Shown here piece by piece: positions 1 to 64,000 of a stretch of 64,000 nt of DNA. Location of the stretch: assembly GCF_011759585.1 (NCBI RefSeq), contig NZ_JAAOYV010000002.1:493510-557509 (forward strand). The letters run 5' to 3'. The first letter of the stretch is position 1, and each line of letters begins with the position of its first letter. The position numbers and the translations under genes are program-made. The notes under the pieces were generated by a model. The model saw only the letters and a list, made by a program, of their open reading frames with translations, did no database searches and had not been told where the DNA came from. This DNA comes from Frigoribacterium endophyticum (lineage in GTDB: Bacteria; Actinomycetota; Actinomycetes; Actinomycetales; Microbacteriaceae).

Positions 1-1
1 C

Positions 2-793
2 GCCCCCGGCACGGCCACGAGCCACGTCGTCGAGACGCCCTACGGGCCCACCTCGAGCGAGGTCACGGTCGGGCAGCTCGGCGGCAAGACGGTCGCCTTC
101 CTCACGCGGCACGGCAAGGGCCACTCGGTGCCGCCGCACCGCATCGACTTCCGCGCGAACGTCTGGGCGCTCGCGTCGCTCGGTGCGAAGGCCGTCGTCT
201 CGTCGTCGGCCGTGGGCGGGGTCAGCCCGGAGTACCCGCCGGGAACGATGGTCGTCACCGACCAGTTCATCGACCGCACCTGGGGCCGCCCCGACACGTT
301 CTTCGACGTCGCGGGCTCGGTGCAGCACCTCGTCGCGGCCGACCCGTTCGACCCGGTGCTGCGCGCCGCGGCCGTCGCCGCCCTCGAGCAGCAGGGCGAG
401 CCGTTCGCCGCGACCGGCACCTGCGTCGTCATCCAGGGGCCGCGCTTCTCGACGCGGGCGGAGTCGCTGTGGTTCCGCGCCGCGGGCGCGCACACGATCA
501 ACATGACGATGTACCCGGAGGTGCCGCTCACGATGGAGCTCGGCATGGGCGCCGTCAACCTGTCGTTCGTCACCGACAGCGACGCCGGCATCTCGCCCGA
601 GGAGGGCACCGACGACGACGCCGTCAGCCACGGCCTCGTGATGGAGCGCCTCGCCGCGGCCCAGCCCCGCATCGTCGCCGCCATCGAGTCCATCGTCGCG
701 GCGCTGCCGGCCGACTACGAGCCGCGCGAGCTGATCCCGGCGGCGGCCGTGGCCGAGGTCCTCGCACGGCCCGTCGCGGCGGCACGGTCGTGA
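2..793 (+). CDS. mtnP: S-methyl-5'-thioadenosine phosphorylase (5' end outside window)
   Basis: Phosphorolyses methylthioadenosine to adenine and 5-methylthioribose-1-phosphate in the cytosol. The reading frame is open from base 2; 263 residues are visible and roughly 20 N-terminal residues are missing. Family landmarks are clear: RHGKGHSVPPHRIDFRAN near residue 37, DQFIDRTWGRP, the substrate loop GPRFSTRAES, and NMTMYPE. The C-terminal acid motif reads TDSD, closer to the TDYD of MTA phosphorylases than to the Asn of purine nucleoside phosphorylases. The stop overlaps the next gene's start (GTGA), so both are probably co-translated. The neighbours suggest its sugar-phosphate product feeds a glycan pathway rather than, or besides, methionine salvage; no other mtn salvage gene is seen. 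A general purine nucleoside phosphorylase is the less likely alternative. Confidence 0.9.
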   Translation, partial: APGTATSHVVETPYGPTSSEVTVGQLGGKTVAFLTRHGKGHSVPPHRIDFRANVWALASLGAKAVVSSSAVGGVSPEYPPGTMVVTDQFIDRTWGRPDTFFDVAGSVQHLVAADPFDPVLRAAAVAALEQQGEPFAATGTCVVIQGPRFSTRAESLWFRAAGAHTINMTMYPEVPLTMELGMGAVNLSFVTDSDAGISPEEGTDDDAVSHGLVMERLAAAQPRIVAAIESIVAALPADYEPRELIPAAAVAEVLARPVAAARS

Positions 794-1881
794 GCGACGC
801 GACCCGCGACCCGTCGGCCCCCGGCCGGCTGCTCGTCACGGGCGGGGCCGGGTTCATCGGCTCCGCGATCGTGGCGCAGGCGCTCGACCGGGGCTGGACG
901 GTGCGCGTGCTCGACTCGCTGCGCCCCGACGTGCACGGCGGGCCCCCGTCGCTCGACCCGCGCGTCGAGTTCGTGCACGCCGACGTGCGCGACGCCGCCG
1001 CCGTCGACGCCGCGCTCGTCGGGGTCGACGCCGTCTGCCACCAGGCCGCGAAGGTGGGGCTCGGCGTCGACTTCCAGGACGCCCCCGACTACGTCGACAG
1101 CAACGAGCACGGCACGGCCGTGCTGCTCGCGGCGATGGACAGGGCCGGCGTCGGCCGTCTCGTCGTCGCCTCGTCGATGGTCGTCTACGGCGAGGGCAGC
1201 TACCGCACGTCGACCGGCGAGACGGAGCGCCCGGCGCCCCGCCGCGTCGCCGACCTCGACGCGGGCGTCTTCGACCCGCGCGACGAGCACGGCGAGCTGC
1301 TGCAGCCGCAGCTCATCTCGGAGGAGGCGCCGCTCGACCCGCGCAACGTCTACGCGATCACGAAGCTGACGCAGGAGCACCTCGCCACCTCGTGGGCGCG
1401 CAGCACCGGCGGGCGTGCGGCGGCCCTGCGCTACCACAACGTCTACGGGCCCGGCATGCCGCAGAACACGCCGTACGCCGGCGTCGCCTCGCTCTTCCGC
1501 TCGTCGCTCGAGCGGGGCGAGGCGCCGCGCGTCTACGAGGACGGCGCCCAGCGCCGCGACTTCGTGCACGTGCGCGACGTCGCGTCGGCGAACCTCGCGG
1601 CGCTCGACTGGACGGCCGGGCAGGAGCCCGAGACCTCCCGCGCCTTCAACGTCGGCAGCGGCACCGTGCACACCATCGGCGAGATGGCGGAGGCGCTGGC
1701 CCGCGAGGCCGGCGGCCCCGCCCCGGTCGTCACCGGGCAGTACCGCGCGGGCGACGTGCGCCACGTCACGGCGTCGTCGGAGCGGCTGCGCGTCGAGCTC
1801 GGCTGGAGCCCGAGCGTGTCGTTCGAGGAGGGCATGCGCGAGTTCGCGACCGCGCCCCTGCGGGCGGCCGTCGCCGGCTGA
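790..1881 (+). CDS. NAD-dependent sugar epimerase/dehydratase (extended SDR, GalE-like)
   Basis: Extended short-chain dehydrogenase of 363 residues, probably epimerising or oxidising a nucleotide- or phospho-sugar. The Rossmann motif GGAGFIG lies at residues 18-24 and the catalytic YxxxK (YAITK) at 188-192, with the Ser of VVASSMVVYG as the third catalytic residue. The GTG start at 790 overlaps the stop of the phosphorylase gene, which fixes the start and implies translational coupling. An insertion of about 40 residues (around 140-180) separates the Ser and Tyr motifs. In M. tuberculosis a GalE-like gene (galE3) sits at the same place after the MTA phosphorylase gene. My inference is C3 epimerisation of methylthioribose to the xylo form; the true substrate is unknown. 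Confidence is high for the fold, low for the reaction. Confidence 0.85.
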   Translation: MSDATRDPSAPGRLLVTGGAGFIGSAIVAQALDRGWTVRVLDSLRPDVHGGPPSLDPRVEFVHADVRDAAAVDAALVGVDAVCHQAAKVGLGVDFQDAPDYVDSNEHGTAVLLAAMDRAGVGRLVVASSMVVYGEGSYRTSTGETERPAPRRVADLDAGVFDPRDEHGELLQPQLISEEAPLDPRNVYAITKLTQEHLATSWARSTGGRAAALRYHNVYGPGMPQNTPYAGVASLFRSSLERGEAPRVYEDGAQRRDFVHVRDVASANLAALDWTAGQEPETSRAFNVGSGTVHTIGEMAEALAREAGGPAPVVTGQYRAGDVRHVTASSERLRVELGWSPSVSFEEGMREFATAPLRAAVAG

Positions 1882-1994
1882 CCCTGGGCCCGGTCACGCG
1901 GCGGCGGGGGGCGTCCCACCGCCGCCGACAGCGCTGGGCGGACAGGCGCGCACCCCGTTCGGGGCGGCACCGGCCGTTCCCAAGGCGGGCTCTC

Positions 1995-2000
1995 TACAGT
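1995..2000 (+). promoter_or_regulatory. -10 element (TACAGT) before the GT2 gene
   Basis: TACAGT ends 7 nt before the ATG at 2008, the spacing of a leaderless or near-leaderless transcript. CGGGAGG also directly precedes the ATG, so a short-leader mRNA is possible. No clear -35 is seen. Confidence 0.5.
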
Positions 2001-2007
2001 CGGGAGG

Positions 2008-2676
2008 ATGAGCTCTCCCCTGGTCGACGTCGTGCTGCCCTGCCTCGACGAGGAGGGAGCGCTGCCCTGGGTGCTCACGCGCATCCCCGAGGGCTGGCGC
2101 GCGATCGTCGTCGACAACGGCTCGACCGACCGCTCCGCCGCCGTCGCGCGCGAGCACGGCGCCCTCGTCGTCGAGGAGTCGCGGCGCGGCTTCGGCGCGG
2201 CCGCCCACGCCGGCCTCGAGGCCGCCACCGCCCCGTGGGTCGCCTTCTGCGACGCGGACGCCTCGATGGACCCGGGCGACCTGGTCGCCCTCGCCGCCCC
2301 CGTCCTCGCCGGCGACGCCGAGCTGGTGCTCGGCCGCCGACGCCCGACCACGCGCGGCGCCTGGCCCCTGCACGCCCGCCTCGCGAACCTGGTGCTCGCC
2401 CGCCTGATGCGCCGCGCCTCCGGCGTCGCCCTGCACGACCTCGGGCCCATGCGCGTCGCCTCCCGCGAGGGCCTGCTCGGCCTCGGCCTCGTCGACCGCC
2501 GCAGCGGCTACCCGCTCGAGATGGTGCTGCGTGGCTCACAAGCCGGCTGGCGCATCGTCGAGCTCGACGCCCCCTACGCCCCGCGGGTCGGCCGCAGCAA
2601 GGTCACGGGCACGATCCGCGGCACCTGGGTCGCCGTGAAGGACATGTCGCGACTGCTGCGCGAGGTGGGCCGGTGA
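2008..2676 (+). CDS. Family 2 glycosyltransferase (polyprenyl-phosphate sugar synthase-like)
   Basis: A 222-residue GT-A fold glycosyltransferase. VVLPCLDEE at the N-terminus, DNGSTDRS near residue 36 and the metal-binding CDADASMD near 81-88 are typical of the dolichyl/polyprenyl-phosphate mannose synthase branch. There is no C-terminal membrane segment, so it probably works at the inner face of the membrane, loading a sugar on a polyprenyl phosphate carrier. It has its own -10 element and overlaps the next gene by GTGA. Rv0539 of M. tuberculosis, a GT2 in the methylthioxylose locus, is the likely counterpart. The donor sugar cannot be read from sequence. Confidence 0.88.
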   Translation: MSSPLVDVVLPCLDEEGALPWVLTRIPEGWRAIVVDNGSTDRSAAVAREHGALVVEESRRGFGAAAHAGLEAATAPWVAFCDADASMDPGDLVALAAPVLAGDAELVLGRRRPTTRGAWPLHARLANLVLARLMRRASGVALHDLGPMRVASREGLLGLGLVDRRSGYPLEMVLRGSQAGWRIVELDAPYAPRVGRSKVTGTIRGTWVAVKDMSRLLREVGR

Positions 2677-3311
2677 CCACCCTGGTGCTGATCTGCAAGG
2701 AGACCCTCCCCGGCCGGGTCAAGACGCGGCTGCACCCGCCCCTGAGCCTCGAGCAGGCCGCCGAGCTGGCCGCCGCGGCGATCCAGGACACCCTCGACGT
2801 GCTCCGTGCGCTGCCCGCCACGCGACGCGTCCTGCTCTTCGACGGCAACCGGACGCCGCCCGGCTCCGAAGACCTCGATGTGATCCCCCAGACCAGCGGT
2901 GACCTCGACGAACGGCTCGGGGCGCTCTTCGACGCCGTCGACGGCCCGGCCGTGCTCGTCGGCATGGACACTCCGCAGATGACTGCCGCCGACCTCGCAC
3001 CCGTGCTCGACTCGTGGCGCGACGGCCCCGGCGACGACGTCGACGCCTGGTTCGGACCCGCCAACGACGGCGGCTTCTGGGCCCTCGGCCTCGCCCGACC
3101 GACCGGCGACCTGCTCCGCGGCGTCCCGATGTCGCGCGCCGACACCGGCGAGCACCAGCTCCGCCGCCTCGCCGAGGCCGGCCTGCGCGTGCGCACCCTG
3201 CCCGAGCTCGCCGACGTCGACACGATCGACGACGCGCGCCTGGCGGCCTCCGCCGGCCCCGAGACCCGCTTCGCCCGCCTGCTGCACCGCTTCGAGGAGC
3301 CCCGCTCGTGA
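2673..3311 (+). CDS. TIGR04282/DUF2064 family glycosyltransferase-like protein
   Basis: A 212-residue protein of the TIGR04282/DUF2064 family (GT-A/nucleotidyltransferase fold). Characteristic motifs are the N-terminal PGRVKTRL, LVGMDTPQM near residue 95, and GPANDGGFWALGL near 128. Members are called rSAM/selenodomain-associated transferase 1 or arsenosugar biosynthesis glycosyltransferase, but the biochemical activity is poorly defined. GTG start and 4-bp overlaps with genes on both sides put it inside one translational unit with the GT2 and the methyltransferase. M. tuberculosis Rv0540 occupies the same relative position. I infer a role in activating or transferring the unusual sugar made by this cluster. 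Confidence 0.85.
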   Translation: MTTLVLICKETLPGRVKTRLHPPLSLEQAAELAAAAIQDTLDVLRALPATRRVLLFDGNRTPPGSEDLDVIPQTSGDLDERLGALFDAVDGPAVLVGMDTPQMTAADLAPVLDSWRDGPGDDVDAWFGPANDGGFWALGLARPTGDLLRGVPMSRADTGEHQLRRLAEAGLRVRTLPELADVDTIDDARLAASAGPETRFARLLHRFEEPRS

Positions 3312-4024
3312 CCATCGCCTCCGACCCCCGCCCCACCTTCGGATCAGGAGGCGCGGAGCCCTACGCCCGCGCCCTCCGCCGCGAGGGGCTGCTGCAGCTC
3401 GTCCGCTCCCCCGGCAGCACCCGCGAGCGGGGCGGTCGCCCCGGCGACGCCGCCCGGGGCACCGCCCAGGCCGCCTTCGACGTCGCCCGCTGGAGCGCCG
3501 ACGCCGACGCGGCCGACCTCACCACGATCGACGACGCGCGCTCCGTGCTCGACATCGGCTGCGGCCCCGCCCGGATGGTGCGTGCCGCCGTCGACCGCGG
3601 CCTCGACGCCCTCGGGGTCGACGTCTCCGTCACCGCGGTCGCGATGGCCGTCGACGCGGGCCTGCCCGTCGTCGCCGGCTCCGTCTTCGACGCGGGCCTG
3701 CCCGGCGAGGGGTCGTGGCACGTCGCCCTGCTGCTCGACGGCAACATCGGCATCGGGGGCGACCCGACCGCGCTCGTGCGCCGCGCCTCCTCGGTGCTGT
3801 CGACCGACGGATCGGTCGTCGTCGAGACCGCTCCCGACGCGCGCGCCGACGTCGCGTACGACGCCCAGGTCGTCGACGAGCAGGGCCGCGCGAGCGCGAC
3901 CTTCCCGTGGGCCGAGGTCGGCCGTGAAGCCCTCGGGCGGCACGCCGCCGCCGCGGGCCTGCGGGTGGCTCAGACCTGGTCGGCCTCGGGCCGGACCTTC
4001 TGTCGCCTGGTCACCGCGAGGTAG
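3308..4024 (+). CDS. Class I SAM-dependent methyltransferase
   Basis: A 238-residue Rossmann-fold methyltransferase; the SAM-binding motif I VLDIGCGPARM lies near residues 80-90, followed by the acidic GVDVS strand. It starts with GTG inside the previous stop codon (GTGA) and is the last gene of the forward cluster. Its 3' end overlaps the convergent membrane-protein gene by 55 bp. The substrate is not recognisable. Since the GT2 and TIGR04282 genes are translationally coupled to it, methylation of a sugar or a lipid-linked intermediate is plausible, but this is inference only. Confidence 0.85.
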   Translation: MTIASDPRPTFGSGGAEPYARALRREGLLQLVRSPGSTRERGGRPGDAARGTAQAAFDVARWSADADAADLTTIDDARSVLDIGCGPARMVRAAVDRGLDALGVDVSVTAVAMAVDAGLPVVAGSVFDAGLPGEGSWHVALLLDGNIGIGGDPTALVRRASSVLSTDGSVVVETAPDARADVAYDAQVVDEQGRASATFPWAEVGREALGRHAAAAGLRVAQTWSASGRTFCRLVTAR

Positions 4025-4470
4025 ACGGCGATCGTCGCCGCGGCGAGCAGGGCGAGCACGAGCCAGAGCAGCGCCAGCCGCGCGCCGTAGTCGAACGGCA
4101 GCACCGTGTCGTTCTTGGTGCCCTTCGCCTTCGCGATGATCTCGGGCACGACGACGATCGACAGCACGGCACCGACGATGACGGTCGTCTGGACGATCGC
4201 CAGCACGGCCGGGCGCACCCGGCGGCCGGCCCGCCGCACGACGAGCGAGACGGCGACGACGAGCGGCGCGAGCACGGCGTCGTGGACGATCACCGAGCCG
4301 ATCAGCCAGACCAGCAGCCCGCCGTACCGGGTCGGGTTCACCGTGTCGGTGAGCACGTACCCGCCGAGGCCGATCAGCGCGACGCCGACGACGAGCAGCA
4401 CGGCCCGGGCGACGCGGACGCCACGCCCGGTCGAGGCCGGCACGCTCGGGGCGGCGCTCGACGCGGTCAT
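3970..4470 (-). CDS. Small four-helix membrane protein, partner of the Mo oxidoreductase gene
   Basis: A 166-residue protein with four predicted membrane helices (about residues 20-42, 47-70, 85-108 and 130-152). I recognise no named family. The ATG at 4470 overlaps the stop of the upstream molybdenum enzyme gene (ATGA), which argues for translational coupling and a shared job, for example as a membrane or electron-transfer partner. No heme-ligand pattern is obvious apart from a His in the second helix region (IVHDAVLAPL). The 3' end runs 55 bp into the convergent methyltransferase gene. An in-frame ATG 27 nt upstream is less likely because it lies inside the neighbour. Confidence 0.75.
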   Translation of the reverse strand: MTASSAAPSVPASTGRGVRVARAVLLVVGVALIGLGGYVLTDTVNPTRYGGLLVWLIGSVIVHDAVLAPLVVAVSLVVRRAGRRVRPAVLAIVQTTVIVGAVLSIVVVPEIIAKAKGTKNDTVLPFDYGARLALLWLVLALLAAATIAVYLAVTRRQKVRPEADQV

Positions 4471-5795
4471 CGGACGACCTCGATCCGGCTGAGCCACTTG
4501 GTCTGCAGCACGCCGGGGCGGCCGGGGGCGATGACACGGGCCGGGTAGCCGTGCTCGATGTCGAGGCGGCTCCCGTTCAGCTCGAGGGCGACCAGCGTGG
4601 TCGGGTCGGTGGCGTACTCGGGGCCCATCAGCATGATGCGGTACCCGCCCTTCTCCTCGAGGCTCGTGAACTTCAGGCGGGCGTCGGCCGGGGCGCCGAC
4701 GGCGCCCATCAGGTCGACGAGGCGCACGCCGCGCCAGGCCGCCGTCTGGCTCCAGCCCTCGACGCAGGCGATCGGCAGGCGCTCGTCGCCCTGCCGCATC
4801 GCCTCGAGGTCGGCGGCGCTGAACGACAGCTCGCGGTCGCCGTTCGCGACGGTGAGGCGCCAGGCCGGGTCCATCGCGGTCTCGAGGACGCGCGCCGCCG
4901 CGGCCGTGCGGTTGATCGGCAGGTCGTTCGGGCCGAGGCCCGCCTGCCGCGGCCCGAAGGCGTTGAGCGGCGCGAGCGCGGCGAACGACTGCCCGGCGGT
5001 CAGCACCACGGCGCCGCCGGTGGCGACGCCGACGCCGGTGAAGAAGGCCCGGCGGGAGACGACGGAGGCGCGGGGCGCGTCGTTCTCGTCACGCGCGCCG
5101 TCGATCCACCGGGTCACGCGACCGACGAGGCCCGTGGGCTGCGGGGCGGCCGCGGCCTGCCCGCGGCGCGGCTCCGGGGCCGCCTGCCGGGCGCGCAGCT
5201 CGCGGGCCGCCGTGAACTCGGCGCGGGCCGGGTCGAGCTCGCGCGACGGCTCGACGAACCGGCCCTCGGCGTCGTAGCTGTCGCGGGCCCGCCAGTAGCG
5301 CGTGATGAGCGGCAGCTTCACCGCGATGTGCACCGCGAGCGACCCGATGATCACGAACGACAGGGCGAAGTGCACCTGCTTGAACGGGAACGGCCACGGG
5401 TACCACTGGTACGTGTTGAGCAGCCCCGTGACGAGCTGAAGGATCGAGCTCGCGACGAAGAGGGCGATGGAGGCGCGCTCGAGCAGCTGCACCGGGTGCC
5501 GCACCAGCGGCGTCTGGAACAGCTGCGGGAAGACCGCGTAGAGCTTGCCGAGCAGCAGCGGGACGCACGCGATGCCGGCCGTGATGTGCACGCCCTGGCT
5601 CACCTGGTACAGCCACACGGGCGAGGTCGGGAAGCGCATCCAGGCGGCGGGCTCCTGGAGGAAGTGGCTGTAGAGGCCGGTCAGCAGGCAGACGACGAAG
5701 GCCAGCCCGAGCAGCCGCCCGAGCACCGTCGCCGTGCGGGCCGTGCGCGTCGGCGACGAGGCCGCCGTGCGGAGCGTGTCGAGCAGTCGTCTCAT
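4467..5795 (-). CDS. Membrane-anchored molybdopterin oxidoreductase (sulfite oxidase family, internal Tat signal)
   Basis: A 442-residue fusion. The N-terminal half has four membrane helices (about residues 23-48, 63-90, 105-130, 140-168) resembling a cytochrome b561/MsrQ-like module. A fifth helix is preceded by a twin-arginine motif, SRRAFFTGVG, near residue 244, followed by a sulfite-oxidase-type molybdopterin domain. The expected Mo-ligand Cys is C344 in PIACVEGWS. This layout matches a known actinobacterial class in which Sec inserts the first four helices and Tat exports the C-terminal Mo domain (Sco3746 type). The active site should therefore face outside the membrane. Neighbouring mod and moa genes supply Mo and cofactor. 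By analogy with MsrP, a thioether/sulfoxide substrate is plausible. The substrate and the electron partner are not proven. Confidence 0.88.
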   Translation of the reverse strand: MRRLLDTLRTAASSPTRTARTATVLGRLLGLAFVVCLLTGLYSHFLQEPAAWMRFPTSPVWLYQVSQGVHITAGIACVPLLLGKLYAVFPQLFQTPLVRHPVQLLERASIALFVASSILQLVTGLLNTYQWYPWPFPFKQVHFALSFVIIGSLAVHIAVKLPLITRYWRARDSYDAEGRFVEPSRELDPARAEFTAARELRARQAAPEPRRGQAAAAPQPTGLVGRVTRWIDGARDENDAPRASVVSRRAFFTGVGVATGGAVVLTAGQSFAALAPLNAFGPRQAGLGPNDLPINRTAAAARVLETAMDPAWRLTVANGDRELSFSAADLEAMRQGDERLPIACVEGWSQTAAWRGVRLVDLMGAVGAPADARLKFTSLEEKGGYRIMLMGPEYATDPTTLVALELNGSRLDIEHGYPARVIAPGRPGVLQTKWLSRIEVVR

Positions 5796-5844
5796 GGGGG
5801 CCGTCTCTGCGAGGTGCGGGAACGACCTCCCAGGGCGGAGTCGT

Positions 5845-5850
5845 CCAGAC
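5845..5850 (+). promoter_or_regulatory. Putative -10 (CAGACT) before the GT-C gene
   Basis: CAGACT is followed after 7 nt by the GTG start at 5858. No Shine-Dalgarno is present, so a leaderless mRNA is likely. Confidence 0.4.
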
Positions 5851-5857
5851 TGGTCGT

Positions 5858-7405
5858 GTGCGTACTCTATTCGCGGCCGTGGCCGTCACCGGATTGGCGG
5901 CGACCGTGGCGTGGGGCGTGCTGGAGCTGGGCTTCCTCGAGAAGGACCTCCGCGACTCCTACGTGCTCTGGACTGCCGCGTGCTGGGCCCTCTTCGCGCT
6001 CGCCGTCGTGCTGCTGCGACGGGTGCCCCTCCGGGCCGTCACGGCCCTGGTGCTCGCCGGCACCGCGCTGCTCGGCGGCGCCGCCCTCGTGGGCCCGCCC
6101 AACACCAGCACCGACCCGGCCCGCTACGCGTGGGACGGCATCGTGCAGGGCGCCGGCACCTCGCCGTACACGTACACGCCCGACTCGGGCGAGCTGCGCG
6201 ACCTGCGGCCCGACTGGATCTTCCCGCCCGCGGCCGACTTCACCCGCGACGACGGCACGATCGGCCAGCGCTGCAGCCAGCCCGACCGCCAGATCCACCG
6301 CGCCTACGACACCGAGACCGGCGACGTGGTCTGCACCGCGATCAACCGGCCCGAGGTGCCGACCATCTACCCGCCGACCGCCGAGCTGTGGTTCTGGGCG
6401 GTGCGCTCGGTGGTGCCCGCCGACGTGGAGTTCCTGCCCTTCCAGCTCGCCGGGGCGCTGCTCGTGCTCGGCACGACGGCCGCCCTGCTCGTCGCCCTGC
6501 GGCGCCGCGGGCTCGACCCGCGGTGGGCGGCGCTCTGGGGCTGGTGCCCGCTCGTGCTCGGCGAGGGCGTGACGAACTCGCACGTCGACCTGCTCGGCGC
6601 CGTGCTCGTCGTCGTCGCCTCGCTGTTCGTCGCCCGCGGCGCGGGCTGGCGCGGCGGCGTCGCGCTGGGCGCCGCGATCGCGACGAAGCTCATCCCGGTC
6701 ATCGCCGCGCCCGCCCTGCTGCGCCGCCAGCCGGTGCGGGTGATCGTCGCCTCGATCGTCACCTTCGCCGTGCTCTACGTGCCCTACGTCGTGTCGACGG
6801 GCATCGGCGTGCTCGGCTACCTGCCCGGCTACCTCACCGAGGAGGGCTACGAGGACGGCTCGCGCTTCGTCTTCGCCTCGGCGTACCTCCCCGACTCCGT
6901 CGCGACGCCCGTGGTCGCGCTCGTGCTGCTCGTCACCGGCGTCGTCGTGTGGGTCAGGACACCGCCCGGCGACCCGTGGCTCGGCCAGCTGGTGATGATC
7001 GGCGTGACCCTCGTCGCCGTCAGCCCCCGCTACCCCTGGTACGCCCTGCTGCTCGTGCCGTTCGTCGCGATGACCGGGCGGTGGGAGTGGCTCACGATCC
7101 CGCTCGCGCTGCTCGTGCGGCAGCTCGAGCCGGGCCAGGCGCTCCAGAGGTCGTCGCTCGCGGCGGCGGTGCTGGTCATCCTGCTCGGGACGATCCTCCG
7201 GGTCGGGGCCGGCTGGCTCGACCGGCTGGCGGACCTGGCGGAGGCGGGGGCCCGGCGCCTGCGCCACCCGCGCTGGCCGCGGGGCCGGGGCGGGCGTGCC
7301 GCCCTCGGGGGCAGGGGCGTCGCGGGCGCCCGGGGCGTCGGGGGCAGCTCCGCCGGGTCGGCGAGGTCGACCGGGGCCGCCGGGCCGCCGGGGGCGTCGG
7401 CCTAG
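5858..7405 (+). CDS. GT-C fold membrane glycosyltransferase (GT87/DUF2029-like)
   Basis: A 515-residue polytopic protein with around ten hydrophobic helices. The first large external loop carries the motif DPARYAWDGIVQGAGTSPY (residues ~88-106), typical of actinobacterial polyprenyl-phosphate-dependent mannosyl/arabinosyl-type GT-C enzymes. Such enzymes use lipid-linked sugar donors on the outer leaflet. The last ~60 residues are Arg/Gly/Ala-rich and probably disordered. It is divergently transcribed from the molybdenum enzyme gene. In M. tuberculosis the GT-C protein Rv0541c, next to the GT2/DUF2064 pair, is linked to methylthioxylose transfer; this gene is the likely equivalent. The TAG stop is embedded in the -10 of modA. 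Confidence 0.82.
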   Translation: MRTLFAAVAVTGLAATVAWGVLELGFLEKDLRDSYVLWTAACWALFALAVVLLRRVPLRAVTALVLAGTALLGGAALVGPPNTSTDPARYAWDGIVQGAGTSPYTYTPDSGELRDLRPDWIFPPAADFTRDDGTIGQRCSQPDRQIHRAYDTETGDVVCTAINRPEVPTIYPPTAELWFWAVRSVVPADVEFLPFQLAGALLVLGTTAALLVALRRRGLDPRWAALWGWCPLVLGEGVTNSHVDLLGAVLVVVASLFVARGAGWRGGVALGAAIATKLIPVIAAPALLRRQPVRVIVASIVTFAVLYVPYVVSTGIGVLGYLPGYLTEEGYEDGSRFVFASAYLPDSVATPVVALVLLVTGVVVWVRTPPGDPWLGQLVMIGVTLVAVSPRYPWYALLLVPFVAMTGRWEWLTIPLALLVRQLEPGQALQRSSLAAAVLVILLGTILRVGAGWLDRLADLAEAGARRLRHPRWPRGRGGRAALGGRGVAGARGVGGSSAGSARSTGAAGPPGASA

Positions 7406-7408
7406 GAT
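7403..7408 (+). promoter_or_regulatory. -10 element (TAGGAT) of modABC
   Basis: TAGGAT lies 6 nt before the modA ATG, and no ribosome-binding site intervenes; this is leaderless spacing. Its first three bases are the stop codon of the preceding GT-C gene. Confidence 0.55.
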
Positions 7409-7414
7409 CGTCGC

Positions 7415-8245
7415 ATGCCGACCCGGTCACGCGCACCGCGCCTCCTCGCCGCCGCCCTCGTCGGGCTGGGCGTGCTGGCCGCCTCCGCGGGGTGCTCCGC
7501 CGGCGACGTGGGCGCGGGCGACGACTCGACCGCGGGCACGACCGCGCCGGGGCGCGCCACGCCCGCGCTGTCGGGCGAGGCGACCGTGCTCGCCGCGGCC
7601 TCGCTGACGGAGACCGTCGACCGCCTCGCCGCCGAGTTCGAGGCGGCGAACCCCGGCACGACCGTGACGGTCAGCTACGGCGGCAGCTCGGCGCTCGCGC
7701 AGCAGATCGTCTCCGGCTCGCCCGTCGACGCCTTCCTCAGCGCGAGCAGCGCGACGATGCAGACCGTCGTCGACGCGGGGCTCGTCGAGGGTGAGCCGAC
7801 CACCTTCGCGCGGAACGCCCTCGAGATCGCCGTGCCGGCCGGCGACCCGGGCGACGTCGACTCCCTCGTCGACCTCGCCGACCCCGACGTCTCGGTCGCG
7901 CTCTGCGCCGTCGAGGTGCCCTGCGGTGCGCTCGCCCGGCAGCTGCTCGACGCCGAGGGCGTCGACGTCGTGCCCGCCACCCTCGAGCCCGACGTGAAGA
8001 GCGCGCTGACCAAGGTCGAGCTGGGCGAGGTCGACGCCGCGCTCGTCTACGAGACCGACGTCGCGGCCGCCGGCGACCGCGTGCAGGGCGTCGACGTCGG
8101 CGGTGCCGACGCCCCGACGACGGCGTACCTCGGGGCACGCCTGCGCGACGCTCCCGACCCGACCGTGGCTAACGCCTTCCTCGCGTACGTGCTCTCCGAC
8201 CCCGGGCAGGACGCCCTCGCCGATGCCGGCTTCCGGGTCGGCTGA
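7415..8245 (+). CDS. modA: Molybdate ABC transporter substrate-binding lipoprotein ModA
   Basis: A 276-residue periplasmic-type binding protein anchored as a lipoprotein: hydrophobic signal peptide at residues ~9-26 ending in the lipobox ASAGC (Cys27). The mature part has family motifs VLAAASLTETVDRLAAEF and YGGSSALAQQIVSGSPVDAFLSA split across residues ~53-108, and the late LVYETDV segment. It captures molybdate (possibly tungstate) outside the membrane. It is the first gene of modABC and starts leaderless at 7415. It lies directly after the Mo-enzyme gene cluster, which fits a supply role. Stop overlaps modB by 23 bp. Confidence 0.93.
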   Translation: MPTRSRAPRLLAAALVGLGVLAASAGCSAGDVGAGDDSTAGTTAPGRATPALSGEATVLAAASLTETVDRLAAEFEAANPGTTVTVSYGGSSALAQQIVSGSPVDAFLSASSATMQTVVDAGLVEGEPTTFARNALEIAVPAGDPGDVDSLVDLADPDVSVALCAVEVPCGALARQLLDAEGVDVVPATLEPDVKSALTKVELGEVDAALVYETDVAAAGDRVQGVDVGGADAPTTAYLGARLRDAPDPTVANAFLAYVLSDPGQDALADAGFRVG

Positions 8246-9098
8246 GGCCGGGGCGGCCTCCGGGGCGGGGCGCGGCGCGGTCGCGACGCCGCCCGGGGCC
8301 CGTGACCGCCGCCTCCCGGTGCTCGTGCTCGTGCCCGCGCTCGTCGGGCTCGCGCTGCTCGTGCTGCCCGCCGTCGCCCTGCTGGTGCGGGCGCCGTGGG
8401 CGACGCTGGCGCCGCGACTCCTCAGCGACGGCGTGCTCGACGCCCTGCGGGTCTCGCTGACCAGCGCCCTGCTGGCCACCGCCCTCAGCTTGGTGCTCGG
8501 CGTGCCGCTGGCCTGGCTGCTCACGACGAGCGACGGCTGGGTGGCGCCCTGGCGGCGCCTGCTGCGCGCCGTCGTGACCGTGCCGCTCGTGCTGCCGCCC
8601 GTGGTCGGCGGCGTCGCGCTGCTCTACCTGCTCGGGCGCCAGGGGCTGATCGGGCGGCCCCTCGACGCCGCCTTCGGCGTCACCGTGCCGTTCACCCTGG
8701 GCGCCGTCGTGATCGCGCAGACCTTCGTCGCGATGCCCTTCCTCGTGCTGAGCGTCGAGGGGGCCCTGCGCGGGGTCGACCGCGGGCTCGAGGCCGCCGC
8801 CGCGTCGCTCGGCGCGTCGCGCTGGTACGCCTTCCGGCGCGTGACGGTGCCGCTCGTGGCACCGGGAGTCGCGGCGGGCGCCGTGCTCTGCTTCGCCCGC
8901 GCCCTCGGCGAGTTCGGCGCGACGATCACCTTCGCCGGCACCTTCCCCGGGCGCACCCAGACCCTGCCGACGAGCGTCTACCTCGCCCAGCAGAGCGACC
9001 CCGAGAGCGCCGTCGCGATCTCGCTGCTGCTGCTCGCGGTCGGCGTCGGGGTGCTGCTGCTGCTGCGCGACCGGTGGCTGACGACGGGGGCGCGGTGA
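8223..9098 (+). CDS. modB: Molybdate ABC transporter permease ModB
   Basis: A 291-residue inner-membrane permease with about six helices. The EAA loop that contacts the ATPase is intact (GLEAAAASLGASRWYAF, about residue 195). FARALGEFGATITFAG near residue 220 is a hallmark of ModB. The ATG at 8223, 23 bp inside modA, is chosen because it is the first in-frame start that precedes the basic N-terminus and helix 1. Overlap with modC is GTGA. It forms the translocation channel with ModC driving transport. Confidence 0.92.
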   Translation: MPASGSAEAGAASGAGRGAVATPPGARDRRLPVLVLVPALVGLALLVLPAVALLVRAPWATLAPRLLSDGVLDALRVSLTSALLATALSLVLGVPLAWLLTTSDGWVAPWRRLLRAVVTVPLVLPPVVGGVALLYLLGRQGLIGRPLDAAFGVTVPFTLGAVVIAQTFVAMPFLVLSVEGALRGVDRGLEAAAASLGASRWYAFRRVTVPLVAPGVAAGAVLCFARALGEFGATITFAGTFPGRTQTLPTSVYLAQQSDPESAVAISLLLLAVGVGVLLLLRDRWLTTGAR

Positions 9099-10285
9099 GC
9101 GGGGGCGCCGGGGCCGCCGAGCTCGGGGCCGGGGCCGGGCTCTCGGCGCGGCTGCACGTCGCGCGCGGGGCGTTCCGGCTCGCCCTCGACCTCGACGTCG
9201 CGCCCGGCGAGGTGGTCGCCCTGCTCGGGCCCAACGGCGCCGGCAAGTCGACCGTGCTCGGGGCTCTGGCCGGGCTGCTGCCGGCCGACGGGTCGGCGGT
9301 CGTGCTCGACGGGCGGCCGCTGGAGGGCGGCTCGACGGCCGGCGGCCGGGCGGCGCAGGGCCCGGCGGCGCAGGGCCCGGCGCGCAGCGTCCCCGCGCGC
9401 GACCGCGACGTCGGCACCGTCTTCCAGGACTACCGCCTCTTCCCGCACCTCACCGCCCTCGAGAACGTCGCCTTCGGCCTCCGCGCGCGGGGCGTGCCGG
9501 CGACCCGGGCCCGGGCGCGCGCCCGCGACGAGCTCGCCCGCGTGGGGCTCGCCGACCAGGCCGGGCGCCGCCCCGGCGAGCTGTCGGGCGGCCAGTCCCA
9601 GCGCGTGGCGGTGGCGCGGGCGCTGGCGGCCGACCCGCGACTCCTGCTGCTCGACGAGCCGCTCGCCGCACTCGACGCCGGGGCGCGGGCCGAGCTCCGG
9701 GCGGCCCTCGCCGAGCTGCTGCGCGGGGTCGCCGTGCCCACGGTGCTCGTGACCCACGACCCGGTCGACGCGGTCGCCCTCGCGCACCGGGTCGTCGTGC
9801 TCGAGCGGGGCGCAGCCGTGCAGCACGGCAGCCCGACCGCCGTGCTGCTCGACCCGCACACCCCGTACGTCGCGTCGCTGACCGGGGCCACGGTGTGGTC
9901 GCCGGAGGCCGTGCACGAGGGGCCGGGCACGCTGACCGCCGAGCTGCCGGGCGGGGTCGTGCTGACGTCGACGCGCCCGCGGGCCGCGACGGGGCCGCCC
10001 CGGATCGCCTTCCCGGCCGAGGCGCTGGTGCTCTCCGCCCCCGGCCGCGGCGGGGCCGGCGCGCCCGCGGACCTCCCTGCAGGAGGCGCGGTGCCCGCCG
10101 CCCTCGCCGCCCGCGTCGTCCGCACCGAGCAGCGTCTCTCGCGGCTGGCCGTGCTGGTGGCCACCGACCGGGGCGGTCACCTGGCCACCGCGGAGGTGCC
10201 GCTCGGCGACGCCGACCCCGCCGTGCTGCACGCGGGCGCTCCGGTGACGGTGACGGTCGACCCGGGCCTCGTCACGATCCGCTGA
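9095..10285 (+). CDS. modC: Molybdate ABC transporter ATPase ModC
   Basis: A 396-residue ABC ATPase with every motif: Walker A GPNGAGKST (~46-54), Q-loop VFQDYRLFPH, signature LSGGQSQRVAVARAL, Walker B LLLLDEPLAALD, and switch VTHDP. An Ala/Gly-rich insertion of about 30 residues lies between Walker A and the Q-loop. The C-terminal ~130 residues form a TOBE/MOP-type regulatory region expected to bind oxyanion. GTG start overlaps modB. The operon appears to end in an inverted-repeat region about 37 bp downstream. Confidence 0.93.
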   Translation: MSGGAGAAELGAGAGLSARLHVARGAFRLALDLDVAPGEVVALLGPNGAGKSTVLGALAGLLPADGSAVVLDGRPLEGGSTAGGRAAQGPAAQGPARSVPARDRDVGTVFQDYRLFPHLTALENVAFGLRARGVPATRARARARDELARVGLADQAGRRPGELSGGQSQRVAVARALAADPRLLLLDEPLAALDAGARAELRAALAELLRGVAVPTVLVTHDPVDAVALAHRVVVLERGAAVQHGSPTAVLLDPHTPYVASLTGATVWSPEAVHEGPGTLTAELPGGVVLTSTRPRAATGPPRIAFPAEALVLSAPGRGGAGAPADLPAGGAVPAALAARVVRTEQRLSRLAVLVATDRGGHLATAEVPLGDADPAVLHAGAPVTVTVDPGLVTIR

Positions 10286-10317
10286 CCGGCGCTCCTCGGA
10301 GCGGCGGGCCTTCCCCG

Positions 10318-10425
10318 GTGCGGCGGGTCGCCGTCCTCGCCGGCGGGTCGGCGGCCGCCCGCCGTCGAGGACGGCGACCCGCCCGACCCCGGGGGCCTGC
10401 ACGGGCGAGGACACGAACCCGCCGA
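10318..10425. repeat. REP-like inverted-repeat element downstream of modC
   Basis: Arms 10322-10339 and 10366-10383 are perfect 18-bp inverted repeats around a 26-bp, itself partly palindromic, centre. A related degenerate unit follows, in reverse, at about 10397-10425. The unit beginning GTGCGGCGGGTC at 10318 recurs in reverse at 58252-58287. It can act as the mod operon terminator. No T-tract is seen. Confidence 0.7.
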
Positions 10426-10536
10426 CTCCGCCGGGACGACCCCCGACACCCCCGCGCCGAGCCGGCGGGAGCGCGACCGGGCCGGTCCGCGCCGTGGTCA
10501 CCGCGCCTCCGGCCTGCGGCGTCCGCGTGGTTCGCC

Positions 10537-10542
10537 TACAGT
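10537..10542 (+). promoter_or_regulatory. -10 element (TACAGT) of moaA
   Basis: TACAGT is placed 6 nt before the moaA ATG without a Shine-Dalgarno, consistent with a leaderless moaA mRNA. Confidence 0.55.
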
Positions 10543-10548
10543 CGTCGC

Positions 10549-11661
10549 ATGACGGTCTCGCTCGGGTTGCCCGCCCTCCCCCGGCGCTCCGGCGAGGTCG
10601 GAGCCGGCAGCGCCGACGCCGGCCTCCCCGCGCGCCCCTCCGCCGACCGGGCCCCCGGCCTGCTCGACCGCTTCGGGCGCGTCGCCAGCGACCTCCGGGT
10701 GTCGCTGACCGACAAGTGCAACCTGCGCTGCACCTACTGCATGCCGGCCGAGGGGCTGCCCTGGCTGCCGAAGGACCAGGCCCTCAGCGCCGACGAGATC
10801 GTGCGCCTCGTCGCGATCGGCGTGCGCGACCTCGGCGTGCGGCAGGTGCGCTTCACCGGCGGCGAGCCGCTGCTGCGGGCCGACCTCGTCGACATCGTCC
10901 GTCGCGTAGCGGCGCTCGAGCCCCGGCCCGACGTGTCGCTCACGACCAACGCGATCGGCCTGGCGCAGCGGGCCCAGGCGCTCCGCGACGCGGGCCTCGA
11001 CCGCGTGAACGTGTCGCTCGACTCGCTGCACGCCCAGACCTTCACGCAGCTGACCCGACGCCCCTTCCTCGACAAGGTGCTCGCGGGCGTCGACGCCGCG
11101 GCCGCCGCGGGCCTCACCCCGGTCAAGATCAACGCGGTGCTGCTGCCGGGCGTCAACGACCACGAGGCCGCCGACCTGCTGGCCTGGGCGCTCGCGGGCG
11201 GCCACGAGCTGCGGTTCATCGAGCAGATGCCCCTCGACGCCGACCACACCTGGGAGCGCGACTCCTTCGTCACCTCCCTCGACATCCGCACGCGCCTCGC
11301 CGAGCGCTTCGCGCTCAGCCCCCACGCGGCCCCGCGCGACGGCGCGCCCGCGGAGCGCTTCGACGTCGTGGGCCACGGTGCCGACGCCGGGCTGGCCGGC
11401 ACCGTCGGCATCATCGCCTCGGTCAGCGACCCCTTCTGCGGCGACTGCCGTCGCACCCGGCTCACCGCGGAGGGCGGCGTGCGGAGCTGCCTGTTCGGCG
11501 ACGCCGAGACCGGGCTCCGCGACCCGATGCGGGCGGGGGCCGACGACCGCGAGCTCGCCGACCTCTGGCGCGGGGCGATGTGGACCAAGCCCGCCTCGCA
11601 CGGCATCGACCGACCCGACTTCGTGCAGCCCGCGCGGTCGATGAGCGCCATCGGAGGCTGA
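10549..11661 (+). CDS. moaA: GTP 3',8-cyclase MoaA
   Basis: Radical SAM enzyme for the first step of molybdenum cofactor synthesis (GTP to 3',8-cyclo-GTP). 370 residues. The N-terminal cluster motif is CNLRCTYC (C57, C61, C64), the second [4Fe-4S] site is CGDC plus a Cys about 14 residues later (DPFCGDCRRTRL ... RSCLF), and the protein ends in the conserved GG. A non-conserved Ala/Pro-rich extension of ~45 residues precedes the domain; the start is supported by the leaderless -10. moaD follows after 1 bp. moaC, moaE, moeA and mobA are not in the window. Confidence 0.94.
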   Translation: MTVSLGLPALPRRSGEVGAGSADAGLPARPSADRAPGLLDRFGRVASDLRVSLTDKCNLRCTYCMPAEGLPWLPKDQALSADEIVRLVAIGVRDLGVRQVRFTGGEPLLRADLVDIVRRVAALEPRPDVSLTTNAIGLAQRAQALRDAGLDRVNVSLDSLHAQTFTQLTRRPFLDKVLAGVDAAAAAGLTPVKINAVLLPGVNDHEAADLLAWALAGGHELRFIEQMPLDADHTWERDSFVTSLDIRTRLAERFALSPHAAPRDGAPAERFDVVGHGADAGLAGTVGIIASVSDPFCGDCRRTRLTAEGGVRSCLFGDAETGLRDPMRAGADDRELADLWRGAMWTKPASHGIDRPDFVQPARSMSAIGG

Positions 11662-11662
11662 C

Positions 11663-11932
11663 GTGACCCGAGCGACCCTGAGGTTCTTCGCGGCGGCCCG
11701 CGCGGCCGTCGGCCTCGACGAGCAGGTCGTCGAGCTGCCCGACGACGAGCGCGCGACCGTCGGGCGGCTGCTCGCCGAGGTGCGGCCGGTCGAGGGCACG
11801 TCGGCGGCCGACTGGCGCGACGTGCTGCTGCGCTGCTCGTTCCTCGTCGACGGGCTCACGACCCGCGACCGCGAACAGCTCGTGGCGGACGGCGACGTGG
11901 TCGACGTCATGCCGCCGTTCGCCGGCGGCTGA
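11663..11932 (+). CDS. moaD: Molybdopterin synthase sulfur carrier subunit MoaD
   Basis: An 89-residue ubiquitin-fold sulfur carrier ending in the essential Gly-Gly (PPFAGG), which is thiocarboxylated by a MoeB/MoeZ-type enzyme such as the one encoded just downstream on the opposite strand. The GTG start has a GGAGG ribosome-binding site that overlaps the 3' end of moaA. It donates sulfur for the dithiolene of molybdopterin. The N-terminal RFFAAARAAVG is typical of MoaD. Confidence 0.92.
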   Translation: MTRATLRFFAAARAAVGLDEQVVELPDDERATVGRLLAEVRPVEGTSAADWRDVLLRCSFLVDGLTTRDREQLVADGDVVDVMPPFAGG

Positions 11933-12022
11933 GCCGGGCGCGGCGCGGCGCGGGCTGAGCCGGGCGCGCGGCGCAGGGGCGCGGAGTCGGGCGGCGGCTG
12001 AGTCGAGCGCGCGGCGGCGCAG
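11926..12022. repeat. Degenerate short direct repeats after moaD
   Basis: Three imperfect copies of GGCTGAGCCGGGCGCGCGGC-like sequence, at about 11929, 11952 and 11996, the first of which contains the moaD stop codon. The remainder of the 263-bp moaD-moeZ gap holds a short repeat at 12083 and nothing else recognised. Confidence 0.4.
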
Positions 12023-12082
12023 AACGAGAGCATCTCGGTCGCCAGCACCGCAGGGCCGGGGCTCCGACCCTCGTTCTCGCCG

Positions 12083-12102
12083 GATCACTCTCAAATTCGA
12101 GA
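12083..12102 (+). repeat. Dispersed short intergenic repeat, copy 1
   Basis: GATCACTCTCAAATTCGAGA, an imperfect dyad. An almost identical copy lies in inverted orientation at 15352-15372. Confidence 0.5.
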
Positions 12103-12195
12103 AGTGGCGCCGCCACCGGCCAGGGGGCGGGGACGTGGTGCGTCAGCTGCGGGCGAGGACGGGGTGCCTCGCCGACGGGCCGGGGACGGGCCGCG

Positions 12196-13479
12196 TCAGC
12201 GGCGGGCCGCGGCGTCGGCGCGCAGCTGCCAGCCGAGCATGCCGCCGTCGAGCACGGCCACGTCGAAGCCCTCCCCTGCGAGCAGGTCGGCGGCCGCCCG
12301 TGCCCGGGGCCCCCGTGCGCAGTAGACGATCACGGGCACGGCGGGGTCGAGCTCGGGCCGCTGCCGCGTCCGCACGCCGAGGCCCGGCGCCGTCACGTCG
12401 CCGGGCAGGTGCGCGAAGTCGTGCTCGTCGGTCTCCCGCACGTCGAGCAGGGTGAACTCGGCCACGCCCTCCTCCCGCGCCGTGAGCAGCTCGTCGAGGT
12501 CGTCGGCGCTCACGTCGGGCCCGACCGCCCGGGCCTCCGAGGGGGCGGCAGGAGCAGCCGCGGAGGCGGTGGTCACGACCGGGCCCGCCGACGCGCTCGG
12601 CTCGACCCGCGACTCCTCGGGGTCGGCCTGCCGCCGGGCCGCGGCCGCGCGCTCCCGCTCGGCCGCCCGGTGCGGAGCGCGCCGCAGCCGGCTCTCGCGC
12701 CACGAGCCGCCGAGGGCGTCGAGGGTGACCACGCGGCCGAGGAGGGGCTCGCCGACGCCCGTCAGCAGCTTGACGGCCTCGGAGGCCATGACGCCGCCCA
12801 CGGTGCCGCAGAGCGGCCCGAGGACGCCGACGTCGGCGCAGGACTCGTCCCAGCCGGAGGCGGGCGGCGCCGGGTGCAGGTCGCGGTAGTCGACGGCCCG
12901 GCCGTCGGGGGCGGCGTCCCAGAAGACGGAGACCTGGCCGTCGAAGCGGGAGACGGAGCCCCAGACGACGGGCAGCCCGCGGGCCGCGGCCTCGTCGGCG
13001 ACGAGGTAGCAGGTGTCGAACGAGTCGCTGCCGTCGACGACGAGGTCGTACCCGTCGAGGAGCGACGCGGTCTCCGCCGTGAGCCGCACGGGGTGCACGA
13101 CGACCTCGACCTCGGGGGCCGCGGCACGCACCCGCTCGGCCGCCACGCGGGCCTTCGGCCGGCCGACGTCGCTCGGCGAGAAGAGCACCTGACGCTGTAG
13201 GTTCGAGCGGTCGACGACGTCGTCGTCGACCATTCCCAGCGTCCCCACACCGGAGGCTGCGAGATATTGGACGACCGGTGCGCCCAGCCCACCGGCACCC
13301 ACGACCAGCACCCGCGCTGCCCGCAGCCGGCCCTGGGCGTCGAGACCGAAGCCCGGCAGGCGGACGCTGCGCGACCAGCGCACGTCGTCCTCCGGGGCGG
13401 TGGCCGACCCCTCGGGGCCGGCGGCGGCCCGCGCGGCGGACACCCTGACAGACGACACGAGAGGGGGCAGTGACGACAT
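12196..13479 (-). CDS. moeZ: MoeB/MoeZ-type adenylyltransferase-rhodanese fusion
   Basis: A 427-residue two-domain enzyme that adenylates and then sulfurates the C-terminal Gly of MoaD (and possibly other ubiquitin-like sulfur carriers). The ThiF domain (residues ~30-275) has GAGGLGAPVVQYLAASG, DDDVVDRSNLQRQ and the CADVGVLGPLC segment of MoeZ proteins. A low-complexity Ala/Ser linker of ~50 residues leads to a rhodanese domain whose active-site loop is YCARGPRA. The ATG at 13479 has an ideal AGGAGGT 5 nt upstream (13485-13491), which decides the start. That ATG overlaps by two bases the divergent ATG of the GT39 gene. Confidence 0.9.
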   Translation of the reverse strand: MSSLPPLVSSVRVSAARAAAGPEGSATAPEDDVRWSRSVRLPGFGLDAQGRLRAARVLVVGAGGLGAPVVQYLAASGVGTLGMVDDDVVDRSNLQRQVLFSPSDVGRPKARVAAERVRAAAPEVEVVVHPVRLTAETASLLDGYDLVVDGSDSFDTCYLVADEAAARGLPVVWGSVSRFDGQVSVFWDAAPDGRAVDYRDLHPAPPASGWDESCADVGVLGPLCGTVGGVMASEAVKLLTGVGEPLLGRVVTLDALGGSWRESRLRRAPHRAAERERAAAARRQADPEESRVEPSASAGPVVTTASAAAPAAPSEARAVGPDVSADDLDELLTAREEGVAEFTLLDVRETDEHDFAHLPGDVTAPGLGVRTRQRPELDPAVPVIVYCARGPRARAAADLLAGEGFDVAVLDGGMLGWQLRADAAARR

Positions 13480-15271
13480 GGCGGACCTCCTGAGACCAGC
13501 CGCGGGCGACGCGGCCGCGCCCACTGTATCCCCGACCACCGGCACCGCCGACGGCACGGCCACCGGCCCCGCCGACGGTCGTGCCGACCGCCCGGCCGGG
13601 CGCCCTCGCGGGGCCGTCGCGCGCCTCCTGCACGCCCGTCACGCCGACGCCGTCCTGATCGGCCTGCTCGCGACCGTGGTGTCGGGCGCCTTCCTCTGGG
13701 TGCCCTCGGTCTGGTACGACGAGGCCGCGACGGTCGTCTCGGCCACCCGCACCTGGGGCCAGCTCTGGACGATGATCCACACGGTCGACCTCGTGCACGC
13801 CACGTACTACGCGTTCATGCACCTCTGGTTCGACGTCTTCCCGTACTCGCCGACGTCGCTGCGCGTGCCGAGCGCCCTCGCGACGGGCGCCGCGGCCGGC
13901 TTCACGGTGGCCCTCACGCGCATCCTCGTGGACCGCCGCACCGCCGTCGTGGCCGGCCTGCTGTTCTGCCTGCTGCCCCGCGTCACCTGGATGGGCGGCG
14001 AGGGCCGCTCGTACGCCCTGTCGGCGATGTTCGCCGTCGCCCTGACCCTCGTGCTCGTCGTGGCCGCCCGCCGCACCTCGGAGGACGGAGTGGCCCGCAC
14101 CCGCCGCTCGGTGGCGCTCTGGTGGGTCGCCTACGGGGTGCTCGCGGTCGTCGCCGCCGCGTTCTTCCTCTACCTGGCCCTGCTCGTCGTCGGCCACGCC
14201 GTGACGATGATCGTCCGGGTCGTGCGCGACCACCGCGACCAGCGCGACCAGGTGGGGCGTGTCGACGAGTGGGCCCGCACGGGCTCGGTCGTCGTCGTGC
14301 CGGCCGGTGCCGCCGCGGGGTCGGCGACGGGGCCGCTCCGCACCGCGACCCAGCTCGGCGGCGTGGTGCGCGACTCGGTGCGCTCGTCGCGTCGCGCCTT
14401 CGTCGGGTGGTTCGGCGGCGCCGTCGTGGCCGGCCTCGCCTGCCTCCCGCTCGCCTGGTTCATCTCGGGGCAGAACGGGCAGGTCAGCTGGATCGAGCGG
14501 CCGAACTTCGACACCCTGCGCGGCGTGCTGGTGACCCAGTGGTTCATCGGCAACGAGAACTTCGCCGTCTTCGCGATCCTCGCGATGGCGTCGACCCTCG
14601 TCGTGCTGGCGCTGCGCCTCGTGCCGGCCGCGCGCGGCTTCGCGGAGGTCGTGCTGCCCTGGCTCGTCGTTCCGACGGTCGGGCTCGTCGGCGTCTCGCT
14701 GGTCGTCGACCCGCTGTACTCGCCGCGGTACCTGACCTTCGGCACCCCGGCCGTCGCGATGACGATGGCCGTCGCCGTGGCCGCGATCCCCTGGCGGCGC
14801 GTGATCGCGCTCGTGCTTCTCGTGGCCGTCGTGCTCACGACCCCGAGCTGGCTCGAGCAGCGCGAGCCCGAGGCCAAGGACTCCGCGGCCTGGGACCAGG
14901 TCGCGGCCCTCGTCGCCCGCGAGCGCGCCGAGGAGCCCGCCGGCACGGCGGAGGGCCTCGTCTTCGGCCCCGTGCGGCGTCACCCCCACGCCACGTCGCG
15001 CATCATCCAGGACACCTACCCGGCCGCGTTCGAGGGCATGTCCGACTTCACCCTCGAGACGCCCGGCGCCGAGACCGACGGCCTGTGGGAGACGCAGCAC
15101 GACCTCGGCGACGTGCTCGACCGCACGGCCGACCTCGACGTCGTCTGGCTGATCACGAGCGACAAGCAGGACTGGCGCCCCCGCGTCACCGACGAGCTCG
15201 GCAGCGTCGGGTTCCACCTCGACGAGGAGTGGTCGCTGACCCGCACGAACGTGCTGCGCTACACGCGCTGA
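13478..15271 (+). CDS. GT39-type polyprenyl-phosphate-sugar glycosyltransferase (membrane)
   Basis: A 597-residue GT-C fold protein with an N-terminal low-complexity cytosolic tail (~45 residues) and about ten membrane helices. The first external loop has the catalytic acid pair in SVWYDEAATVVSATRTW (residues ~76-92), as in ArnT/PMT-type transferases. The C-terminal ~110 residues form a soluble domain. It presumably transfers mannose or another sugar from a polyprenyl phosphate carrier to an envelope acceptor. A GAGGGGG ribosome-binding site ends 10 nt before the ATG. The start shares the tetranucleotide CATG with the divergent moeZ gene. The acceptor is unknown. Confidence 0.82.
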   Translation: MADLLRPAAGDAAAPTVSPTTGTADGTATGPADGRADRPAGRPRGAVARLLHARHADAVLIGLLATVVSGAFLWVPSVWYDEAATVVSATRTWGQLWTMIHTVDLVHATYYAFMHLWFDVFPYSPTSLRVPSALATGAAAGFTVALTRILVDRRTAVVAGLLFCLLPRVTWMGGEGRSYALSAMFAVALTLVLVVAARRTSEDGVARTRRSVALWWVAYGVLAVVAAAFFLYLALLVVGHAVTMIVRVVRDHRDQRDQVGRVDEWARTGSVVVVPAGAAAGSATGPLRTATQLGGVVRDSVRSSRRAFVGWFGGAVVAGLACLPLAWFISGQNGQVSWIERPNFDTLRGVLVTQWFIGNENFAVFAILAMASTLVVLALRLVPAARGFAEVVLPWLVVPTVGLVGVSLVVDPLYSPRYLTFGTPAVAMTMAVAVAAIPWRRVIALVLLVAVVLTTPSWLEQREPEAKDSAAWDQVAALVARERAEEPAGTAEGLVFGPVRRHPHATSRIIQDTYPAAFEGMSDFTLETPGAETDGLWETQHDLGDVLDRTADLDVVWLITSDKQDWRPRVTDELGSVGFHLDEEWSLTRTNVLRYTR

Positions 15272-15283
15272 GCGGAGGCCGGT

Positions 15284-15307
15284 GCCGTGGCCGTGGCCGT
15301 GGCCGTG
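15284..15307 (+). repeat. GCCGTG hexanucleotide repeat (4 units)
   Basis: Four exact tandem GCCGTG hexamers just after the GT39 stop codon. The rest of the 280-bp gap holds the dispersed repeat at 15352 and a weak hairpin at 15372-15398. Confidence 0.7.
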
Positions 15308-15351
15308 GCCGCCCCAGCTTCGGCCATCGCCCTGCCCCCCCTGCTGTCTCC

Positions 15352-15372
15352 CTCTCGATTTTGAGAGTGATC
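15352..15372 (-). repeat. Dispersed short intergenic repeat, copy 2
   Basis: On the minus strand it reads GATCACTCTCAAAATCGAG plus two more bases, with one difference from copy 1 at 12083-12102. It contains the dyad CTCTC-N6-GAGAG. Confidence 0.5.
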
Positions 15373-15551
15373 GGGCCGCGGGCGACGCGGGCGGCCCGGT
15401 CTCAGGGCTCGGGAGTGCAGATCTCTCTCGGATTGCCGTCTCGGAGTCAGGCGTCGAGGAGTCGCGGGTCGAGCCGACAGGTCCCGGTCCAGGTCCCGCT
15501 CCGGTCGGGCGAGAATGGTCGGCTCCGGCCGGCGCGGCTCTCAGGCCCGCC

Positions 15552-16490
15552 TCAGTCGGCGACGACGCGGGCGCCGTGCACCGGCCCCGTCGCCCGCAGC
15601 ACCGTGAGCCGTGCCGCGCTGAGCGCGATCTGCAGCTCGAGGGCGCTGTCGAGGTCGGCGGTGAGGAACGCCACGGTCGGCCCCGAGCCGGAGACGATGC
15701 CCGCCAGCGCCCCGTTGCTCTCACCGAGCTCGAGCACCGCGGAGAGACCCGGCTCGAGGTGCAGCGCGGGCGCCTGGAGGTCGTTGTGCATGCTGTCGGC
15801 GAGCATGCCGGCGTCGCCGGCGCGCAGCGCCTGCAGCACCCCGGCGTCGACGACGGGCTGCCGCACCGGCGCGATGTCGCTCTGGTGGCGGCGGCGGTGC
15901 TCGTCGAGCTCGCGGTAGACGGTGGGGGTCGAGAGGCCGAAGTCGGCGAGGGCGAGCACCCACTGGAACTGCCCCTTGGCGAGGGCGGGGCTCAGCTCGT
16001 CGCCGCGACCGGTGCCGACGGCGGTGCCCCCGGCGAAGGCGAAGGGCACGTCGGCCCCGAGCTCGGCCGCGAGCCGCAGCAGCTCGTCGCGCCCCACGCC
16101 GGTCTGCCACAGGGTGTCGCACGCGAGCAGCGTCGCCGCCGCGTCGGCCGAGCCGCCGCCCATGCCGCCGGCGACCGGAACGGCTTTGTCGATGGTGAGG
16201 TCGACGCCGCCGGCCCAGCCGGTCGTGGCGGCGAGGAGGCGGGCGGCCTTGATGGCCAGGTTGCTCTCGTCGGTGGGCACGCCGGAGACGTCGACGCCCG
16301 GGCCCGCCGAGACGCGCACGGTGAAGTCGTCGGAGTGGCGCGCCCGCACGTCCTCGTAGAGGGAGACGGCCTGGTAGGCGGTCGCGAGCTCGTGGTAGCC
16401 GTCGCCCTGCAGGTCGCCGACGGCCAGGAAGACGTTGATCTTGCCGGGGGCACGCGTGTGGACCACGGTCGGGGCGGCCACGGTCGTCAT
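15552..16490 (-). CDS. ispE: 4-diphosphocytidyl-2-C-methyl-D-erythritol kinase
   Basis: GHMP kinase of the MEP isoprenoid pathway, phosphorylating CDP-methylerythritol. 312 residues. It begins with [12 protein letters not shown], carries the glycine-rich ATP loop [14 protein letters not shown] at about 105-118 and the C-terminal GHMP motif [10 protein letters not shown]. It is last in the metG-tatD-rsmA-DUF4287-ispE group but also has its own -10 (TAGGTT) 7 nt before the ATG, so it can be made from a leaderless mRNA. Confidence 0.94.
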
Positions 16491-16497
16491 GACACCC

Positions 16498-16503
16498 AAC
16501 CTA
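16498..16503 (-). promoter_or_regulatory. -10 element (TAGGTT) of ispE
   Basis: Reads TAGGTT on the minus strand, 7 nt before the ispE ATG. Leaderless spacing. It lies in the short gap after the DUF4287 gene. Confidence 0.5.
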
Positions 16504-16504
16504 G

Positions 16505-17167
16505 TCAGTTCTGCCGGTCGCTCACGACGCGGAAGGCCCTCGTGAGCTCCTGCTTGACGGGTTCGACCCGCTCGGGCAGGCGGAGCCTGCTGAGGGTCAG
16601 GCTGACGGAGCACTTGCCGCCCACCGGCGGAGCCACGGTGAGCAGCAGCGACTCGTCGCTCGGCAGCCGCCAGCGCGCCGTGGGGTGCTTCGCCGACCGG
16701 CTCGTCGAGTCGGGCGGGCCGCCCGCGAAGGCGGCGAAGCGCTCGACCGCGAGGTCGAGCAGCTCGAGCTGACCGCCCCGCAGGCTGCGGCTGACCGACA
16801 CCGAGAACGTGCCGTCGGCCTGCTGACCGGGGAGGCGCATCCCCCTGGCCTGCTCGTACCGCACCGTGATGCTCTGGGCCCACCAGCCCGGCACCTCGTG
16901 CTCGTCGACCAGCCAGCGCGCGATCTGCGTGTGCGACCGCGTCGCGGAGCCCGCCGCGTCGAGGAGGGCGAACCACTGCTCGGCGCTGCGGCCGGTGCCG
17001 GCACCGAGCCGGGCGTCGCTCATCGTCTGCTCGTGGCCGCTGACGCCGCGCGGGGGCACGCCTCCCGCGGCGGCTGAGGCTGCGGCGGCAGCGGTCGCGC
17101 CGTCGGCGGACCGGCGACCCGACGACGCGCGACGACGCGGCGTCGAGGGGTCGTCGTGGGTGCTCAC
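16505..17167 (-). CDS. DUF4287-type hypothetical protein
   Basis: 220 residues with an N-terminal low-complexity tail. A DUF4287-like module (residues ~55-125) carries [12 protein letters not shown] and the signature [22 protein letters not shown]-terminal part of ~85 residues may be an SRPBCC/AHSA1-like domain. Function is unknown. The GTG at 17167 follows the rsmA stop by 4 bp, so it is probably translated from the same mRNA. An upstream in-frame ATG inside rsmA is rejected. The position between rsmA and ispE, two housekeeping genes that are normally adjacent, suggests stable integration into this operon. Confidence 0.8.
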
Positions 17168-17171
17168 GGGC

Positions 17172-18059
17172 TCAGTCTGCCTCGGGAGCGCCCTCGGCGA
17201 CCGGGGCGGCGCCTCCCCCACGGCCGCTCGCGCGCACGATGCGGAGGAAGTCGTCGACGGTCAGCTGCTCGCCGCGCTCGGTCGGCTCGAGCCCGGCGGC
17301 GACCAGCGCCTCGGAGGCGGCCGACGACGACCCGAAGACGCCCGAGAGCGACTGGCGGAGCATCTTGCGTCGCTGCTGGAAGGCGCCGTCGACCAGCTCG
17401 AAGACGGCGAGGCGCTCCTGCTCGGTGCCGCGGGGCTCGCGCCGGTCGAACGCGACGAGGATGCTGTCGACGTTCGGCACGGGCCAGAACACCTGGCGGC
17501 TGACCTGGCCCGCCGTCGAGAACTCGCCGTACCAGGCCGCCTTGATGCTCGGGGCGCCGTAGATCTTCGAGCCGGGCTCGGCCGCGAGGCGCAGGCCGAC
17601 CTCGGCCTGGACCATGACGAGCCCGCGCTCGAGCGACGGGAAGTGCTCGAGGAAGTGCAGCAGCACGGGCACGCTGATGTTGTAGGGCAGGTTCGCGACG
17701 AGGTGCGACGGCTCGGAGGGCAGCGCGACGACCCGCATCGCGTCGTCGACGATCACCCGCAGGTCGGCGGCCGGCTGCAGCAGCTGGACGGTCTTCGGCA
17801 GCTGCTCGGCGAGGCGCTTGTCGATCTCGACGGCGACGACGTCGGCCCCGGCCTCGAGCAGGCCGAGGGTGAGCGAGCCGAGGCCCGGGCCGATCTCGAC
17901 GACCGACATGCCGGCCGAGACGCCGGAGGCCGCGACGATGCGCCGCACCGTGTTGGCGTCGTGGACGAAGTTCTGGCCGAGCTTCTTCGTCGGCTGGATG
18001 CCGAGCAGGTCGGCGAGGTCGCGGATCTCGGCGGGGCCCAGCAGGGTCGAGCGCGACAT
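17172..18059 (-). CDS. rsmA: 16S rRNA dimethyladenosine transferase
   Basis: Dimethylates the two adjacent adenosines of the 3' terminal hairpin of 16S rRNA (A1518/A1519 in E. coli numbering) during 30S maturation. 295 residues. The KKLGQNFVHD start motif, SAM motif EIGPGLGSLT and catalytic NLPYNISVPVL are all present. Its ATG overlaps the tatD stop by one base (TGATG). Usual length for RsmA/KsgA. Confidence 0.95.
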   Translation of the reverse strand: MSRSTLLGPAEIRDLADLLGIQPTKKLGQNFVHDANTVRRIVAASGVSAGMSVVEIGPGLGSLTLGLLEAGADVVAVEIDKRLAEQLPKTVQLLQPAADLRVIVDDAMRVVALPSEPSHLVANLPYNISVPVLLHFLEHFPSLERGLVMVQAEVGLRLAAEPGSKIYGAPSIKAAWYGEFSTAGQVSRQVFWPVPNVDSILVAFDRREPRGTEQERLAVFELVDGAFQQRRKMLRQSLSGVFGSSSAASEALVAAGLEPTERGEQLTVDDFLRIVRASGRGGGAAPVAEGAPEAD

Positions 18060-19009
18060 CAGCCCTCGACCGTCACGGGCTCGTCCGTCCACGAGCCGTA
18101 GACCAGCTCGGTGTTCGACGAGATCTGGGCGGCGAGCATCGAGACGTCGGTGCCGATCGTCTCGGCCATCGACCGCAGCGTGTGCGGGATGAGGTACGGC
18201 GCGTTCGGCCGGCCGCGGAAGGGAGTCGGCGTGAGGTACGGGGCGTCGGTCTCGACCATGACGAGGCTGCGGGGCAGCTGCACGAGCGCGTCGCGGAGGG
18301 GCTGCGCGTTCTTGAACGTGACGGTGCCCGCGAACGAGGCGTACCAGCCGTTCTCGGCGAGGATGCTCGCGAGCTCGGGGCCGCCGCTGAAGCAGTGGAA
18401 GACCGTCTTGTCGGGGGCGCCGACCTCGAGCAGCAGGTCGACGACCTCGTCGTGCGCGTCGCGGTCGTGGATCTGCAGGGCCAGGCCGTGCTTCTTCGCG
18501 ATCTCGACGTGGGCGACGAACGACTCGATCTGCGCGTCGCGGCCCTCCTCGCCGGTGCGGAAGAAGTCGAGCCCGGTCTCGCCGATCGCCCGCACGCGGG
18601 GTCGCGAGGCGAGCTCGTCGATCTCGGCGAGGGCGTCGGCCAGCTCGCCGCGGGCGGCGAGGGCGGGCGCCTCGTTGGGGTGCAGCGCGACGGCGGCGAG
18701 CACCCGCGGCTCGCGGGCGGCGATCGCGGCCGACCAGCGCGACGTCTCTAGGTCGGTGCCGACCTGCACGACGCCGCGGACGCCGACGCTCGACGCCCGG
18801 TCGAGGTGCTCGCGGTAGTCGAGGGAGTTCTCGCCGTCGGCGATCTCGAGGTGCGTGTGGTTGTCGTACACGGGCACGACGAGGGCCTGCGGGCTCGGCG
18901 GGTACGTCAGGTCGCGCGTCTGCCCGCCGGACTCGGTGGAGGCGCGGTGGCGGACGTGCGCGGGAGCGTCGCCCCCCGGGGCGGCCGCGTCGCGGTCGGC
19001 GTCGCTCAC
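18059..19009 (-). CDS. tatD: TatD family metal-dependent deoxyribonuclease
   Basis: 316-residue TIM-barrel hydrolase of the TatD/YcfH family. Metal-binding motifs are YDNHTHLEI (near residue 50), GETGLDFFR, the His/Asp of LQIHDRDAHDE, FHCFSGG and VETDAPYLTP. It is thought to be a 3'-5' exonuclease in DNA repair or turnover. The GTG start at 19009 overlaps the metG stop (GTGA). The first ~45 residues are a non-conserved extension, so a later start cannot be excluded. The metG-tatD-rsmA order is common in bacteria. Confidence 0.92.
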   Translation of the reverse strand: MSDADRDAAAPGGDAPAHVRHRASTESGGQTRDLTYPPSPQALVVPVYDNHTHLEIADGENSLDYREHLDRASSVGVRGVVQVGTDLETSRWSAAIAAREPRVLAAVALHPNEAPALAARGELADALAEIDELASRPRVRAIGETGLDFFRTGEEGRDAQIESFVAHVEIAKKHGLALQIHDRDAHDEVVDLLLEVGAPDKTVFHCFSGGPELASILAENGWYASFAGTVTFKNAQPLRDALVQLPRSLVMVETDAPYLTPTPFRGRPNAPYLIPHTLRSMAETIGTDVSMLAAQISSNTELVYGSWTDEPVTVEG

Positions 19010-20574
19010 GCGGCCGGCTCCGGCTGCTCGATGCGCGGGAAGAGCCCGGCAGCCAGCGGCACGACAGCCGGCGCGCTCGACCACTCGGCGGCCCGGTCGA
19101 CGGGCTGGCTGGTCAGCGTGCCCTGGCCGATGGACTCCCACAGCGTGTGCGTCGCGGTCGGGATGAAGGGCGAGAGCAGCACGGTGAGGGTGCCGAGGCC
19201 GCGGAGGGCGGTGCTCAGCACCGTCGCGAGGCGCTCGCGCTGGTCGTCGTGCTTGGCGAGGGCCCAGGGCTCCTGCTCGGTGATGTAGCCGTTGAGAGCG
19301 TCGACGAGCTCCCAGATCGACGCCAGCGCCTCGTTGATCGCGAAGCGCTCGATCGCGGCGTCGGCCGCGGCCGTCACGCGCAGCTCGGTCTCGCGGATCG
19401 CGAGGTCGGCGTCGGTCAGCTCGCCGGCGACGGGGACGACCCCGTCGAAGTAGCGGGTGATCATCGCGACGACGCGGGAGGCCAGGTTGCCGAAGCCGTT
19501 CGCGAGCTCGGCCTGGTAGCGGGCCGCGATGTCCTCCCAGCTGAAGTTGCCGTCCTGGCCGAACGTGATGGCGCGCATGAAGTAGTAGCGGAACGCGTCG
19601 GCGCCGAAGACGTCGGTGATCTGCTGCGGGGCGATGCCGGTCAGCTTCGACTTCGACATCTTCTCGCCGCCGACGAGCAGCCAGCCGTGGCCGAAGACCG
19701 CCTTCGGCACCGGGAGGCCCGCGGCCATGAGCATGGCGGGCCAGATGACGGCGTGGAACCGGGCGATGTCCTTGCCGACGAGCTGCACGGCCGGCCAGCG
19801 TCGATGGAACTGCTCGTCGTCGACGCCGTAGCCGATGGCCGTGACGTAGTTGAGGAGGGCGTCGAACCAGACGTAGACGACGTGCTCCTCGTCCCACGGG
19901 ACCTTGACGCCCCAGTCGAAGCTCTGGCGCGAGATGGAGAGGTCGCGGAGGCCCTGCCGCACGAACTGCACGATCTCGTTGCGCACGGTCTCGGGCTGCA
20001 CGAAGTCGGGCTGCTGCTCGTAGAGGTCGAGCAGGCGCTGCTCGAAGTCGCTCATGCGGAAGAAGTAGTTGTTCTCCTTCAGCAGCTCGACGGGCTTCGA
20101 GTGGATCGCGCAGACCTGCTCGCCCTCGAAGGGGCCGGTGCCCTCGACGAGGTCGCCGGGCTGCTTGTACTCCTCGCAGCCGACGCAGTACGAGCCCTCG
20201 AACTCGCCCTGGTAGATGAAGCCGTCGTCGTACAGCTTCTGCAGGAACTTCTGCACGCCGGCCTCGTGGCGCTCGTCGGTGGTGCGGATGAAGTCGTCGT
20301 TGCTGATGTCGACCGTCTCGAGCAGCGGCTTCCAGGACTCGGTGACGAGCTTGTCGGCCCACTGCTGCGGGGTGACGTCGTGGCTGGTCGCGGTGCGCAG
20401 GATCTTCTGGCCGTGCTCGTCGGTGCCTGTCAGCAGCCACGTGTCGTCGCCGCGCTGGCGGTGCCAGCGCGCGAGCACGTCGGCCGCGACCTCGGTGTAG
20501 GCGTGGCCGATGTGCGGCACGTCGTTGACGTAGAAGATGGGCGTTGCGATGAAGAAGGAGTCGCCGGCGGGCAT
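19006..20574 (-). CDS. metG: Methionyl-tRNA synthetase
   Basis: Class I aminoacyl-tRNA synthetase of 522 residues, the short bacterial form without the C-terminal tRNA-binding extension. HIGH motif is PHIGHAYTEV, the KMSKS loop is EKMSKSKLTG, and a single CVGC pair remains in the zinc-knuckle region. ATG at 20574 (MPAGDSFFIATPIF) is chosen over two ATGs 9 and 24 nt upstream because a -10 (TAAGAT) ends exactly 7 nt before it and overlaps the upstream ATGs. Confidence 0.95.
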   Translation of the reverse strand: MPAGDSFFIATPIFYVNDVPHIGHAYTEVAADVLARWHRQRGDDTWLLTGTDEHGQKILRTATSHDVTPQQWADKLVTESWKPLLETVDISNDDFIRTTDERHEAGVQKFLQKLYDDGFIYQGEFEGSYCVGCEEYKQPGDLVEGTGPFEGEQVCAIHSKPVELLKENNYFFRMSDFEQRLLDLYEQQPDFVQPETVRNEIVQFVRQGLRDLSISRQSFDWGVKVPWDEEHVVYVWFDALLNYVTAIGYGVDDEQFHRRWPAVQLVGKDIARFHAVIWPAMLMAAGLPVPKAVFGHGWLLVGGEKMSKSKLTGIAPQQITDVFGADAFRYYFMRAITFGQDGNFSWEDIAARYQAELANGFGNLASRVVAMITRYFDGVVPVAGELTDADLAIRETELRVTAAADAAIERFAINEALASIWELVDALNGYITEQEPWALAKHDDQRERLATVLSTALRGLGTLTVLLSPFIPTATHTLWESIGQGTLTSQPVDRAAEWSSAPAVVPLAAGLFPRIEQPEPAA

Positions 20575-20581
20575 GGCCACC

Positions 20582-20587
20582 ATCTTA
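20582..20587 (-). promoter_or_regulatory. -10 element (TAAGAT) of metG
   Basis: TAAGAT on the minus strand, 7 nt before the chosen metG ATG. Leaderless layout; drives the metG-tatD-rsmA group. Confidence 0.55.
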
Positions 20588-20639
20588 GGTGCGGCCACCG
20601 CGCCCGTGACGCGGCCCGCGCCTCCCCCCGGGGGCCTCC

Positions 20640-21470
20640 TCAGGAGGGGCCGGGGGCCCGGGCGGCGAGGGCGGCCTGGTAGAGGTCTCGGCGGGAGAGG
20701 CCGGTGGCGGCGGCCACGTCGGCGGAGGCCTCCTTGAGGCGGGCACCGTCGGCGACGAGCGCCTGCACCTGCGCGAGCCCGGCGGCGAGGTCGAACTCGC
20801 GCTCGGGGGCGCCCTCGACCACGACGCAGATCTCGCCGCGCACGCCGTCGGCCGCCCAGGCGGCGAGGTCGGCGGCCGACCCGCGCCGCACCTCCTCGTG
20901 CATCTTCGTCAGCTCGCGGCAGACGACGACGCGGCGGTCGGCGCCGAGGGCGGTCGCGACGTCGCCGAGCGAGTCGGCGAGACGGTGGGGCGACTCGAAG
21001 AACACCATCGTGCGGCGCTCGTCGACGAGGGCGCCGAGCACCCGCAGCCGGTCGCCCTGCTTGCGCGGCAGGAAGCCCTCGAAGCTGAAGCGGTCGGTCG
21101 GCAGGCCCGAGACGGCCAGCGCCATCAGCACCGCCGAGGGGCCGGGCAGCGCAGTGACCGTGACACCGGCCGCGGCGGCGGCCTCGACGAGGGGGAAGCC
21201 GGGGTCGCTGATGGCGGGCATCCCGGCGTCGGTCAGGACGAGGACGTCGGAGGCGCGGGCCAGCTCGACGAGCTCGCCCGCCTTCTCGCGCTCGTTGTGC
21301 TCGTGCAGGGCGATGAGCCGCGGGCGGTTCTCGACGCCGAGGGCGCGCATCAGGTGGATGGCCGTGCGGGTGTCCTCCGCGGCGATCACCTCGGCGTTGC
21401 GGAGGGCCTCGACGAGACGCGTCGAGGCGTCGCCGAGGTTGCCGATGGGGGTCGCGGCGAGAACGATCAC
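20640..21470 (-). CDS. rsmI: 16S rRNA 2'-O-ribose C1402 methyltransferase
   Basis: Tetrapyrrole-methylase-fold SAM enzyme that 2'-O-methylates C1402 of 16S rRNA. 276 residues. Motifs: ATPIGNLGDAS at the start, AAEDTR, TDAGMPAISDPG, and LPGPSAVLMALAVSGLP. The GTG at 21470 is preceded 6 nt upstream by GAGAAT, fitting the leaderless pattern, and it places the first conserved residue (VIVLAATPIG) at position 1. It is divergent from the pmt gene, an arrangement also found in Mycobacterium. Confidence 0.94.
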   Translation of the reverse strand: MIVLAATPIGNLGDASTRLVEALRNAEVIAAEDTRTAIHLMRALGVENRPRLIALHEHNEREKAGELVELARASDVLVLTDAGMPAISDPGFPLVEAAAAAGVTVTALPGPSAVLMALAVSGLPTDRFSFEGFLPRKQGDRLRVLGALVDERRTMVFFESPHRLADSLGDVATALGADRRVVVCRELTKMHEEVRRGSAADLAAWAADGVRGEICVVVEGAPEREFDLAAGLAQVQALVADGARLKEASADVAAATGLSRRDLYQAALAARAPGPS

Positions 21471-21515
21471 CCGGTCATTCTCCCCCGGTGCGACGGAGCC
21501 GGGCGACGCGCCGAA

Positions 21516-21521
21516 TACGAT
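21516..21521 (+). promoter_or_regulatory. -10 element (TACGAT) of pmt
   Basis: TACGAT 6 nt before the ATG at 21528; leaderless layout. The rsmI -10 (21477-21482) lies about 34 bp away on the other strand. Confidence 0.55.
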
Positions 21522-21527
21522 GGCCCG

Positions 21528-23231
21528 ATGACGACCCCGGGCGAGCGCGAGTTCGACGCGCTCCTCGAGGCCGAGGGCGTGCCTCCCCGCGGCCCTGACG
21601 GTCTCGCACAGGGCTCGACCCCGAGCCTGGGCGAGGCCGGCGAGACCGCCCCGCCGCCGGCGCACGCCCCGCGCCTCACCCGCGTCGACGCCTGGTGGGG
21701 CCGGCTGCTCTCGACCCCCGGCCGACGCACCGCCTGGCGCTGGGGCGGCCCGATCGGCGTCACCGTGCTCGCGGCCCTGCTGCGGCTCTGGCACCTCGGG
21801 GTGCCCGGCACGCTCGTCTTCGACGAGACCTACTACGTCAAGGACGCCTGGACCCTCCACGAGCTCGGCTACGAGGGCTCGTGGCCGACCGACTACGACG
21901 CCTCGTTCGCGGCGGGCGGCGCCGACGGGTTCCTGACCAGCCCCTCCTTCGTCGCGCACCCCCCGCTCGGCAAGTGGCTCATCTCGCTCGGCATGGCCGC
22001 CCTCGGCCCGGGCGACCCGGCCGGCTGGCGGCTCAGCACGGCGATCGCGGGCGTGCTCGCGGTGGCCCTCGTCGCCGTCATCGGCACGGTGCTGCTGCGC
22101 TCGACGCTCGTCGGCACGATCGCCGGCTTCCTGATGGCGATCGACGGCCACGCGATCGTCATGTCGCGGGTCTCGCTGCTCGACAACTTCGTCATGCTCT
22201 TCGGCCTGCTGGCGTTCGGGGCCGTCCTGCTCGACCGGCGGCAGAGCGCCGGCCGTCTCGAGGCCTGGCTGGCGAGGAGGCGCGGTGCCGGTCGGGACAC
22301 CGCCTGGGGCCCCGCCCTGTGGTCGCGCCCCTGGCTCGTCACCGCGGGGCTGCTGTGCGGCCTCGCGACGGCCGTCAAGTGGAACGGCCTCTACTTCCTG
22401 GCCGTGTTCGCCGTCTACACCGTCGTCGTCGACGTGCTGGCCCGTCGCCGGGCAGGCGTCGAGTTCTGGCTGTCGGGCACCCTCTTCAAGCAGGCGCCGG
22501 TGAGCTTCCTCCTCACGGTGCCGATCGCCGTCGTGGCGTACCTGGTGAGCTGGACGGGCTGGTTCGTCACCGGCGGCGGGTACTACCGCGACTGGGTGCA
22601 GGAGACCGGCGAGCGCTGGACGGGCGCACTGGCCTGGGTGCCGGACGTCGTGCAGAACTTCTGGCACTACGAGGCCGGCGTGTACGCCTTCAACGTCGGG
22701 CTGCAGACACCGCACGACTACCAGGCGAACCCGTTCACCTGGCTGCTGATGCTCCGGCCGACGAGCATGTACTACCAGGGCACCGACCTCGGGCAGGCCG
22801 GCTGCGACGTCGCCCGCTGCGGCGAGGCGATCACCTCGATCGCGAACCCGCTGATCTGGTACGCCGCGGTCGCGGCCTGCCTCTACCTGCTCTATCGGGT
22901 GGTGCGGCACCGCGAGTGGCGGCACGGGGCGATCCTCGTCGGCATCGCCGCGGGCTACCTGCCGTGGCTCGCGTTCTCCGGCCGCACGGTGTTCCAGTTC
23001 TACACGATCGCCTTCGAGCCCTACCTCCTGCTCGGCCTCGCCGCGGTGATCGGGCTGCTGCTGGGGCGTCGCACCGACGACCTCGACCGACGCCGCCGGG
23101 GCCTCTCGATCACGGCGGGCTTCCTCGTGCTCGCCGTCGCTGTGTCCGTCTGGTGGTACCCCATGTGGACGGCCCAGCAGATGGACTGGGAGTGGATCCG
23201 CCTGCACTACTGGATCCCGTCGTGGAAGTAG
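21528..23231 (+). CDS. pmt: Protein O-mannosyltransferase (GT39)
   Basis: 567-residue polytopic membrane enzyme that transfers mannose from polyprenyl-phosphate-mannose to Ser/Thr of exported proteins. The catalytic first loop FDETYYVKDAWTLHELGYE sits at residues ~103-121, followed by FVAHPPLGKWLIS. About ten helices, with the characteristic C-terminal WWYPMW segment. Mycobacterial Rv1002c is also adjacent to rsmI, which supports orthology. The last 10 bp overlap the following small gene. Confidence 0.9.
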   Translation: MTTPGEREFDALLEAEGVPPRGPDGLAQGSTPSLGEAGETAPPPAHAPRLTRVDAWWGRLLSTPGRRTAWRWGGPIGVTVLAALLRLWHLGVPGTLVFDETYYVKDAWTLHELGYEGSWPTDYDASFAAGGADGFLTSPSFVAHPPLGKWLISLGMAALGPGDPAGWRLSTAIAGVLAVALVAVIGTVLLRSTLVGTIAGFLMAIDGHAIVMSRVSLLDNFVMLFGLLAFGAVLLDRRQSAGRLEAWLARRRGAGRDTAWGPALWSRPWLVTAGLLCGLATAVKWNGLYFLAVFAVYTVVVDVLARRRAGVEFWLSGTLFKQAPVSFLLTVPIAVVAYLVSWTGWFVTGGGYYRDWVQETGERWTGALAWVPDVVQNFWHYEAGVYAFNVGLQTPHDYQANPFTWLLMLRPTSMYYQGTDLGQAGCDVARCGEAITSIANPLIWYAAVAACLYLLYRVVRHREWRHGAILVGIAAGYLPWLAFSGRTVFQFYTIAFEPYLLLGLAAVIGLLLGRRTDDLDRRRRGLSITAGFLVLAVAVSVWWYPMWTAQQMDWEWIRLHYWIPSWK

Positions 23232-23590
23232 GAGGCACCTCCCCCGCCCCCGAGACCTGGTCGAAGTCCCCGGCCGGGCCGAGCCCCTCCGGCCGGGCCG
23301 CCCGCCGTCGCCTGGCCGCTGCCCGCTGCGACGCCTGCGGCCACGCCTGGACGGGACACCCCGGGTCGCACGAGCCGGGGATCACGCGCTGCCTCGAGTG
23401 CGCGGCGCAGGGCGCCGACGCCGACGCCGAGCCGTGTCGCCGCAGGGTCCCGCGCCGAGTCCTCCGCCGCGCGTCGGCGCGGACCCTCGAGAGCTCGGCG
23501 CCCTGGCACGTCAAGGCCGCCCACCGGGTCAAGCAGGTCCTGGGCGAGGTGATCGAGGCCGTCGTCGACGGGTTCACGAACCCGTTCTGA
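23222..23590 (+). CDS. Small zinc-ribbon hypothetical protein
   Basis: 122 residues from a GTG overlapping the pmt stop by 10 bp. Two CxxC pairs 18 residues apart (CDACGHAW and CLEC) form a probable zinc ribbon, preceded by a basic Arg-rich stretch. The C-terminus ends in an amphipathic helix around GEVIEAVVDGFTNPF. I do not recognise a family. Start is uncertain; no good ribosome-binding site is seen. Overlap with pmt suggests co-expression. It could instead be a chance open frame, but the paired cysteines and the lack of another gene here favour a real one. Confidence 0.55.
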   Translation: MEVGGTSPAPETWSKSPAGPSPSGRAARRRLAAARCDACGHAWTGHPGSHEPGITRCLECAAQGADADAEPCRRRVPRRVLRRASARTLESSAPWHVKAAHRVKQVLGEVIEAVVDGFTNPF

Positions 23591-23629
23591 CCCCGTCGCC
23601 GGTGAGCCCCTGGGCCGGGGAGGCGCCTC

Positions 23630-24562
23630 CTACAACCGCAGGGCGAGGGCGTTGGCCGTCAGGCCCGCGGCCGTGCCGCAGAGCAGGACCGTGTCGCCCC
23701 GGCCGAGGCGGCCGTCGTCGAGGCACCGCGCCAGCGTGTAGGGCACGGACGCGCTGACCATGTTGCCGTACTCCGCGACCGCGTCGACGTAGGAGCCCGG
23801 CGGGAGGCCGAGCCGCCGCATCGCGAGGCCGAGGGCCCGGCTGGCCTGGTGGGGCACGACGAGGTCGACGTCGGCCGGGGTGAGCCCTGAGCGCTGCCAG
23901 AAGCGGTCGAAGAAGCCGGGCAGCACGTCGAGCATGCCGCGGAGTGCCCGACGACCGTCCATGTCGAAGAGGTGGTCGGCGGGGTCGCCGTCGGCGTAGC
24001 CGCGCGCCGGGTAGCGCGAGAGGCCGCCGCGCAGCTCGGTGTCGTGGGCGTGCTCGGGCCAGGTCTGCTGCAGGCTCGCTACCACCCCCTGCCCCGGGTC
24101 GTCGCCGCGGGTCAGCACCACGGCCGCGGCCGCGTCGGAGAAGAGCTCGTGGCTCTCGCGCTGGTCGGGGTCGAGGAACCTCGTCGCCACGTCGCCCGAC
24201 ACCACGAGCACCCGCTCGAGGTCGCCGTCGGCCAAGTAGCGGGAGGCGACGTCGAGCGCGGTGATGAAGCTCGTGCAGGTGGAGCCGACGTCGAAGGCGG
24301 CGGCCCGGGCGCCCGGCGCGACGCGCTCCATGACGAGCGCGGCCGTGCACGGGATCGGCTGGACCCCGGCGGCGACCGCCGCGATGACGCCGTCGAGCTC
24401 GTCGGGCGCGACGCCGGCCCGGGCGAGCGCCCGCTCCGAGGCCGCGGCGAGCATGTCGAGCTGCGAGACGTCGTCGTCGACGCGGTGGCGCGTCTGGTCG
24501 CCGAACCGCACGACGCGCTCGGGCAGCCAGGTGCCCCAGCCGGCGATCTTCAGTGTCCTCAT
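23630..24562 (-). CDS. Beta-ketoacyl-ACP synthase III-like thiolase (OleA/FabH superfamily)
   Basis: 310-residue thiolase-fold condensing enzyme with an intact Cys-His-Asn triad: C96 in GSTCTSF, H238 in VVPHQA, and N267 in AEYGNMVSA. It should join two acyl groups or an acyl and a malonyl group. Third gene in a coupled operon with an extended SDR and a metallo-beta-lactamase-fold hydrolase (ATGA overlap with the latter). This combination recalls the ole (long-chain olefin) pathway enzymes OleA and OleD, but OleB and OleC are not present nearby. Function as housekeeping FabH is unlikely, because no fab genes adjoin it. Confidence 0.82.
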   Translation of the reverse strand: MRTLKIAGWGTWLPERVVRFGDQTRHRVDDDVSQLDMLAAASERALARAGVAPDELDGVIAAVAAGVQPIPCTAALVMERVAPGARAAAFDVGSTCTSFITALDVASRYLADGDLERVLVVSGDVATRFLDPDQRESHELFSDAAAAVVLTRGDDPGQGVVASLQQTWPEHAHDTELRGGLSRYPARGYADGDPADHLFDMDGRRALRGMLDVLPGFFDRFWQRSGLTPADVDLVVPHQASRALGLAMRRLGLPPGSYVDAVAEYGNMVSASVPYTLARCLDDGRLGRGDTVLLCGTAAGLTANALALRL

Positions 24563-25470
24563 CGTGTCGTCCCGTCGTCGTCGTGGTCGTCGTCGTGCGC
24601 CGCGTCGGCGGGCGACGTGCCCGACGCGTCGGCCAGCAGGTCGACGCCGGTCGCGTGCACGTCGTGGCTGAAGAGGAGGCGCACCCCGGCGCGCTCCACG
24701 GCCAGCAGCTGCCCGGCCGTCTCGGCCTGCGCCTCGGCGTCGTGGCTGACGGCCCGGGGCAGGCGGCGCATCCGGCGCTCCTGGCCCAGCAGGTCGCGAC
24801 CCCAGGCGGCGTCGCCGGCCAGGAGCACCCGCCCCTCCACCAGGGCGCCGAGGTGCCCGCGGGCGTGCCCCGGCAGGTCGACCAGCCGGTAGGCGCCGTC
24901 GCCGAAGAGGTCGACGGTGCGCAGCCCGTGCGGGCCCGGCGAAAAGGAGGCCTCGGCGGGCGAGCCCGGGGCGCCGACCACGAGGAGGCGCGCGTCCGGC
25001 CACCAGGGCGGCAGCAGCCCCCGGAGCACCCCGTCGCGCAGCCGCGGCCCCGCGAGCGTGCGCCGGAGCCCCTCGCTCAGCACGACGGTCGCGTGCGGGA
25101 AGGCGGCCAGCCCGCCGAGGTGGTCGGGGTGGAGGTGCGAGAGCACGACGTGCGTGACCGCGGCGGGGTCGACCTGCTCGCCGATGGTGGCCCCGGCGGG
25201 GACGCGGGGCGGGAGCAGACGACGGTAGGCCCACGCGGCCGGGCCGGCTCGCCAGGGCAGCGGGGCGTAGCCGGTGTCGAAGAGGACCCGCCGGTCACCG
25301 GAGGCCCAGAGGAAGGCCCCGGACGGGAACACCCGCCGCTCGCGCCGGTGCCCCCGCAGCAGCTGGGCCAGGTCGTGCGACGTGTCGCCGCAGCGGAAGC
25401 ACTCGAGGCGCGACGGCCCCGGCGACGGCACCGGCGGCGCCTCTTCCGGTTCCGTCACGGCCTCAGGCAC
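24559..25470 (-). CDS. MBL-fold metallo-hydrolase
   Basis: 303-residue metallo-beta-lactamase-fold hydrolase. The metal motif HLHPDH is at residues 112-117, with later ligands in GHARGHLG, LAGDAAW and FSHDVHATG. An N-terminal Cys pair (CFRCGD, ~24-29) is unusual. It sits between an OleD-like reductase and an OleA-like thiolase and overlaps both, so it may hydrolyse an acyl-thioester or lactone intermediate of their pathway. GTG at 25470 overlaps the upstream stop by 8 bp; a second GTG at 25458 is an equally acceptable start. The C-terminal tail is Asp-rich. Confidence 0.82.
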   Translation of the reverse strand: MPEAVTEPEEAPPVPSPGPSRLECFRCGDTSHDLAQLLRGHRRERRVFPSGAFLWASGDRRVLFDTGYAPLPWRAGPAAWAYRRLLPPRVPAGATIGEQVDPAAVTHVVLSHLHPDHLGGLAAFPHATVVLSEGLRRTLAGPRLRDGVLRGLLPPWWPDARLLVVGAPGSPAEASFSPGPHGLRTVDLFGDGAYRLVDLPGHARGHLGALVEGRVLLAGDAAWGRDLLGQERRMRRLPRAVSHDAEAQAETAGQLLAVERAGVRLLFSHDVHATGVDLLADASGTSPADAAHDDDHDDDGTTR

Positions 25471-26446
25471 GCGCGTACCCCGCGAGGCTCTCGTCGAGCG
25501 AGGTGACCGGCTCGTAGCCGAGCAGCTCACGGGCCTTCGAGATGTCGAGGGTCTGCGAGTGCGCGATGGTCGTGATCGTGTAGCGGGTCATCGGGGGCTC
25601 GGGGCGGCCGGGGAGCACGCCGCAGACCGCCTCGAGCACGCCCGCGAGCGCGTAGGCCGCCCGGGCCGGCACGGGCCGTGGCCGGAGCGGCAGCCCCAGG
25701 CCGGTCAGCAGCTGCTCGAGCAGGTCGCCGAAGGGGCGGGGGTCGCCGTTGGTGACGTTGAAGGCCTCGCCGTCGACCGCCGAGGCGGGCGCCGTCGCCG
25801 CGAGCCGCACGGCGAGCGCGACGTTCTCGACCGAGGTGAGGTCGACGAGCCCGCGTCCGCCGCGCAGCAGCGGCACACCGACGCGCGCGTGCACGCGGAG
25901 CAGGCGCGGCACGAGGCTCGGGTCGCCGGGGCCGACGATGCCCCGCGGGCGGAGGACGACGATCTCCGGCCCGCCCGCCGCGCCCACCGCCTCCTGCAGG
26001 AGGGCCTCGGCCTGCAGCTTCGACCGGATGTAGTGGTTCATGGGGCGGCGCCCGTCGACCTCGTCCTCACGGATGCCGACGCGGTCACGGGGCGCCGCGT
26101 AGATGCCCGGCGACGACACGTGCACGAGCCGCCGCGCCCCGACGCGCCGGGCGTGCTCGAGCACCCGGGCGGTGCCCGTCACGTTGGCGTGCTCGAACTC
26201 GGACCAGCGGCCCCACGGCGACGAGAGGGCGGCGCAGTGGACGACGAGGTCGGCCGGCACGTCGGAGCGGCCGAGGTCGTCGAGGTCGCCGACGAAGGTC
26301 GGGCCGTCGGCCGGCAGGGCCTCGGCGCGGCGCCCCGCGGCGACGACCCGCCAGCCGTGGGCGCGGAGGTCGCGCACCACGTGCGCGCCCAGGAACCCGC
26401 TCGCGCCGGTCACCAGCGCCGTGCCCCCCGGCGTCGTCTCCCCCAT
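25463..26446 (-). CDS. NAD(P)-dependent epimerase/reductase (OleD/3-beta-HSD-like extended SDR)
   Basis: 327-residue extended SDR: nucleotide motif TGASGFLG at residues ~13-20, HCAALSSPWG, VHVSSPGIYA, and catalytic YIRSK (YxxxK) near 139. The sequence style (MNHYIRSKLQAE, RPRGIVGPGD) resembles the OleD/3-beta-hydroxysteroid dehydrogenase branch, which reduces beta-keto acids or sugars. First gene of the three-gene operon. A -10 (TAGGAT) is 6 nt before the ATG, so it starts a leaderless mRNA. Substrate unknown. Confidence 0.83.
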   Translation of the reverse strand: MGETTPGGTALVTGASGFLGAHVVRDLRAHGWRVVAAGRRAEALPADGPTFVGDLDDLGRSDVPADLVVHCAALSSPWGRWSEFEHANVTGTARVLEHARRVGARRLVHVSSPGIYAAPRDRVGIREDEVDGRRPMNHYIRSKLQAEALLQEAVGAAGGPEIVVLRPRGIVGPGDPSLVPRLLRVHARVGVPLLRGGRGLVDLTSVENVALAVRLAATAPASAVDGEAFNVTNGDPRPFGDLLEQLLTGLGLPLRPRPVPARAAYALAGVLEAVCGVLPGRPEPPMTRYTITTIAHSQTLDISKARELLGYEPVTSLDESLAGYARA

Positions 26447-26452
26447 GCCGCG

Positions 26453-26458
26453 ATCCTA
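26453..26458 (-). promoter_or_regulatory. -10 element (TAGGAT) of the SDR/MBL/thiolase operon
   Basis: TAGGAT on the minus strand, 6 nt before the ATG at 26446; leaderless layout. Confidence 0.55.
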
Positions 26459-26498
26459 GGGGCGACGGTCGGCCCGCCCGGGGACGCCCGCGCCTCCC

Positions 26499-26504
26499 TA
26501 GGAT
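26499..26504 (+). promoter_or_regulatory. -10 element (TAGGAT) of the GT4 gene
   Basis: TAGGAT 6 nt before the GTG at 26511; identical hexamer and spacing to the divergent promoter at 26453. Confidence 0.55.
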
Positions 26505-26510
26505 CGTGCC

Positions 26511-27704
26511 GTGCACATCGCCCTCGTCACGGACTACTACGCCCCGACCCTCGGCGGCGTCCAGACCGCGGTGCGCGCGCTCGCGGAGTCGCTCCGGGCC
26601 GCCGGGCACGAGGCCACCGTGTTCTGCCCGCTCGCCGGCCCGTCCGAGGAGGGCGTCGTGGCCCTGCCCGTCGCGGGGGCGTTCCGCCCCGACGGCTACC
26701 CGTTCGCCTGGCCGCCCCGCCGGGTCGCGGCGGCCCTCGCCGAGGAGTTCGCGCGGCGCGGCGTCGACGTCGTGCACACGCACTCGGAGATGTTCGCGGC
26801 CCTCGGCGGCGTCCGCGCGGCCCACGAGCTGGGCCTGCCCGTCGTCCACACCATGCACGGCCGCGTCGACGTCTACACCGCCTCGGTGCTGCCGCTGCCC
26901 GCCGTGACGACGCTGCTCCTGGCGGGGCTGCACGCCCGCCAGGTCAGCCACGCCGGCCTCCGCGTCGCGGGCGGCACGCGCTACACGGCCACGGCGACGG
27001 CCCGGCGCATGTGGCGGCTGATGCTCGCGCAGTCGCGGGCGAGCGACCACGTCGTCGTGCCCTCGGCCCACTTCGCCCGGAAGCTCGCCGACCAGGGGGT
27101 CGTCACCCCGATGACGGTGCTCACGAACGGCCTCGAGGAGTCGGTGGCCGCGGCGGCCGGCACCGCGACTCCCCGGGTGCTCGGCGCCGACGAGCCGCTG
27201 CGCCTGGTCTGGGTGGGGCGGCTGTCGCCGGAGAAGCGGCCCGGCGTGCTCGTCGAGGCCGCGCGGTCGTTCGGCGACCGGGTGTCGGTCGACGTCTACG
27301 GCGACGGCGGCGCACGGCGCTCGCTCGAGCGACGAGCCGGGCGGGTGACGTTCCACGGGGCGGTGCCGCACGGCGAGGTGCTCACGGCGATGCGGTCGGC
27401 GCACGCCCTGGTCTCGAGCTCGTGGGACTTCGACAACCAGCCCATGGTCGTGCTCGAGGCGGCCGCGACCGGGCTGCCGGTCGTCCACTGCGACCCCGAC
27501 CTCGCCGAGGTCGTGCCCGACGGCGGCGGCTTCCTCACGCCGACGCCCGACGCGGCGGGGCTCGTCGCCGCCGTCGAGCGGCTGCGGCGGGAGCCGGCGC
27601 TCCTGACCACGGCGAGCGAGGCGCTGCTGCGCTCGGGGTCGGTCGTCCGGCTGTCGGCCGAGCCGCTGCTCGAGGTCTACCGGTCGGTGACGCGCGGGCG
27701 CTGA
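26511..27704 (+). CDS. Family 4 glycosyltransferase
   Basis: 397-residue GT-B glycosyltransferase. The acceptor-domain signature DYYAPTLGGVQTAVRALAE starts at residue ~8. The donor domain has WVGRLSPEKRPGVLVEA and the retaining-enzyme E-x7-E region SSSWDFDNQPMVVLEAAATGLPV (split around residues 305-327). It resembles alpha-mannosyltransferases acting on phosphatidylinositol or lipid-linked mannan, but the substrate is not determined. Leaderless GTG start. It stands alone between two divergent units. Confidence 0.86.
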   Translation: MHIALVTDYYAPTLGGVQTAVRALAESLRAAGHEATVFCPLAGPSEEGVVALPVAGAFRPDGYPFAWPPRRVAAALAEEFARRGVDVVHTHSEMFAALGGVRAAHELGLPVVHTMHGRVDVYTASVLPLPAVTTLLLAGLHARQVSHAGLRVAGGTRYTATATARRMWRLMLAQSRASDHVVVPSAHFARKLADQGVVTPMTVLTNGLEESVAAAAGTATPRVLGADEPLRLVWVGRLSPEKRPGVLVEAARSFGDRVSVDVYGDGGARRSLERRAGRVTFHGAVPHGEVLTAMRSAHALVSSSWDFDNQPMVVLEAAATGLPVVHCDPDLAEVVPDGGGFLTPTPDAAGLVAAVERLRREPALLTTASEALLRSGSVVRLSAEPLLEVYRSVTRGR

Positions 27705-27789
27705 GCACCGCTCCCTCCCCACCCGCCGGAGGCGCGGGTCGACTGTGAAGTTCTGTGACCTCCCAGCCGGGGCCGTCAGGGGCAGCGGC

Positions 27790-27795
27790 TAGCGT
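27790..27795 (+). promoter_or_regulatory. -10 element (TAGCGT) of metY
   Basis: TAGCGT 6 nt before the metY ATG, leaderless spacing. The 97-bp gap upstream shows no SAM riboswitch fold that I can recognise. Confidence 0.5.
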
Positions 27796-27801
27796 GGGCC
27801 C

Positions 27802-29100
27802 ATGGCAGATCGTGAGTACGGCTTCCGCACGCGGGCTATCCACGCGGGCAACATCCCCGACGCGGCGACGGGCGCCCGCGCCCTCCCCATCTACCAGTCG
27901 AGCGCGTTCGTCTTCGACGACACCGACGACGCCGCGGCCCGGTTCGCCCTGCAGAAGTACGGCAACATCTACAGCCGCCTCGCGAACCCGACCACCGCCT
28001 CCTTCGAGGAGCGCATCGCCAGCCTGGAGGGCGGCCTCGGGGCCGTCGCCACCTCGAGCGGGCTGAGCGCGCAGTTCATCACCTTCGCGAGCCTGGCGGG
28101 CGCCGGCGACCACATCGTCGCGAGCGCGAACCTCTACGGCGGGTCGATCACGCAGCTCGACGTCACCCTTCGCCGGTTCGGCGTCGAGACGACGTTCGTG
28201 CAGTCGAGCGAGCCGGCCGACTACGCCGCCGCGATCACGCCGGCGACGAAGCTGCTCTTCGTCGAGACCGTCGCCAACCCGTCCGGCGAGATCGCCGACC
28301 TCGAGGGCCTCGCCGAGGTCGCGCACGCCGCGGGAATCCCCCTCATCGTCGACTCGACCATCGCGACCCCGTACCTGAACCGCCCGATCGAGTGGGGCGC
28401 CGACGTGGTGATCCACTCGGCCACGAAGTTCCTCGGCGGGCACGGCACCACCCTCGGCGGCGTCGTCGTCGAGTCGGGACGCTTCGCGTGGGACAGTGAG
28501 AGGTTCCCGCTCTTCGACCAGCCGGTGGCGAGCTACGGCGGGCTGAACTGGTCGGGCAACTTCGGCGAGTACGCCTTCCTCACGCGCCTCCGTGCCGAGC
28601 AGCTCCGCGACATCGGCCCGGCGCTCGCCCCGCACTCGGCGTTCCTCCTCGCCCAGGGCGTCGAGACCCTGCCGTACCGGATGCGCGCCCACGTCGACAA
28701 CGCCCGCCAGGTCGCCGAGTGGCTCGACGCCGACCCGCGCATCGAGCGGGTGCGCTGGGCCGGCCTGCCCGAGCACCCGCACCACGAGCGGGCGGCGAAG
28801 TACCTGCCCGAGGGGCCCGGCTCGGTCTTCACGTTCGAGCTCGCGGGCGGTCGCGCCGCCGGCAAGACCTTCATCGAGTCGGTCGAGCTGGCCAGCCACC
28901 TCGCCAACATCGGCGACGCGAAGACGCTCGTGATCCATCCCGGGTCGACCACCCACGCGCAGCTCAGCGAGCAGCAGCTCGTCGACGCGGGCGTGCTGCC
29001 CGGCTCGGTGCGCATCAGCGTCGGCATCGAGGACCCCGCCGACATCATCGACGACCTCGACCAGGCGCTGACCGCAGCCAGCGAGGGAGACCGGTCATGA
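27802..29100 (+). CDS. metY: O-acetyl-L-homoserine sulfhydrylase (aminocarboxypropyltransferase)
   Basis: 432-residue PLP enzyme of the Cys/Met metabolism family, making homocysteine (or methionine from methanethiol) from O-acetylhomoserine. FRTRAIHAGNIPD opens the protein; the PLP lysine is in HSATKFLGGHG (~K208); SRLANPTTASFEERIASLEG is typical of MetY. The C-terminal VRISVGIEDPADIIDDL is also conserved. It is translationally coupled (ATGA) to a CoA-binding protein gene, an association seen in other actinobacteria. Confidence 0.94.
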   Translation: MADREYGFRTRAIHAGNIPDAATGARALPIYQSSAFVFDDTDDAAARFALQKYGNIYSRLANPTTASFEERIASLEGGLGAVATSSGLSAQFITFASLAGAGDHIVASANLYGGSITQLDVTLRRFGVETTFVQSSEPADYAAAITPATKLLFVETVANPSGEIADLEGLAEVAHAAGIPLIVDSTIATPYLNRPIEWGADVVIHSATKFLGGHGTTLGGVVVESGRFAWDSERFPLFDQPVASYGGLNWSGNFGEYAFLTRLRAEQLRDIGPALAPHSAFLLAQGVETLPYRMRAHVDNARQVAEWLDADPRIERVRWAGLPEHPHHERAAKYLPEGPGSVFTFELAGGRAAGKTFIESVELASHLANIGDAKTLVIHPGSTTHAQLSEQQLVDAGVLPGSVRISVGIEDPADIIDDLDQALTAASEGDRS

Positions 29101-29660
29101 CCGACACCGTCACCACGCAGCTGACCAACGGGCTCACCTGTGAGCTGCCGTCGAGCTCGCCGCTCGCCAAGCTGCTGACGTCGCAGCGCACCTGGGTCGG
29201 GCCGACCGCGAAGGAGCGCCAGGCGATCCTCCGCGAGGCGAAGTCCGTCGCGATCGTGGGCGCGTCGCCGAACGCCACCCGCTCCTCCTACTTCGTCGGC
29301 ACGTACCTGCAGCAGTCGAGCGACCTGCGGGTGTACTTCGTCAACCCGAACGCCGACACGATCCTCGGCGAGAAGGCGTACCCCGACCTGGCGTCGCTGC
29401 CCGAGGTGCCCGACATCGTCGACGTCTTCCGCAAGGCGAGCGACATCCCGTCCGTCGTCGACGACGTCGTCGCGAGCGGCGCCCGCACGATCTGGGTGCA
29501 GCTGGGGATCTACGACGAGGAGGCCGCGCGGTACGGCGAGGAGAAGGGCCTCACCGTCGTCATGGACCGCTGCATCAAGGTCGAGCACGCCCGCTTCAAC
29601 GGCGGTCTCAACCTCATGGGCTTCGACACGGGCGTCATCTCGTCGCGTCGGTCGCGCTGA
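29097..29660 (+). CDS. CoA-binding domain protein
   Basis: 187-residue Rossmann-fold CoA-binding protein (YccU/CoA_binding_2 type): VAIVGASPNATRSSYFVG around residue 57, VYFVNPNADTILGEKAYP, and TIWVQLGIYDEEAARYGEEKG near 130. Its ATG overlaps the metY stop (ATGA). It might sense acyl-CoA supply for homoserine acetylation, but no catalytic role is established. C-terminal VEHARFNGGLNLMGF is conserved in the family. Confidence 0.88.
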   Translation: MTDTVTTQLTNGLTCELPSSSPLAKLLTSQRTWVGPTAKERQAILREAKSVAIVGASPNATRSSYFVGTYLQQSSDLRVYFVNPNADTILGEKAYPDLASLPEVPDIVDVFRKASDIPSVVDDVVASGARTIWVQLGIYDEEAARYGEEKGLTVVMDRCIKVEHARFNGGLNLMGFDTGVISSRRSR

Positions 29661-29820
29661 CCGGCCGGGCCCAGGCCCAGGCCTTGACCCGCTGCGGGAG
29701 GGGGACCGACGGGGTACGCCGTCTCTGGCAATGACCGGCGGGGCCGCCCGCACCCCCCGTCCGGGGCGCAGCCTGAGGGAGGCGGCACGACGTCGCCGAC
29801 ACAGGACCGACGGAGGCCCC

Positions 29821-30774
29821 ATGTACTTCCACGCACAGACCTGGATCAACGAGATCGCCGACGGCGAGCCCGACCCCGCCGCCGCCAACGCGCTGCAGGA
29901 GGGCCTCGGCGGCCAGTTCGGCGAGATGCGCACGATGATGCAGTACCTCTTCCAGGCGATGAACTTCCGCGGGCCCGCGGCCAAGCCGTACCGCGACCTC
30001 ATCCAGGGCGTCGGCACCGAGGAGATCAGCCACGTCGAGCTGATCGGCACGACCATCTCGCGCCTGCTCGACGGCAGCCCCGAGTACACCGGGAAGCTCA
30101 CCGACCCGCTCGACACCCCCGGTGCCGGTGGCGCGACCCCGCTGAACATCGCGCTCGACACGGGCAACATCCACCACTACCTCGTCGGGGCCCAGGGCGC
30201 CCTGCCCGTCGACTCGGTCGGCAACCCCTGGAGCGGCAGCTACGTCTACAACAGCGGCAACCTGCCCCTCGACCTGCTCTACAACCTCATGCTCGAGTCG
30301 ACCGGCCGCCTGCAGAAGTGCCGCATCTACGAGATGACCGACAACGCGGTCGCCCGCGGCACCCTCGCGTACCTGATCGTCCGCGACCAGGCGCACGAGA
30401 ACGCCTACGCGAAGGCCCTCGAGTCGCTCGGCGTGATGTGGAACAAGCTGCTGCCCGTGCCGAAGACCAACGCCGAGCAGTTCCCCGAGGTGAAGAAGCT
30501 GCTCGACCTCGGGCTGCAGAGCAAGCAGTACAGCTTCGACCTCGACGGCAAGTCAGAGGCGAGCAAGATCTTCCGCGGCCCGTCGCCCTCGAACGACGGA
30601 ACCGACCTCACCGCCACCGAGCAGGCCCCCGTCGGCGCCCCATCGACGATCTCGCCCGAGCGCCTCGAGGAGTTCGCCCCCGGCCTCGACGCCGACCTGC
30701 TCGAGCTGATCCAGGCCACCGCCGAGCTCGAGCTGCAGGACATCGAGAGCTTCTACGGCCCGACCGGGAAGTAG
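29821..30774 (+). CDS. Manganese (non-heme) catalase
   Basis: 317-residue di-manganese catalase breaking down hydrogen peroxide. The ferritin-like bundle has the ligand sets GGQFGEMRTMM (Glu), GTEEISHVELIG (Glu/His) and ARGTLAYLIVRDQAHENAY (Glu/His). NFRGPAAKPYRDL and GNLPLDLLYNL are family hallmarks. ATG at 29821 has a clear GGAGG 5 nt upstream; an in-frame ATG at 29731 would add 30 Arg-rich residues not found in the family. The C-terminus has a Ser/Thr/Pro-rich tail. Encoded alone, followed by a terminator. Confidence 0.94.
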   Translation: MYFHAQTWINEIADGEPDPAAANALQEGLGGQFGEMRTMMQYLFQAMNFRGPAAKPYRDLIQGVGTEEISHVELIGTTISRLLDGSPEYTGKLTDPLDTPGAGGATPLNIALDTGNIHHYLVGAQGALPVDSVGNPWSGSYVYNSGNLPLDLLYNLMLESTGRLQKCRIYEMTDNAVARGTLAYLIVRDQAHENAYAKALESLGVMWNKLLPVPKTNAEQFPEVKKLLDLGLQSKQYSFDLDGKSEASKIFRGPSPSNDGTDLTATEQAPVGAPSTISPERLEEFAPGLDADLLELIQATAELELQDIESFYGPTGK

Positions 30775-30783
30775 TCGCTCGCC

Positions 30784-30816
30784 CGGGCCGACCTGCGGGA
30801 CTCGCGGGTCGGCCCG
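30784..30816 (+). terminator. Terminator hairpin after the manganese catalase gene
   Basis: Arms 30784-30797 and 30803-30816 match at 13 of 14 positions (the mismatch is a G-U pair in RNA), loop GGACT. It starts 10 bp after the stop codon; no T-tract. Confidence 0.65.
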
Positions 30817-30915
30817 GTCGCTCCGCCGGCGGGAGTCGCGGGAGGCGCGGGTCGGCCCGGGTGCGAACGTGACGCGCCGTGAAGGCGTGCCCTGGTCGAT
30901 GACAGGGGTCGGCAG

Positions 30916-30921
30916 TACCGT
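30916..30921 (+). promoter_or_regulatory. -10 element (TACCGT) of the rhodanese gene
   Basis: TACCGT 7 nt before the ATG at 30929, which picks this ATG over two upstream in-frame ATGs. Confidence 0.5.
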
Positions 30922-30928
30922 GGCCCGC

Positions 30929-31804
30929 ATGCCTCCCGTGCTGACATCCCCCCTCGTCTCGAGCCAGTGGCTCGCCGACCACATCGGGGCCGACGAGATG
31001 GTGGTCGTCGACGCGTCGGTCGTCTCCGTCGCCGGCCCCGACGGGCGGCCCAGCGGCCGCTTCGTCACCGGGCACGAGCAGTACCTCGTCGACGGCCACG
31101 TGCCCGGGGCCGTCTTCGGTGACCTCGTCAGCGAGCTCAGCGACCACCGGGCCGCCCTGCCCTTCACCCGCCCCGACGCCGAGCGCTTCGAGGCGGCGGT
31201 GGGCGCGCTCGGCATCACGAACGAGACCACCGTCGTGGTCTACGACTCGTCGGTCGGCCTCTGGGCCGCGCGCCTGTGGTGGCTGTTCCGCGCCTTCGGC
31301 TACGACGACGTCGCCGTGCTCGACGGCGGCTTCACGACGTGGCAGCGCGAGCAGCGCCCCATCGACGTCGGCCACGTCGAGCCGCAGCCCGCTCTCTTCC
31401 TCGCCGACGAGCGCCCCGAGCTCTGGGTCGACAAGGCCTACGTCGAGGCCGTCGTGCGCGGCGACGAGCAGGCCGCCCTCGTCTGCGGCTCTCCCCGCGC
31501 CGAGTTCGCCGGGCAGGAAGGCCGTCGCCCTCGGCTCGGCCACATCCCCGGCAGCGTGAACGCGCCCGCCGACGAGCTCGTCGCCGACGACCGGCGCTTC
31601 GCCAGCCCCGCGCAGCTCCGTGCCCTGCTCGCCCCCGCGCTCGGGGCCGACCGCGTCGTCGTCTACTGCGGCCAGGGCATCGCGGCCAGCGCCGACGCGC
31701 TGGCGCTCACCCTCGTCGGCGAGCGGAACGTGGCGCTGTACGACGGGTCGCTCACCGAGTGGGCCGCCGACGGCGACGCCCCGCTCACGACGCTCGCCGC
31801 CTGA
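30929..31804 (+). CDS. Sulfurtransferase (thiosulfate/3-mercaptopyruvate type, two rhodanese domains)
   Basis: 291 residues with tandem rhodanese domains: an inactive N-terminal one (VVVYDSSVGLWAARLWW in the active-site position) and a C-terminal one with the catalytic Cys in VVYCGQGIAASADAL. The CGxGxxA loop fits 3-mercaptopyruvate or thiosulfate sulfurtransferases, though the residue set does not separate them. It lies in the metY/catalase neighbourhood, suggestive of sulfur and peroxide metabolism, but with its own leaderless promoter. Confidence 0.9.
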   Translation: MPPVLTSPLVSSQWLADHIGADEMVVVDASVVSVAGPDGRPSGRFVTGHEQYLVDGHVPGAVFGDLVSELSDHRAALPFTRPDAERFEAAVGALGITNETTVVVYDSSVGLWAARLWWLFRAFGYDDVAVLDGGFTTWQREQRPIDVGHVEPQPALFLADERPELWVDKAYVEAVVRGDEQAALVCGSPRAEFAGQEGRRPRLGHIPGSVNAPADELVADDRRFASPAQLRALLAPALGADRVVVYCGQGIAASADALALTLVGERNVALYDGSLTEWAADGDAPLTTLAA

Positions 31805-31846
31805 GCGGGGGCCTCACCCGACCGCCTCCGCGCGTCGGACCGCCGA

Positions 31847-32060
31847 GTGGTCACGAACTGTCGTTCCCGCGCGCGGGACGAGCCGATCGTGACCACCCAG
31901 CCCCCGCCTCCCCGGGTCGGACCGGCGAAGGGTCACGAACTGTCACTCCCCAACCCGGGAGGAGCCGATCGTGACCACCCAGCCCCCGCCTCCCCGGGTC
32001 GGACCGGCGAAGGGTCACGAACTGTCACTCCCCAACCCGGGAGGAGCCGATCGTGACCAC
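31847..32060. repeat. 82-bp tandem repeat, each unit carrying a long hairpin
   Basis: Period is exactly 82 bp: GGTCACGAACTG occurs at 31849, 31931 and 32013. Each copy has outer arms GGTCACGA and TCGTGACC enclosing a ~30-nt imperfect stem, closing at 31894, 31976 and 32058. Copies 2 and 3 are identical over the hairpin; copy 1 differs in the loop region. A spacer of ~36 bp (CCCCGCCTCCCCGGGTCGGA) separates them. It fills the convergent gap between the rhodanese and DUF255 genes and may terminate both. No ORF with support. Confidence 0.85.
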
Positions 32061-32074
32061 TCGGCGCCGCCGGC

Positions 32075-34120
32075 CTAGAGCTGCTCGGCGAGCTCCCGGT
32101 CGAGCTCCTCGATGCCCGTGACGGGCAGGCGGCAGACGAAGTCGTGGCAGAGGTACGCGGTCACGTGGCCGCGCACCGCCCGACGACCGGCGAACAGCTC
32201 GAAGCCGGCGTCGGCGAGGGCCTCGGCGGCGTCCTCCCCGACGACGCCGACGAGCACGCCGGGGCCGAGCGTGCGCCGCGCCCGCGCCCCGAGGTCGAAC
32301 GCCGGCACCAGCGTCGTCGGGCCCTCGACAGCCGCAGCGCCAGCCGCAGCGCCAGCTGCAGCGTCGGACGCCGCGTCCGCGCCCGCCACGACGGCGGGCT
32401 CGACGACGACCAGCTGCGTCGACGGCGCGGCGAGCTCGGCGAGCAGGGCGAACGTCGTGCCGAACGCGACGGGGGCGTCGAGGGCCCGGGCCGAGCCGGG
32501 GGCGACGGCGCGCTCTGCGGCGGACCGCCACCGCGCCTCCCCCGTCATGCGGTGCAGGGTGAGGGCGGCGGTCGCCGTGGCGCTGAGCCCCGAGGGGTAG
32601 GCGCCCTCGGAGGGGTCGGCCGCCAGCGCCGTGCCGTGGCCGCGCAGCACCGGGTCGGCACCCTCGGGCGCGGCGAACGGCACCGCGGCGGCGGGGTCGT
32701 CGACGAGGGTGCGCTCGAGCAGCTCGCGGGCCGCGACCGCGTAGCGCGGCAGGCCGGTCGCGAGCGTCAGCTGCAGCAGCCCCTCGGCGAACATGCCGTG
32801 GTCCTCGAGCGTCGCGACGGCCGTCGAGACGCCGGACGCGGTGGAGGCGCGGAGCAGCCGCCCGTCGCGGGTCACGTGCTCGTCGAGCAGCAGGTCGGCC
32901 GCCGCCCGGGCCGCCGCGACCCACTCGGGCCGGTCGTGCCGCGCGCCGGCCTCGGCCAGGGCGGCGATGGCGAGCCCGTTCCACCCGGTCAGCACCTTCT
33001 CGTCGACGGGCGGAGGCTCGTGCCGGGCCCGCTCGTCGGCGTCGAGGGCGTACCAGCCGCCCTCCACGCGGCGGCCGTCGATCGTGCTCTCGGAGTCCTG
33101 GGCGGAGGCGAACGCCCCGCGCGGGGTGCGCAGCCGGCCGAGCAGCACGTCGGCGATGCCCGAGGCGACCGACAGCGGGTCGGGAGCGGTGCGGGCGGCG
33201 GCGGCCGCGCCTCCCGCGGGCTGCTCCGACGACGACGACGACGCGGGCTCCCCGACCAGGCCCGGCTCGAGCAGGGCCAGGCGCGAGTACGCCGTCAGCA
33301 GCAGCGCGTTGTCGTAGAGCATGCGTTCGTAGTGCGGATCGTGCCAGTCGCGCCGGGTCGAGTAGCGGAAGAACCCGCCCTCGACGGGGTCGCGGAGCGG
33401 CGACGCGGCCATCGCCCGGAGGGTGCGCGAGGCGAGCGCCAGGGCGGCCCGGTCTCCCCCGGCGCCGAGGCCGAGCAGGGCCAGCTGCGCCGGCGCGACC
33501 GGGAACTTCGGCGCGCCGCCGAAGCCGCCGTGCTCGACGTCCTCCGCCGCGCCGACGCGGGCGGCCGCGTGCCGGAGCGCCTCGGTCGACGGCAGCGGCG
33601 CGTGCTCCGCCGGAGGCGCGGGCTGCGCCGCGAGGGCCGCCGCCACGCCGCGGGCGGTCGCGTCCACCTCGCCCCGACGGGTCGTCCAGGCCTCGGTGAC
33701 GGCGTCGAGCACCTGGCGGAAGGCCGGGTGCCCCTGCACCGGCTGCGGCGGGAAGTAGGTGCCCGCGAAGAACGTCTGCCCCTCGGGCGTCGCGAAGACG
33801 GTGAGGGGCCAGCCGAGCTGCTCGGTGAAGGCCGAGGCGGCGGCGAGGTAGCTCGAGTCGACGTCGGGGTGCTCCTCGCGGTCGACCTTGACGGCGACGA
33901 AGCGCTCGTTGAGGTGCCCGGCGAGCTCGGGGTCGCTGAAGCTCTCGCGGGCCATCACGTGGCACCAGTGGCAGGTCGCGTAGCCGATCGAGACGAGCAC
34001 GGGCACGTCGCGGCGGGCGGCCTCGTCGAAGGCCTCCTGGCCCCAGGGCCACCAGTCGACGGGGTTGTCGGCGTGCGAGCGCAGGTACGGGCTGACGGCG
34101 TCGGCGAGTCGGTTCGTCAT
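32075..34120 (-). CDS. DUF255 thioredoxin-domain protein (YyaL family)
   Basis: 681 residues. The N-terminal DUF255 thioredoxin-like domain starts NPVDWWPWG and has the redox-type pair in [15 protein letters not shown] (~45-60), plus [10 protein letters not shown] long (alpha/alpha)6-barrel region resembling N-acylglucosamine 2-epimerases follows ([30 protein letters not shown]). Cellular role is unknown. Ala-rich inserts around residues 260-280 and 560-580. The ATG at 34120 is fixed by a -10 (TAGCGT) 7 nt upstream; an in-frame start 96 nt further upstream falls in the hairpin region and is rejected. Confidence 0.88.
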
Positions 34121-34127
34121 GCGCCCC

Positions 34128-34133
34128 ACGCTA
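34128..34133 (-). promoter_or_regulatory. -10 element (TAGCGT) of the DUF255 gene
   Basis: TAGCGT on the minus strand, 7 nt before the ATG at 34120; leaderless layout. Confidence 0.5.
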
Positions 34134-34178
34134 GGCGCGTGCGGGCGGGGCGTCCCGCCGCGGCCGCCTCGGGGAACT

Positions 34179-34228
34179 GCGTTCCGTGCGATGAACCGCG
34201 CTACATCGCGGTTCATCGCACGGAACGC
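34179..34228. terminator. Perfect 22-bp inverted repeat with 6-nt loop
   Basis: Arms 34179-34200 and 34207-34228 are exact reverse complements; loop CTACAT. A partial third arm (CGGTTCAT) follows at 34228. It lies 90 bp after the prpC stop, so termination of the prp operon is likely, but the length and perfection also fit a REP-like palindrome. Confidence 0.65.
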
Positions 34229-34317
34229 GGTTCATGGCGTGACGTGGGCCGGCAGGCGAGGCGGGCCGGCGAGGTGGGGCCGGCGGGGCGGGCAGGCGCG
34301 GCGCGCCGGCGGGGCCG

Positions 34318-35508
34318 TCAGGCGCGCGCCGGCACGGCTCGCTGCGCGGGCCCGTCGTAGTGCGACAGCGGGCGGATCAGCGAGTTCGCCTCCCGCTGCT
34401 CGAGCACGTGGGCGCTCCAGCCGAGCACCCGGGCCGCGACGAACAGCGGCGTGAAGACCGGGGTCTCGAAGCCCATCAGGTGGTACGCGAAGCCCGACGG
34501 CCAGTCGACGTTCGGCTTCAGCCCCTTGCGGTCGAGCACGCCCGCGGCCAGCGCGTCGTACACCGCGGCGAGCTCGTCGACCCGGGTGTCGCCGGAGGCG
34601 CGGGCACGGTCGACGAGGCCGGCCAGCGCCTCCTCCATGGTCGGCACGCGGCTGTCGCCGTCCTTGTAGACGCGGTGCCCGAAGCCCATGATCTTCTCCC
34701 GGCGGGCGAGCGCGGCGTCGAGCCAGGCGAGGGCGCCGTCGGCCCCGCCGTCGTCGGCGACCCGTTCGAGCAGCTCGAGGGCGGCCTCGTTCGCCCCGCC
34801 GTGCAGGGGGCCCTTGAGCGCCCCGACCGCCGCGACGAGCGCGGAGTGCAGGTCGGAGAGCGTCGAGGCCACCACGCGGGCGGTGAAGGTCGACGCGTTG
34901 AACGAGTGCTCGGCGTAGAGCACCATCGACGTGTCGAGGGCCCGCACGTCGAGCTCGTCGGCCTCCCGGCCGAAGACGCGGTGCAGGAGGTCCGCCGACC
35001 AGCCGAGGTCGTCGCGCGGGGGCACCGACGGCAGGTCGTGGCGGCGCCGCTGGTCGTAGGCGATGACGCCGGGCAGCGCCGCGAAGACCCTCGTCGCGAG
35101 GCGCCGCGCGGCGGCCGGGTCGTGCACGCCGGGGGCGGTGCTCGGCTCGGGCTCGGCGGCGCCCAGGGCGCTGATCGCGGTGCGGACGACGTCCATCGGG
35201 TGGGCCGAGGTGGGGATGAGGTCGATGACGTGCTGCAGGCCGGGCGCGAGCGGCCGCGCGGCCCGGAGCTCGGCGTCGAAGGCGACGCGCTGCTCCGGCG
35301 TCGGCAGCTCGCCGTGCAGCAGGAGGTGGGCGACGTCCTCAACGTCGCAGCGGGCGGCGAGCTCCTGCACGGGGTAGCCGCGGTAGAGCAGCGACCCGCT
35401 CGTCGGGTCGACGGACGACACGGCCGTCCGGTCGACCACCACCCCGGCGAGGCCCTTGTGCAGCTCGGGGGCGGACGCCGCCGCGGGGGCGGTGAGGGTG
35501 TCGCTCAT
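34318..35508 (-). CDS. prpC: 2-methylcitrate synthase / citrate synthase family
   Basis: 396-residue citrate-synthase-fold enzyme, condensing propionyl-CoA with oxaloacetate. Catalytic histidines are in GPLHGGANEAALELL and MGFGHRVYK; the late PNVDWPSGFAYHLMGF stretch is typical of methylcitrate synthases. Assignment to PrpC rather than housekeeping GltA rests on its place downstream of prpD and prpB. ATG at 35508 has GAAGGAG 5 nt upstream; the GTG six bases earlier is part of that leader. A 100-bp Gly/Val-codon-like low-complexity gap separates it from prpB. Confidence 0.92.
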   Translation of the reverse strand: MSDTLTAPAAASAPELHKGLAGVVVDRTAVSSVDPTSGSLLYRGYPVQELAARCDVEDVAHLLLHGELPTPEQRVAFDAELRAARPLAPGLQHVIDLIPTSAHPMDVVRTAISALGAAEPEPSTAPGVHDPAAARRLATRVFAALPGVIAYDQRRRHDLPSVPPRDDLGWSADLLHRVFGREADELDVRALDTSMVLYAEHSFNASTFTARVVASTLSDLHSALVAAVGALKGPLHGGANEAALELLERVADDGGADGALAWLDAALARREKIMGFGHRVYKDGDSRVPTMEEALAGLVDRARASGDTRVDELAAVYDALAAGVLDRKGLKPNVDWPSGFAYHLMGFETPVFTPLFVAARVLGWSAHVLEQREANSLIRPLSHYDGPAQRAVPARA

Positions 35509-35608
35509 GGTCACTCCTTCGTGAGGTGAGGCGGTGCCGGCGACGGTGCCGGCGGGCGGTGCGGTGGTGCGGGTGGTGCGGTGCGGCGGCGCAGGCGGCG
35601 CCGGGTGC

Positions 35609-36511
35609 TCAGCGCTCGACGGTGAAGTCGAACACGTCGCCGTCGAAGGCCGAGTAGCCCTCGTAGTCGATCAGGTCGTAGAGGTCGGCGCGGTGCTGCA
35701 TTCGGTCGAGGAGGCGCGCCTGGGTGCCCCTCTCGGCCAGCTCGTCCAGGCCGCGGGAGGCCTCGCCCATCGCGAGGCGCAGCAGGCTCACGGGCCAGAT
35801 GACGATCCGCACCCCGGCGTCGCGCAGCTCGTCGACGGTGTGCAGCCGCCCCTTGCCGAACTCGGTCATGTTGGCGAGCACGGGCACGTCGACCGCGGAG
35901 GCCACGGCCTCGAACTCGGCGAGCCCGGTGAGCGCCTCGGGGAAGACCGCGTCGGCCCCCGCGTCGACGAGGGCGCGCACCCGGTCGACGGCGACGTCGA
36001 GCCCCTCGAGCGCCCGGACGTCGGTGCGCGCCATGACCAGGAAGTCGGGGTCGCGGCGCCCCTCGACGGCCGCCCGCACACGCTTCACGGCCGTGTCGAG
36101 GTCGACGACCTGCTTGCCGTCGAGGTGGCCGCACCGCTTGGGGTTCACCTGGTCCTCGACGTGCATGCCCGCGACTCCCGCGTCCTCCAGGGTCTGCACG
36201 GTGCGCGCCGCGTTCATGGGCTCGCCGAAGCCCGTGTCGGCGTCGACGAGCGTCGGCAGGTCGGTCATGCGCGCGATCTGGCCGGCCCGCTGGGCGACCT
36301 CGGTGAGGGTGGTGAGGCCGATGTCGGGCAGGCCGAGGTCGGCGGCGACGACCGCGCCCGAGACGTAGACGCCCTCGAAGCCCTTGCGCTCGATCAGGCG
36401 CGCGCTGAGGGGGTTGAACGCCCCGGGCAGCCGCAGCACGTCGTCGGTGCCGCGCAGCCGCTCACAGAACAGCCGCCGCTTCTCGGCCGGGGCCAGCGTC
36501 GAGTACAGCAT
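35609..36511 (-). CDS. prpB: Methylisocitrate lyase
   Basis: 300-residue PEP mutase/isocitrate lyase superfamily enzyme cleaving 2-methylisocitrate to pyruvate and succinate. The catalytic loop KRCGHLDGK lies at ~122-130 and metal/substrate residues in VDADTGFGEP. Short form typical of PrpB, not of AceA. The ATG overlaps the prpD stop by one base (TGATG). Confidence 0.94.
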   Translation of the reverse strand: MLYSTLAPAEKRRLFCERLRGTDDVLRLPGAFNPLSARLIERKGFEGVYVSGAVVAADLGLPDIGLTTLTEVAQRAGQIARMTDLPTLVDADTGFGEPMNAARTVQTLEDAGVAGMHVEDQVNPKRCGHLDGKQVVDLDTAVKRVRAAVEGRRDPDFLVMARTDVRALEGLDVAVDRVRALVDAGADAVFPEALTGLAEFEAVASAVDVPVLANMTEFGKGRLHTVDELRDAGVRIVIWPVSLLRLAMGEASRGLDELAERGTQARLLDRMQHRADLYDLIDYEGYSAFDGDVFDFTVER

Positions 36512-38043
36512 CAGAACAGCCCCTCGGGCGACGCGGCGTCGACCTCGCGCAGGCTGCCCTCCGGCGGCGTCACGGTGAGCCCGGCGAGCTCGTCGGGGCG
36601 CAGGCTCCGGAGTCGCGGGGCCAGCTCCAGGAACCGCTCGACCTCCTCGTCGGCGAGCACCCCCTCGGCGAGCGTGCGGAACTTGCGCACGTAGTCGGCC
36701 CGGGCGAACGGCCGCGCGCCGAGCGGGTGCGCGTCGGCCACGGCGATCTCGTCGACGAGGCTCGACCCGTCGACGAACTCGACCTCGATGCGCCCGCCGA
36801 ACGCCTTCTCGGCGGGGTCGACGGAGTGGTACCGCCTCGTCCACTCGGCGTCCTCGGCGGTGCTGATGCGACTCCACAGCTCCACGGTGTCGGGGCGCTG
36901 CGCGCGCTCGGGCGCGTAGCTGCGCTCGTGGTGCCACGCGCCGTCCTGCAGGGCGACGGCGACGATGTAGGGGATGGAGTGGTCGAGCGTCTCGCGGCTG
37001 GCCCGCGGGTCGTACTTCTGCGGGTCGCCCGCGCCCGAGCCGATGACGACGTGCGTGTGGTGGCTCGTGTGCAGCACGATGCGCCGGACGGCCGCGGGGT
37101 CGCGCAGCTCGGGCCGCTCACGGCCGAGACGGCGGGCGAGGTCGATCCAGGCCTGCGCCTGGTACTCGGCGCTGTGCTCCTTCGTGTAGCTGTCGAGGAT
37201 GGCCCGCTTCGACTCGCCCGGGGCCGGCAGCGGCACGCTGTACCGGGCGTCGGGGCCGTCGAGGAGGCGCGCGATCACGCCGTCCTCGCCCTCCCAGATC
37301 GGGCTGGGGCTCGTCTGGCCGCGGAGCGCGCGGTCGATCGCCTCGACCGCCTGCTTGCCCGCGAAGGCCGGGGCGTAGGCCTTCCAGGTCGAGATGAGGC
37401 CCTTGCGCGACTGCCGCGTCGCGGTCGTCGTGTGCAGCGCCTGGGCGATGGCCTGGGCGGTGGTCTCGACGTCGAGGCCGAGCAGGGCTCCGATGCCGCC
37501 GGCCGCGCTCGGGCCGAGGTGGGCGACGTGGTCGATCTTGTGGGCGTGCAGGCTGATCGCGCGGGTCAGGTCGATCTGCAGCTCGTAGCCGGCCACCAGG
37601 CCGCGGAGCAGCTGCTCGCCCGTGGCGCCGACGTGCTGGGCGACGGCGAGCACGGGCGGCACGTTGTCGCCGGGGTGCGAGTACTCGGCGGCGAGGAAGG
37701 TGTCGTGGAAGTCGAGCTCGCGCACGGCCACGCCGTTCGCCCAGGCGGCCCACTCGGGCTGGACCCGCCGGTCGGGGTCGAGGCCGACGACGGTCGCGCC
37801 GTCGTGGCGGGCCGACCGGTGCTGCAGCCGCGCCGCGGCCTGGGCCCGGGCGGCGACGACGGGTGCGCGGTGCAGGCTCGCGGCGGCGACGGCCGCGTTG
37901 TCGATCACGCGGTTGACGACCATCTCGGCGACGTCGTCGTCGACGGCGACCGGGTCGACCGCGACCGCGGCGAGGCGGTGGGCCAGCTCGTCGCGCCGCG
38001 CGAGCGGGTCGTCGGACCGGTGGACGTGCACGTCGTTGAGCAT
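36511..38043 (-). CDS. prpD: 2-methylcitrate dehydratase
   Basis: 510-residue MmgE/PrpD family dehydratase, forming methylaconitate or methylisocitrate. Recognised by [14 protein letters not shown] (~110), [12 protein letters not shown] and [20 protein letters not shown]. First gene of prpDBC for propionate catabolism. The start at ATG 38043 (or the GTG 3 bases upstream) follows a -10 TAGAGT. That -10 begins with the stop codon of the upstream EamA gene. No prpR regulator is nearby. Confidence 0.93.
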
Positions 38044-38053
38044 CACGACGCTC

Positions 38054-38059
38054 ACTCTA
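38054..38059 (-). promoter_or_regulatory. -10 element (TAGAGT) of prpDBC overlapping the EamA stop codon
   Basis: TAGAGT on the minus strand ends 10 nt before ATG 38043 (7 nt before GTG 38046). Its TAG is the stop codon of the upstream transporter gene. Confidence 0.5.
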
Positions 38060-39076
38060 GGCGTCGGGCACCGGGGCCTGTCGAGGGGTCGCGGGAGGCG
38101 CGGGCGGGGTCGCGGGAGGCGCGGGCGGGGCTCCGGGCGCGGTCCTCCCCGCCCGCGGCCCCGTGACGACCGCCACGACGCCGACGAGCACGAGCGCGAG
38201 GCCCAGCCAGCCGAGCGGCGTCAGGCGCTCGCCCACGACGACGACCGCGAGCAGGGTGGCGACGACGGGCTCGAGCAGCGTGACGGTGGTCGCGCGGGAG
38301 CTCGACACCGTGCGGAGCCCCCGGCCGAAGAGCAGGTACGCGATGAACATCGGGCCCAGGGCGAGGTACGCGTGCACGCCGACCGACGTCGCCGACTGCA
38401 CGATCGACCCGCCCGTCGCGAGCAGCACCGGCACCAGCAGCGCGGCCCCGACGCCGAACTGGGCGGCCATGGCGCCCCGCGACGGGTGCCCCTGCTGGAT
38501 GAGCCGGCCGGCGGTGTAGGTGTAGGCCGCGTAGGCGAGGCCCGCGAGCAGGCCGAGGGCGACGCCGCCCACGAGGCCGGCGCCCGGGGCGAGGGCCTCG
38601 CGGGGGTCGGGCCCCGCCCCGGCGACGACCGCAACGTCGGTCGGCGGCCCGGCGTGGCCGACGCTCGCGAGGAGCGCCACGCCCACGACGGCGGCCCCGG
38701 CGGAGGCGAGCCAGCGCCGCTCGAGGGGGCGGCGCCGGGCGGGCGGGTCGAGCAGCCGCTCGAGCAGCGCGGCGAACAGGGGCGCCGTGCCGAGCGAGAC
38801 GACGTTGCCGACGGCGACGCCGGCGAGCGACATCGAGCTGTAGAAGGCGAGGGGGTAGACGGCGACCCCGACGGCTCCGGGGGCGATCCAGCGCCAGCTG
38901 CCCGCGCCTCCTCGGAGCACCGCCGCGGCGAGGCGCGGGGCCGTGAGGGCCAGCAGGATGCCGCCGACCGTCATGGTGGCGGCCCCCGTCGCCAGCGGGC
39001 TGACCGTCCCGCCGACGAGGCTCGCGGCCGTGCCGGTCGTGCCCCAGAGCAGGGCGGCGAGGACGATGGCGATCAC
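38057..39076 (-). CDS. EamA/DMT-family transporter
   Basis: 339-residue inner-membrane protein with ten predicted helices in two EamA repeats (the first at [16 protein letters not shown], the second at [17 protein letters not shown]), likely exporting a small metabolite. The C-terminus is a Pro/Ala tail produced by two 21-bp DNA repeats. An ATG at 39085 is the first in-frame start, but a -10 (TACGAT, 39084-39089) overlaps it; GTG 39076 lies exactly 7 nt after that -10 and is preferred. Substrate unknown. Confidence 0.85.
38089..38130. repeat. Tandem 21-bp duplication inside the EamA gene
   Basis: Two exact 21-bp copies (each containing GGAGGCGCGG) encode the repeated Pro/Ala tail PPAPPAT of the transporter. 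Confidence 0.8.
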
Positions 39077-39083
39077 CGTCGTC

Positions 39084-39089
39084 ATCGTA
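39084..39089 (-). promoter_or_regulatory. -10 element (TACGAT) of the EamA gene
   Basis: TACGAT on the minus strand, overlapping an in-frame ATG and lying 7 nt before GTG 39076; supports the GTG as a leaderless start. Confidence 0.45.
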
Positions 39090-39175
39090 GGGCGCGGGCA
39101 CCGCGCGGGTCTGCCCGTGACGCCGTGGCGCAGGGGCGTGCGGAGCGCCGCCCCCGGACGGCGGGGGCGCGGCCG

Positions 39176-40897
39176 TCAGGAGGCGGGGGTCGGCTCCTCC
39201 CCCGCGCTGAACCGGTCGACGAGGGCGCGCTTCAGCACCTTGCCGCTGGGGCCGATCGGCAGGGCGTCGAGCACGTGGACGACCCGCGGGAACTTGTACG
39301 CGGCGATCTCGTCGGAGACGTGGGCGATCAGCTGCTCGGGGGTGGCCGTGGCGCCGGGGCGGAGCACGACCGCCGCCTCGATCTCCTGCCCGTGCACCGC
39401 GTGGGGCACGCCGAACACGGCCGCCATGGCGACGTCGGGGTGGGTGGCGAGCACCTCCTCGACCTGCCGCGGGTACACGTTGTAGCCGTTGCGGATGATC
39501 ATGTCCTTCGTGCGGTCGACGATCGTGAGGTAGCCGTCGTCGTCCTTCGTGCCGAGGTCGCCGGTGCGGAACCAGCCGTCGACGATGGCCGCGGCCGTGT
39601 CGTCGGGGCGGTTCAGGTACCCGTTCATCAGGTTGTGGCCGCGGATCACGAGCTCGCCGATCTCGCCGTGCGGCAGCAGGACGATCGCGTCGGCGGAGCC
39701 CGGGTCGGCGATCTCGACGTCGACGCCCCAGATCGGCGTGCCGATCGTGCCGGGCCGCGGCGGGCGGCCGACGTGGTTGAAGGTGGCGACCGGGGAGGTC
39801 TCGGTGAGGCCGTAGCCCTCGTGGATCGGAGCGTCGAAGACGGCCTGGAAGCGCTCGAGGACGGCGAGCGGCAGGGAGGCGCCGCCCGAGATCGCGTACC
39901 GGAGCGCCGGTCGTGCCTCGGTGCGCGTCGCGGCGTCGAGCAGCGCCATGTACATCGTCGGGACGCCCATGAAGATCTCGCAGCCGTGCTCGACCATGGC
40001 CGCGAGCGCGCCGTCGCCGTCGAACTTCGGCAGCATGACGATCGTGGCGCCGGCCCGGAAGCCGGTGTTCATCGTGCAGGTCTGCCCGAAGGTGTGGAAG
40101 AGCGGCAGCGCCCCGAGCAGCACGTCGCCGCGGGTCATGTCGAAGGTCGTCATGAGGTTGGTGTTCACCTGCTCGAGCAGGGCGAAGTGCGAGCCCTCGG
40201 CCCCCTTGGGCTGGCCCGTCGTGCCGCTCGTGTACAGGATCGTGGCGGTGTCGAACGGGTCGCGGGGCACGTAGGTGTCGAGCGGCTCGCTCGCCTCGGC
40301 GAGCGCCTCGAGGCGGTCGTGCCCGGTGCCGTGCGGGTCGACGGACGAGGGAGGCGCCAGCACGGTCACGACGTCGACCCCGGCGAGCGCGGCGCCGGCG
40401 GCGCCCTCGGCGAGCAGCGGTGCGGCGCAGACGAGCATCGTCGCCCCGCTGTCGCGCAGCACGTACTCGATCTCGTGCTGCTTGAGCAGCGCGTGGACGG
40501 GCACCGCGACGGCGCCGAGGGCGAGGGTCGCGTAGTAGACGCGGGGGAAGTCGGCGACGTTGGGCACGAGCATCGCGACGCGGGAGCCCTCGGTGACGCC
40601 CTTGGCGCGGAGCGCGCCGGCGTAGGCGAGGGTCTGCGCCCACAGCTCGGCGTAGGTGGTCCGCTGGTCGCCGACGATGACGGCGACGTCGTCGGGGAAC
40701 CGCCGCGCCGACTCGGCGAGGACAGCGGCGACGGAGGCGGTGGCGCGGGTGGGTGCGGTGCTCCGGTCGCCCGGGGCGCCGGGGCCGGGGCGGGTCCCGG
40801 TGCCGGAGCCGGGGCTCGGGCTCGGGCTCGGGCTGGTGCTGGTGCTGGTGCCGGTGCCGGTGCCGGTGCTGGCCGGGGTCTCCGTGGTGCTGGTCAT
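39176..40897 (-). CDS. AMP-dependent acyl-CoA synthetase
   Basis: 573-residue ANL-superfamily ligase that adenylates a carboxylic acid and forms its CoA thioester. P-loop ILYTSGTTGQPKG, YGLTETSP, GWFRTGDLG, hinge DRTKDMIIRNGYNVYP and catalytic Lys in PSGKVLKR are all present. The first ~45 residues are a Gly/Thr/Ser/Pro dipeptide-like tract encoded by hexanucleotide repeats. Proximity to prpDBC suggests short-chain or propionate-related substrates, but fatty acid use is equally possible. GGAGA lies ~8 nt upstream of the ATG. Confidence 0.9.
   Translation of the reverse strand: MTSTTETPASTGTGTGTSTSTSPSPSPSPGSGTGTRPGPGAPGDRSTAPTRATASVAAVLAESARRFPDDVAVIVGDQRTTYAELWAQTLAYAGALRAKGVTEGSRVAMLVPNVADFPRVYYATLALGAVAVPVHALLKQHEIEYVLRDSGATMLVCAAPLLAEGAAGAALAGVDVVTVLAPPSSVDPHGTGHDRLEALAEASEPLDTYVPRDPFDTATILYTSGTTGQPKGAEGSHFALLEQVNTNLMTTFDMTRGDVLLGALPLFHTFGQTCTMNTGFRAGATIVMLPKFDGDGALAAMVEHGCEIFMGVPTMYMALLDAATRTEARPALRYAISGGASLPLAVLERFQAVFDAPIHEGYGLTETSPVATFNHVGRPPRPGTIGTPIWGVDVEIADPGSADAIVLLPHGEIGELVIRGHNLMNGYLNRPDDTAAAIVDGWFRTGDLGTKDDDGYLTIVDRTKDMIIRNGYNVYPRQVEEVLATHPDVAMAAVFGVPHAVHGQEIEAAVVLRPGATATPEQLIAHVSDEIAAYKFPRVVHVLDALPIGPSGKVLKRALVDRFSAGEEPTPAS
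40812..40871. repeat. Hexanucleotide repeat tract in the acyl-CoA synthetase N-terminus
   Basis: Ten consecutive hexamers in three variant blocks: (GGGCTC)3 GGGCTG (GTGCTG)2 (GTGCCG)3 GTGCTG. On the coding strand it gives Gly-Thr/Ser-Thr/Ser-Pro dipeptides. Length change by whole units keeps the frame. Confidence 0.85.
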
Positions 40898-40937
40898 GGG
40901 TGGTCTCCGTCTCCGTTGACGTGCGAGTTCCTCGGAT

Positions 40938-40943
40938 CATACG
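40938..40943 (-). promoter_or_regulatory. Putative -10 (TATGAT) of the acyl-CoA synthetase gene
   Basis: TATGAT on the minus strand about 40 bp before the ATG, giving a leader of roughly 30 nt that includes GGAGA. No clear -35. Confidence 0.4.
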
Positions 40944-41016
40944 TCTGCATCCGTCCACCGCAGGGGCGAGTGCCAGGTGGTCGGCGAGGTGCCTCAGGTG
41001 AGGCTCGCCGGCCTCG

Positions 41017-41895
41017 TCAGGTGAGGCCGGCGCCGCCGTCCGTCTCCTCGGCCCACTCGCTCCGGCCGACGCCCCGCCGGGCGAGGTCGCGGGCACCGCG
41101 TCCCTGACGCAGACGAGCGGGGCGGTGGTGCACGTCGTCGAGCAGAGGTGCGCCGTGGCGGGCCCCGACGTCGGTGGTGAACGCCGCGGGAGGGAGCGAC
41201 GCGGTGACGCCGAGCTCGCGGAGCGGCCGGTGCTCGTCCCACACGCCCCGCAGCCCGGAGAGCGCGGCGTCGACGCGGTCGAGCCAGTCGGGGCGCAGGG
41301 CGTGCCAGCGGGTCGGGCCGTCGACGACGACGTCGGTGAAGCCGGCGCGGCGCAGGGTGACGAGGTGCCGCGAGACGGCCGACCACCCGATGCCGAGGGA
41401 CTCGTGAGCGAGCGAGGCGAGGTCGCCGGAGCTGTGCTCACCGACGCAGAGCTGCTCGATGATCCACACCTCGACCGGGTCGGCCAGCACCTCGAACGGA
41501 GTCCGCGAGCGCCGCCAGCTCGGAGCCCGCTGCCCCTGCTCCCGCCCTCGGCCCGGCTCCCGCTCCGCGCCCAGCTCCCCCGCCACCGCCCGGAGCCCGT
41601 CGTGCCCCGAGGAGGAGTCGCCCGCCAGAAAAGCCGATCCACTCCAGCGTGGAGCAGCCCCCTCCGGCTGCCCCCACGACCGCGCGCCCTCCTCCCCCGC
41701 TCCTGCACTCCAGAGTGGAGCGCGACCCCCCGCCTCACACTGCGAGTCAGACCCTGCTCCTCCACTCCAGAGTGGATCGACCTTCTCGGCGACCGGCTCC
41801 GGGCGCAGCAGCTCGTCGGCCGCCCCGGCCGCGGCACGGGCGACGTCGCGGCCGACGTCACGGCCGACGGCGCGACCCACCGCTGGCTCGCTCAC
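41017..41895 (-). CDS. ArsR-type winged-helix regulator with long N-terminal extension
   Basis: The ArsR-like domain begins FEVLADPVEVWIIEQL (around residue 134 from GTG 41895) and has recognition helix IGWSAVSRHLVTLRRAG followed by a beta-wing; a C-terminal segment of ~60 residues follows. The upstream frame stays open to GTG 41895, one base after the previous gene's stop. However, residues ~1-125 are low-complexity with atypical A/T-ending codons and three PxWS repeats encoded by 16-bp DNA dyads. Either this is a disordered extension, or the real start is later (for example GTG 41586) and the dyads are an operator region. Regulated genes are unknown. Confidence 0.65.
   Translation of the reverse strand: MSEPAVGRAVGRDVGRDVARAAAGAADELLRPEPVAEKVDPLWSGGAGSDSQCEAGGRAPLWSAGAGEEGARSWGQPEGAAPRWSGSAFLAGDSSSGHDGLRAVAGELGAEREPGRGREQGQRAPSWRRSRTPFEVLADPVEVWIIEQLCVGEHSSGDLASLAHESLGIGWSAVSRHLVTLRRAGFTDVVVDGPTRWHALRPDWLDRVDAALSGLRGVWDEHRPLRELGVTASLPPAAFTTDVGARHGAPLLDDVHHRPARLRQGRGARDLARRGVGRSEWAEETDGGAGLT
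41638..41776. promoter_or_regulatory. Three operator-like 16-bp dyads (TCCACTC-N2-GAGTGGA)
   Basis: Copies at 41638-41653 (one mismatch), 41704-41719 (one mismatch) and 41761-41776 (perfect), spaced 66 and 57 bp start to start. Arm length and symmetry fit a homodimeric regulator such as the adjacent ArsR-type protein. They lie within its extended reading frame. Confidence 0.5.
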
Positions 41896-41896
41896 G

Positions 41897-42403
41897 TCAC
41901 GCCCCCTCGGGGCGCGGGCGCCCGAAGGGCAGGCCCAGCGTCCCCTCGGCGACACGGCGGGCGTGCCGCCGCCCGGCAGGCGAGAGCCGGAAAGCATCGG
42001 CCACGGCCCGACGTGCCTCTGCGGTGCTGCGCGTCGCCCAGGCCGCGTCGATCGCGGCGACCGCGTCGGTCGCCTGCTCCGAGTCGCCGGCCTCGTCGAG
42101 GGCCCGCAGCACGTCGACCACGCTGTCGAAGGCCGCCGCCAGCTCGTCGTGCGTGCAGCCCCGCCACGCCGGCTCGGCTCCGCCCCCCTCGACCCGCATC
42201 GCGAACCCCGCGTCGACCATCGAGGCCAGCCGCGCGGTCACCGCCTCCTCCGTCGTGTCGAGACGGTCCAGGGCCCCGGTGACCAGCGCCTCCCGCGAGA
42301 CCGCCCCGCCGCCCCCTCCCTCGGCGAGCAGGTCGAGCAGGTAGACGCCCACGGGGTCCGTGGCGATGACGAGGGGAGCAGAGGCGAGACCGGAGACGTT
42401 CAT
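41897..42403 (-). CDS. Hypothetical protein, possibly winged-helix
   Basis: 168 residues; not recognised. The N-terminal 70 residues (VGVYLLDLLAEGG ... LVTGALDRLDTTEEAVTARLASMVDAGFAMR) look like a winged-helix/MarR-like arrangement of helices, and the rest is a helical Ala/Asp-rich region. It precedes the ArsR-type gene with one base between stop and GTG, so both are probably one operon. The ATG at 42403 lacks a clear ribosome-binding site or -10. Divergent from hrpA. Confidence 0.65.
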   Translation of the reverse strand: MNVSGLASAPLVIATDPVGVYLLDLLAEGGGGGAVSREALVTGALDRLDTTEEAVTARLASMVDAGFAMRVEGGGAEPAWRGCTHDELAAAFDSVVDVLRALDEAGDSEQATDAVAAIDAAWATRSTAEARRAVADAFRLSPAGRRHARRVAEGTLGLPFGRPRPEGA

Positions 42404-42526
42404 GGGGCGAGCGTGCCGCGGCGGCCGACCCGCGACTCCTGCCCGTCGACCGGCCCGGGGAGGACGCCCACGGCGAACGACCTGGGGAGGGCTGGCCGCG
42501 AGCCCCCGTCCACAGCCCCCGCGGCT

Positions 42527-42532
42527 TACCAT
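42527..42532 (+). promoter_or_regulatory. -10 element (TACCAT) of hrpA
   Basis: TACCAT 9 nt before the hrpA ATG; GGAGGG in between could serve as a ribosome-binding site on a very short leader. Confidence 0.45.
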
Positions 42533-42541
42533 GGAGGGCTC

Positions 42542-45500
42542 ATGTCTGCCGCTCCCCTGCCTCCGCTCACGATCTCGTACCCCGCCGAGCTGCCCGTCAG
42601 CCAGCGGCGCGACGACATCGCCGCCGCAATCCGCGACCACCAGGTCGTGATCGTCGCCGGCTCGACCGGCTCCGGCAAGACCACGCAGCTGCCCAAGATC
42701 TGCCTCGAGCTCGGCCGCACCAGCATCGGCCACACGCAGCCCCGACGCATCGCCGCCCGCACCATCAGCGAGCGCATCGCCGAGGAGCTCGGCCAGGAGG
42801 TCGGCGGGCTCGTCGGCTACCAGGTGCGCTTCACCGACAAGGTGTCGAGCGACACGAAGATCAAGCTGATGACGGACGGGATCCTGCTCAACGAGATCCA
42901 CTTCGACCGCGACCTGAAGCGCTACGACACGATCATCATCGACGAGGCGCACGAGCGCAGCCTCACCATCGACTTCCTGCTCGGCTACCTCAAGCAGCTG
43001 CTGCCCCGCCGCCCCGACCTCAAGCTGATCATCACCAGCGCCACCATCGACCCCGAGTCGTTCTCCGCGCACTTCGACGGCGCCCCCATCGTCGAGGTCT
43101 CCGGCCGCACCTACCCCGTCGAGATCCGGTACCGGCCGCTCGTCGCCGACGACGCGGCCAGCGCCGGCGGCGATGACGACGACGACCTCGACGAGCTCGA
43201 CGAGGCCCCGCCGCGCCGCGCCGCCGCGTCCGCGCGCTCCCCGCAGAAGAACGCCCCCGCGCCCGCGAGGGCGGACGACAAGGACTACCTGCAGGGCATC
43301 AACGAGGCCCTCGACGAGCTCGCCCGCGAGTCGAGCGGCGACGTGCTCGTCTTCCTCAGCGGCGAGAACGAGATCCGCGACGCGGAGGACGCCATCCGGG
43401 GCCGGAACCTCCCGCACACCGAGGTGCTCCCCCTCTACGGCCGCCTCAGCGCCGCCGACCAGCACCGCGTCTTCCAGCCCAGCACCACCGCCGGCACGAG
43501 ACGCCGCATCGTCCTCGCGACGAACGTCGCCGAGACCAGCCTCACCGTGCCCGGCATCAAGTACGTCGTCGACGCCGGCACCGCCCGCATCAGCCGCTAC
43601 TCCACGCGCGCCAAGGTGCAGCGCCTCCCCATCGAGGCCATCTCGCAGGCGAGCGCGAACCAGCGCTCCGGGCGCTCCGGCCGCACGAGCAGCGGCATCG
43701 CGATCCGGCTCTACAGCGAGACCGACTTCGAGAAGCGGCCCGAGTTCACCGAGCCCGAGATCCTCCGCACGAACCTCGCCGCCGTCATCCTGCAGATGAT
43801 CTCGCTCGGGCTCGGCGACATCGCGGCCTTCCCCTTCCTGCAGCCGCCGGACTCCCGGGGCATCAAGGACGGCCTCGACCTCCTCCGCGAGCTCGGCGCC
43901 GTCACGCAGGGCGGTCAGATCACGCGCGTCGGCAAGCAGCTGACCCGCCTGCCGATCGACCCCCGCCTCGCCCGCATGGTGGTCGAGTCGAAGACGCAGG
44001 GCACCACGCGCGAGGTCATCGCGATCGTCGCGGCCCTCAGCATCCAGGACCCCCGCGAGCGCCCCCTCGAGCGCCGCGCGCAGGCCGACGAGAAGCACTC
44101 GCGCTTCCGCGACCCCAAGGGCGACTTCCTCACCCTGCTCAACCTCTTCGACTACCTGGAGGACAAGCAGAGGGAGCTCAGCGGCAACGCGTTCAAGCGC
44201 CTCTGCCGCGACGAGTTCCTCAACTACCTGCGCGTGCGCGAGTGGCAGGACGTCTTCCGCCAGCTCTCCCGCGCCGCCCGACCGCTCGGCCTGCACGTCG
44301 GCGAGCGCAGCGCGAACCCGGACGGGGTGCACCGCAGCCTGCTCGCGGGGCTGCTCAGCCAGATCGGCCTGTTCGACCCGCAGAAGAAGGACTACGTCGG
44401 CGCCCGCCAGACGCGCTTCGTGCTCTTCCCCGGCAGCTCGCTCGCGAAGAAGCCGCCGGTGGCCATCATGAGCGCCGAGCTCGTCGAGACGAGTCGGCTG
44501 TTCGCCCGCGTCGCGGGGGTCATCGACCCGGCCTGGGCCGAGCCGCTCGCGCCCGACCTCGTGAAGAAGAGCTACGGCGAGCCGCACTGGGAGAAGAAGC
44601 AGGGCGCCGTCGTCGCCTACGAGCGCGTGACGCTCTACGGCGTGCCGATCGTGCCCCGCCGCCGCATCCAGTTCTCGCGCATCGACCCGGGCTACGCCCG
44701 CGAGCTGTTCATCCGGCACGCGCTGGTCGAGGGCGACTGGGAGAGCCGTCAGGCGTTCGAGGCGAAGAACCAGCAGCTGATCCGCGAGCTGACCGAGGTC
44801 GAGGAGCGCACCCGCCGCCGCGACATCCTCGTCGACGGCGACGCCGCGTTCGAGTTCTTCCAGCGGCGCATCCCCGCCGACGTCACGAGCACCCGCGACT
44901 TCGAGGGCTGGTGGCGCACCGCGAAGCAGCAGACCCCCGACCTCCTCACCATGACCGCCGCCGACCTGCTCGGCGACGACGAGCCCGACGTCGACGAGGC
45001 GGGCTTCCCGAGCACGTGGCGGCAGGGCGACCAGACGCTGACCCTGCGCTACAAGTTCGAGCCGGGGGCCGACGACGACGGCGTCACGGTGGTCGTCCCC
45101 CTGCCGCTGCTGGCGCGCCTCCGCCCGGTCGGCTTCGACTGGCAGGTGCCGGGGCTCCGCGACGAGCTGGTCACGGCGCTGATCAAGTCGCTGCCGAAGC
45201 AGATCCGCAAGAACGTCGTGCCCGCCGCCGACTGGGCGTCGAAGATCACCGCCGAGCTGCCGGCCGAGCCGCCGGCAGACGTCGACGAGCCGTTCACCGC
45301 GACCGTCGCCACCGTCATCCGCAAGCTCACCTACACGCCGGTGGCCGTCGACGACTTCGACCTCGAGCGCGTGCCCGCGCACCTCCGGGTCAGCTACGCC
45401 GTCGTCGACGAGCGCGGCCGCACGGTCGGTGTCGACAAGCGGCTCGACGTGCTCCAGGAGCGCCTCAGCGACGACATGCGCAAGAGCGTCGCCCGCGTCA

Positions 45501-46468
45501 CGCAGGGCCAGGGCCAGGGCGAAGGAGGCGCGGGTCGCTCCCGACGCGGCCGCGGCGGCCCGCAGGCGGTCGCCTCGGGCGCCCCCGCGGCGAACGCCAT
45601 CGAGCGCTCCGGCATCACCAGCTGGGACTTCGACGAGCTGCCGACCGTCGTCGACACGAAGCACGGCGACACCGTCATCCGCGCGTACCCGGCGCTGGTC
45701 GACGAGGGCACCTCGGTGGCGATCCGCCTGATGGCGACCCCTGCCGACCAGGCGCTCGAGACGCCCCGCGGCGTCCGCCGGCTGCTCATGCTCGCCGTGC
45801 CGAGCCCGGTGGCCTACGTGCAGCAGCACCTGACAGCGCCCGAGAAGCTCATCCTCGCCACCAGCCCGTACCAGAACACCGCCGCGCTCTTCGCGGACTG
45901 CCTCGTGGCCGTCGTCGACGACGTGCTGCACCGGGTGAAGCCCGACGGCCAGCTGTACACGAAGAAGGAGTTCCTCACCGTGCGCGACCGGGTCTCGGCC
46001 GCCGTGATGGACTCGATGTTCCAGACCGTGTCGCTCGTGGCCCGCACCCTCACGGCGGCGCGCGACGCCGACAAGGCGATGAAGGCGGCGACGAACATGT
46101 CGCTGCTGGCCGCCCTCACCGACATGCGGCAGCAGCGCGAGCGGCTGATCTACCCGGGCTTCGTCTCCGCGACCGGGCTGCAGCAGCTGCAGCGCGTGCC
46201 CGTCTACCTCGTCGGCGTCACGCGCCGCACGGCGAAGCTGCTCGAGGCGCCGGCGCGCGACCGGGCCTGGCTCACCGAGGTGCAGCAGGCGACGGAGCGG
46301 TACGAGGCCGCGGGCGGCACCTTCCCGCCCGCCGCCACCGCGCCTCCGGCACTCGTCCGCGCCCGGTGGCTGCTCGAGGAGTTCCGTGTCAGCCTCTTCG
46401 CGCAGGACCTCCGGCCGAGCGAGAGCGTCTCGCTGCAGCGCATCGTCAAGGTGCTCGCCTCCGCCTGA
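42542..46468 (+). CDS. hrpA: ATP-dependent RNA helicase HrpA
   Basis: 1308-residue DEAH-box helicase. Walker A GSTGSGKTTQLP (~40), DEAH box IIDEAHERS (~136), motif III ITSATID, and the motif V-VI region of the second RecA domain. An acidic, low-complexity insert (DDDDDLDELDEAPP and following) lies between the RecA domains near 215-250. The long C-terminal half carries the HrpA-specific DUF3418 region. It unwinds or remodels RNA-protein complexes. Monocistronic, ending in a 34-bp perfect palindrome. Confidence 0.95.
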   Translation: MSAAPLPPLTISYPAELPVSQRRDDIAAAIRDHQVVIVAGSTGSGKTTQLPKICLELGRTSIGHTQPRRIAARTISERIAEELGQEVGGLVGYQVRFTDKVSSDTKIKLMTDGILLNEIHFDRDLKRYDTIIIDEAHERSLTIDFLLGYLKQLLPRRPDLKLIITSATIDPESFSAHFDGAPIVEVSGRTYPVEIRYRPLVADDAASAGGDDDDDLDELDEAPPRRAAASARSPQKNAPAPARADDKDYLQGINEALDELARESSGDVLVFLSGENEIRDAEDAIRGRNLPHTEVLPLYGRLSAADQHRVFQPSTTAGTRRRIVLATNVAETSLTVPGIKYVVDAGTARISRYSTRAKVQRLPIEAISQASANQRSGRSGRTSSGIAIRLYSETDFEKRPEFTEPEILRTNLAAVILQMISLGLGDIAAFPFLQPPDSRGIKDGLDLLRELGAVTQGGQITRVGKQLTRLPIDPRLARMVVESKTQGTTREVIAIVAALSIQDPRERPLERRAQADEKHSRFRDPKGDFLTLLNLFDYLEDKQRELSGNAFKRLCRDEFLNYLRVREWQDVFRQLSRAARPLGLHVGERSANPDGVHRSLLAGLLSQIGLFDPQKKDYVGARQTRFVLFPGSSLAKKPPVAIMSAELVETSRLFARVAGVIDPAWAEPLAPDLVKKSYGEPHWEKKQGAVVAYERVTLYGVPIVPRRRIQFSRIDPGYARELFIRHALVEGDWESRQAFEAKNQQLIRELTEVEERTRRRDILVDGDAAFEFFQRRIPADVTSTRDFEGWWRTAKQQTPDLLTMTAADLLGDDEPDVDEAGFPSTWRQGDQTLTLRYKFEPGADDDGVTVVVPLPLLARLRPVGFDWQVPGLRDELVTALIKSLPKQIRKNVVPAADWASKITAELPAEPPADVDEPFTATVATVIRKLTYTPVAVDDFDLERVPAHLRVSYAVVDERGRTVGVDKRLDVLQERLSDDMRKSVARVTQGQGQGEGGAGRSRRGRGGPQAVASGAPAANAIERSGITSWDFDELPTVVDTKHGDTVIRAYPALVDEGTSVAIRLMATPADQALETPRGVRRLLMLAVPSPVAYVQQHLTAPEKLILATSPYQNTAALFADCLVAVVDDVLHRVKPDGQLYTKKEFLTVRDRVSAAVMDSMFQTVSLVARTLTAARDADKAMKAATNMSLLAALTDMRQQRERLIYPGFVSATGLQQLQRVPVYLVGVTRRTAKLLEAPARDRAWLTEVQQATERYEAAGGTFPPAATAPPALVRARWLLEEFRVSLFAQDLRPSESVSLQRIVKVLASA

Positions 46469-46483
46469 CCGCCCGCCGCCCTG

Positions 46484-46517
46484 CCGCCCGTGCCCCCGGC
46501 GCCGGGGGCACGGGCGG
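46484..46517 (+). terminator. Terminator palindrome after hrpA
   Basis: Perfect 34-bp palindrome (17-bp arms 46484-46500 / 46501-46517), 15 bp after the hrpA stop. No T-tract, as usual in high-GC actinobacteria. Confidence 0.75.
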
Positions 46518-46526
46518 CCCCCGCAC

Positions 46527-46532
46527 TAGCCT
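46527..46532 (+). promoter_or_regulatory. -10 element (TAGCCT) of the LacI-family gene
   Basis: TAGCCT 6 nt before the ATG at 46539; leaderless layout. Confidence 0.5.
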
Positions 46533-46538
46533 GGGCAG

Positions 46539-47555
46539 ATGCGCGCGACGGTGAAGGACGTGGCCGCCCTCGCGGGCGTCTCGCCGAAGACCGTCTCGAA
46601 CGTCATCAACGGCGTCGTCCGGGTCGCCCCCGACACCCGTGGCCGGGTCGAGGCGGCCCTCGCGCAGCTCGACTACGTGCCGAACCTCAGCGCCCGCGGA
46701 CTGCGCAACGGCCGCACCGGCGCGATCGCCCTGGCCTTCCCCGACCTGACGACCCCGTACAGCGCCGAGATGTCGCACTGGTTCGTCGAGGTCGCCCACG
46801 AGCGTGGCTGGTCCGTGCAGCTCGAGCAGACCGGCGTGCGGCCCGAGCGCGAGCGCGAGCTGCTGCTGCGCGGTCGCGAGCACCTCGTCGACGGCCTCGT
46901 GCTGAACCCCGTCAGCCTCGGCGAGAGCGCCATCGTCGGCGCGGAGGACCTCCCGCCGGTCGTCGTGATCGGCGAGGTCGAGCAGCACCTCGTCGACCAG
47001 GTGCGCGTCGACAGCGTCACGGCCGCCCGCGACATGACCGAGCACCTGCTCGCCCTCGGCCACCGGCGGATCGCCGTGCTCGGCTGCCCCGGCGACGGCT
47101 TCGACTCGGCCACGGCCCGGGCGCGCACCCTGGGCTGGTCGCAGGCGATGGAGGCGGCGGGGCTGCCGGTCGGCGACGACCTGCGTTGGGCCTGCCGCGC
47201 CTGGGAGCCCGAGGCCGGCGCCGCCACGGTCGCCGACGCCCTGGCCCGCGGCGAGGCCCCCGACGCCCTCTTCTGCTTCACCGACTCGCTCGCGATCGGC
47301 GCCGTCCACGCCCTCTGGAGCGCCGGCCTCCGGGTGCCCGACGACGTCTCGGTCGCCGGCTTCGACGACATCGCCGACGGCCGCTTCACCCGCCCGCCGC
47401 TGACCACCGTCCGCCTCGACAAGCGCCTCTTCGCCGAGCGCACCCTAGAGCTGCTCGCCGCGCGCATCGCCGACCGCGAGCGGGCGCCCGAGCTCGCGGT
47501 GATCCCGCACGAGGTGGTGCCCCGAGCGAGCACGGCCCGCCGGGCACGGCGCTGA
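46539..47555 (+). CDS. LacI-family transcriptional regulator
   Basis: 338 residues: N-terminal helix-turn-helix ATVKDVAALAGVSPKTVSNV (residues 3-22), hinge helix NLSARGLRNGRTGAI, and a periplasmic-binding-protein-like effector domain ending with VSVAGFDDIADGRFTRPPLTTV. Probably a repressor of a sugar pathway. The arabinoside operon 1.2 kb downstream has a dyad over its promoter and is the obvious candidate target, although an SDR gene lies between. Leaderless ATG. Confidence 0.9.
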   Translation: MRATVKDVAALAGVSPKTVSNVINGVVRVAPDTRGRVEAALAQLDYVPNLSARGLRNGRTGAIALAFPDLTTPYSAEMSHWFVEVAHERGWSVQLEQTGVRPERERELLLRGREHLVDGLVLNPVSLGESAIVGAEDLPPVVVIGEVEQHLVDQVRVDSVTAARDMTEHLLALGHRRIAVLGCPGDGFDSATARARTLGWSQAMEAAGLPVGDDLRWACRAWEPEAGAATVADALARGEAPDALFCFTDSLAIGAVHALWSAGLRVPDDVSVAGFDDIADGRFTRPPLTTVRLDKRLFAERTLELLAARIADRERAPELAVIPHEVVPRASTARRARR

Positions 47556-47687
47556 CGACGCCCGCCGCCCGCCGTCGCCCCGCTTCGCTTTCTGGATGGC
47601 GGCTGCCCGTCCGCTGTCAAGCGGTCACGAGGAGTCGCGGGTCGGCCTACCGTCGCACTCCCGTGCACGAGACCGAGAGGCGCCGCC

Positions 47688-48584
47688 ATGTCTGCTGACC
47701 AGTACGCATTCGAAGACCCCACCCAGAAGTTCGCCGACATCACCCCGAAGGCCCAGTACCTCGAGGGCGCCGGCACCGACGAGGAGCTCTCGTCGCCCGC
47801 CGACCACGGCGAGGAGACCTACCGCGGCTCGGGCCGCCTCGAGGGCCGCAAGGCGCTCGTCACGGGAGGCGACTCGGGCATCGGCGCGGCCGTCGCCATC
47901 GCCTACGCCCGCGAGGGCGCCGACGTCGCCATCAGCTACCTCGCCGAGGAGGAGGAGGACGCGCAGAAGATCGTCGCCCTCGTCGAGGCCGCCGGCCGCA
48001 AGGCCGTCGCCCTCCCCGGCGACATCACCGACCGCGAGTTCTGCACGCAGCTCGTCGAGAAGGCCGTCAGCGAGCTCGGCGGCCTCGACATCCTCGTCAA
48101 CAACGCGGGCAAGCAGCAGCACGTCGAGGACTTCCTCGAGCTCGACGACGAGAACTTCGACGAGACCTACAAGACCAACGTCTACGCGATGTTCTGGATC
48201 ACGAAGGCCGCGCTCCCCCACCTCGTGCCCGGCTCGACGATCATCAACACGACGTCGATCCAGGCGTACCAGCCGGCCCCGATGCTCGTCGACTACGCGT
48301 CGACCAAGGCCGCGATCAACACCTTCTCGAAGGGCCTCGCCATGCAGCTCGCGCCGAAGGGCATCCGCGTGAACGCGGTCGCGCCCGGCCCGATCTGGAC
48401 CCCGCTGCAGCCCGCGGGCGGACAGCCGTCGGACGCGCTGCCCGACGTCGGCAGCCAGACCGCCCTCGGCCGCTGGGGCCAGCCCGCCGAGCTCGCGCCC
48501 GCCTACGTCTTCCTGGCGTCGGGCGAGTCGAGCTACGTCGTCGGCGAGACCCTGCACGTCGACGGCGGCATGCCCACGCCGTAG
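47688..48584 (+). CDS. SDR oxidoreductase (YghA/YhdF-like)
   Basis: 298-residue classical SDR with the N-terminal extension (QKFADITPKAQYLEGAGTDE, residues ~13-32) characteristic of stress-associated glucose/aldehyde dehydrogenases of the YghA/YhxC/YdaD group. Cofactor motif TGGDSGIG at ~58-65, NNAG, and catalytic Ser-Tyr-Lys in NTTSIQAY ... YASTKAA. GAGAGG precedes the ATG; a -10-like TACCGT at 47648 would give a ~30-nt leader. Substrate unknown. A hairpin follows the stop. Confidence 0.9.
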   Translation: MSADQYAFEDPTQKFADITPKAQYLEGAGTDEELSSPADHGEETYRGSGRLEGRKALVTGGDSGIGAAVAIAYAREGADVAISYLAEEEEDAQKIVALVEAAGRKAVALPGDITDREFCTQLVEKAVSELGGLDILVNNAGKQQHVEDFLELDDENFDETYKTNVYAMFWITKAALPHLVPGSTIINTTSIQAYQPAPMLVDYASTKAAINTFSKGLAMQLAPKGIRVNAVAPGPIWTPLQPAGGQPSDALPDVGSQTALGRWGQPAELAPAYVFLASGESSYVVGETLHVDGGMPTP

Positions 48585-48600
48585 GTCGCCCCGCTCTGCC

Positions 48601-48638
48601 GGAGGGGCCGCTCGCGCATCGTCGCGGGCGGCCCCTCC
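48601..48638 (+). terminator. Terminator hairpin after the SDR gene
   Basis: 11-bp perfect arms 48601-48611 and 48628-48638 with a 16-nt loop, 16 bp after the stop. Confidence 0.6.
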
Positions 48639-48688
48639 GTCGTCGGCGGGCGGCCCCGGGGAGGCGCGGGTCGCCTCCGGATCGACGC

Positions 48689-48716
48689 TTGCGTTCGCGT
48701 TACAACGATGTAATGC
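48689..48716 (+). promoter_or_regulatory. Promoter with operator dyad of the arabinoside operon
   Basis: -35 TTGCGT (48689-48694) and -10 TAATGC (48711-48716) are 16 bp apart. Between them, and overlapping the -10, lies the dyad TTACA-ACGA-TGTAA (48700-48713), a good LacI-family operator candidate. The 5' leader is about 30 nt and includes GAAGGAG. Confidence 0.55.
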
Positions 48717-48753
48717 TGTCCGCAGTCGACGCATCACGAAGGAGTGACCACCG

Positions 48754-50133
48754 ATGACACCCCCTGAGCCCCTGTCCGGCCCGCCTCGCCCCGGCGGCTC
48801 CGCCCGCACCGGCCTGGCCGGCCTCTCCCGCCGCAGCCTGCTCCTCGGCGGCGCCGGCATCATGAGCGTGCTGGCGGTGGGCAGCTTGGCGGGCTGTGCT
48901 CCCGGCGCGACCACCGCCTCCGGCGCTGCCGTCGAGCAGCTCAAGTTCTGGCACCTGCTGAGCGGGGGCGACGGCATCAAGATGTCGGCCCTCGTCGACC
49001 AGGCCAACGAGCAGAACCCCGAGTTCCACGCGACGCAGACCGTGCTCGCCTGGGGCACGCCGTACTACACGAAGCTCGCCATGGCCTCGGCCGGCGGCCG
49101 CGCCCCTGACGTCGCGATCATGCACGCGTCGCGCGTGCCCGGCTACGCGCCCGGCGGGCTGCTCGACCCGTGGGACATCGACAAGCTCGCCTCGTACGGC
49201 CTGCGCGAGCAGGACTTCGCGCCCGCGGTCTGGAAGGCCGGGTTCAACGGCGACCAGCTGTACTCGGTCGCCCTCGACTCGCACCCCTTCATCCTGCTGT
49301 ACAACACCGACATCGCCCAGCAGGCCGGGGCTCTCGGGCCCGACGGCCGCCTCGTCGACATCAGCAGCCCCGAGCAGTTCCTCCAGGTCGCGGCCGCCAT
49401 GCAGGCGGTCACCGGCAAGCACGGCGCCTCGTGGGGGTACCTCAACGACGGCGCCCAGCTCTGGCGCATGTTCTACACGTTCTACAAGCAGCAGGGCGCC
49501 GACATGGTGCTCCGCGAGGGCGGCACCGTCGAGTACGACGAGGCCGCCGCGGTCACGGCCCTCGAGTTCATGCAGACGCTGACCGACGGCACCGCGATGG
49601 CCACCGCGAGCGACATCCAGTCCGGCATCGCCGAGTTCGTCAGCGGCGAGAGCGGGATGCTCTTCACCGGCGTGTGGGAGGTGCCGAGCGCCGAGGCGGC
49701 CGGGATCCCCTACGACGCCAGCATCATCCCGACGCTCTTCGGCACGCCGGCCGTCTACGCCGACTCGCACGCCTTCGTGCTGCCGCGGCAGAGCCAGGTC
49801 GACGACACGAAGCGGGAGGACGTCTACAGGATGGTCGCCACCATCCTGAAGGACAGCATCTCGTGGGCCGAGGCCGGGCACATCCCCGCCTACGGCCCGG
49901 TCGTCGACAGCCCCGAGTACGCGGCGCTGGTGCCGCAGTCCCACTACGCCGAGGCCGCCGAGTACCTCAACTACGACCCGCCGGCCTGGTTCTCGGGCTC
50001 CGGGTCGGACTTCCAGACGTACTTCCTCGACAGCATCCAGTCCGTGATCCTCGCGAAGGACGACGCGGCCGCGGGCATGCGCGCCTTCATCTCGCGGGTG
50101 GAGACGCAGCTGTCGCGACCGGCGCCCGTCTGA
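48754..50133 (+). CDS. ABC transporter sugar-binding lipoprotein (Tat-type signal)
   Basis: 459-residue extracellular solute-binding protein family 1. The signal peptide has a twin-arginine motif SRRSLLLGG (residues ~24-32) followed by a hydrophobic core and the lipobox LAGC, so it is probably a Tat-exported lipoprotein. KFWHLLSGGD opens the mature part. With the two permeases and the GH51 enzyme it likely takes up arabino-oligosaccharides. GAAGGAG is ~12 nt before the ATG. Confidence 0.92.
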   Translation: MTPPEPLSGPPRPGGSARTGLAGLSRRSLLLGGAGIMSVLAVGSLAGCAPGATTASGAAVEQLKFWHLLSGGDGIKMSALVDQANEQNPEFHATQTVLAWGTPYYTKLAMASAGGRAPDVAIMHASRVPGYAPGGLLDPWDIDKLASYGLREQDFAPAVWKAGFNGDQLYSVALDSHPFILLYNTDIAQQAGALGPDGRLVDISSPEQFLQVAAAMQAVTGKHGASWGYLNDGAQLWRMFYTFYKQQGADMVLREGGTVEYDEAAAVTALEFMQTLTDGTAMATASDIQSGIAEFVSGESGMLFTGVWEVPSAEAAGIPYDASIIPTLFGTPAVYADSHAFVLPRQSQVDDTKREDVYRMVATILKDSISWAEAGHIPAYGPVVDSPEYAALVPQSHYAEAAEYLNYDPPAWFSGSGSDFQTYFLDSIQSVILAKDDAAAGMRAFISRVETQLSRPAPV

Positions 50134-50204
50134 GCCGGCCCGCGCCTCCCCGTGCTCCGCCCCTCCCGCCCCACCTCCCTGCACGACGACGAAGGAGTCG
50201 ATCT

Positions 50205-51173
50205 GTGACGACCACCACGGTGACCGCCCCGGCGGCCAGCGCCGACCGCGCGGCCTCGCCCGCCCGCACCCGCACCCGGGTGCGCACCCGCTCCGGCGGG
50301 CCGAGAGACACCAAGATCGGCTGGGGCTTCGCCGCGCCGTTCACGATCCTCTTCGCGCTCTTCCTCGTCTGGCCTCTCGTGCACGGGTTCTGGCTGAGCC
50401 TCACGGGCCAGAGCCTCACCGGCCAGGGCGGCGAGCTGATCGGCTTCGCCAACTACGCCGAGGCCTTCGCCGACGGCGCGATGTGGCGCTCGATGCTCAA
50501 CACGCTGTGGTTCACGGTGCTCAGCACGATCCCGCTCGTGGTGATCGCGCTCGTGCTGGCCCTGCTCGTCAACACCGGCCTGCCGGGCCAGTGGCTCTGG
50601 CGCCTCAGCTTCTTCCTGCCCTACCTGCTGGCGTCGACCGTCGTGTCGCTGTTCTGGATCCAGCTCTACAGCCCGACGCTCGGCCCGATCAACTCGGCGC
50701 TGGCGACGGTCGGGCTGCCGCAGCCCGCCTGGCTGCAGGACCCCGACACGGCGATGATCGCCGTCGTCGCCACCACCGTCTGGTGGACGGTCGGCTTCAA
50801 CTTCCTGCTCTACCTCGCCGCGCTCCAGAACATCCCCGACCAGCAGTACGAGGCGGCCTCGCTCGACGGTGCGGGCCGCTGGCGCTCGCTGGTCTCGATC
50901 ACGATCCCGCAGCTCGGCCCCACCACCGGCCTGATCGTCATCCTCCAGGTGCTCGCGTCGCTCAAGGTCTTCGACCAGATCTACCAGATGACGAACGGCG
51001 GCCCGGCCGGCACGACCCGCTCGACCGTGCAGTACATCTTCGAGACCGGCTTCACCGGCTACCGCTTCGGCTACTCCAGCGCCATCTCGTACATCTTCTT
51101 CGCCGTCATCGTCGTGATCTCGATCGCACAGTTCGCGGCCACGGCCCGCAACCGCAAGGGAGCCCAGAAGTGA
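50205..51173 (+). CDS. ABC sugar permease 1 (MalF-type)
   Basis: 322-residue permease with six helices after a basic N-terminal tail. The EAA motif is YEAASLDGAGRWRSLVSITIPQL (residues ~220-242 region). GTG start with GAAGGAG 7 nt upstream. It pairs with the next permease to form the transmembrane channel for the sugar bound by the preceding lipoprotein. Usual size. Confidence 0.93.
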   Translation: MTTTTVTAPAASADRAASPARTRTRVRTRSGGPRDTKIGWGFAAPFTILFALFLVWPLVHGFWLSLTGQSLTGQGGELIGFANYAEAFADGAMWRSMLNTLWFTVLSTIPLVVIALVLALLVNTGLPGQWLWRLSFFLPYLLASTVVSLFWIQLYSPTLGPINSALATVGLPQPAWLQDPDTAMIAVVATTVWWTVGFNFLLYLAALQNIPDQQYEAASLDGAGRWRSLVSITIPQLGPTTGLIVILQVLASLKVFDQIYQMTNGGPAGTTRSTVQYIFETGFTGYRFGYSSAISYIFFAVIVVISIAQFAATARNRKGAQK

Positions 51174-52087
51174 CCGCACCGGCCCTCGCCCCCACCGACG
51201 ACCTCCGCGCCCCGACCGCCCGCCGCGGCCGCGAGCGTGCCCCGCACAAGCCCGGCCGGTCGCGCTTCGGCGTGATGAGCGTCGTCAGCATCGTCATCCT
51301 CGTGGTGATGGCCGCGCTGTGGCTCGTCCCCTTCCTCTGGTCGCTCGCCACCTCGTTCAAGAGCGAGGCCGACGCCGCGGCGACGCCGCAGACCTGGCTG
51401 CCGGCCGGCGGCTTCACCCTCGACGCGTACCGGGCGATCCTCGACCAGGGCAACATCCCGACCTGGCTCTTCAACAGCCTGTTCACGTCGATCGTGATCA
51501 CGCTCATCGTCGTCGCGACGTCGGCGCTCGTGGCCTACGCGTTCTCGCGCCTCGACTTCCGGGGCAAGAAGTGGCTCTACGTCGCGACGATCGCCTCGAT
51601 CATCGTGCCGCCGCAGGTGCTGATCGTGCCGCTCTTCTACCAGATGCTCGCGTTCAACATGGTCGACACGTACTGGGGCATCATCCTGCCGCAGGCGATC
51701 GCGCCCGCCATGGTGTTCGTGCTGAAGAAGTTCTTCGACCAGGTGCCGATCGAGCTGGAGGACGCCGCCCGCGTCGACGGCGCCGGGCGCGTCCGGGTCT
51801 TCTTCACCATCCTGCTGCCGCTCTCGCGGCCCATCCTCGGCGCGGTCTCGATCTTCGTGTTCATCGGTGCGTGGAACAACTTCCTCTGGCCGTTCATCGT
51901 CACCAACGACGCGTCGCTGCTCACGCTCCCCGTCGGCCTCCAGACCATCAAGAGCGCCTACGGCATCCAGTACGCCCAGAACATGGCCGCGGCGATCCTC
52001 GCCGCCCTGCCGCTGATCCTCGTGTTCCTCTTCTTCCAGCGCCAGATCATCAAGGGCATCTCGACCACCGGGTTCGGCGGGCAGTGA
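51170..52087 (+). CDS. ABC sugar permease 2 (MalG-type)
   Basis: 305-residue permease. EAA loop LEDAARVDGAGRVRVFFTIL (~197-216), C-terminus ending in the MalG-like KGISTTGFGGQ. The GTG overlaps the previous stop by 4 bp. No ATPase gene follows, so a shared MsiK-type ATPase encoded elsewhere is expected to energise the system. Confidence 0.93.
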   Translation: MTAPALAPTDDLRAPTARRGRERAPHKPGRSRFGVMSVVSIVILVVMAALWLVPFLWSLATSFKSEADAAATPQTWLPAGGFTLDAYRAILDQGNIPTWLFNSLFTSIVITLIVVATSALVAYAFSRLDFRGKKWLYVATIASIIVPPQVLIVPLFYQMLAFNMVDTYWGIILPQAIAPAMVFVLKKFFDQVPIELEDAARVDGAGRVRVFFTILLPLSRPILGAVSIFVFIGAWNNFLWPFIVTNDASLLTLPVGLQTIKSAYGIQYAQNMAAAILAALPLILVFLFFQRQIIKGISTTGFGGQ

Positions 52088-52178
52088 CTCCCCGCTCGAC
52101 CGGCCCCGCGCCTCCCCCGCTCCCCCTCCGACCGTCCCCCCGCCAGATCGCCGTCCCCCATCACCAGGAGATAACCGC

Positions 52179-53714
52179 ATGAGCACCGCCCGCATCACCG
52201 TCGACCGCGAGTTCGTCGTCGGCCCCGTGCCCCGCCGCCTGTTCGGCTCGTTCGTCGAGCACATGGGCCGGTGCGTCTACACCGGCATCTACGAGCCCGG
52301 CCACGAGACGGCCGACGAGAAGGGCTTCCGCCACGACGTGCTCGAGCTGACGAAGGAGCTCGGCGCCACCGTCATCCGCTACCCCGGCGGCAACTTCGTC
52401 TCGGGCTACAACTGGGAGGACGGCGTCGGGCCGGTCGACCAGCGCCCCCGCCGCCTCGACGGCGCGTGGCACACGGTCGAGACCAACGCCTTCGGCCTGC
52501 ACGAGTTCGTCGAGTGGAGCGCGCTGGCCGGCACCGAGGTGATGGAGGCCGTCAACCTCGGCACCCGCGGCGTCGACGCCGCCCGGGAGCTCGTCGAGTA
52601 CGCCAACCACCCCGGCGGCACGGCCCTCAGCGACCGCCGCATCGCCAACGGGGCAAAGGACCCGTTCGACATCAAGCTCTGGTGCCTCGGCAACGAGCTC
52701 GACGGCCCGTGGCAGATCGGCCACAAGACGGCCGGCGAGTACGGCCGCCTCGCCCAGGAGGCCGCCAAGGCGATGAAGTTCGTCGACCCGACCATCGAGC
52801 TCGTCGCCGTCGGCAGCTCGGGCCGGAACATGCCCACCTTCGGCTCGTGGGAGCACGAGGTGCTCACCCACGCGTACGACGAGGTCGACTACGTCTCGAT
52901 GCACGCGTACTACCAGGAGCACGACGGCGATGCGACGAGCTTCCTCGCCACGGCCGTCGACATGGACGCCTTCATCGAGGAGGTCGTCTCGACCATCGAC
53001 GGCGTCAAGGCCGCGGGCAAGCACCGGAAGCAGGTCGACATCTCGTTCGACGAGTGGAACGTCTGGTACCAGACGGGCCTCGACACCGACGACCAGCCCC
53101 ACAACGTCTCGAAGGGCTGGGTCGAGCACCCGCGCCTCATCGAGGACCAGTACAACGTCACCGACGCGGTCGTCGTCGGCACCTTCCTCAACTCGCTGCT
53201 GCGCCACGGCGACCGGGTGAAGATCGCCAACCAGGCGCAGCTCGTCAACGTCATCGCCCCCATCCGCAGCGAGCAGGGCGGGCCGGCCTGGCGCCAGACG
53301 ATCTTCTGGCCGTTCGCCCGCATGGCCGCGCTCGCCCGCGGCGAGATCCTCCGCACCGTGGTGACGAGCGACAAGATCGACACCCCGAAGTACGGCGACG
53401 CCGACCTCGTCGACGTCAGCGCCACCTGGGACGAGGAGTCGGGGCGCGTCGCGTTCTTCCTCGCCAACCGGGGACTCGAGGAGGCGGCGGACGTCGAGGT
53501 CGCCCTCCGCGGCTTCGCGGGCGCCCGCGTCACCCGGGCCGAGCTGCTGACGGTGCCCGAGGGCGGAGACCGCTTCACGAGCAACACCGAGCAGGCGCAG
53601 GACGCCGTGGGCCTCGTGCCGCTCGAGGGCATCAGCGTGGACGGCGGCGTCGCCCGTCTCACGCTGCCCGCCCTGTCGTGGGCCGTCGTGGAGCTCGAGG
53701 TCGGCACGGCGTAG
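52179..53714 (+). CDS. Alpha-L-arabinofuranosidase (GH51)
   Basis: 511 residues, a full-length intracellular GH51 enzyme without signal peptide. The acid/base Glu is in WCLGNELDGPW (~E175) and the nucleophile Glu in ISFDEWNVWY (~E294), within the (beta/alpha)8 barrel; VIRYPGGNFVSGYNWEDG is the typical N-terminal motif. It releases arabinose from arabino-oligosaccharides imported by the preceding ABC system. AGGAGA lies 9 nt before the ATG. Followed by a strong hairpin. Confidence 0.95.
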   Translation: MSTARITVDREFVVGPVPRRLFGSFVEHMGRCVYTGIYEPGHETADEKGFRHDVLELTKELGATVIRYPGGNFVSGYNWEDGVGPVDQRPRRLDGAWHTVETNAFGLHEFVEWSALAGTEVMEAVNLGTRGVDAARELVEYANHPGGTALSDRRIANGAKDPFDIKLWCLGNELDGPWQIGHKTAGEYGRLAQEAAKAMKFVDPTIELVAVGSSGRNMPTFGSWEHEVLTHAYDEVDYVSMHAYYQEHDGDATSFLATAVDMDAFIEEVVSTIDGVKAAGKHRKQVDISFDEWNVWYQTGLDTDDQPHNVSKGWVEHPRLIEDQYNVTDAVVVGTFLNSLLRHGDRVKIANQAQLVNVIAPIRSEQGGPAWRQTIFWPFARMAALARGEILRTVVTSDKIDTPKYGDADLVDVSATWDEESGRVAFFLANRGLEEAADVEVALRGFAGARVTRAELLTVPEGGDRFTSNTEQAQDAVGLVPLEGISVDGGVARLTLPALSWAVVELEVGTA

Positions 53715-53740
53715 GGAGCGCGCCGACCCCGGGAGGGGAC

Positions 53741-53779
53741 GAGGGCCGGTGCCGGGGCGTGAGCCCGGCGCCGGCCCTC
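53741..53779. terminator. Terminator hairpin after the arabinoside operon
   Basis: 16-bp arms 53741-53756 and 53764-53779 with one G-U pair and a 7-nt loop, 26 bp after the GH51 stop. It may also serve the convergent gene at 53832. Confidence 0.7.
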
Positions 53780-53831
53780 GGCCGTGGGACGTCGACCCCC
53801 GGCGTTGGCCGGGGATCGTCGGCCGGGGGCG

Positions 53832-54233
53832 CTACTTGCGGCGCGGGAACAGCCGGGAGATGGAGTCGCGCACCGACTCCTCGATGGTGTCGCTGAAGGT
53901 GTTCGAGAACGACAGCGAGTCGGCCGACGCGCTGGCCGCCGTCATCGAGCGGATCACGGCCTCGCCGTGGTGGGCGCGGGCCGCGCGCACGGTGTCGAAG
54001 GCGAGGCCCTGCGAGGCCGCGAGCTTCTCCAGGAGCGCCAGCCGCGCCTCCTCGCCGAGGCCCGCCCCGGCCGCGAGGGCCCGGGCCGCGTCGTCGTCGA
54101 CCCCGTCGGCGACCCAGCGGCCGGCGCGCTCGGTGAGGTCGGCGGCGGCGACCAGGCCGATCATGCGCTTGGCCTCGTCGTCGCGGATCTCGGAGCGGGC
54201 GACGGCGATGTCGCGAGGGGGCGTGTCGGGCAT
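53832..54233 (-). CDS. Small hypothetical protein
   Basis: 133 residues, no recognised family. It is largely helical and Ala/Asp/Glu-rich, has no signal peptide or membrane segment, and ends in a basic Arg-Arg-Lys. A -10 (TATCCT) 7 nt before the ATG supports expression as a leaderless mRNA. Convergent with the arabinoside operon. Confidence 0.65.
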   Translation of the reverse strand: MPDTPPRDIAVARSEIRDDEAKRMIGLVAAADLTERAGRWVADGVDDDAARALAAGAGLGEEARLALLEKLAASQGLAFDTVRAARAHHGEAVIRSMTAASASADSLSFSNTFSDTIEESVRDSISRLFPRRK

Positions 54234-54240
54234 GCCGACC

Positions 54241-54246
54241 AGGATA
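54241..54246 (-). promoter_or_regulatory. -10 element (TATCCT) of the small hypothetical gene
   Basis: TATCCT on the minus strand, 7 nt before the ATG at 54233. Confidence 0.5.
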
Positions 54247-54255
54247 TCTCGGCCG

Positions 54256-54921
54256 TCAGCTGTACAGCCGGGTGGGCACGGTCGCGTCGAGCTCGGCGGC
54301 GCGGAGGTCGACGTCGGCGTCGAGGGCGGCGCCGCTCAGCGACTCCTCGATGCGGCGCTTCTCGGCGGTGCTCGAGCGGATCAGGGGCAGCCCGCGGGCG
54401 ATGGCGTTGCGGATGCGCTCCTGCAGCAGGGGCGCCGTCACGCGCCGGTCGGTGAAGTCGCTGGCGTGCGCGTAGACGCCGAGCGGGAGCGTCAGTGCCT
54501 GGAAGAAGCCGAAGAGCGGCCGCAGCGAGTGCTCGAGGATGAGCGCGTGGCGCTCGCTGCCGCCCGTGGCGGCGAGCAGCACCGGCACGTCGACGAGCGC
54601 GTACTGCTCGACGAAGTCGAAGAGGTGCTTGAACAGGCCCGTGAAGGAGGCGCGGTAGACCGGCGAGGCCGCGATCAGCAGGTCGGCCCCCTCGATGGCC
54701 CGCAGCTCGCGCTCGACCCGCGCGTCGAGCTGGTCGCGGGTGAGCGCCCCGGCGAAGAGCGGACCGAGCTCGCTGACCCGGATGACGTGCCGCTCGATCG
54801 GCATGACCAGGGCGAGCTCGTCGAGGATCGCGTCGACCAGGGCGTCGGTCTTGCTGGGCGTGCTGAGCGTTCCCGACACGGCGACGACGCGCAGCGGAGG
54901 TGTCTGAGTCATGACGACCAT
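54256..54921 (-). CDS. NADPH-dependent FMN reductase (MsuE/SsuE-like)
   Basis: 221-residue flavodoxin-fold reductase: VVAVSGTLSTPSKTDALVDA at the FMN phosphate loop and SPVYRASFTGLFKHLFDFV (~85-103) are the family signatures. It would supply reduced flavin to a partner monooxygenase, such as in sulfonate or sulfur scavenging; no monooxygenase is adjacent. ATG 54921 follows a GGGGAGGGG ribosome-binding site; ATG 54912 is an alternative. Confidence 0.85.
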   Translation of the reverse strand: MVVMTQTPPLRVVAVSGTLSTPSKTDALVDAILDELALVMPIERHVIRVSELGPLFAGALTRDQLDARVERELRAIEGADLLIAASPVYRASFTGLFKHLFDFVEQYALVDVPVLLAATGGSERHALILEHSLRPLFGFFQALTLPLGVYAHASDFTDRRVTAPLLQERIRNAIARGLPLIRSSTAEKRRIEESLSGAALDADVDLRAAELDATVPTRLYS

Positions 54922-54984
54922 GCTCGCCCCTCCCCTCGTCGTAACGTTCGCGTATGACGTTCTGAGTCGTGCGAAAGTGACCTG

Positions 54985-55761
54985 GTGACGCATCACCTAC
55001 CTGCCTCCGCCCCCGCCGACCCGGCCGACGTGCTCGCGCTGCACGCCGCCTCCTTCGGCCTGGCCGCCGACGTCTACGAACGCGGCCGCCCCTCCTACCC
55101 CCGCGAGGCCGTCGAGTGGCTGCTGCCGCACGGCGCCCGTGACGTCGTCGACCTCGGGGCCGGCACGGGCAAGCTGACCCGCGTGCTGCTCGAGCAGGTC
55201 GACGAGGTCGTCGCCGTGGAGCCGAGCGAGGGCATGCGCGAGATCCTCGAGCGCGTCGTGCCGCGGGCCCGGTCGCTCGCCGGCAGCGCCGAGACCATGC
55301 CGCTCGCCGACGACTCGGTCGACGCCGTGCTCGTCGCCCAGGCCTGGCACTGGGTCGACCCCGTGGTGGCCGTGCCGGAGGTCGCCCGCGTGCTGCGGCC
55401 GGGCGGCACCCTCGGGCTGCTCTGGAACATCCGCGACGAGACGGTGCCGTGGCTCGCCGACCTCAGCCGCGTGCTGAACCAGCCCGCCGAGCGCGACATG
55501 CAGTCGGAGGCGCCCGTCGTCGGGGCGCCGTTCGGCGAGGTCGAGCGGCACGACGTCGAGTGGGTGCACGAGCTCGAGCGCGACGAGTTCCTCGCGATGA
55601 TCGCCTCGCGCAGCTACGTCATCACCCTGTCGGACGACGACCGCGAGCAGGTGCTGCGCGACGTCGGCGCGCTGCTCGACACGCACCCCGACACCCGGGG
55701 CGTCGACCTCATCCGCCTGCCGTACGTCACGCGGTGCAGCCGGGCCGTGCTGCTCGACTGA
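54985..55761 (+). CDS. Class I SAM-dependent methyltransferase
   Basis: 258 residues. SAM motif VVDLGAGTGKLTRVL near residue 53, acidic strand AVEPSEG, and a methyltransferase-11-type motif VAQAWHWVDP at ~112-121. Substrate unknown; the VLLWN-type small-molecule methyltransferase fold is common in actinobacteria. GTG at 54985 is chosen as the first start after the divergent FMN reductase gene; the ribosome-binding site is weak. Confidence 0.85.
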   Translation: MTHHLPASAPADPADVLALHAASFGLAADVYERGRPSYPREAVEWLLPHGARDVVDLGAGTGKLTRVLLEQVDEVVAVEPSEGMREILERVVPRARSLAGSAETMPLADDSVDAVLVAQAWHWVDPVVAVPEVARVLRPGGTLGLLWNIRDETVPWLADLSRVLNQPAERDMQSEAPVVGAPFGEVERHDVEWVHELERDEFLAMIASRSYVITLSDDDREQVLRDVGALLDTHPDTRGVDLIRLPYVTRCSRAVLLD

Positions 55762-55783
55762 GCCGCGGCACGGGCGGTGCCCG

Positions 55784-55789
55784 TACGGT
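55784..55789 (+). promoter_or_regulatory. -10 element (TACGGT) of the amidohydrolase-kynU operon
   Basis: TACGGT 6 nt before the ATG at 55796; leaderless layout. Confidence 0.5.
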
Positions 55790-55795
55790 GGGGTC

Positions 55796-56851
55796 ATGAC
55801 CCCGGAGGCCCTGCTCGTCACGGTCGACCACGTGTGGTCGGGCCGCTGGCGCGGGCCGTCGGTCGTGCGGGCCACGCGCGAGGGGCTGCACCTCTTCGGC
55901 AGCCCCGACCCCGCGACCTCGGCGGCGCTGCCGCACCTGCCCGGCACGCTGCTCTCGCCCTTCACCGACTCGCACGTGCACCTCGGCCTGGTCGACCCGA
56001 CGCAGCTCGGGCCGGGCGGCATCGCCCGGGTGCTCGACCTCGGCTGGGACCCGGACGAGGCCTCCCTCTGGAGCGAGCACGGCCGGATGGACGACGCCTG
56101 GCCCGAGGTCCAGGTCGCCGGCGGGCTGCTCGGCGCCCCGGGCGGCTACCCGAGCCGGGCCGACTGGGCGCCCGCCACCGCCGCGGTGCCGATCACGAGC
56201 ACGGTCGACGCGCACCGCGAGGTGCGACGGATGCGCGACCTCGGGGCGTCGGTGATCAAGGTCGCGCTCAACGGCGACGTCGGGCCGGTGCTCGACCGGG
56301 CGCTGCTCGAGGCGATCGCGGAGGCCGCCGACGACGTGCAGCTGCTCACGGTCGCCCACGTGCAGGGCCTCGGGCAGGTGCGCCGTGCCCTCGACGCCGG
56401 CCTGCTGCGCTTCGCGCACACCCCCTTCAGCGAGGTGCTGACCGACGACCTCGTCGACCGTGCCGCCGACGGCACGTGGATCAGCACGCTCGACATCCAC
56501 GGCCACGGCCGGGGAGGCGCGGAGCACGAGATCGCCGTCACGAACCTCACCAGGTTCCGGGCGGCCGGCGGGCACGTGCTCTACGGCACCGACCTCGGCA
56601 ACGGCGACCTGCCCGTCGGCGTCAACGAACGCGAGCTGCGGGCGCTGCAGCGGGCGGGGCTCGGCCTCGACGAGCTGCTCCGGGCGCTCGGCAGCGACGA
56701 CACCCTCGACGCGGGCAGCGACGGCCGCCACTGGTCGCGCCGGGCGTCGTGGATCCCCACCGCGCCGCCGGGCGCCGACGGCGACGCTGCCGCGTGGCTG
56801 GCCACCGCCTCCGTGCTCACCCCCGACACCCTGCTGGAGAAGACCCGATGA
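55796..56851 (+). CDS. Amidohydrolase-superfamily protein
   Basis: 351 residues. The metal-binding HxH is in FTDSHVHLGLVDP (~58-70); VIKVALNG gives the bridging lysine, LTVAHVQG a further His, and YGTDLGNGDLPVG the catalytic Asp. These are all expected residues of the amidohydrolase barrel. It overlaps kynureninase by ATGA, so it may act on the same pathway, for example removing the formyl group of N-formylkynurenine; that is inference. No signal peptide. Confidence 0.83.
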   Translation: MTPEALLVTVDHVWSGRWRGPSVVRATREGLHLFGSPDPATSAALPHLPGTLLSPFTDSHVHLGLVDPTQLGPGGIARVLDLGWDPDEASLWSEHGRMDDAWPEVQVAGGLLGAPGGYPSRADWAPATAAVPITSTVDAHREVRRMRDLGASVIKVALNGDVGPVLDRALLEAIAEAADDVQLLTVAHVQGLGQVRRALDAGLLRFAHTPFSEVLTDDLVDRAADGTWISTLDIHGHGRGGAEHEIAVTNLTRFRAAGGHVLYGTDLGNGDLPVGVNERELRALQRAGLGLDELLRALGSDDTLDAGSDGRHWSRRASWIPTAPPGADGDAAAWLATASVLTPDTLLEKTR

Positions 56852-58161
56852 CCGACGCCTCCCCCACCTCGCCCGCTTCCCCCGCCTCCCCCGACGACGT
56901 CGACGACCTGCCGGCGGCGCCGCACGACGCGGCCGACCCGCTCGCCGCGCTGGTCGCGAGGTTCGTGCCCGCGGGCGACGTGGTCTCCTACCTCGACGGC
57001 AACTCGCTGGGGCGGCCCCTGCTCGCGACGGGGCCGCGCGTCGAGCAGCTGCTGCGGCACGACTGGGGCACCCGGCTGATCCGTTCGTGGGACGAGCGCT
57101 GGATGGCGCTGCCCACCGAGGTCGGCGACCGCATCGGCGCTGTGGCGCTCGGCGCGGCGCCCGGGCAGACGGTCGTCGGCGACTCGACCACCGTGCTGCT
57201 CTACAAGGCGATCCGGGCGGCGCTCGCGGCGCGGCCCGGTCGGCACGAGATCGTCATCGACGACGACCAGTTCCCGACCGACCGCTTCGTCGTCGAGGGC
57301 ATCGCGCGCGAGCGCGGCGCCGTCGTGCGCTGGGTCTCGGTCGACCCGGCCCTCGGCGTGACGCCCGAGCTGCTCGCACCGGTGCTGGGCCCCGACACGG
57401 CGGTCGTGCTGGTCAACCACGTGTCGTACCGGTCGGCGTTCGTCGCCGACCTCGAGGCGATCGCGACCGCGGTGCGGGAGGCGGGGGCCCTGCTGGTCGC
57501 CGACCTCTGCCACTCGGTGGGCGTGGTGCCGATGCAGCTCGACGCGTGGGGAGTCGACATCGCGGTGGGCTGCACCTACAAGTACCTCAACGGCGGGCCG
57601 GGGGCGCCCGCGTTCCTCTACGCCCGGGCCGACCTGGTCGCCGAGCTCGAGCAGCCGATCCAGGGCTGGATGGGCGCCGCCGACGTCTTCGCGATGGCCG
57701 ACGGGTACACGGCGTCGCCGGGCATCCGACGCTTCATCAGCGGCACGCCGCCGGTGGTCGGGATGCTCGCGATGCAGGACATGCTCGACCTGGTCGACGA
57801 GGCCGGGGTGGAGGCGGTCCGTGCCAAGTCGGTCGCGCTCACCGAGTACGCGCTCGAGCTCGTCGACGCGTGGCTCGTGCCGCTCGGCGTCGAGGTCGCG
57901 AGCCCCCGCGACCCGTCGCAGCGGGGCAGCCACGTGATGATCCGGCACGCGGCGTTCCGCGAGGTGGTCGCGACGCTCTGGGAGCAGGGCGTGGTGCCCG
58001 ATTTCCGCAACCCCGACGGGCTGCGCATCGGCCTGTCGCCGCTCTCGACGAGCTTCGAGGAGGTGCGGGTCGGCCTGGCCGCGGTGCGCACCGCCCTGCA
58101 GGAGCAGCAGGCCGCCCCGGCCGCCGCCACCGCCCCCGAGCCGGGCCCCACCACCCCCTGA
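56848..58161 (+). CDS. kynU: Kynureninase
   Basis: 437-residue PLP aminotransferase-fold enzyme cleaving kynurenine to anthranilate and alanine. SYLDGNSLGRPL (~47-58) is the kynureninase N-terminal signature, the PLP lysine is in GCTYKYLNGGPGAPAF (~K246), and FISGTPPVV follows. Low-complexity Pro/Thr stretches cap both ends. No tryptophan 2,3-dioxygenase, kynurenine 3-monooxygenase or kynB lies in the window. Confidence 0.93.
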   Translation: MTDASPTSPASPASPDDVDDLPAAPHDAADPLAALVARFVPAGDVVSYLDGNSLGRPLLATGPRVEQLLRHDWGTRLIRSWDERWMALPTEVGDRIGAVALGAAPGQTVVGDSTTVLLYKAIRAALAARPGRHEIVIDDDQFPTDRFVVEGIARERGAVVRWVSVDPALGVTPELLAPVLGPDTAVVLVNHVSYRSAFVADLEAIATAVREAGALLVADLCHSVGVVPMQLDAWGVDIAVGCTYKYLNGGPGAPAFLYARADLVAELEQPIQGWMGAADVFAMADGYTASPGIRRFISGTPPVVGMLAMQDMLDLVDEAGVEAVRAKSVALTEYALELVDAWLVPLGVEVASPRDPSQRGSHVMIRHAAFREVVATLWEQGVVPDFRNPDGLRIGLSPLSTSFEEVRVGLAAVRTALQEQQAAPAAATAPEPGPTTP

Positions 58162-58175
58162 CGCGCCGGGACCGC

Positions 58176-58288
58176 GGTGCGGCGGGCCCGCGTCCTCGTG
58201 GGCTGCTTAGAGGTCCAGTGCGGCGGGTTCCCGTCCCCGTGGGCGGGCGGGCGCCGACCCGCCCAGAGGGACAGTGACCCGCCGCACC
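58176..58288. repeat. REP-like palindromic element between kynU and nrdF
   Basis: Outer 11-bp arms GGTGCGGCGGG (58176-58186) and CCCGCCGCACC (58278-58288) enclose a direct repeat of the same start (58218) and an inverted GC-rich core. The reverse unit 58252-58287 closely matches 10318-10353. Sits in a convergent gap. Confidence 0.65.
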
Positions 58289-58308
58289 GGTGGAGGCACG
58301 GGGCACGA

Positions 58309-58340
58309 CGAAGGGCGCCGGCCGGAGCCGGCGCCCTTCG
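58309..58340. terminator. Terminator hairpin of the nrd operon
   Basis: 14-bp perfect arms 58309-58322 and 58327-58340 with tetraloop CGGA, 21 bp beyond the nrdF stop on the minus strand. Confidence 0.8.
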
Positions 58341-58361
58341 TGGCGTGGTGCGAGTCGCGGG

Positions 58362-61637
<3,276 letters not shown>

Positions 61638-61641
<4 letters not shown>

Positions 61642-62054
61642 TTCGAGGTCATCGACTGCTGTGTCCAAAATTCTTCCAATCCAGTTCTTACGGCTGTGAC
61701 GTCGTCGGGAGTCCCGAAGACCTCGAATCGATAGAGGAGGGGCACGTCGCACTTGGCGGCGACGATGTCGCCGGCCAAGCAGTACCCCTCACCGAAGTTC
61801 GTGTTGCCCGCGGCCACGACGCCCCTGATGAGGGAGCGGTTGCCCTCGTCGTTGAGGAAGCGGATGACCTGCTTCGGCACGGCGCCCCGGCCCTCGCCCC
61901 CGCCGTACGTCGGCAGGACGAGCACGTAGGGGTCGCTGACGTGGAGCGGCTGCTCCGACGGGAACAGCGGGATGCGCTCGGCCCGCACGCCCAGCTTCAT
62001 GACGAACCGGTGGGTGTTGCCGGAGACGCTCGAGAAGTAGACGAGGTTCGTCAT
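61638..62054 (-). CDS. nrdI: Flavodoxin-like NrdI
   Basis: 138-residue flavoprotein that activates the manganese cofactor of NrdF. FMN phosphate loop [12 protein letters not shown] at residues ~8-19, and [17 protein letters not shown] around 51-67. ATG has AGGAGG about 10 nt upstream. Its stop overlaps nrdE. Confidence 0.95.
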
Positions 62055-62104
62055 GTGAGGCGAGCCTCCTGTCTAGTCGGCGACCGCGGCCCGGGAGGCG
62101 CGGG

Positions 62105-62338
62105 TCAGGAGATGCGGGCGGCCAGGCCGGCGATCTTGTCGGGGCGGAAACCGCTCCAGTGGTCGTCGTCGGCGATCACGACGGGGGCCTGCAGGTACCC
62201 GAGGGCCTTGACGGTCTCGAGCGCGGCCTCGTCGGCGGTGACGTCGAGCACCTCGTACTCGATGCCCTTGTTGTCGAGCGCACGGTAGGTCGCGGTGCAC
62301 TGGACGCAGGACGGCTTGGTGTAGACGGTGATGGCCAT
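62105..62338 (-). CDS. nrdH: Glutaredoxin-like NrdH
   Basis: 77-residue electron donor for class Ib reductase. Redox motif CVQC (residues 11-14) and the NrdH-specific WSGFRPDKI near the C-terminus. First gene of nrdHIEF. The upstream 320-bp gap carries NrdR-like boxes. AGGGG lies a few bases before the ATG. Confidence 0.96.
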   Translation of the reverse strand: MAITVYTKPSCVQCTATYRALDNKGIEYEVLDVTADEAALETVKALGYLQAPVVIADDDHWSGFRPDKIAGLAARIS

Positions 62339-62434
62339 GGGATCCCCTGTGTTCTGGGCCGACCCGGGGGGTCGGACGCGGTGGTTCTGGAGCAGTTCTG
62401 GGGCTGCAGGCTCAGTGCCTGCGGCGACTCGTCG

Positions 62435-62482
62435 ATACTACATCTTGTGGCTGGGACTGGAGCCACCAACTAGATGCGGTGT
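62435..62482 (-). promoter_or_regulatory. Tandem NrdR-like boxes upstream of nrdHIEF
   Basis: Box 1 (62435-62450, ATACTACATCTTGTGG) matches the NrdR pattern acaCwAtATaTwGtgt at 12 of 16 positions, including most core bases. Box 2 (62467-62482, CAACTAGATGCGGTGT) matches 10 of 16. Their start-to-start distance is 32 bp, about three helical turns, as in known NrdR sites. Box 1 overlaps a possible -10 (TAGTAT on the minus strand). Confidence 0.7.
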
Positions 62483-62495
62483 TACACGGTTGTCA

Positions 62496-62582
62496 TTATC
62501 CACAGCCCCGCCCACAGGTTGTGAACAGATCCGAGGCGGTTATCCCCTGATCCGGCGGTGCTTGTCCCCACCTTTCTCCACA
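62496..62582. promoter_or_regulatory. Cluster of DnaA-box-like nonamers
   Basis: TTATCCACA at 62496-62504 is a perfect E. coli-type DnaA box. Others: TTATCCCCT (62540, 7/9), TTGTCCCCA (62562, 8/9 to TTGTCCACA), TTCTCCACA (62574, 8/9), and one on the minus strand at 62520-62528 (7/9). Five candidates in 87 bp. Confidence 0.5.
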
Positions 62583-62643
62583 CCACCGACACTCACGCCC
62601 CCGTGCCCCCCGTTCGGGCCGTCGGCGTGTCGTGGGCCGGTCG

Positions 62644-62649
62644 TAGACT
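62644..62649 (+). promoter_or_regulatory. -10 element (TAGACT) of the MFS gene
   Basis: TAGACT 9 nt before the GTG at 62659, without a ribosome-binding site. Confidence 0.45.
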
Positions 62650-62658
62650 CGACTCCTC

Positions 62659-63867
62659 GTGAGCACCTACACCTCCCTCCTGAAGACGCCGGGCGTCGGC
62701 CGCATCATCGCGGCGCAGCTGACGGCGCGCTTCCCGTTCGGGATGCTCTCGCTCGCGTTCCTCCTCCACGTCGAGCACGTCCACCACTCGTACGCCGCGG
62801 CCGGCCTCGTGCTCGCCGCGACGAGCATCGGGCAGGCCATCTCGGGCCCCCTGACGAGCCGGTGGATGGGCCGCTGGGGCATGCGCCCCGTCCTGCTGCT
62901 CACCCTCGTCGTCTGCTTCGTCACGATGGTGACCTTCACGCTGTACGACTTCTCGGTGCCCGCCTTCATGGCGCTCGGCTTCGTGACCGGCCTCAGCGTG
63001 CCTCCCGTCCAGCCCGCGGTGCGCACCATCTACCCGAAGATGGTCAACTCGTCGCAGCTGACCCCGCTCTTCTCCCTCGACGCCTCCGCCCAGGAGATCA
63101 TCTGGGTCGCCGGGCCGGTCATCACCACCTTCGTCGGCACGCAGGTCGGCACGCAGGAGGCCATCTGGCTCGCCGCCGTCTTCCTCGTCGGGGGCGGCGC
63201 CTGGTTCATCGCCTCGCCCGAGGTCGGCCGGGTGCGCATCCCGCGCAGCAAGCGCGCCTTCGGCAAGGTGCTCGCGCGGCCGACCGTGCTGCTGGCCACC
63301 GCCTCCGGCTTCCTCCTCATCGGCGCCTGCGCGGCCGTCGAGGCCGGCGTCGTCGCCCTCTTCGGCGAGGGCAGCGCCGACTCGGGCATCGCCCTCGCCG
63401 TCTTCGCCCTCGGCTCGCTCGTCGGCGGCCTCGCCCTCGGGCACGTGCCGGTGGGCCCGTGGGCACTGGCCCGCCGCCTCGCGATCGTCTTCGTCGGCAT
63501 GACCCTGGCCGTCTTCGTCAGCGGACTGCTGCCGCTCAGCGCCGCCCTGCTCGTCGCCGGCGTCGGCATCGCCCCGGCCCTGGCCGTCATGTTCGCGATC
63601 GTGTCGTCGAGCGTGAAGTTCAGCGACACGGCCGAGGCCTACGGCTGGGCCGGCACCGGCCAGCTGATCGGCTCCGCCCTCGGCTCCGCGATCGCCGGCT
63701 TCTGGATCGACCGGATCGGCGGCCAGGGCGGCCTGCTGGTGGCCGCCGTGTTCGCGCTCGTCGGGGCCGTGGTGGGCGCCGTCTTCCACCGCTCGCTGCC
63801 CGATCTGCGCGGGCGCGACGCGAGCCCGCTGCCCGACACCGAACCGGTGCCCGTCCAGCCCAGCTGA
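62659..63867 (+). CDS. MFS transporter
   Basis: 402-residue major facilitator with twelve predicted helices. The loop 2-3 region reads SRWMGRWGMRPVLL, a variant of the MFS GxxxDRxGRR motif. N-terminal sequence resembles sugar-efflux or drug-efflux type permeases of actinobacteria. Substrate unknown; its divergence from nrdHIEF gives no functional hint. The C-terminus is a short Pro-rich tail. Confidence 0.88.
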   Translation: MSTYTSLLKTPGVGRIIAAQLTARFPFGMLSLAFLLHVEHVHHSYAAAGLVLAATSIGQAISGPLTSRWMGRWGMRPVLLLTLVVCFVTMVTFTLYDFSVPAFMALGFVTGLSVPPVQPAVRTIYPKMVNSSQLTPLFSLDASAQEIIWVAGPVITTFVGTQVGTQEAIWLAAVFLVGGGAWFIASPEVGRVRIPRSKRAFGKVLARPTVLLATASGFLLIGACAAVEAGVVALFGEGSADSGIALAVFALGSLVGGLALGHVPVGPWALARRLAIVFVGMTLAVFVSGLLPLSAALLVAGVGIAPALAVMFAIVSSSVKFSDTAEAYGWAGTGQLIGSALGSAIAGFWIDRIGGQGGLLVAAVFALVGAVVGAVFHRSLPDLRGRDASPLPDTEPVPVQPS

Positions 63868-63895
63868 CCCGCGACTCCGGTGCCATGATCGAGGG

Positions 63896-64000
63896 ATGGC
63901 CCCCATCGACACGCCCACCCTCGCCCTGAACGACGGCACCACCATCCCCCAGCTGGGGCTCGGCGTCTACAAGGTGCCCGACGACGAGGCCGAGACGGTC
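63896..64000 (+). CDS. Aldo/keto reductase (3' end outside window)
   Basis: Only the first 35 residues are visible: LALNDGTTIPQLGLGVYKVP is the N-terminal beta-hairpin and first strand of AKR5-type reductases (2,5-diketo-D-gluconate reductase family). CATGAT lies 6 nt before the ATG and may be a weak -10. The rest of the gene, including the Asp-Tyr-Lys-His tetrad, lies beyond the edge. Confidence 0.75.
   Translation, partial: MAPIDTPTLALNDGTTIPQLGLGVYKVPDDEAETV

What the first reader, a model, noticed from the sequence alone, without database searches (positions are those of the whole stretch)
2..7405. Candidate methylthio-pentose glycan biosynthesis cluster in a Microbacteriaceae-like genome
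Seen: MTA phosphorylase, GalE-like epimerase, GT2, TIGR04282/DUF2064 protein, SAM methyltransferase, an exported Mo enzyme with a 4-TM partner and a GT-C transferase, most coupled by GTGA/ATGA overlaps. Known (from memory): M. tuberculosis Rv0535-Rv0541c has the same core (pnp/MTAP, galE3, GT2, DUF2064, GT-C) and was linked to capping lipoarabinomannan with 5-deoxy-5-methylthio-xylofuranose. Inferred route: MTA gives methylthioribose-1-phosphate, epimerisation gives the xylo sugar, activation and loading on polyprenyl phosphate follow, then transfer outside. The added methyltransferase and Mo oxidoreductase would be a new extension of this pathway, possibly setting thioether versus sulfoxide state.
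Basis: partly seen in the sequence, partly recalled or inferred. Interest (0 to 1): 0.85.

Follow-up and report, generated by a model that had tools for sequence, protein, structure and literature searches.

The report
Methylthio-sugar envelope pathway with molybdenum enzyme
A bacterium related to Frigoribacterium carries a gene set that probably turns a sulfur-containing by-product of metabolism into a rare sugar for its cell surface, and related gene sets in other actinobacteria suggest that a molybdenum-dependent membrane enzyme without a known job belongs to the same pathway.

Summary
The genes are real and in place. The window is Frigoribacterium-like; the MTAP start lies just outside it. 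MTAP, galE-like, GT2, DUF2064 and a methyltransferase (MT) run on +; a 4-TM protein and a cytochrome b561-molybdopterin fusion (MoOx) on -; a GT87/GT-C on +. The same eight genes, order and strands recur in Actinacidiphila. Of 396 Actinomycetota genomes, all 43 with MoOx are among the 56 with the GT2. In 60 Microbacteriaceae, MTAP occurs in 24 of 26 MoOx genomes and 0 of 34 others; nine MTAP-less module genomes tested carry MTR kinase. This supports a methylthioribose-1-phosphate-fed, polyprenyl-linked pathway like mycobacterial MTX, and ties MT and MoOx to it, even where they lie at a second locus (Rv0218-like MoOx). Corrections: the GT-C is not of the family in the Rv0541c (MtxT) place, though the MtxS-like GT2 is shared; the flanking moa/mod genes are a local feature. 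Best mechanism: a methylthio-pentose is put on an envelope glycan; MoOx, with an MsrP-type CVEGWS motif and a probably exported Mo domain, acts on its sulfur, most likely reducing the sulfoxide. The sugar, redox direction and MT's target are inferred. New variant of a known kind.

The parts
1..793 (+). MTA phosphorylase (MTAP); 5' end lies upstream of the window
   Evidence: NCBIfam PRK07823 263 bits (cut-off 306), TIGR01694 245 bits (cut-off 274.85); aligns with solved MTAPs incl. TDxD
790..1881 (+). GalE-like SDR sugar epimerase (363 aa)
   Evidence: Pfam Epimerase E 2e-51; PDB epimerases; GTGA overlap with MTAP
2008..2676 (+). GT2, polyprenyl-phosphate sugar synthase-like, in the MtxS/Rv0539 place (222 aa)
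   Evidence: Pfam Glycos_transf_2 E 1e-19; 52-54% identity to the GT2 of five f22 loci
2673..3311 (+). DUF2064/TIGR04282 CofC-like nucleotidyltransferase (212 aa)
   Evidence: Pfam DUF2064 E 2e-19, TIGR04282 112 bits (cut-off 134); PDB 3cgx putative nucleotide-diphospho-sugar transferase E 2.6e-18
3308..4024 (+). class I SAM-dependent methyltransferase (MT, 238 aa)
   Evidence: Pfam Methyltransf_23 E 8e-8; own family profile A8
3970..4470 (-). 4-TM partner protein of the Mo enzyme (TM4, 166 aa)
   Evidence: four hydrophobic stretches and ATGA overlap; homologous to the c14 partner of the second MoOx type, hhalign 97.9%
4467..5795 (-). MoOx: cytochrome b561-type 4-TM domain, twin-arginine motif and molybdopterin (sulfite oxidase/MsrP fold) domain in one chain (442 aa)
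   Evidence: Pfam Oxidored_molyb E 8e-23; Ni_hydr_CYTB E 6e-7, 29.8 bits, just under its cut-off 30.1; model and fold matches; CVEGWS motif
5858..7405 (+). GT-C glycosyltransferase, Pfam GT87 (515 aa)
7415..8245 (+). modA, molybdate-binding protein (neighbour; start of the mod/moa block, probably serves Moco supply)
   Evidence: TIGR01256 99.8 bits, cut-off 62.5; mod genes near the set only in part of the Microbacteriaceae loci

Best explanation
A cell-envelope glycosylation pathway fed by methylthioribose-1-phosphate (MTR-1-P). MTAP splits methylthioadenosine into adenine and MTR-1-P; the DUF2064 protein activates the sugar phosphate with a nucleotide; the GalE-like enzyme epimerises it; the GT2 moves it to polyprenyl phosphate; after flipping, the GT-C transfers it to an outside glycan. 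The methyltransferase and the Mo enzyme tailor the product: MoOx exchanges electrons with the quinone pool through its haem b561-type domain and works outside on the methylthio group, most likely reducing its sulfoxide back to the thioether. Shown: gene identities, co-occurrence, the tie of MT and MoOx to the GT2, availability of MTR-1-P in most carriers, GT-C and b-type/Mo folds. Inferred: every reaction after MTR-1-P, the xylo sugar, the acceptor, the redox direction, the MT's target.
For: MoOx (best segment above 150 bits) in 43 of 396 genomes, all 43 among the 56 with the GT2 profile at 190 bits or more (p 2e-46; by genus 22 of 22 within 33 of 237). The 190-bit line was drawn after seeing the scores; at 195 bits it is 40 of 43 in 53, at 150 bits 43 of 43 in 71 (p below 1e-38 each). 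Microbacteriaceae: MTAP in 24 of 26 MoOx genomes, 0 of 34 others; by genus 9 of 11 vs 0 of 34. GT-C in the same 26 of 60. Four module genomes with no MTAP in the fetched locus (Clavibacter 3, one MAG) have it elsewhere, 4 of 4. MTAP-less members (Agreia 4, Herbiconiux 3, Naasia 1, G041) carry MTR kinase 9 of 9, MTAP-bearing ones 0 of 5. Same eight genes in order and strands in Actinacidiphila L155; all parts in a row, with the other GT-C family, in L174. In f22 genomes MT-MoOx lies in the mtx-type locus or at a second locus; six copies of the second MoOx type, two linked and four unlinked, form one clade, 100/100. MT in 9 of 10 f1 MoOx genomes outside the genus; of 26 (of the 34) without MoOx that were searched, one 45-bit hit. 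GT-C model matches lipid-phosphate-sugar GT-Cs. Mo motif CVEGWS as in MsrP CVEAWS. M. tuberculosis LAM carries both the methylthio sugar and its sulfoxide (PMC8531672 passages).
Confidence: 0.66

Rival explanations
1. An ordinary polyprenyl-phosphate pentose or hexose pathway: galE-like, DUF2064, GT2 and GT-C make and transfer a sulfur-free sugar, and MTAP is a neighbour that recycles MTA.
For: The core persists without MTAP in Agreia, Herbiconiux, Naasia and G041; DUF2064 and GalE-like proteins have no shown substrate; most Streptomyces loci lack MTAP.
Against: Among 60 Microbacteriaceae MTAP occurs only with the module, also when not beside the MoOx; the MTAP-less members tested have another route to MTR-1-P; MTAP linkage recurs in several families; the mycobacterial GT2 in the same place is reported to form the methylthioxylose phospholipid (PMC8780516 legend).
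Confidence: 0.18
2. MoOx works the other way: it oxidises the thioether of the exported sugar to a sulfoxide, passing electrons to the quinone pool, so that the sulfoxide is the wanted product. (A variant of the best explanation; the odds overlap with it.)
For: Fold nearest to sulfite dehydrogenases, which are oxidases; the sulfoxide form was found in all four M. tuberculosis LAM preparations of PMC8531672 (passages).
Against: MsrP-type Mo motif, while alignments to sulfite oxidases start after it; no dimerisation domain found; one-chain layout resembles MsrP plus MsrQ, a reductase pair (PMC10151825 passage).
Confidence: 0.2
3. MoOx-TM4 is a general envelope methionine-sulfoxide or sulfite enzyme, placed here because the Moco and molybdate genes are next door.
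For: moa/mod genes flank the set in the window; sulfite oxidase/MsrP fold.
Against: moa/mod genes were found near only in part of the Microbacteriaceae loci, at the sensitivity of single-sequence profiles, while MoOx stays with the GT2 across the phylum; in f22 genomes it follows the module though unlinked, and is absent together with GT2 and MT in G419 and G340.
Confidence: 0.1

Closest known systems
Methylthioxylose (MTX) capping pathway of M. tuberculosis lipoarabinomannan (MtxS Rv0539, MtxT Rv0541c)
   Same: MTAP, GalE-like, GT2 (52-54% identity) and DUF2064 (37-42%) are shared with loci of the recalled mycobacterial order; a GT-C step of the same kind
   Different: GT-C of another family (GT87, not the c9 family in the Rv0541c place); MT and MoOx in the same locus; whether Frigoribacterium makes LAM-like glycans was not looked up
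MsrPQ, periplasmic methionine sulfoxide reductase
   Same: Mo protein plus haem b membrane part, CVExWS Mo motif, a two-component system beside the GT2 in many relatives
   Different: One fused chain; a 4-TM partner; far below the MsrP cut-off (33 of 207 bits); tied to a glycosyltransferase module
Sulfite oxidase / sulfite dehydrogenase
   Different: No dimerisation domain found, different Cys region, b-type membrane domain
Rv0218-Rv0219 of M. tuberculosis
   Same: [quoted passage not shown] unlinked f22 copies with the recalled neighbours belong to the MoOx tree
   Different: Second MoOx type with the c14 partner; not next to the mtx genes in those genomes. Rv0218 itself was not compared

Membership tests
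MTX (mtx) pathway | MTAP, GalE-like, GT2 and DUF2064 genes together | tested here: met
MTX (mtx) pathway | GT2 orthologous to MtxS (Rv0539) | tested here: inconclusive
MTX (mtx) pathway | GT-C of the MtxT (Rv0541c) family | tested here: not met
   hhalign probability 0.4% between A3 and A6, A6 standing for the family by position only; a GT-C fold is present
MTX (mtx) pathway | methylthio-pentose on an envelope glycan | not testable with these tools
   needs NMR/MS
MTA phosphorylase (TIGR01694) | curated score cut-off 274.85 bits | tested here: not met
   245 bits; closest families all the same, TDxD kept
MsrP | CVExWS Mo-ligand motif | tested here: met
   invariant in 35 aligned proteins, aligned to 1xdq (weak E 0.98)
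MsrP | NCBIfam NF003767 cut-off 207 bits | tested here: not met
   32.9 bits
Sulfite oxidase | Mo domain followed by dimerisation domain | tested here: not met
   protein ends with the Mo domain
GT-C superfamily | GT-C membrane fold | tested here: met
   [not shown]
TIGR04282 'arsenosugar' family | cut-off 134 bits | tested here: not met
   112 bits; Pfam DUF2064 is met

The most novel reading that the evidence does not exclude
A renewable antioxidant coat: actinobacteria hang a methionine-like thioether sugar on their surface glycan as a sacrificial target for oxidants, and the quinone-coupled MoOx (Rv0218-like in mycobacteria) reduces the sulfoxide again, under a two-component system in many relatives. 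This would be a carbohydrate counterpart of methionine-rich peptides recycled by MsrPQ.
Probability: 0.3. Interest if true: 0.9.

Novelty: new variant of a known kind. Interest (0 to 1): 0.72.

Why it matters
A sugar that a review ties to the M. tuberculosis complex would be made, or made in a variant form, in many other Actinomycetota, so that harmless species could be used to study it. It gives a first functional context to a family of membrane-bound molybdenum enzymes without an assigned job, and offers a reason why sulfoxide and thioether forms coexist on the mycobacterial glycan. It also suggests a use for methylthioadenosine other than methionine salvage.

Tried and rejected
Idea that MT and MTAP always go together in Microbacteriaceae: the loci suggested it, but Agreia has MT elsewhere and no MTAP; dropped.

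Idea that the genome has no other fate for MTR-1-P because mtnA is absent (E up to 1e-60): dropped as proof, because the mtnA of the Agreia salvage operon scores only 1.6e-57 and would have been missed. A scan of 884 kb of the own genome (about 26% of it, 7.5 kb counted twice) found no mtnA, mtnC or mtnK and one weak mtnB-like hit: inconclusive. The figures 34 of 52 module MTAP genomes without mtnA versus 74 of 221 carry the same caveat.

MTR kinase as a dedicated supplier: it lies in a salvage locus; kept as 'available', not 'dedicated'.

Idea that flanking moa/mod genes explain the Mo enzyme's place: rejected.

The PDB gave no sequence relative of the c9 GT-C and only general matches for MT. 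The VIA-align rows for MoOx name no MsrQ structure. ARAGORN's tRNA-Ser inside the galE-like gene is taken as false; Rfam found nothing. Genome searches score only the best few candidates per genome (for example 7 for GT2, 4 for MoOx). The greedy gene caller made some wrong gene limits, so counts come from six-frame HMM hits where possible; loci without about 6 kb on both sides of the GT2 were dropped, which left no locus of the first set of relatives (L002, L033-L052) in its count. identities use those gene calls, and L089's MoOx is missing from the tree. Notebook entries that I corrected: '12 of 13' for MT is 9 of 10, and 'four conserved histidines' holds for the first MoOx type only.
Full report
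What is there. The window is G000:C2:493510-557509 of a 3.3-Mb genome in 6 contigs. From the left edge: MTAP (cut by the edge), GalE-like epimerase, GT2, DUF2064 protein and SAM methyltransferase on the plus strand; a 4-TM protein and a b561-molybdopterin fusion on the minus strand; a GT-C on the plus strand; then modA. Junctions at 790, 2673, 3308 and, on the minus strand, 4467-4470 are 4-base stop/start overlaps. Upstream lie moeA, moaC, mog and moaE, downstream modABC and moaA.

Synteny. I fetched 20 loci of relatives chosen by the GT-C. GT-C and MoOx are together in 18 of them (L050, a short contig, and L052 show the GT-C alone), while mod/moa genes come and go. A named scan with the GT2 profile (best 80 of 576 kept) and loci of 40 of the other 55 GT2 genomes of the phylum draw were searched in six frames. 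Of 58 named loci with about 6 kb on both sides of the GT2, DUF2064 is in 57, galE in 54, MoOx in 54, MT in 52, MTAP in 16; of 31 such phylum loci, DUF2064 30, galE 30, MT 23, MoOx 22, MTAP 11. Both sets were picked by GT2 similarity, so these numbers describe GT2 carriers only. L155 (Actinacidiphila acididurans) repeats the window's eight genes in the same order and strands. L174, from another family of the order, holds histidine kinase, response regulator, GT2, DUF2064, MT, TM4, MoOx (in two pieces), MTAP, galE and the c9 GT-C in a row. In 141 loci a histidine kinase (76 proteins in 73 loci) and an OmpR-type regulator (66 in 62) recur, typically beside the GT2; they are not next to it in the window.

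Co-occurrence. In 396 genomes drawn evenly from the phylum the GT2 profile reaches 190 bits in 56, MoOx above 150 bits in 43, all 43 among the 56 (Fisher p 2e-46; 22 of 22 genera within 33 of 237, p 3e-23). The GT2 scores show no clear gap at 190; I drew the line after seeing them. At 195 bits the overlap is 40 of 43 with 53 genomes, at 150 bits 43 of 43 with 71. Weaker MoOx-profile hits of 74-88 bits are taken as general members of the fold. MTAP (E up to 1e-20, which lets in some other phosphorylases) is in 52 of the 56 and in 221 of the other 340. Related genomes are not independent; the genus counts only soften this.

The own family is the sharpest test. Among 60 Microbacteriaceae (f1), MoOx is in 26, the GT-C in the same 26, MTAP (E up to 1e-30) in 24 of them and in none of the other 34 (by genus 9 of 11 vs 0 of 34, p 6e-8). 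Sixteen of the 24 are the own genus. The two exceptions are G024, where only broken MTAP pieces were found, and G041. Five further f1 genomes came with the phylum draw: G351 has GT2, MoOx and MTAP; G319, G362, G410 and G437 have neither GT2 nor MoOx, and G319 has an MTAP-family hit at 5.8e-21. Of 12 named genomes without MTAP in the fetched locus, Clavibacter (3) and one MAG have it elsewhere; Agreia (4), Herbiconiux (3) and Naasia (1) do not. These eight and G041 carry MTR kinase (9 of 9; G041 below the cut-off), against 0 of 5 MTAP-bearing module genomes; G388 has neither. In Agreia the kinase lies in an mtnA-K-C-B salvage locus and the other four fetched loci match those genes, so it shows that MTR-1-P can be made there, not that it is made for the glycan. 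MT is in 9 of 10 f1 MoOx genomes outside the genus; of 26 genomes without MoOx that were searched (of 34), only G043 gave a hit, 45 bits.

Mycobacterial link. Four loci of family f22 (L081, L083, L084, L085) have MTAP-galE-...-GT2-DUF2064 without MT or MoOx within the stretch; in L083, and in L081 where the gene caller missed the GT2, the order continues to c9 and an AMP-ligase of the kind expected for menE. In L086-L089 the same locus also holds MT and MoOx. The four genomes without them there have MoOx elsewhere, with MT directly beside it in three; in the fourth they are on different contigs. The four unlinked copies form one clade with the linked ones of L087 and L088, support 100/100. L086 holds the first MoOx type instead, and its genome has a further copy elsewhere. 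The neighbours in L181 fit the recalled Rv0217c-Rv0221, which makes that MoOx Rv0218-like; [quoted passage not shown] G419 of the same genus and G340 of the Streptomyces-like genus lack GT2, MoOx and MT at the cut-offs used. PMC8780516 (legend) says that MtxS (Rv0539) forms MTX-P-C50 and MtxT (Rv0541c) transfers MTX; the primary paper was not held.

Mechanism. Shown: gene identities, folds, co-occurrence, two sources of MTR-1-P. Inferred: nucleotide activation, epimerisation, lipid loading, transfer, and sulfoxide reduction. Reduction is preferred because of the MsrP-type motif and the quinone-type membrane part, because a thioether outside the cell is easily oxidised (general knowledge), and because M. 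tuberculosis LAM holds both thioether and sulfoxide (PMC8531672 passages). A precedent for a thioether-rich partner of such an enzyme is the methionine-rich peptide encoded with an MsrPQ homologue in bcrXQP (PMC10151825 passage). Against: MoOx also persists where MT is lost, the whole Mo domain is nearer sulfite dehydrogenases, and direction is untested.

Novelty. One review ties the sugar to the M. tuberculosis complex and says that LAM of other mycobacteria is little studied (PMC10675199 passages). Searches for the sugar's names list titles on mycobacteria, LAM or tuberculosis, apart from PMC9912281 (glycan NMR), PMC11127046 (pentofuranose transfer) and possibly others; of these papers I saw listings, or passages where stated. 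A search pairing the sugar with molybdopterin showed no paper holding both among the 12 listed of 27. The library lacks most subscription journals, so this is not proof of absence.

Noticed in passing
window 1766-1865: ARAGORN calls a tRNA-Ser inside the galE-like coding sequence; Rfam finds no RNA in the window, so it is probably a false call.
   Followed up: partly
L176, L177, L178, L187 (Agreia, Herbiconiux, Naasia): Two MTR kinase paralogues lie a few kb apart in the methionine-salvage region; in L176 one is beside a ribose-type ABC transporter.
   Followed up: no
L053 and L146 (Streptomyces): Both MoOx types occur in the same stretch, in L146 with two methyltransferases of the MT family.
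   Followed up: no
L166:12748-13428 and 15 other loci: A lipoprotein-like protein of about 227 aa without Pfam match recurs in Microbacteriaceae-type loci, for instance near the GT-C in L110 (cluster c18).
   Followed up: no
L099:15198-16781 and 20 other loci: A second membrane glycosyltransferase-like protein (Pfam PMT_2, cluster c12) recurs, next to the GT-C in L110, L115 and L148.
   Followed up: no
L150: A contig labelled Acidobacteria MAG carries a copy of the set whose MoOx groups with Microbacteriaceae; misbinned or transferred.
   Followed up: no
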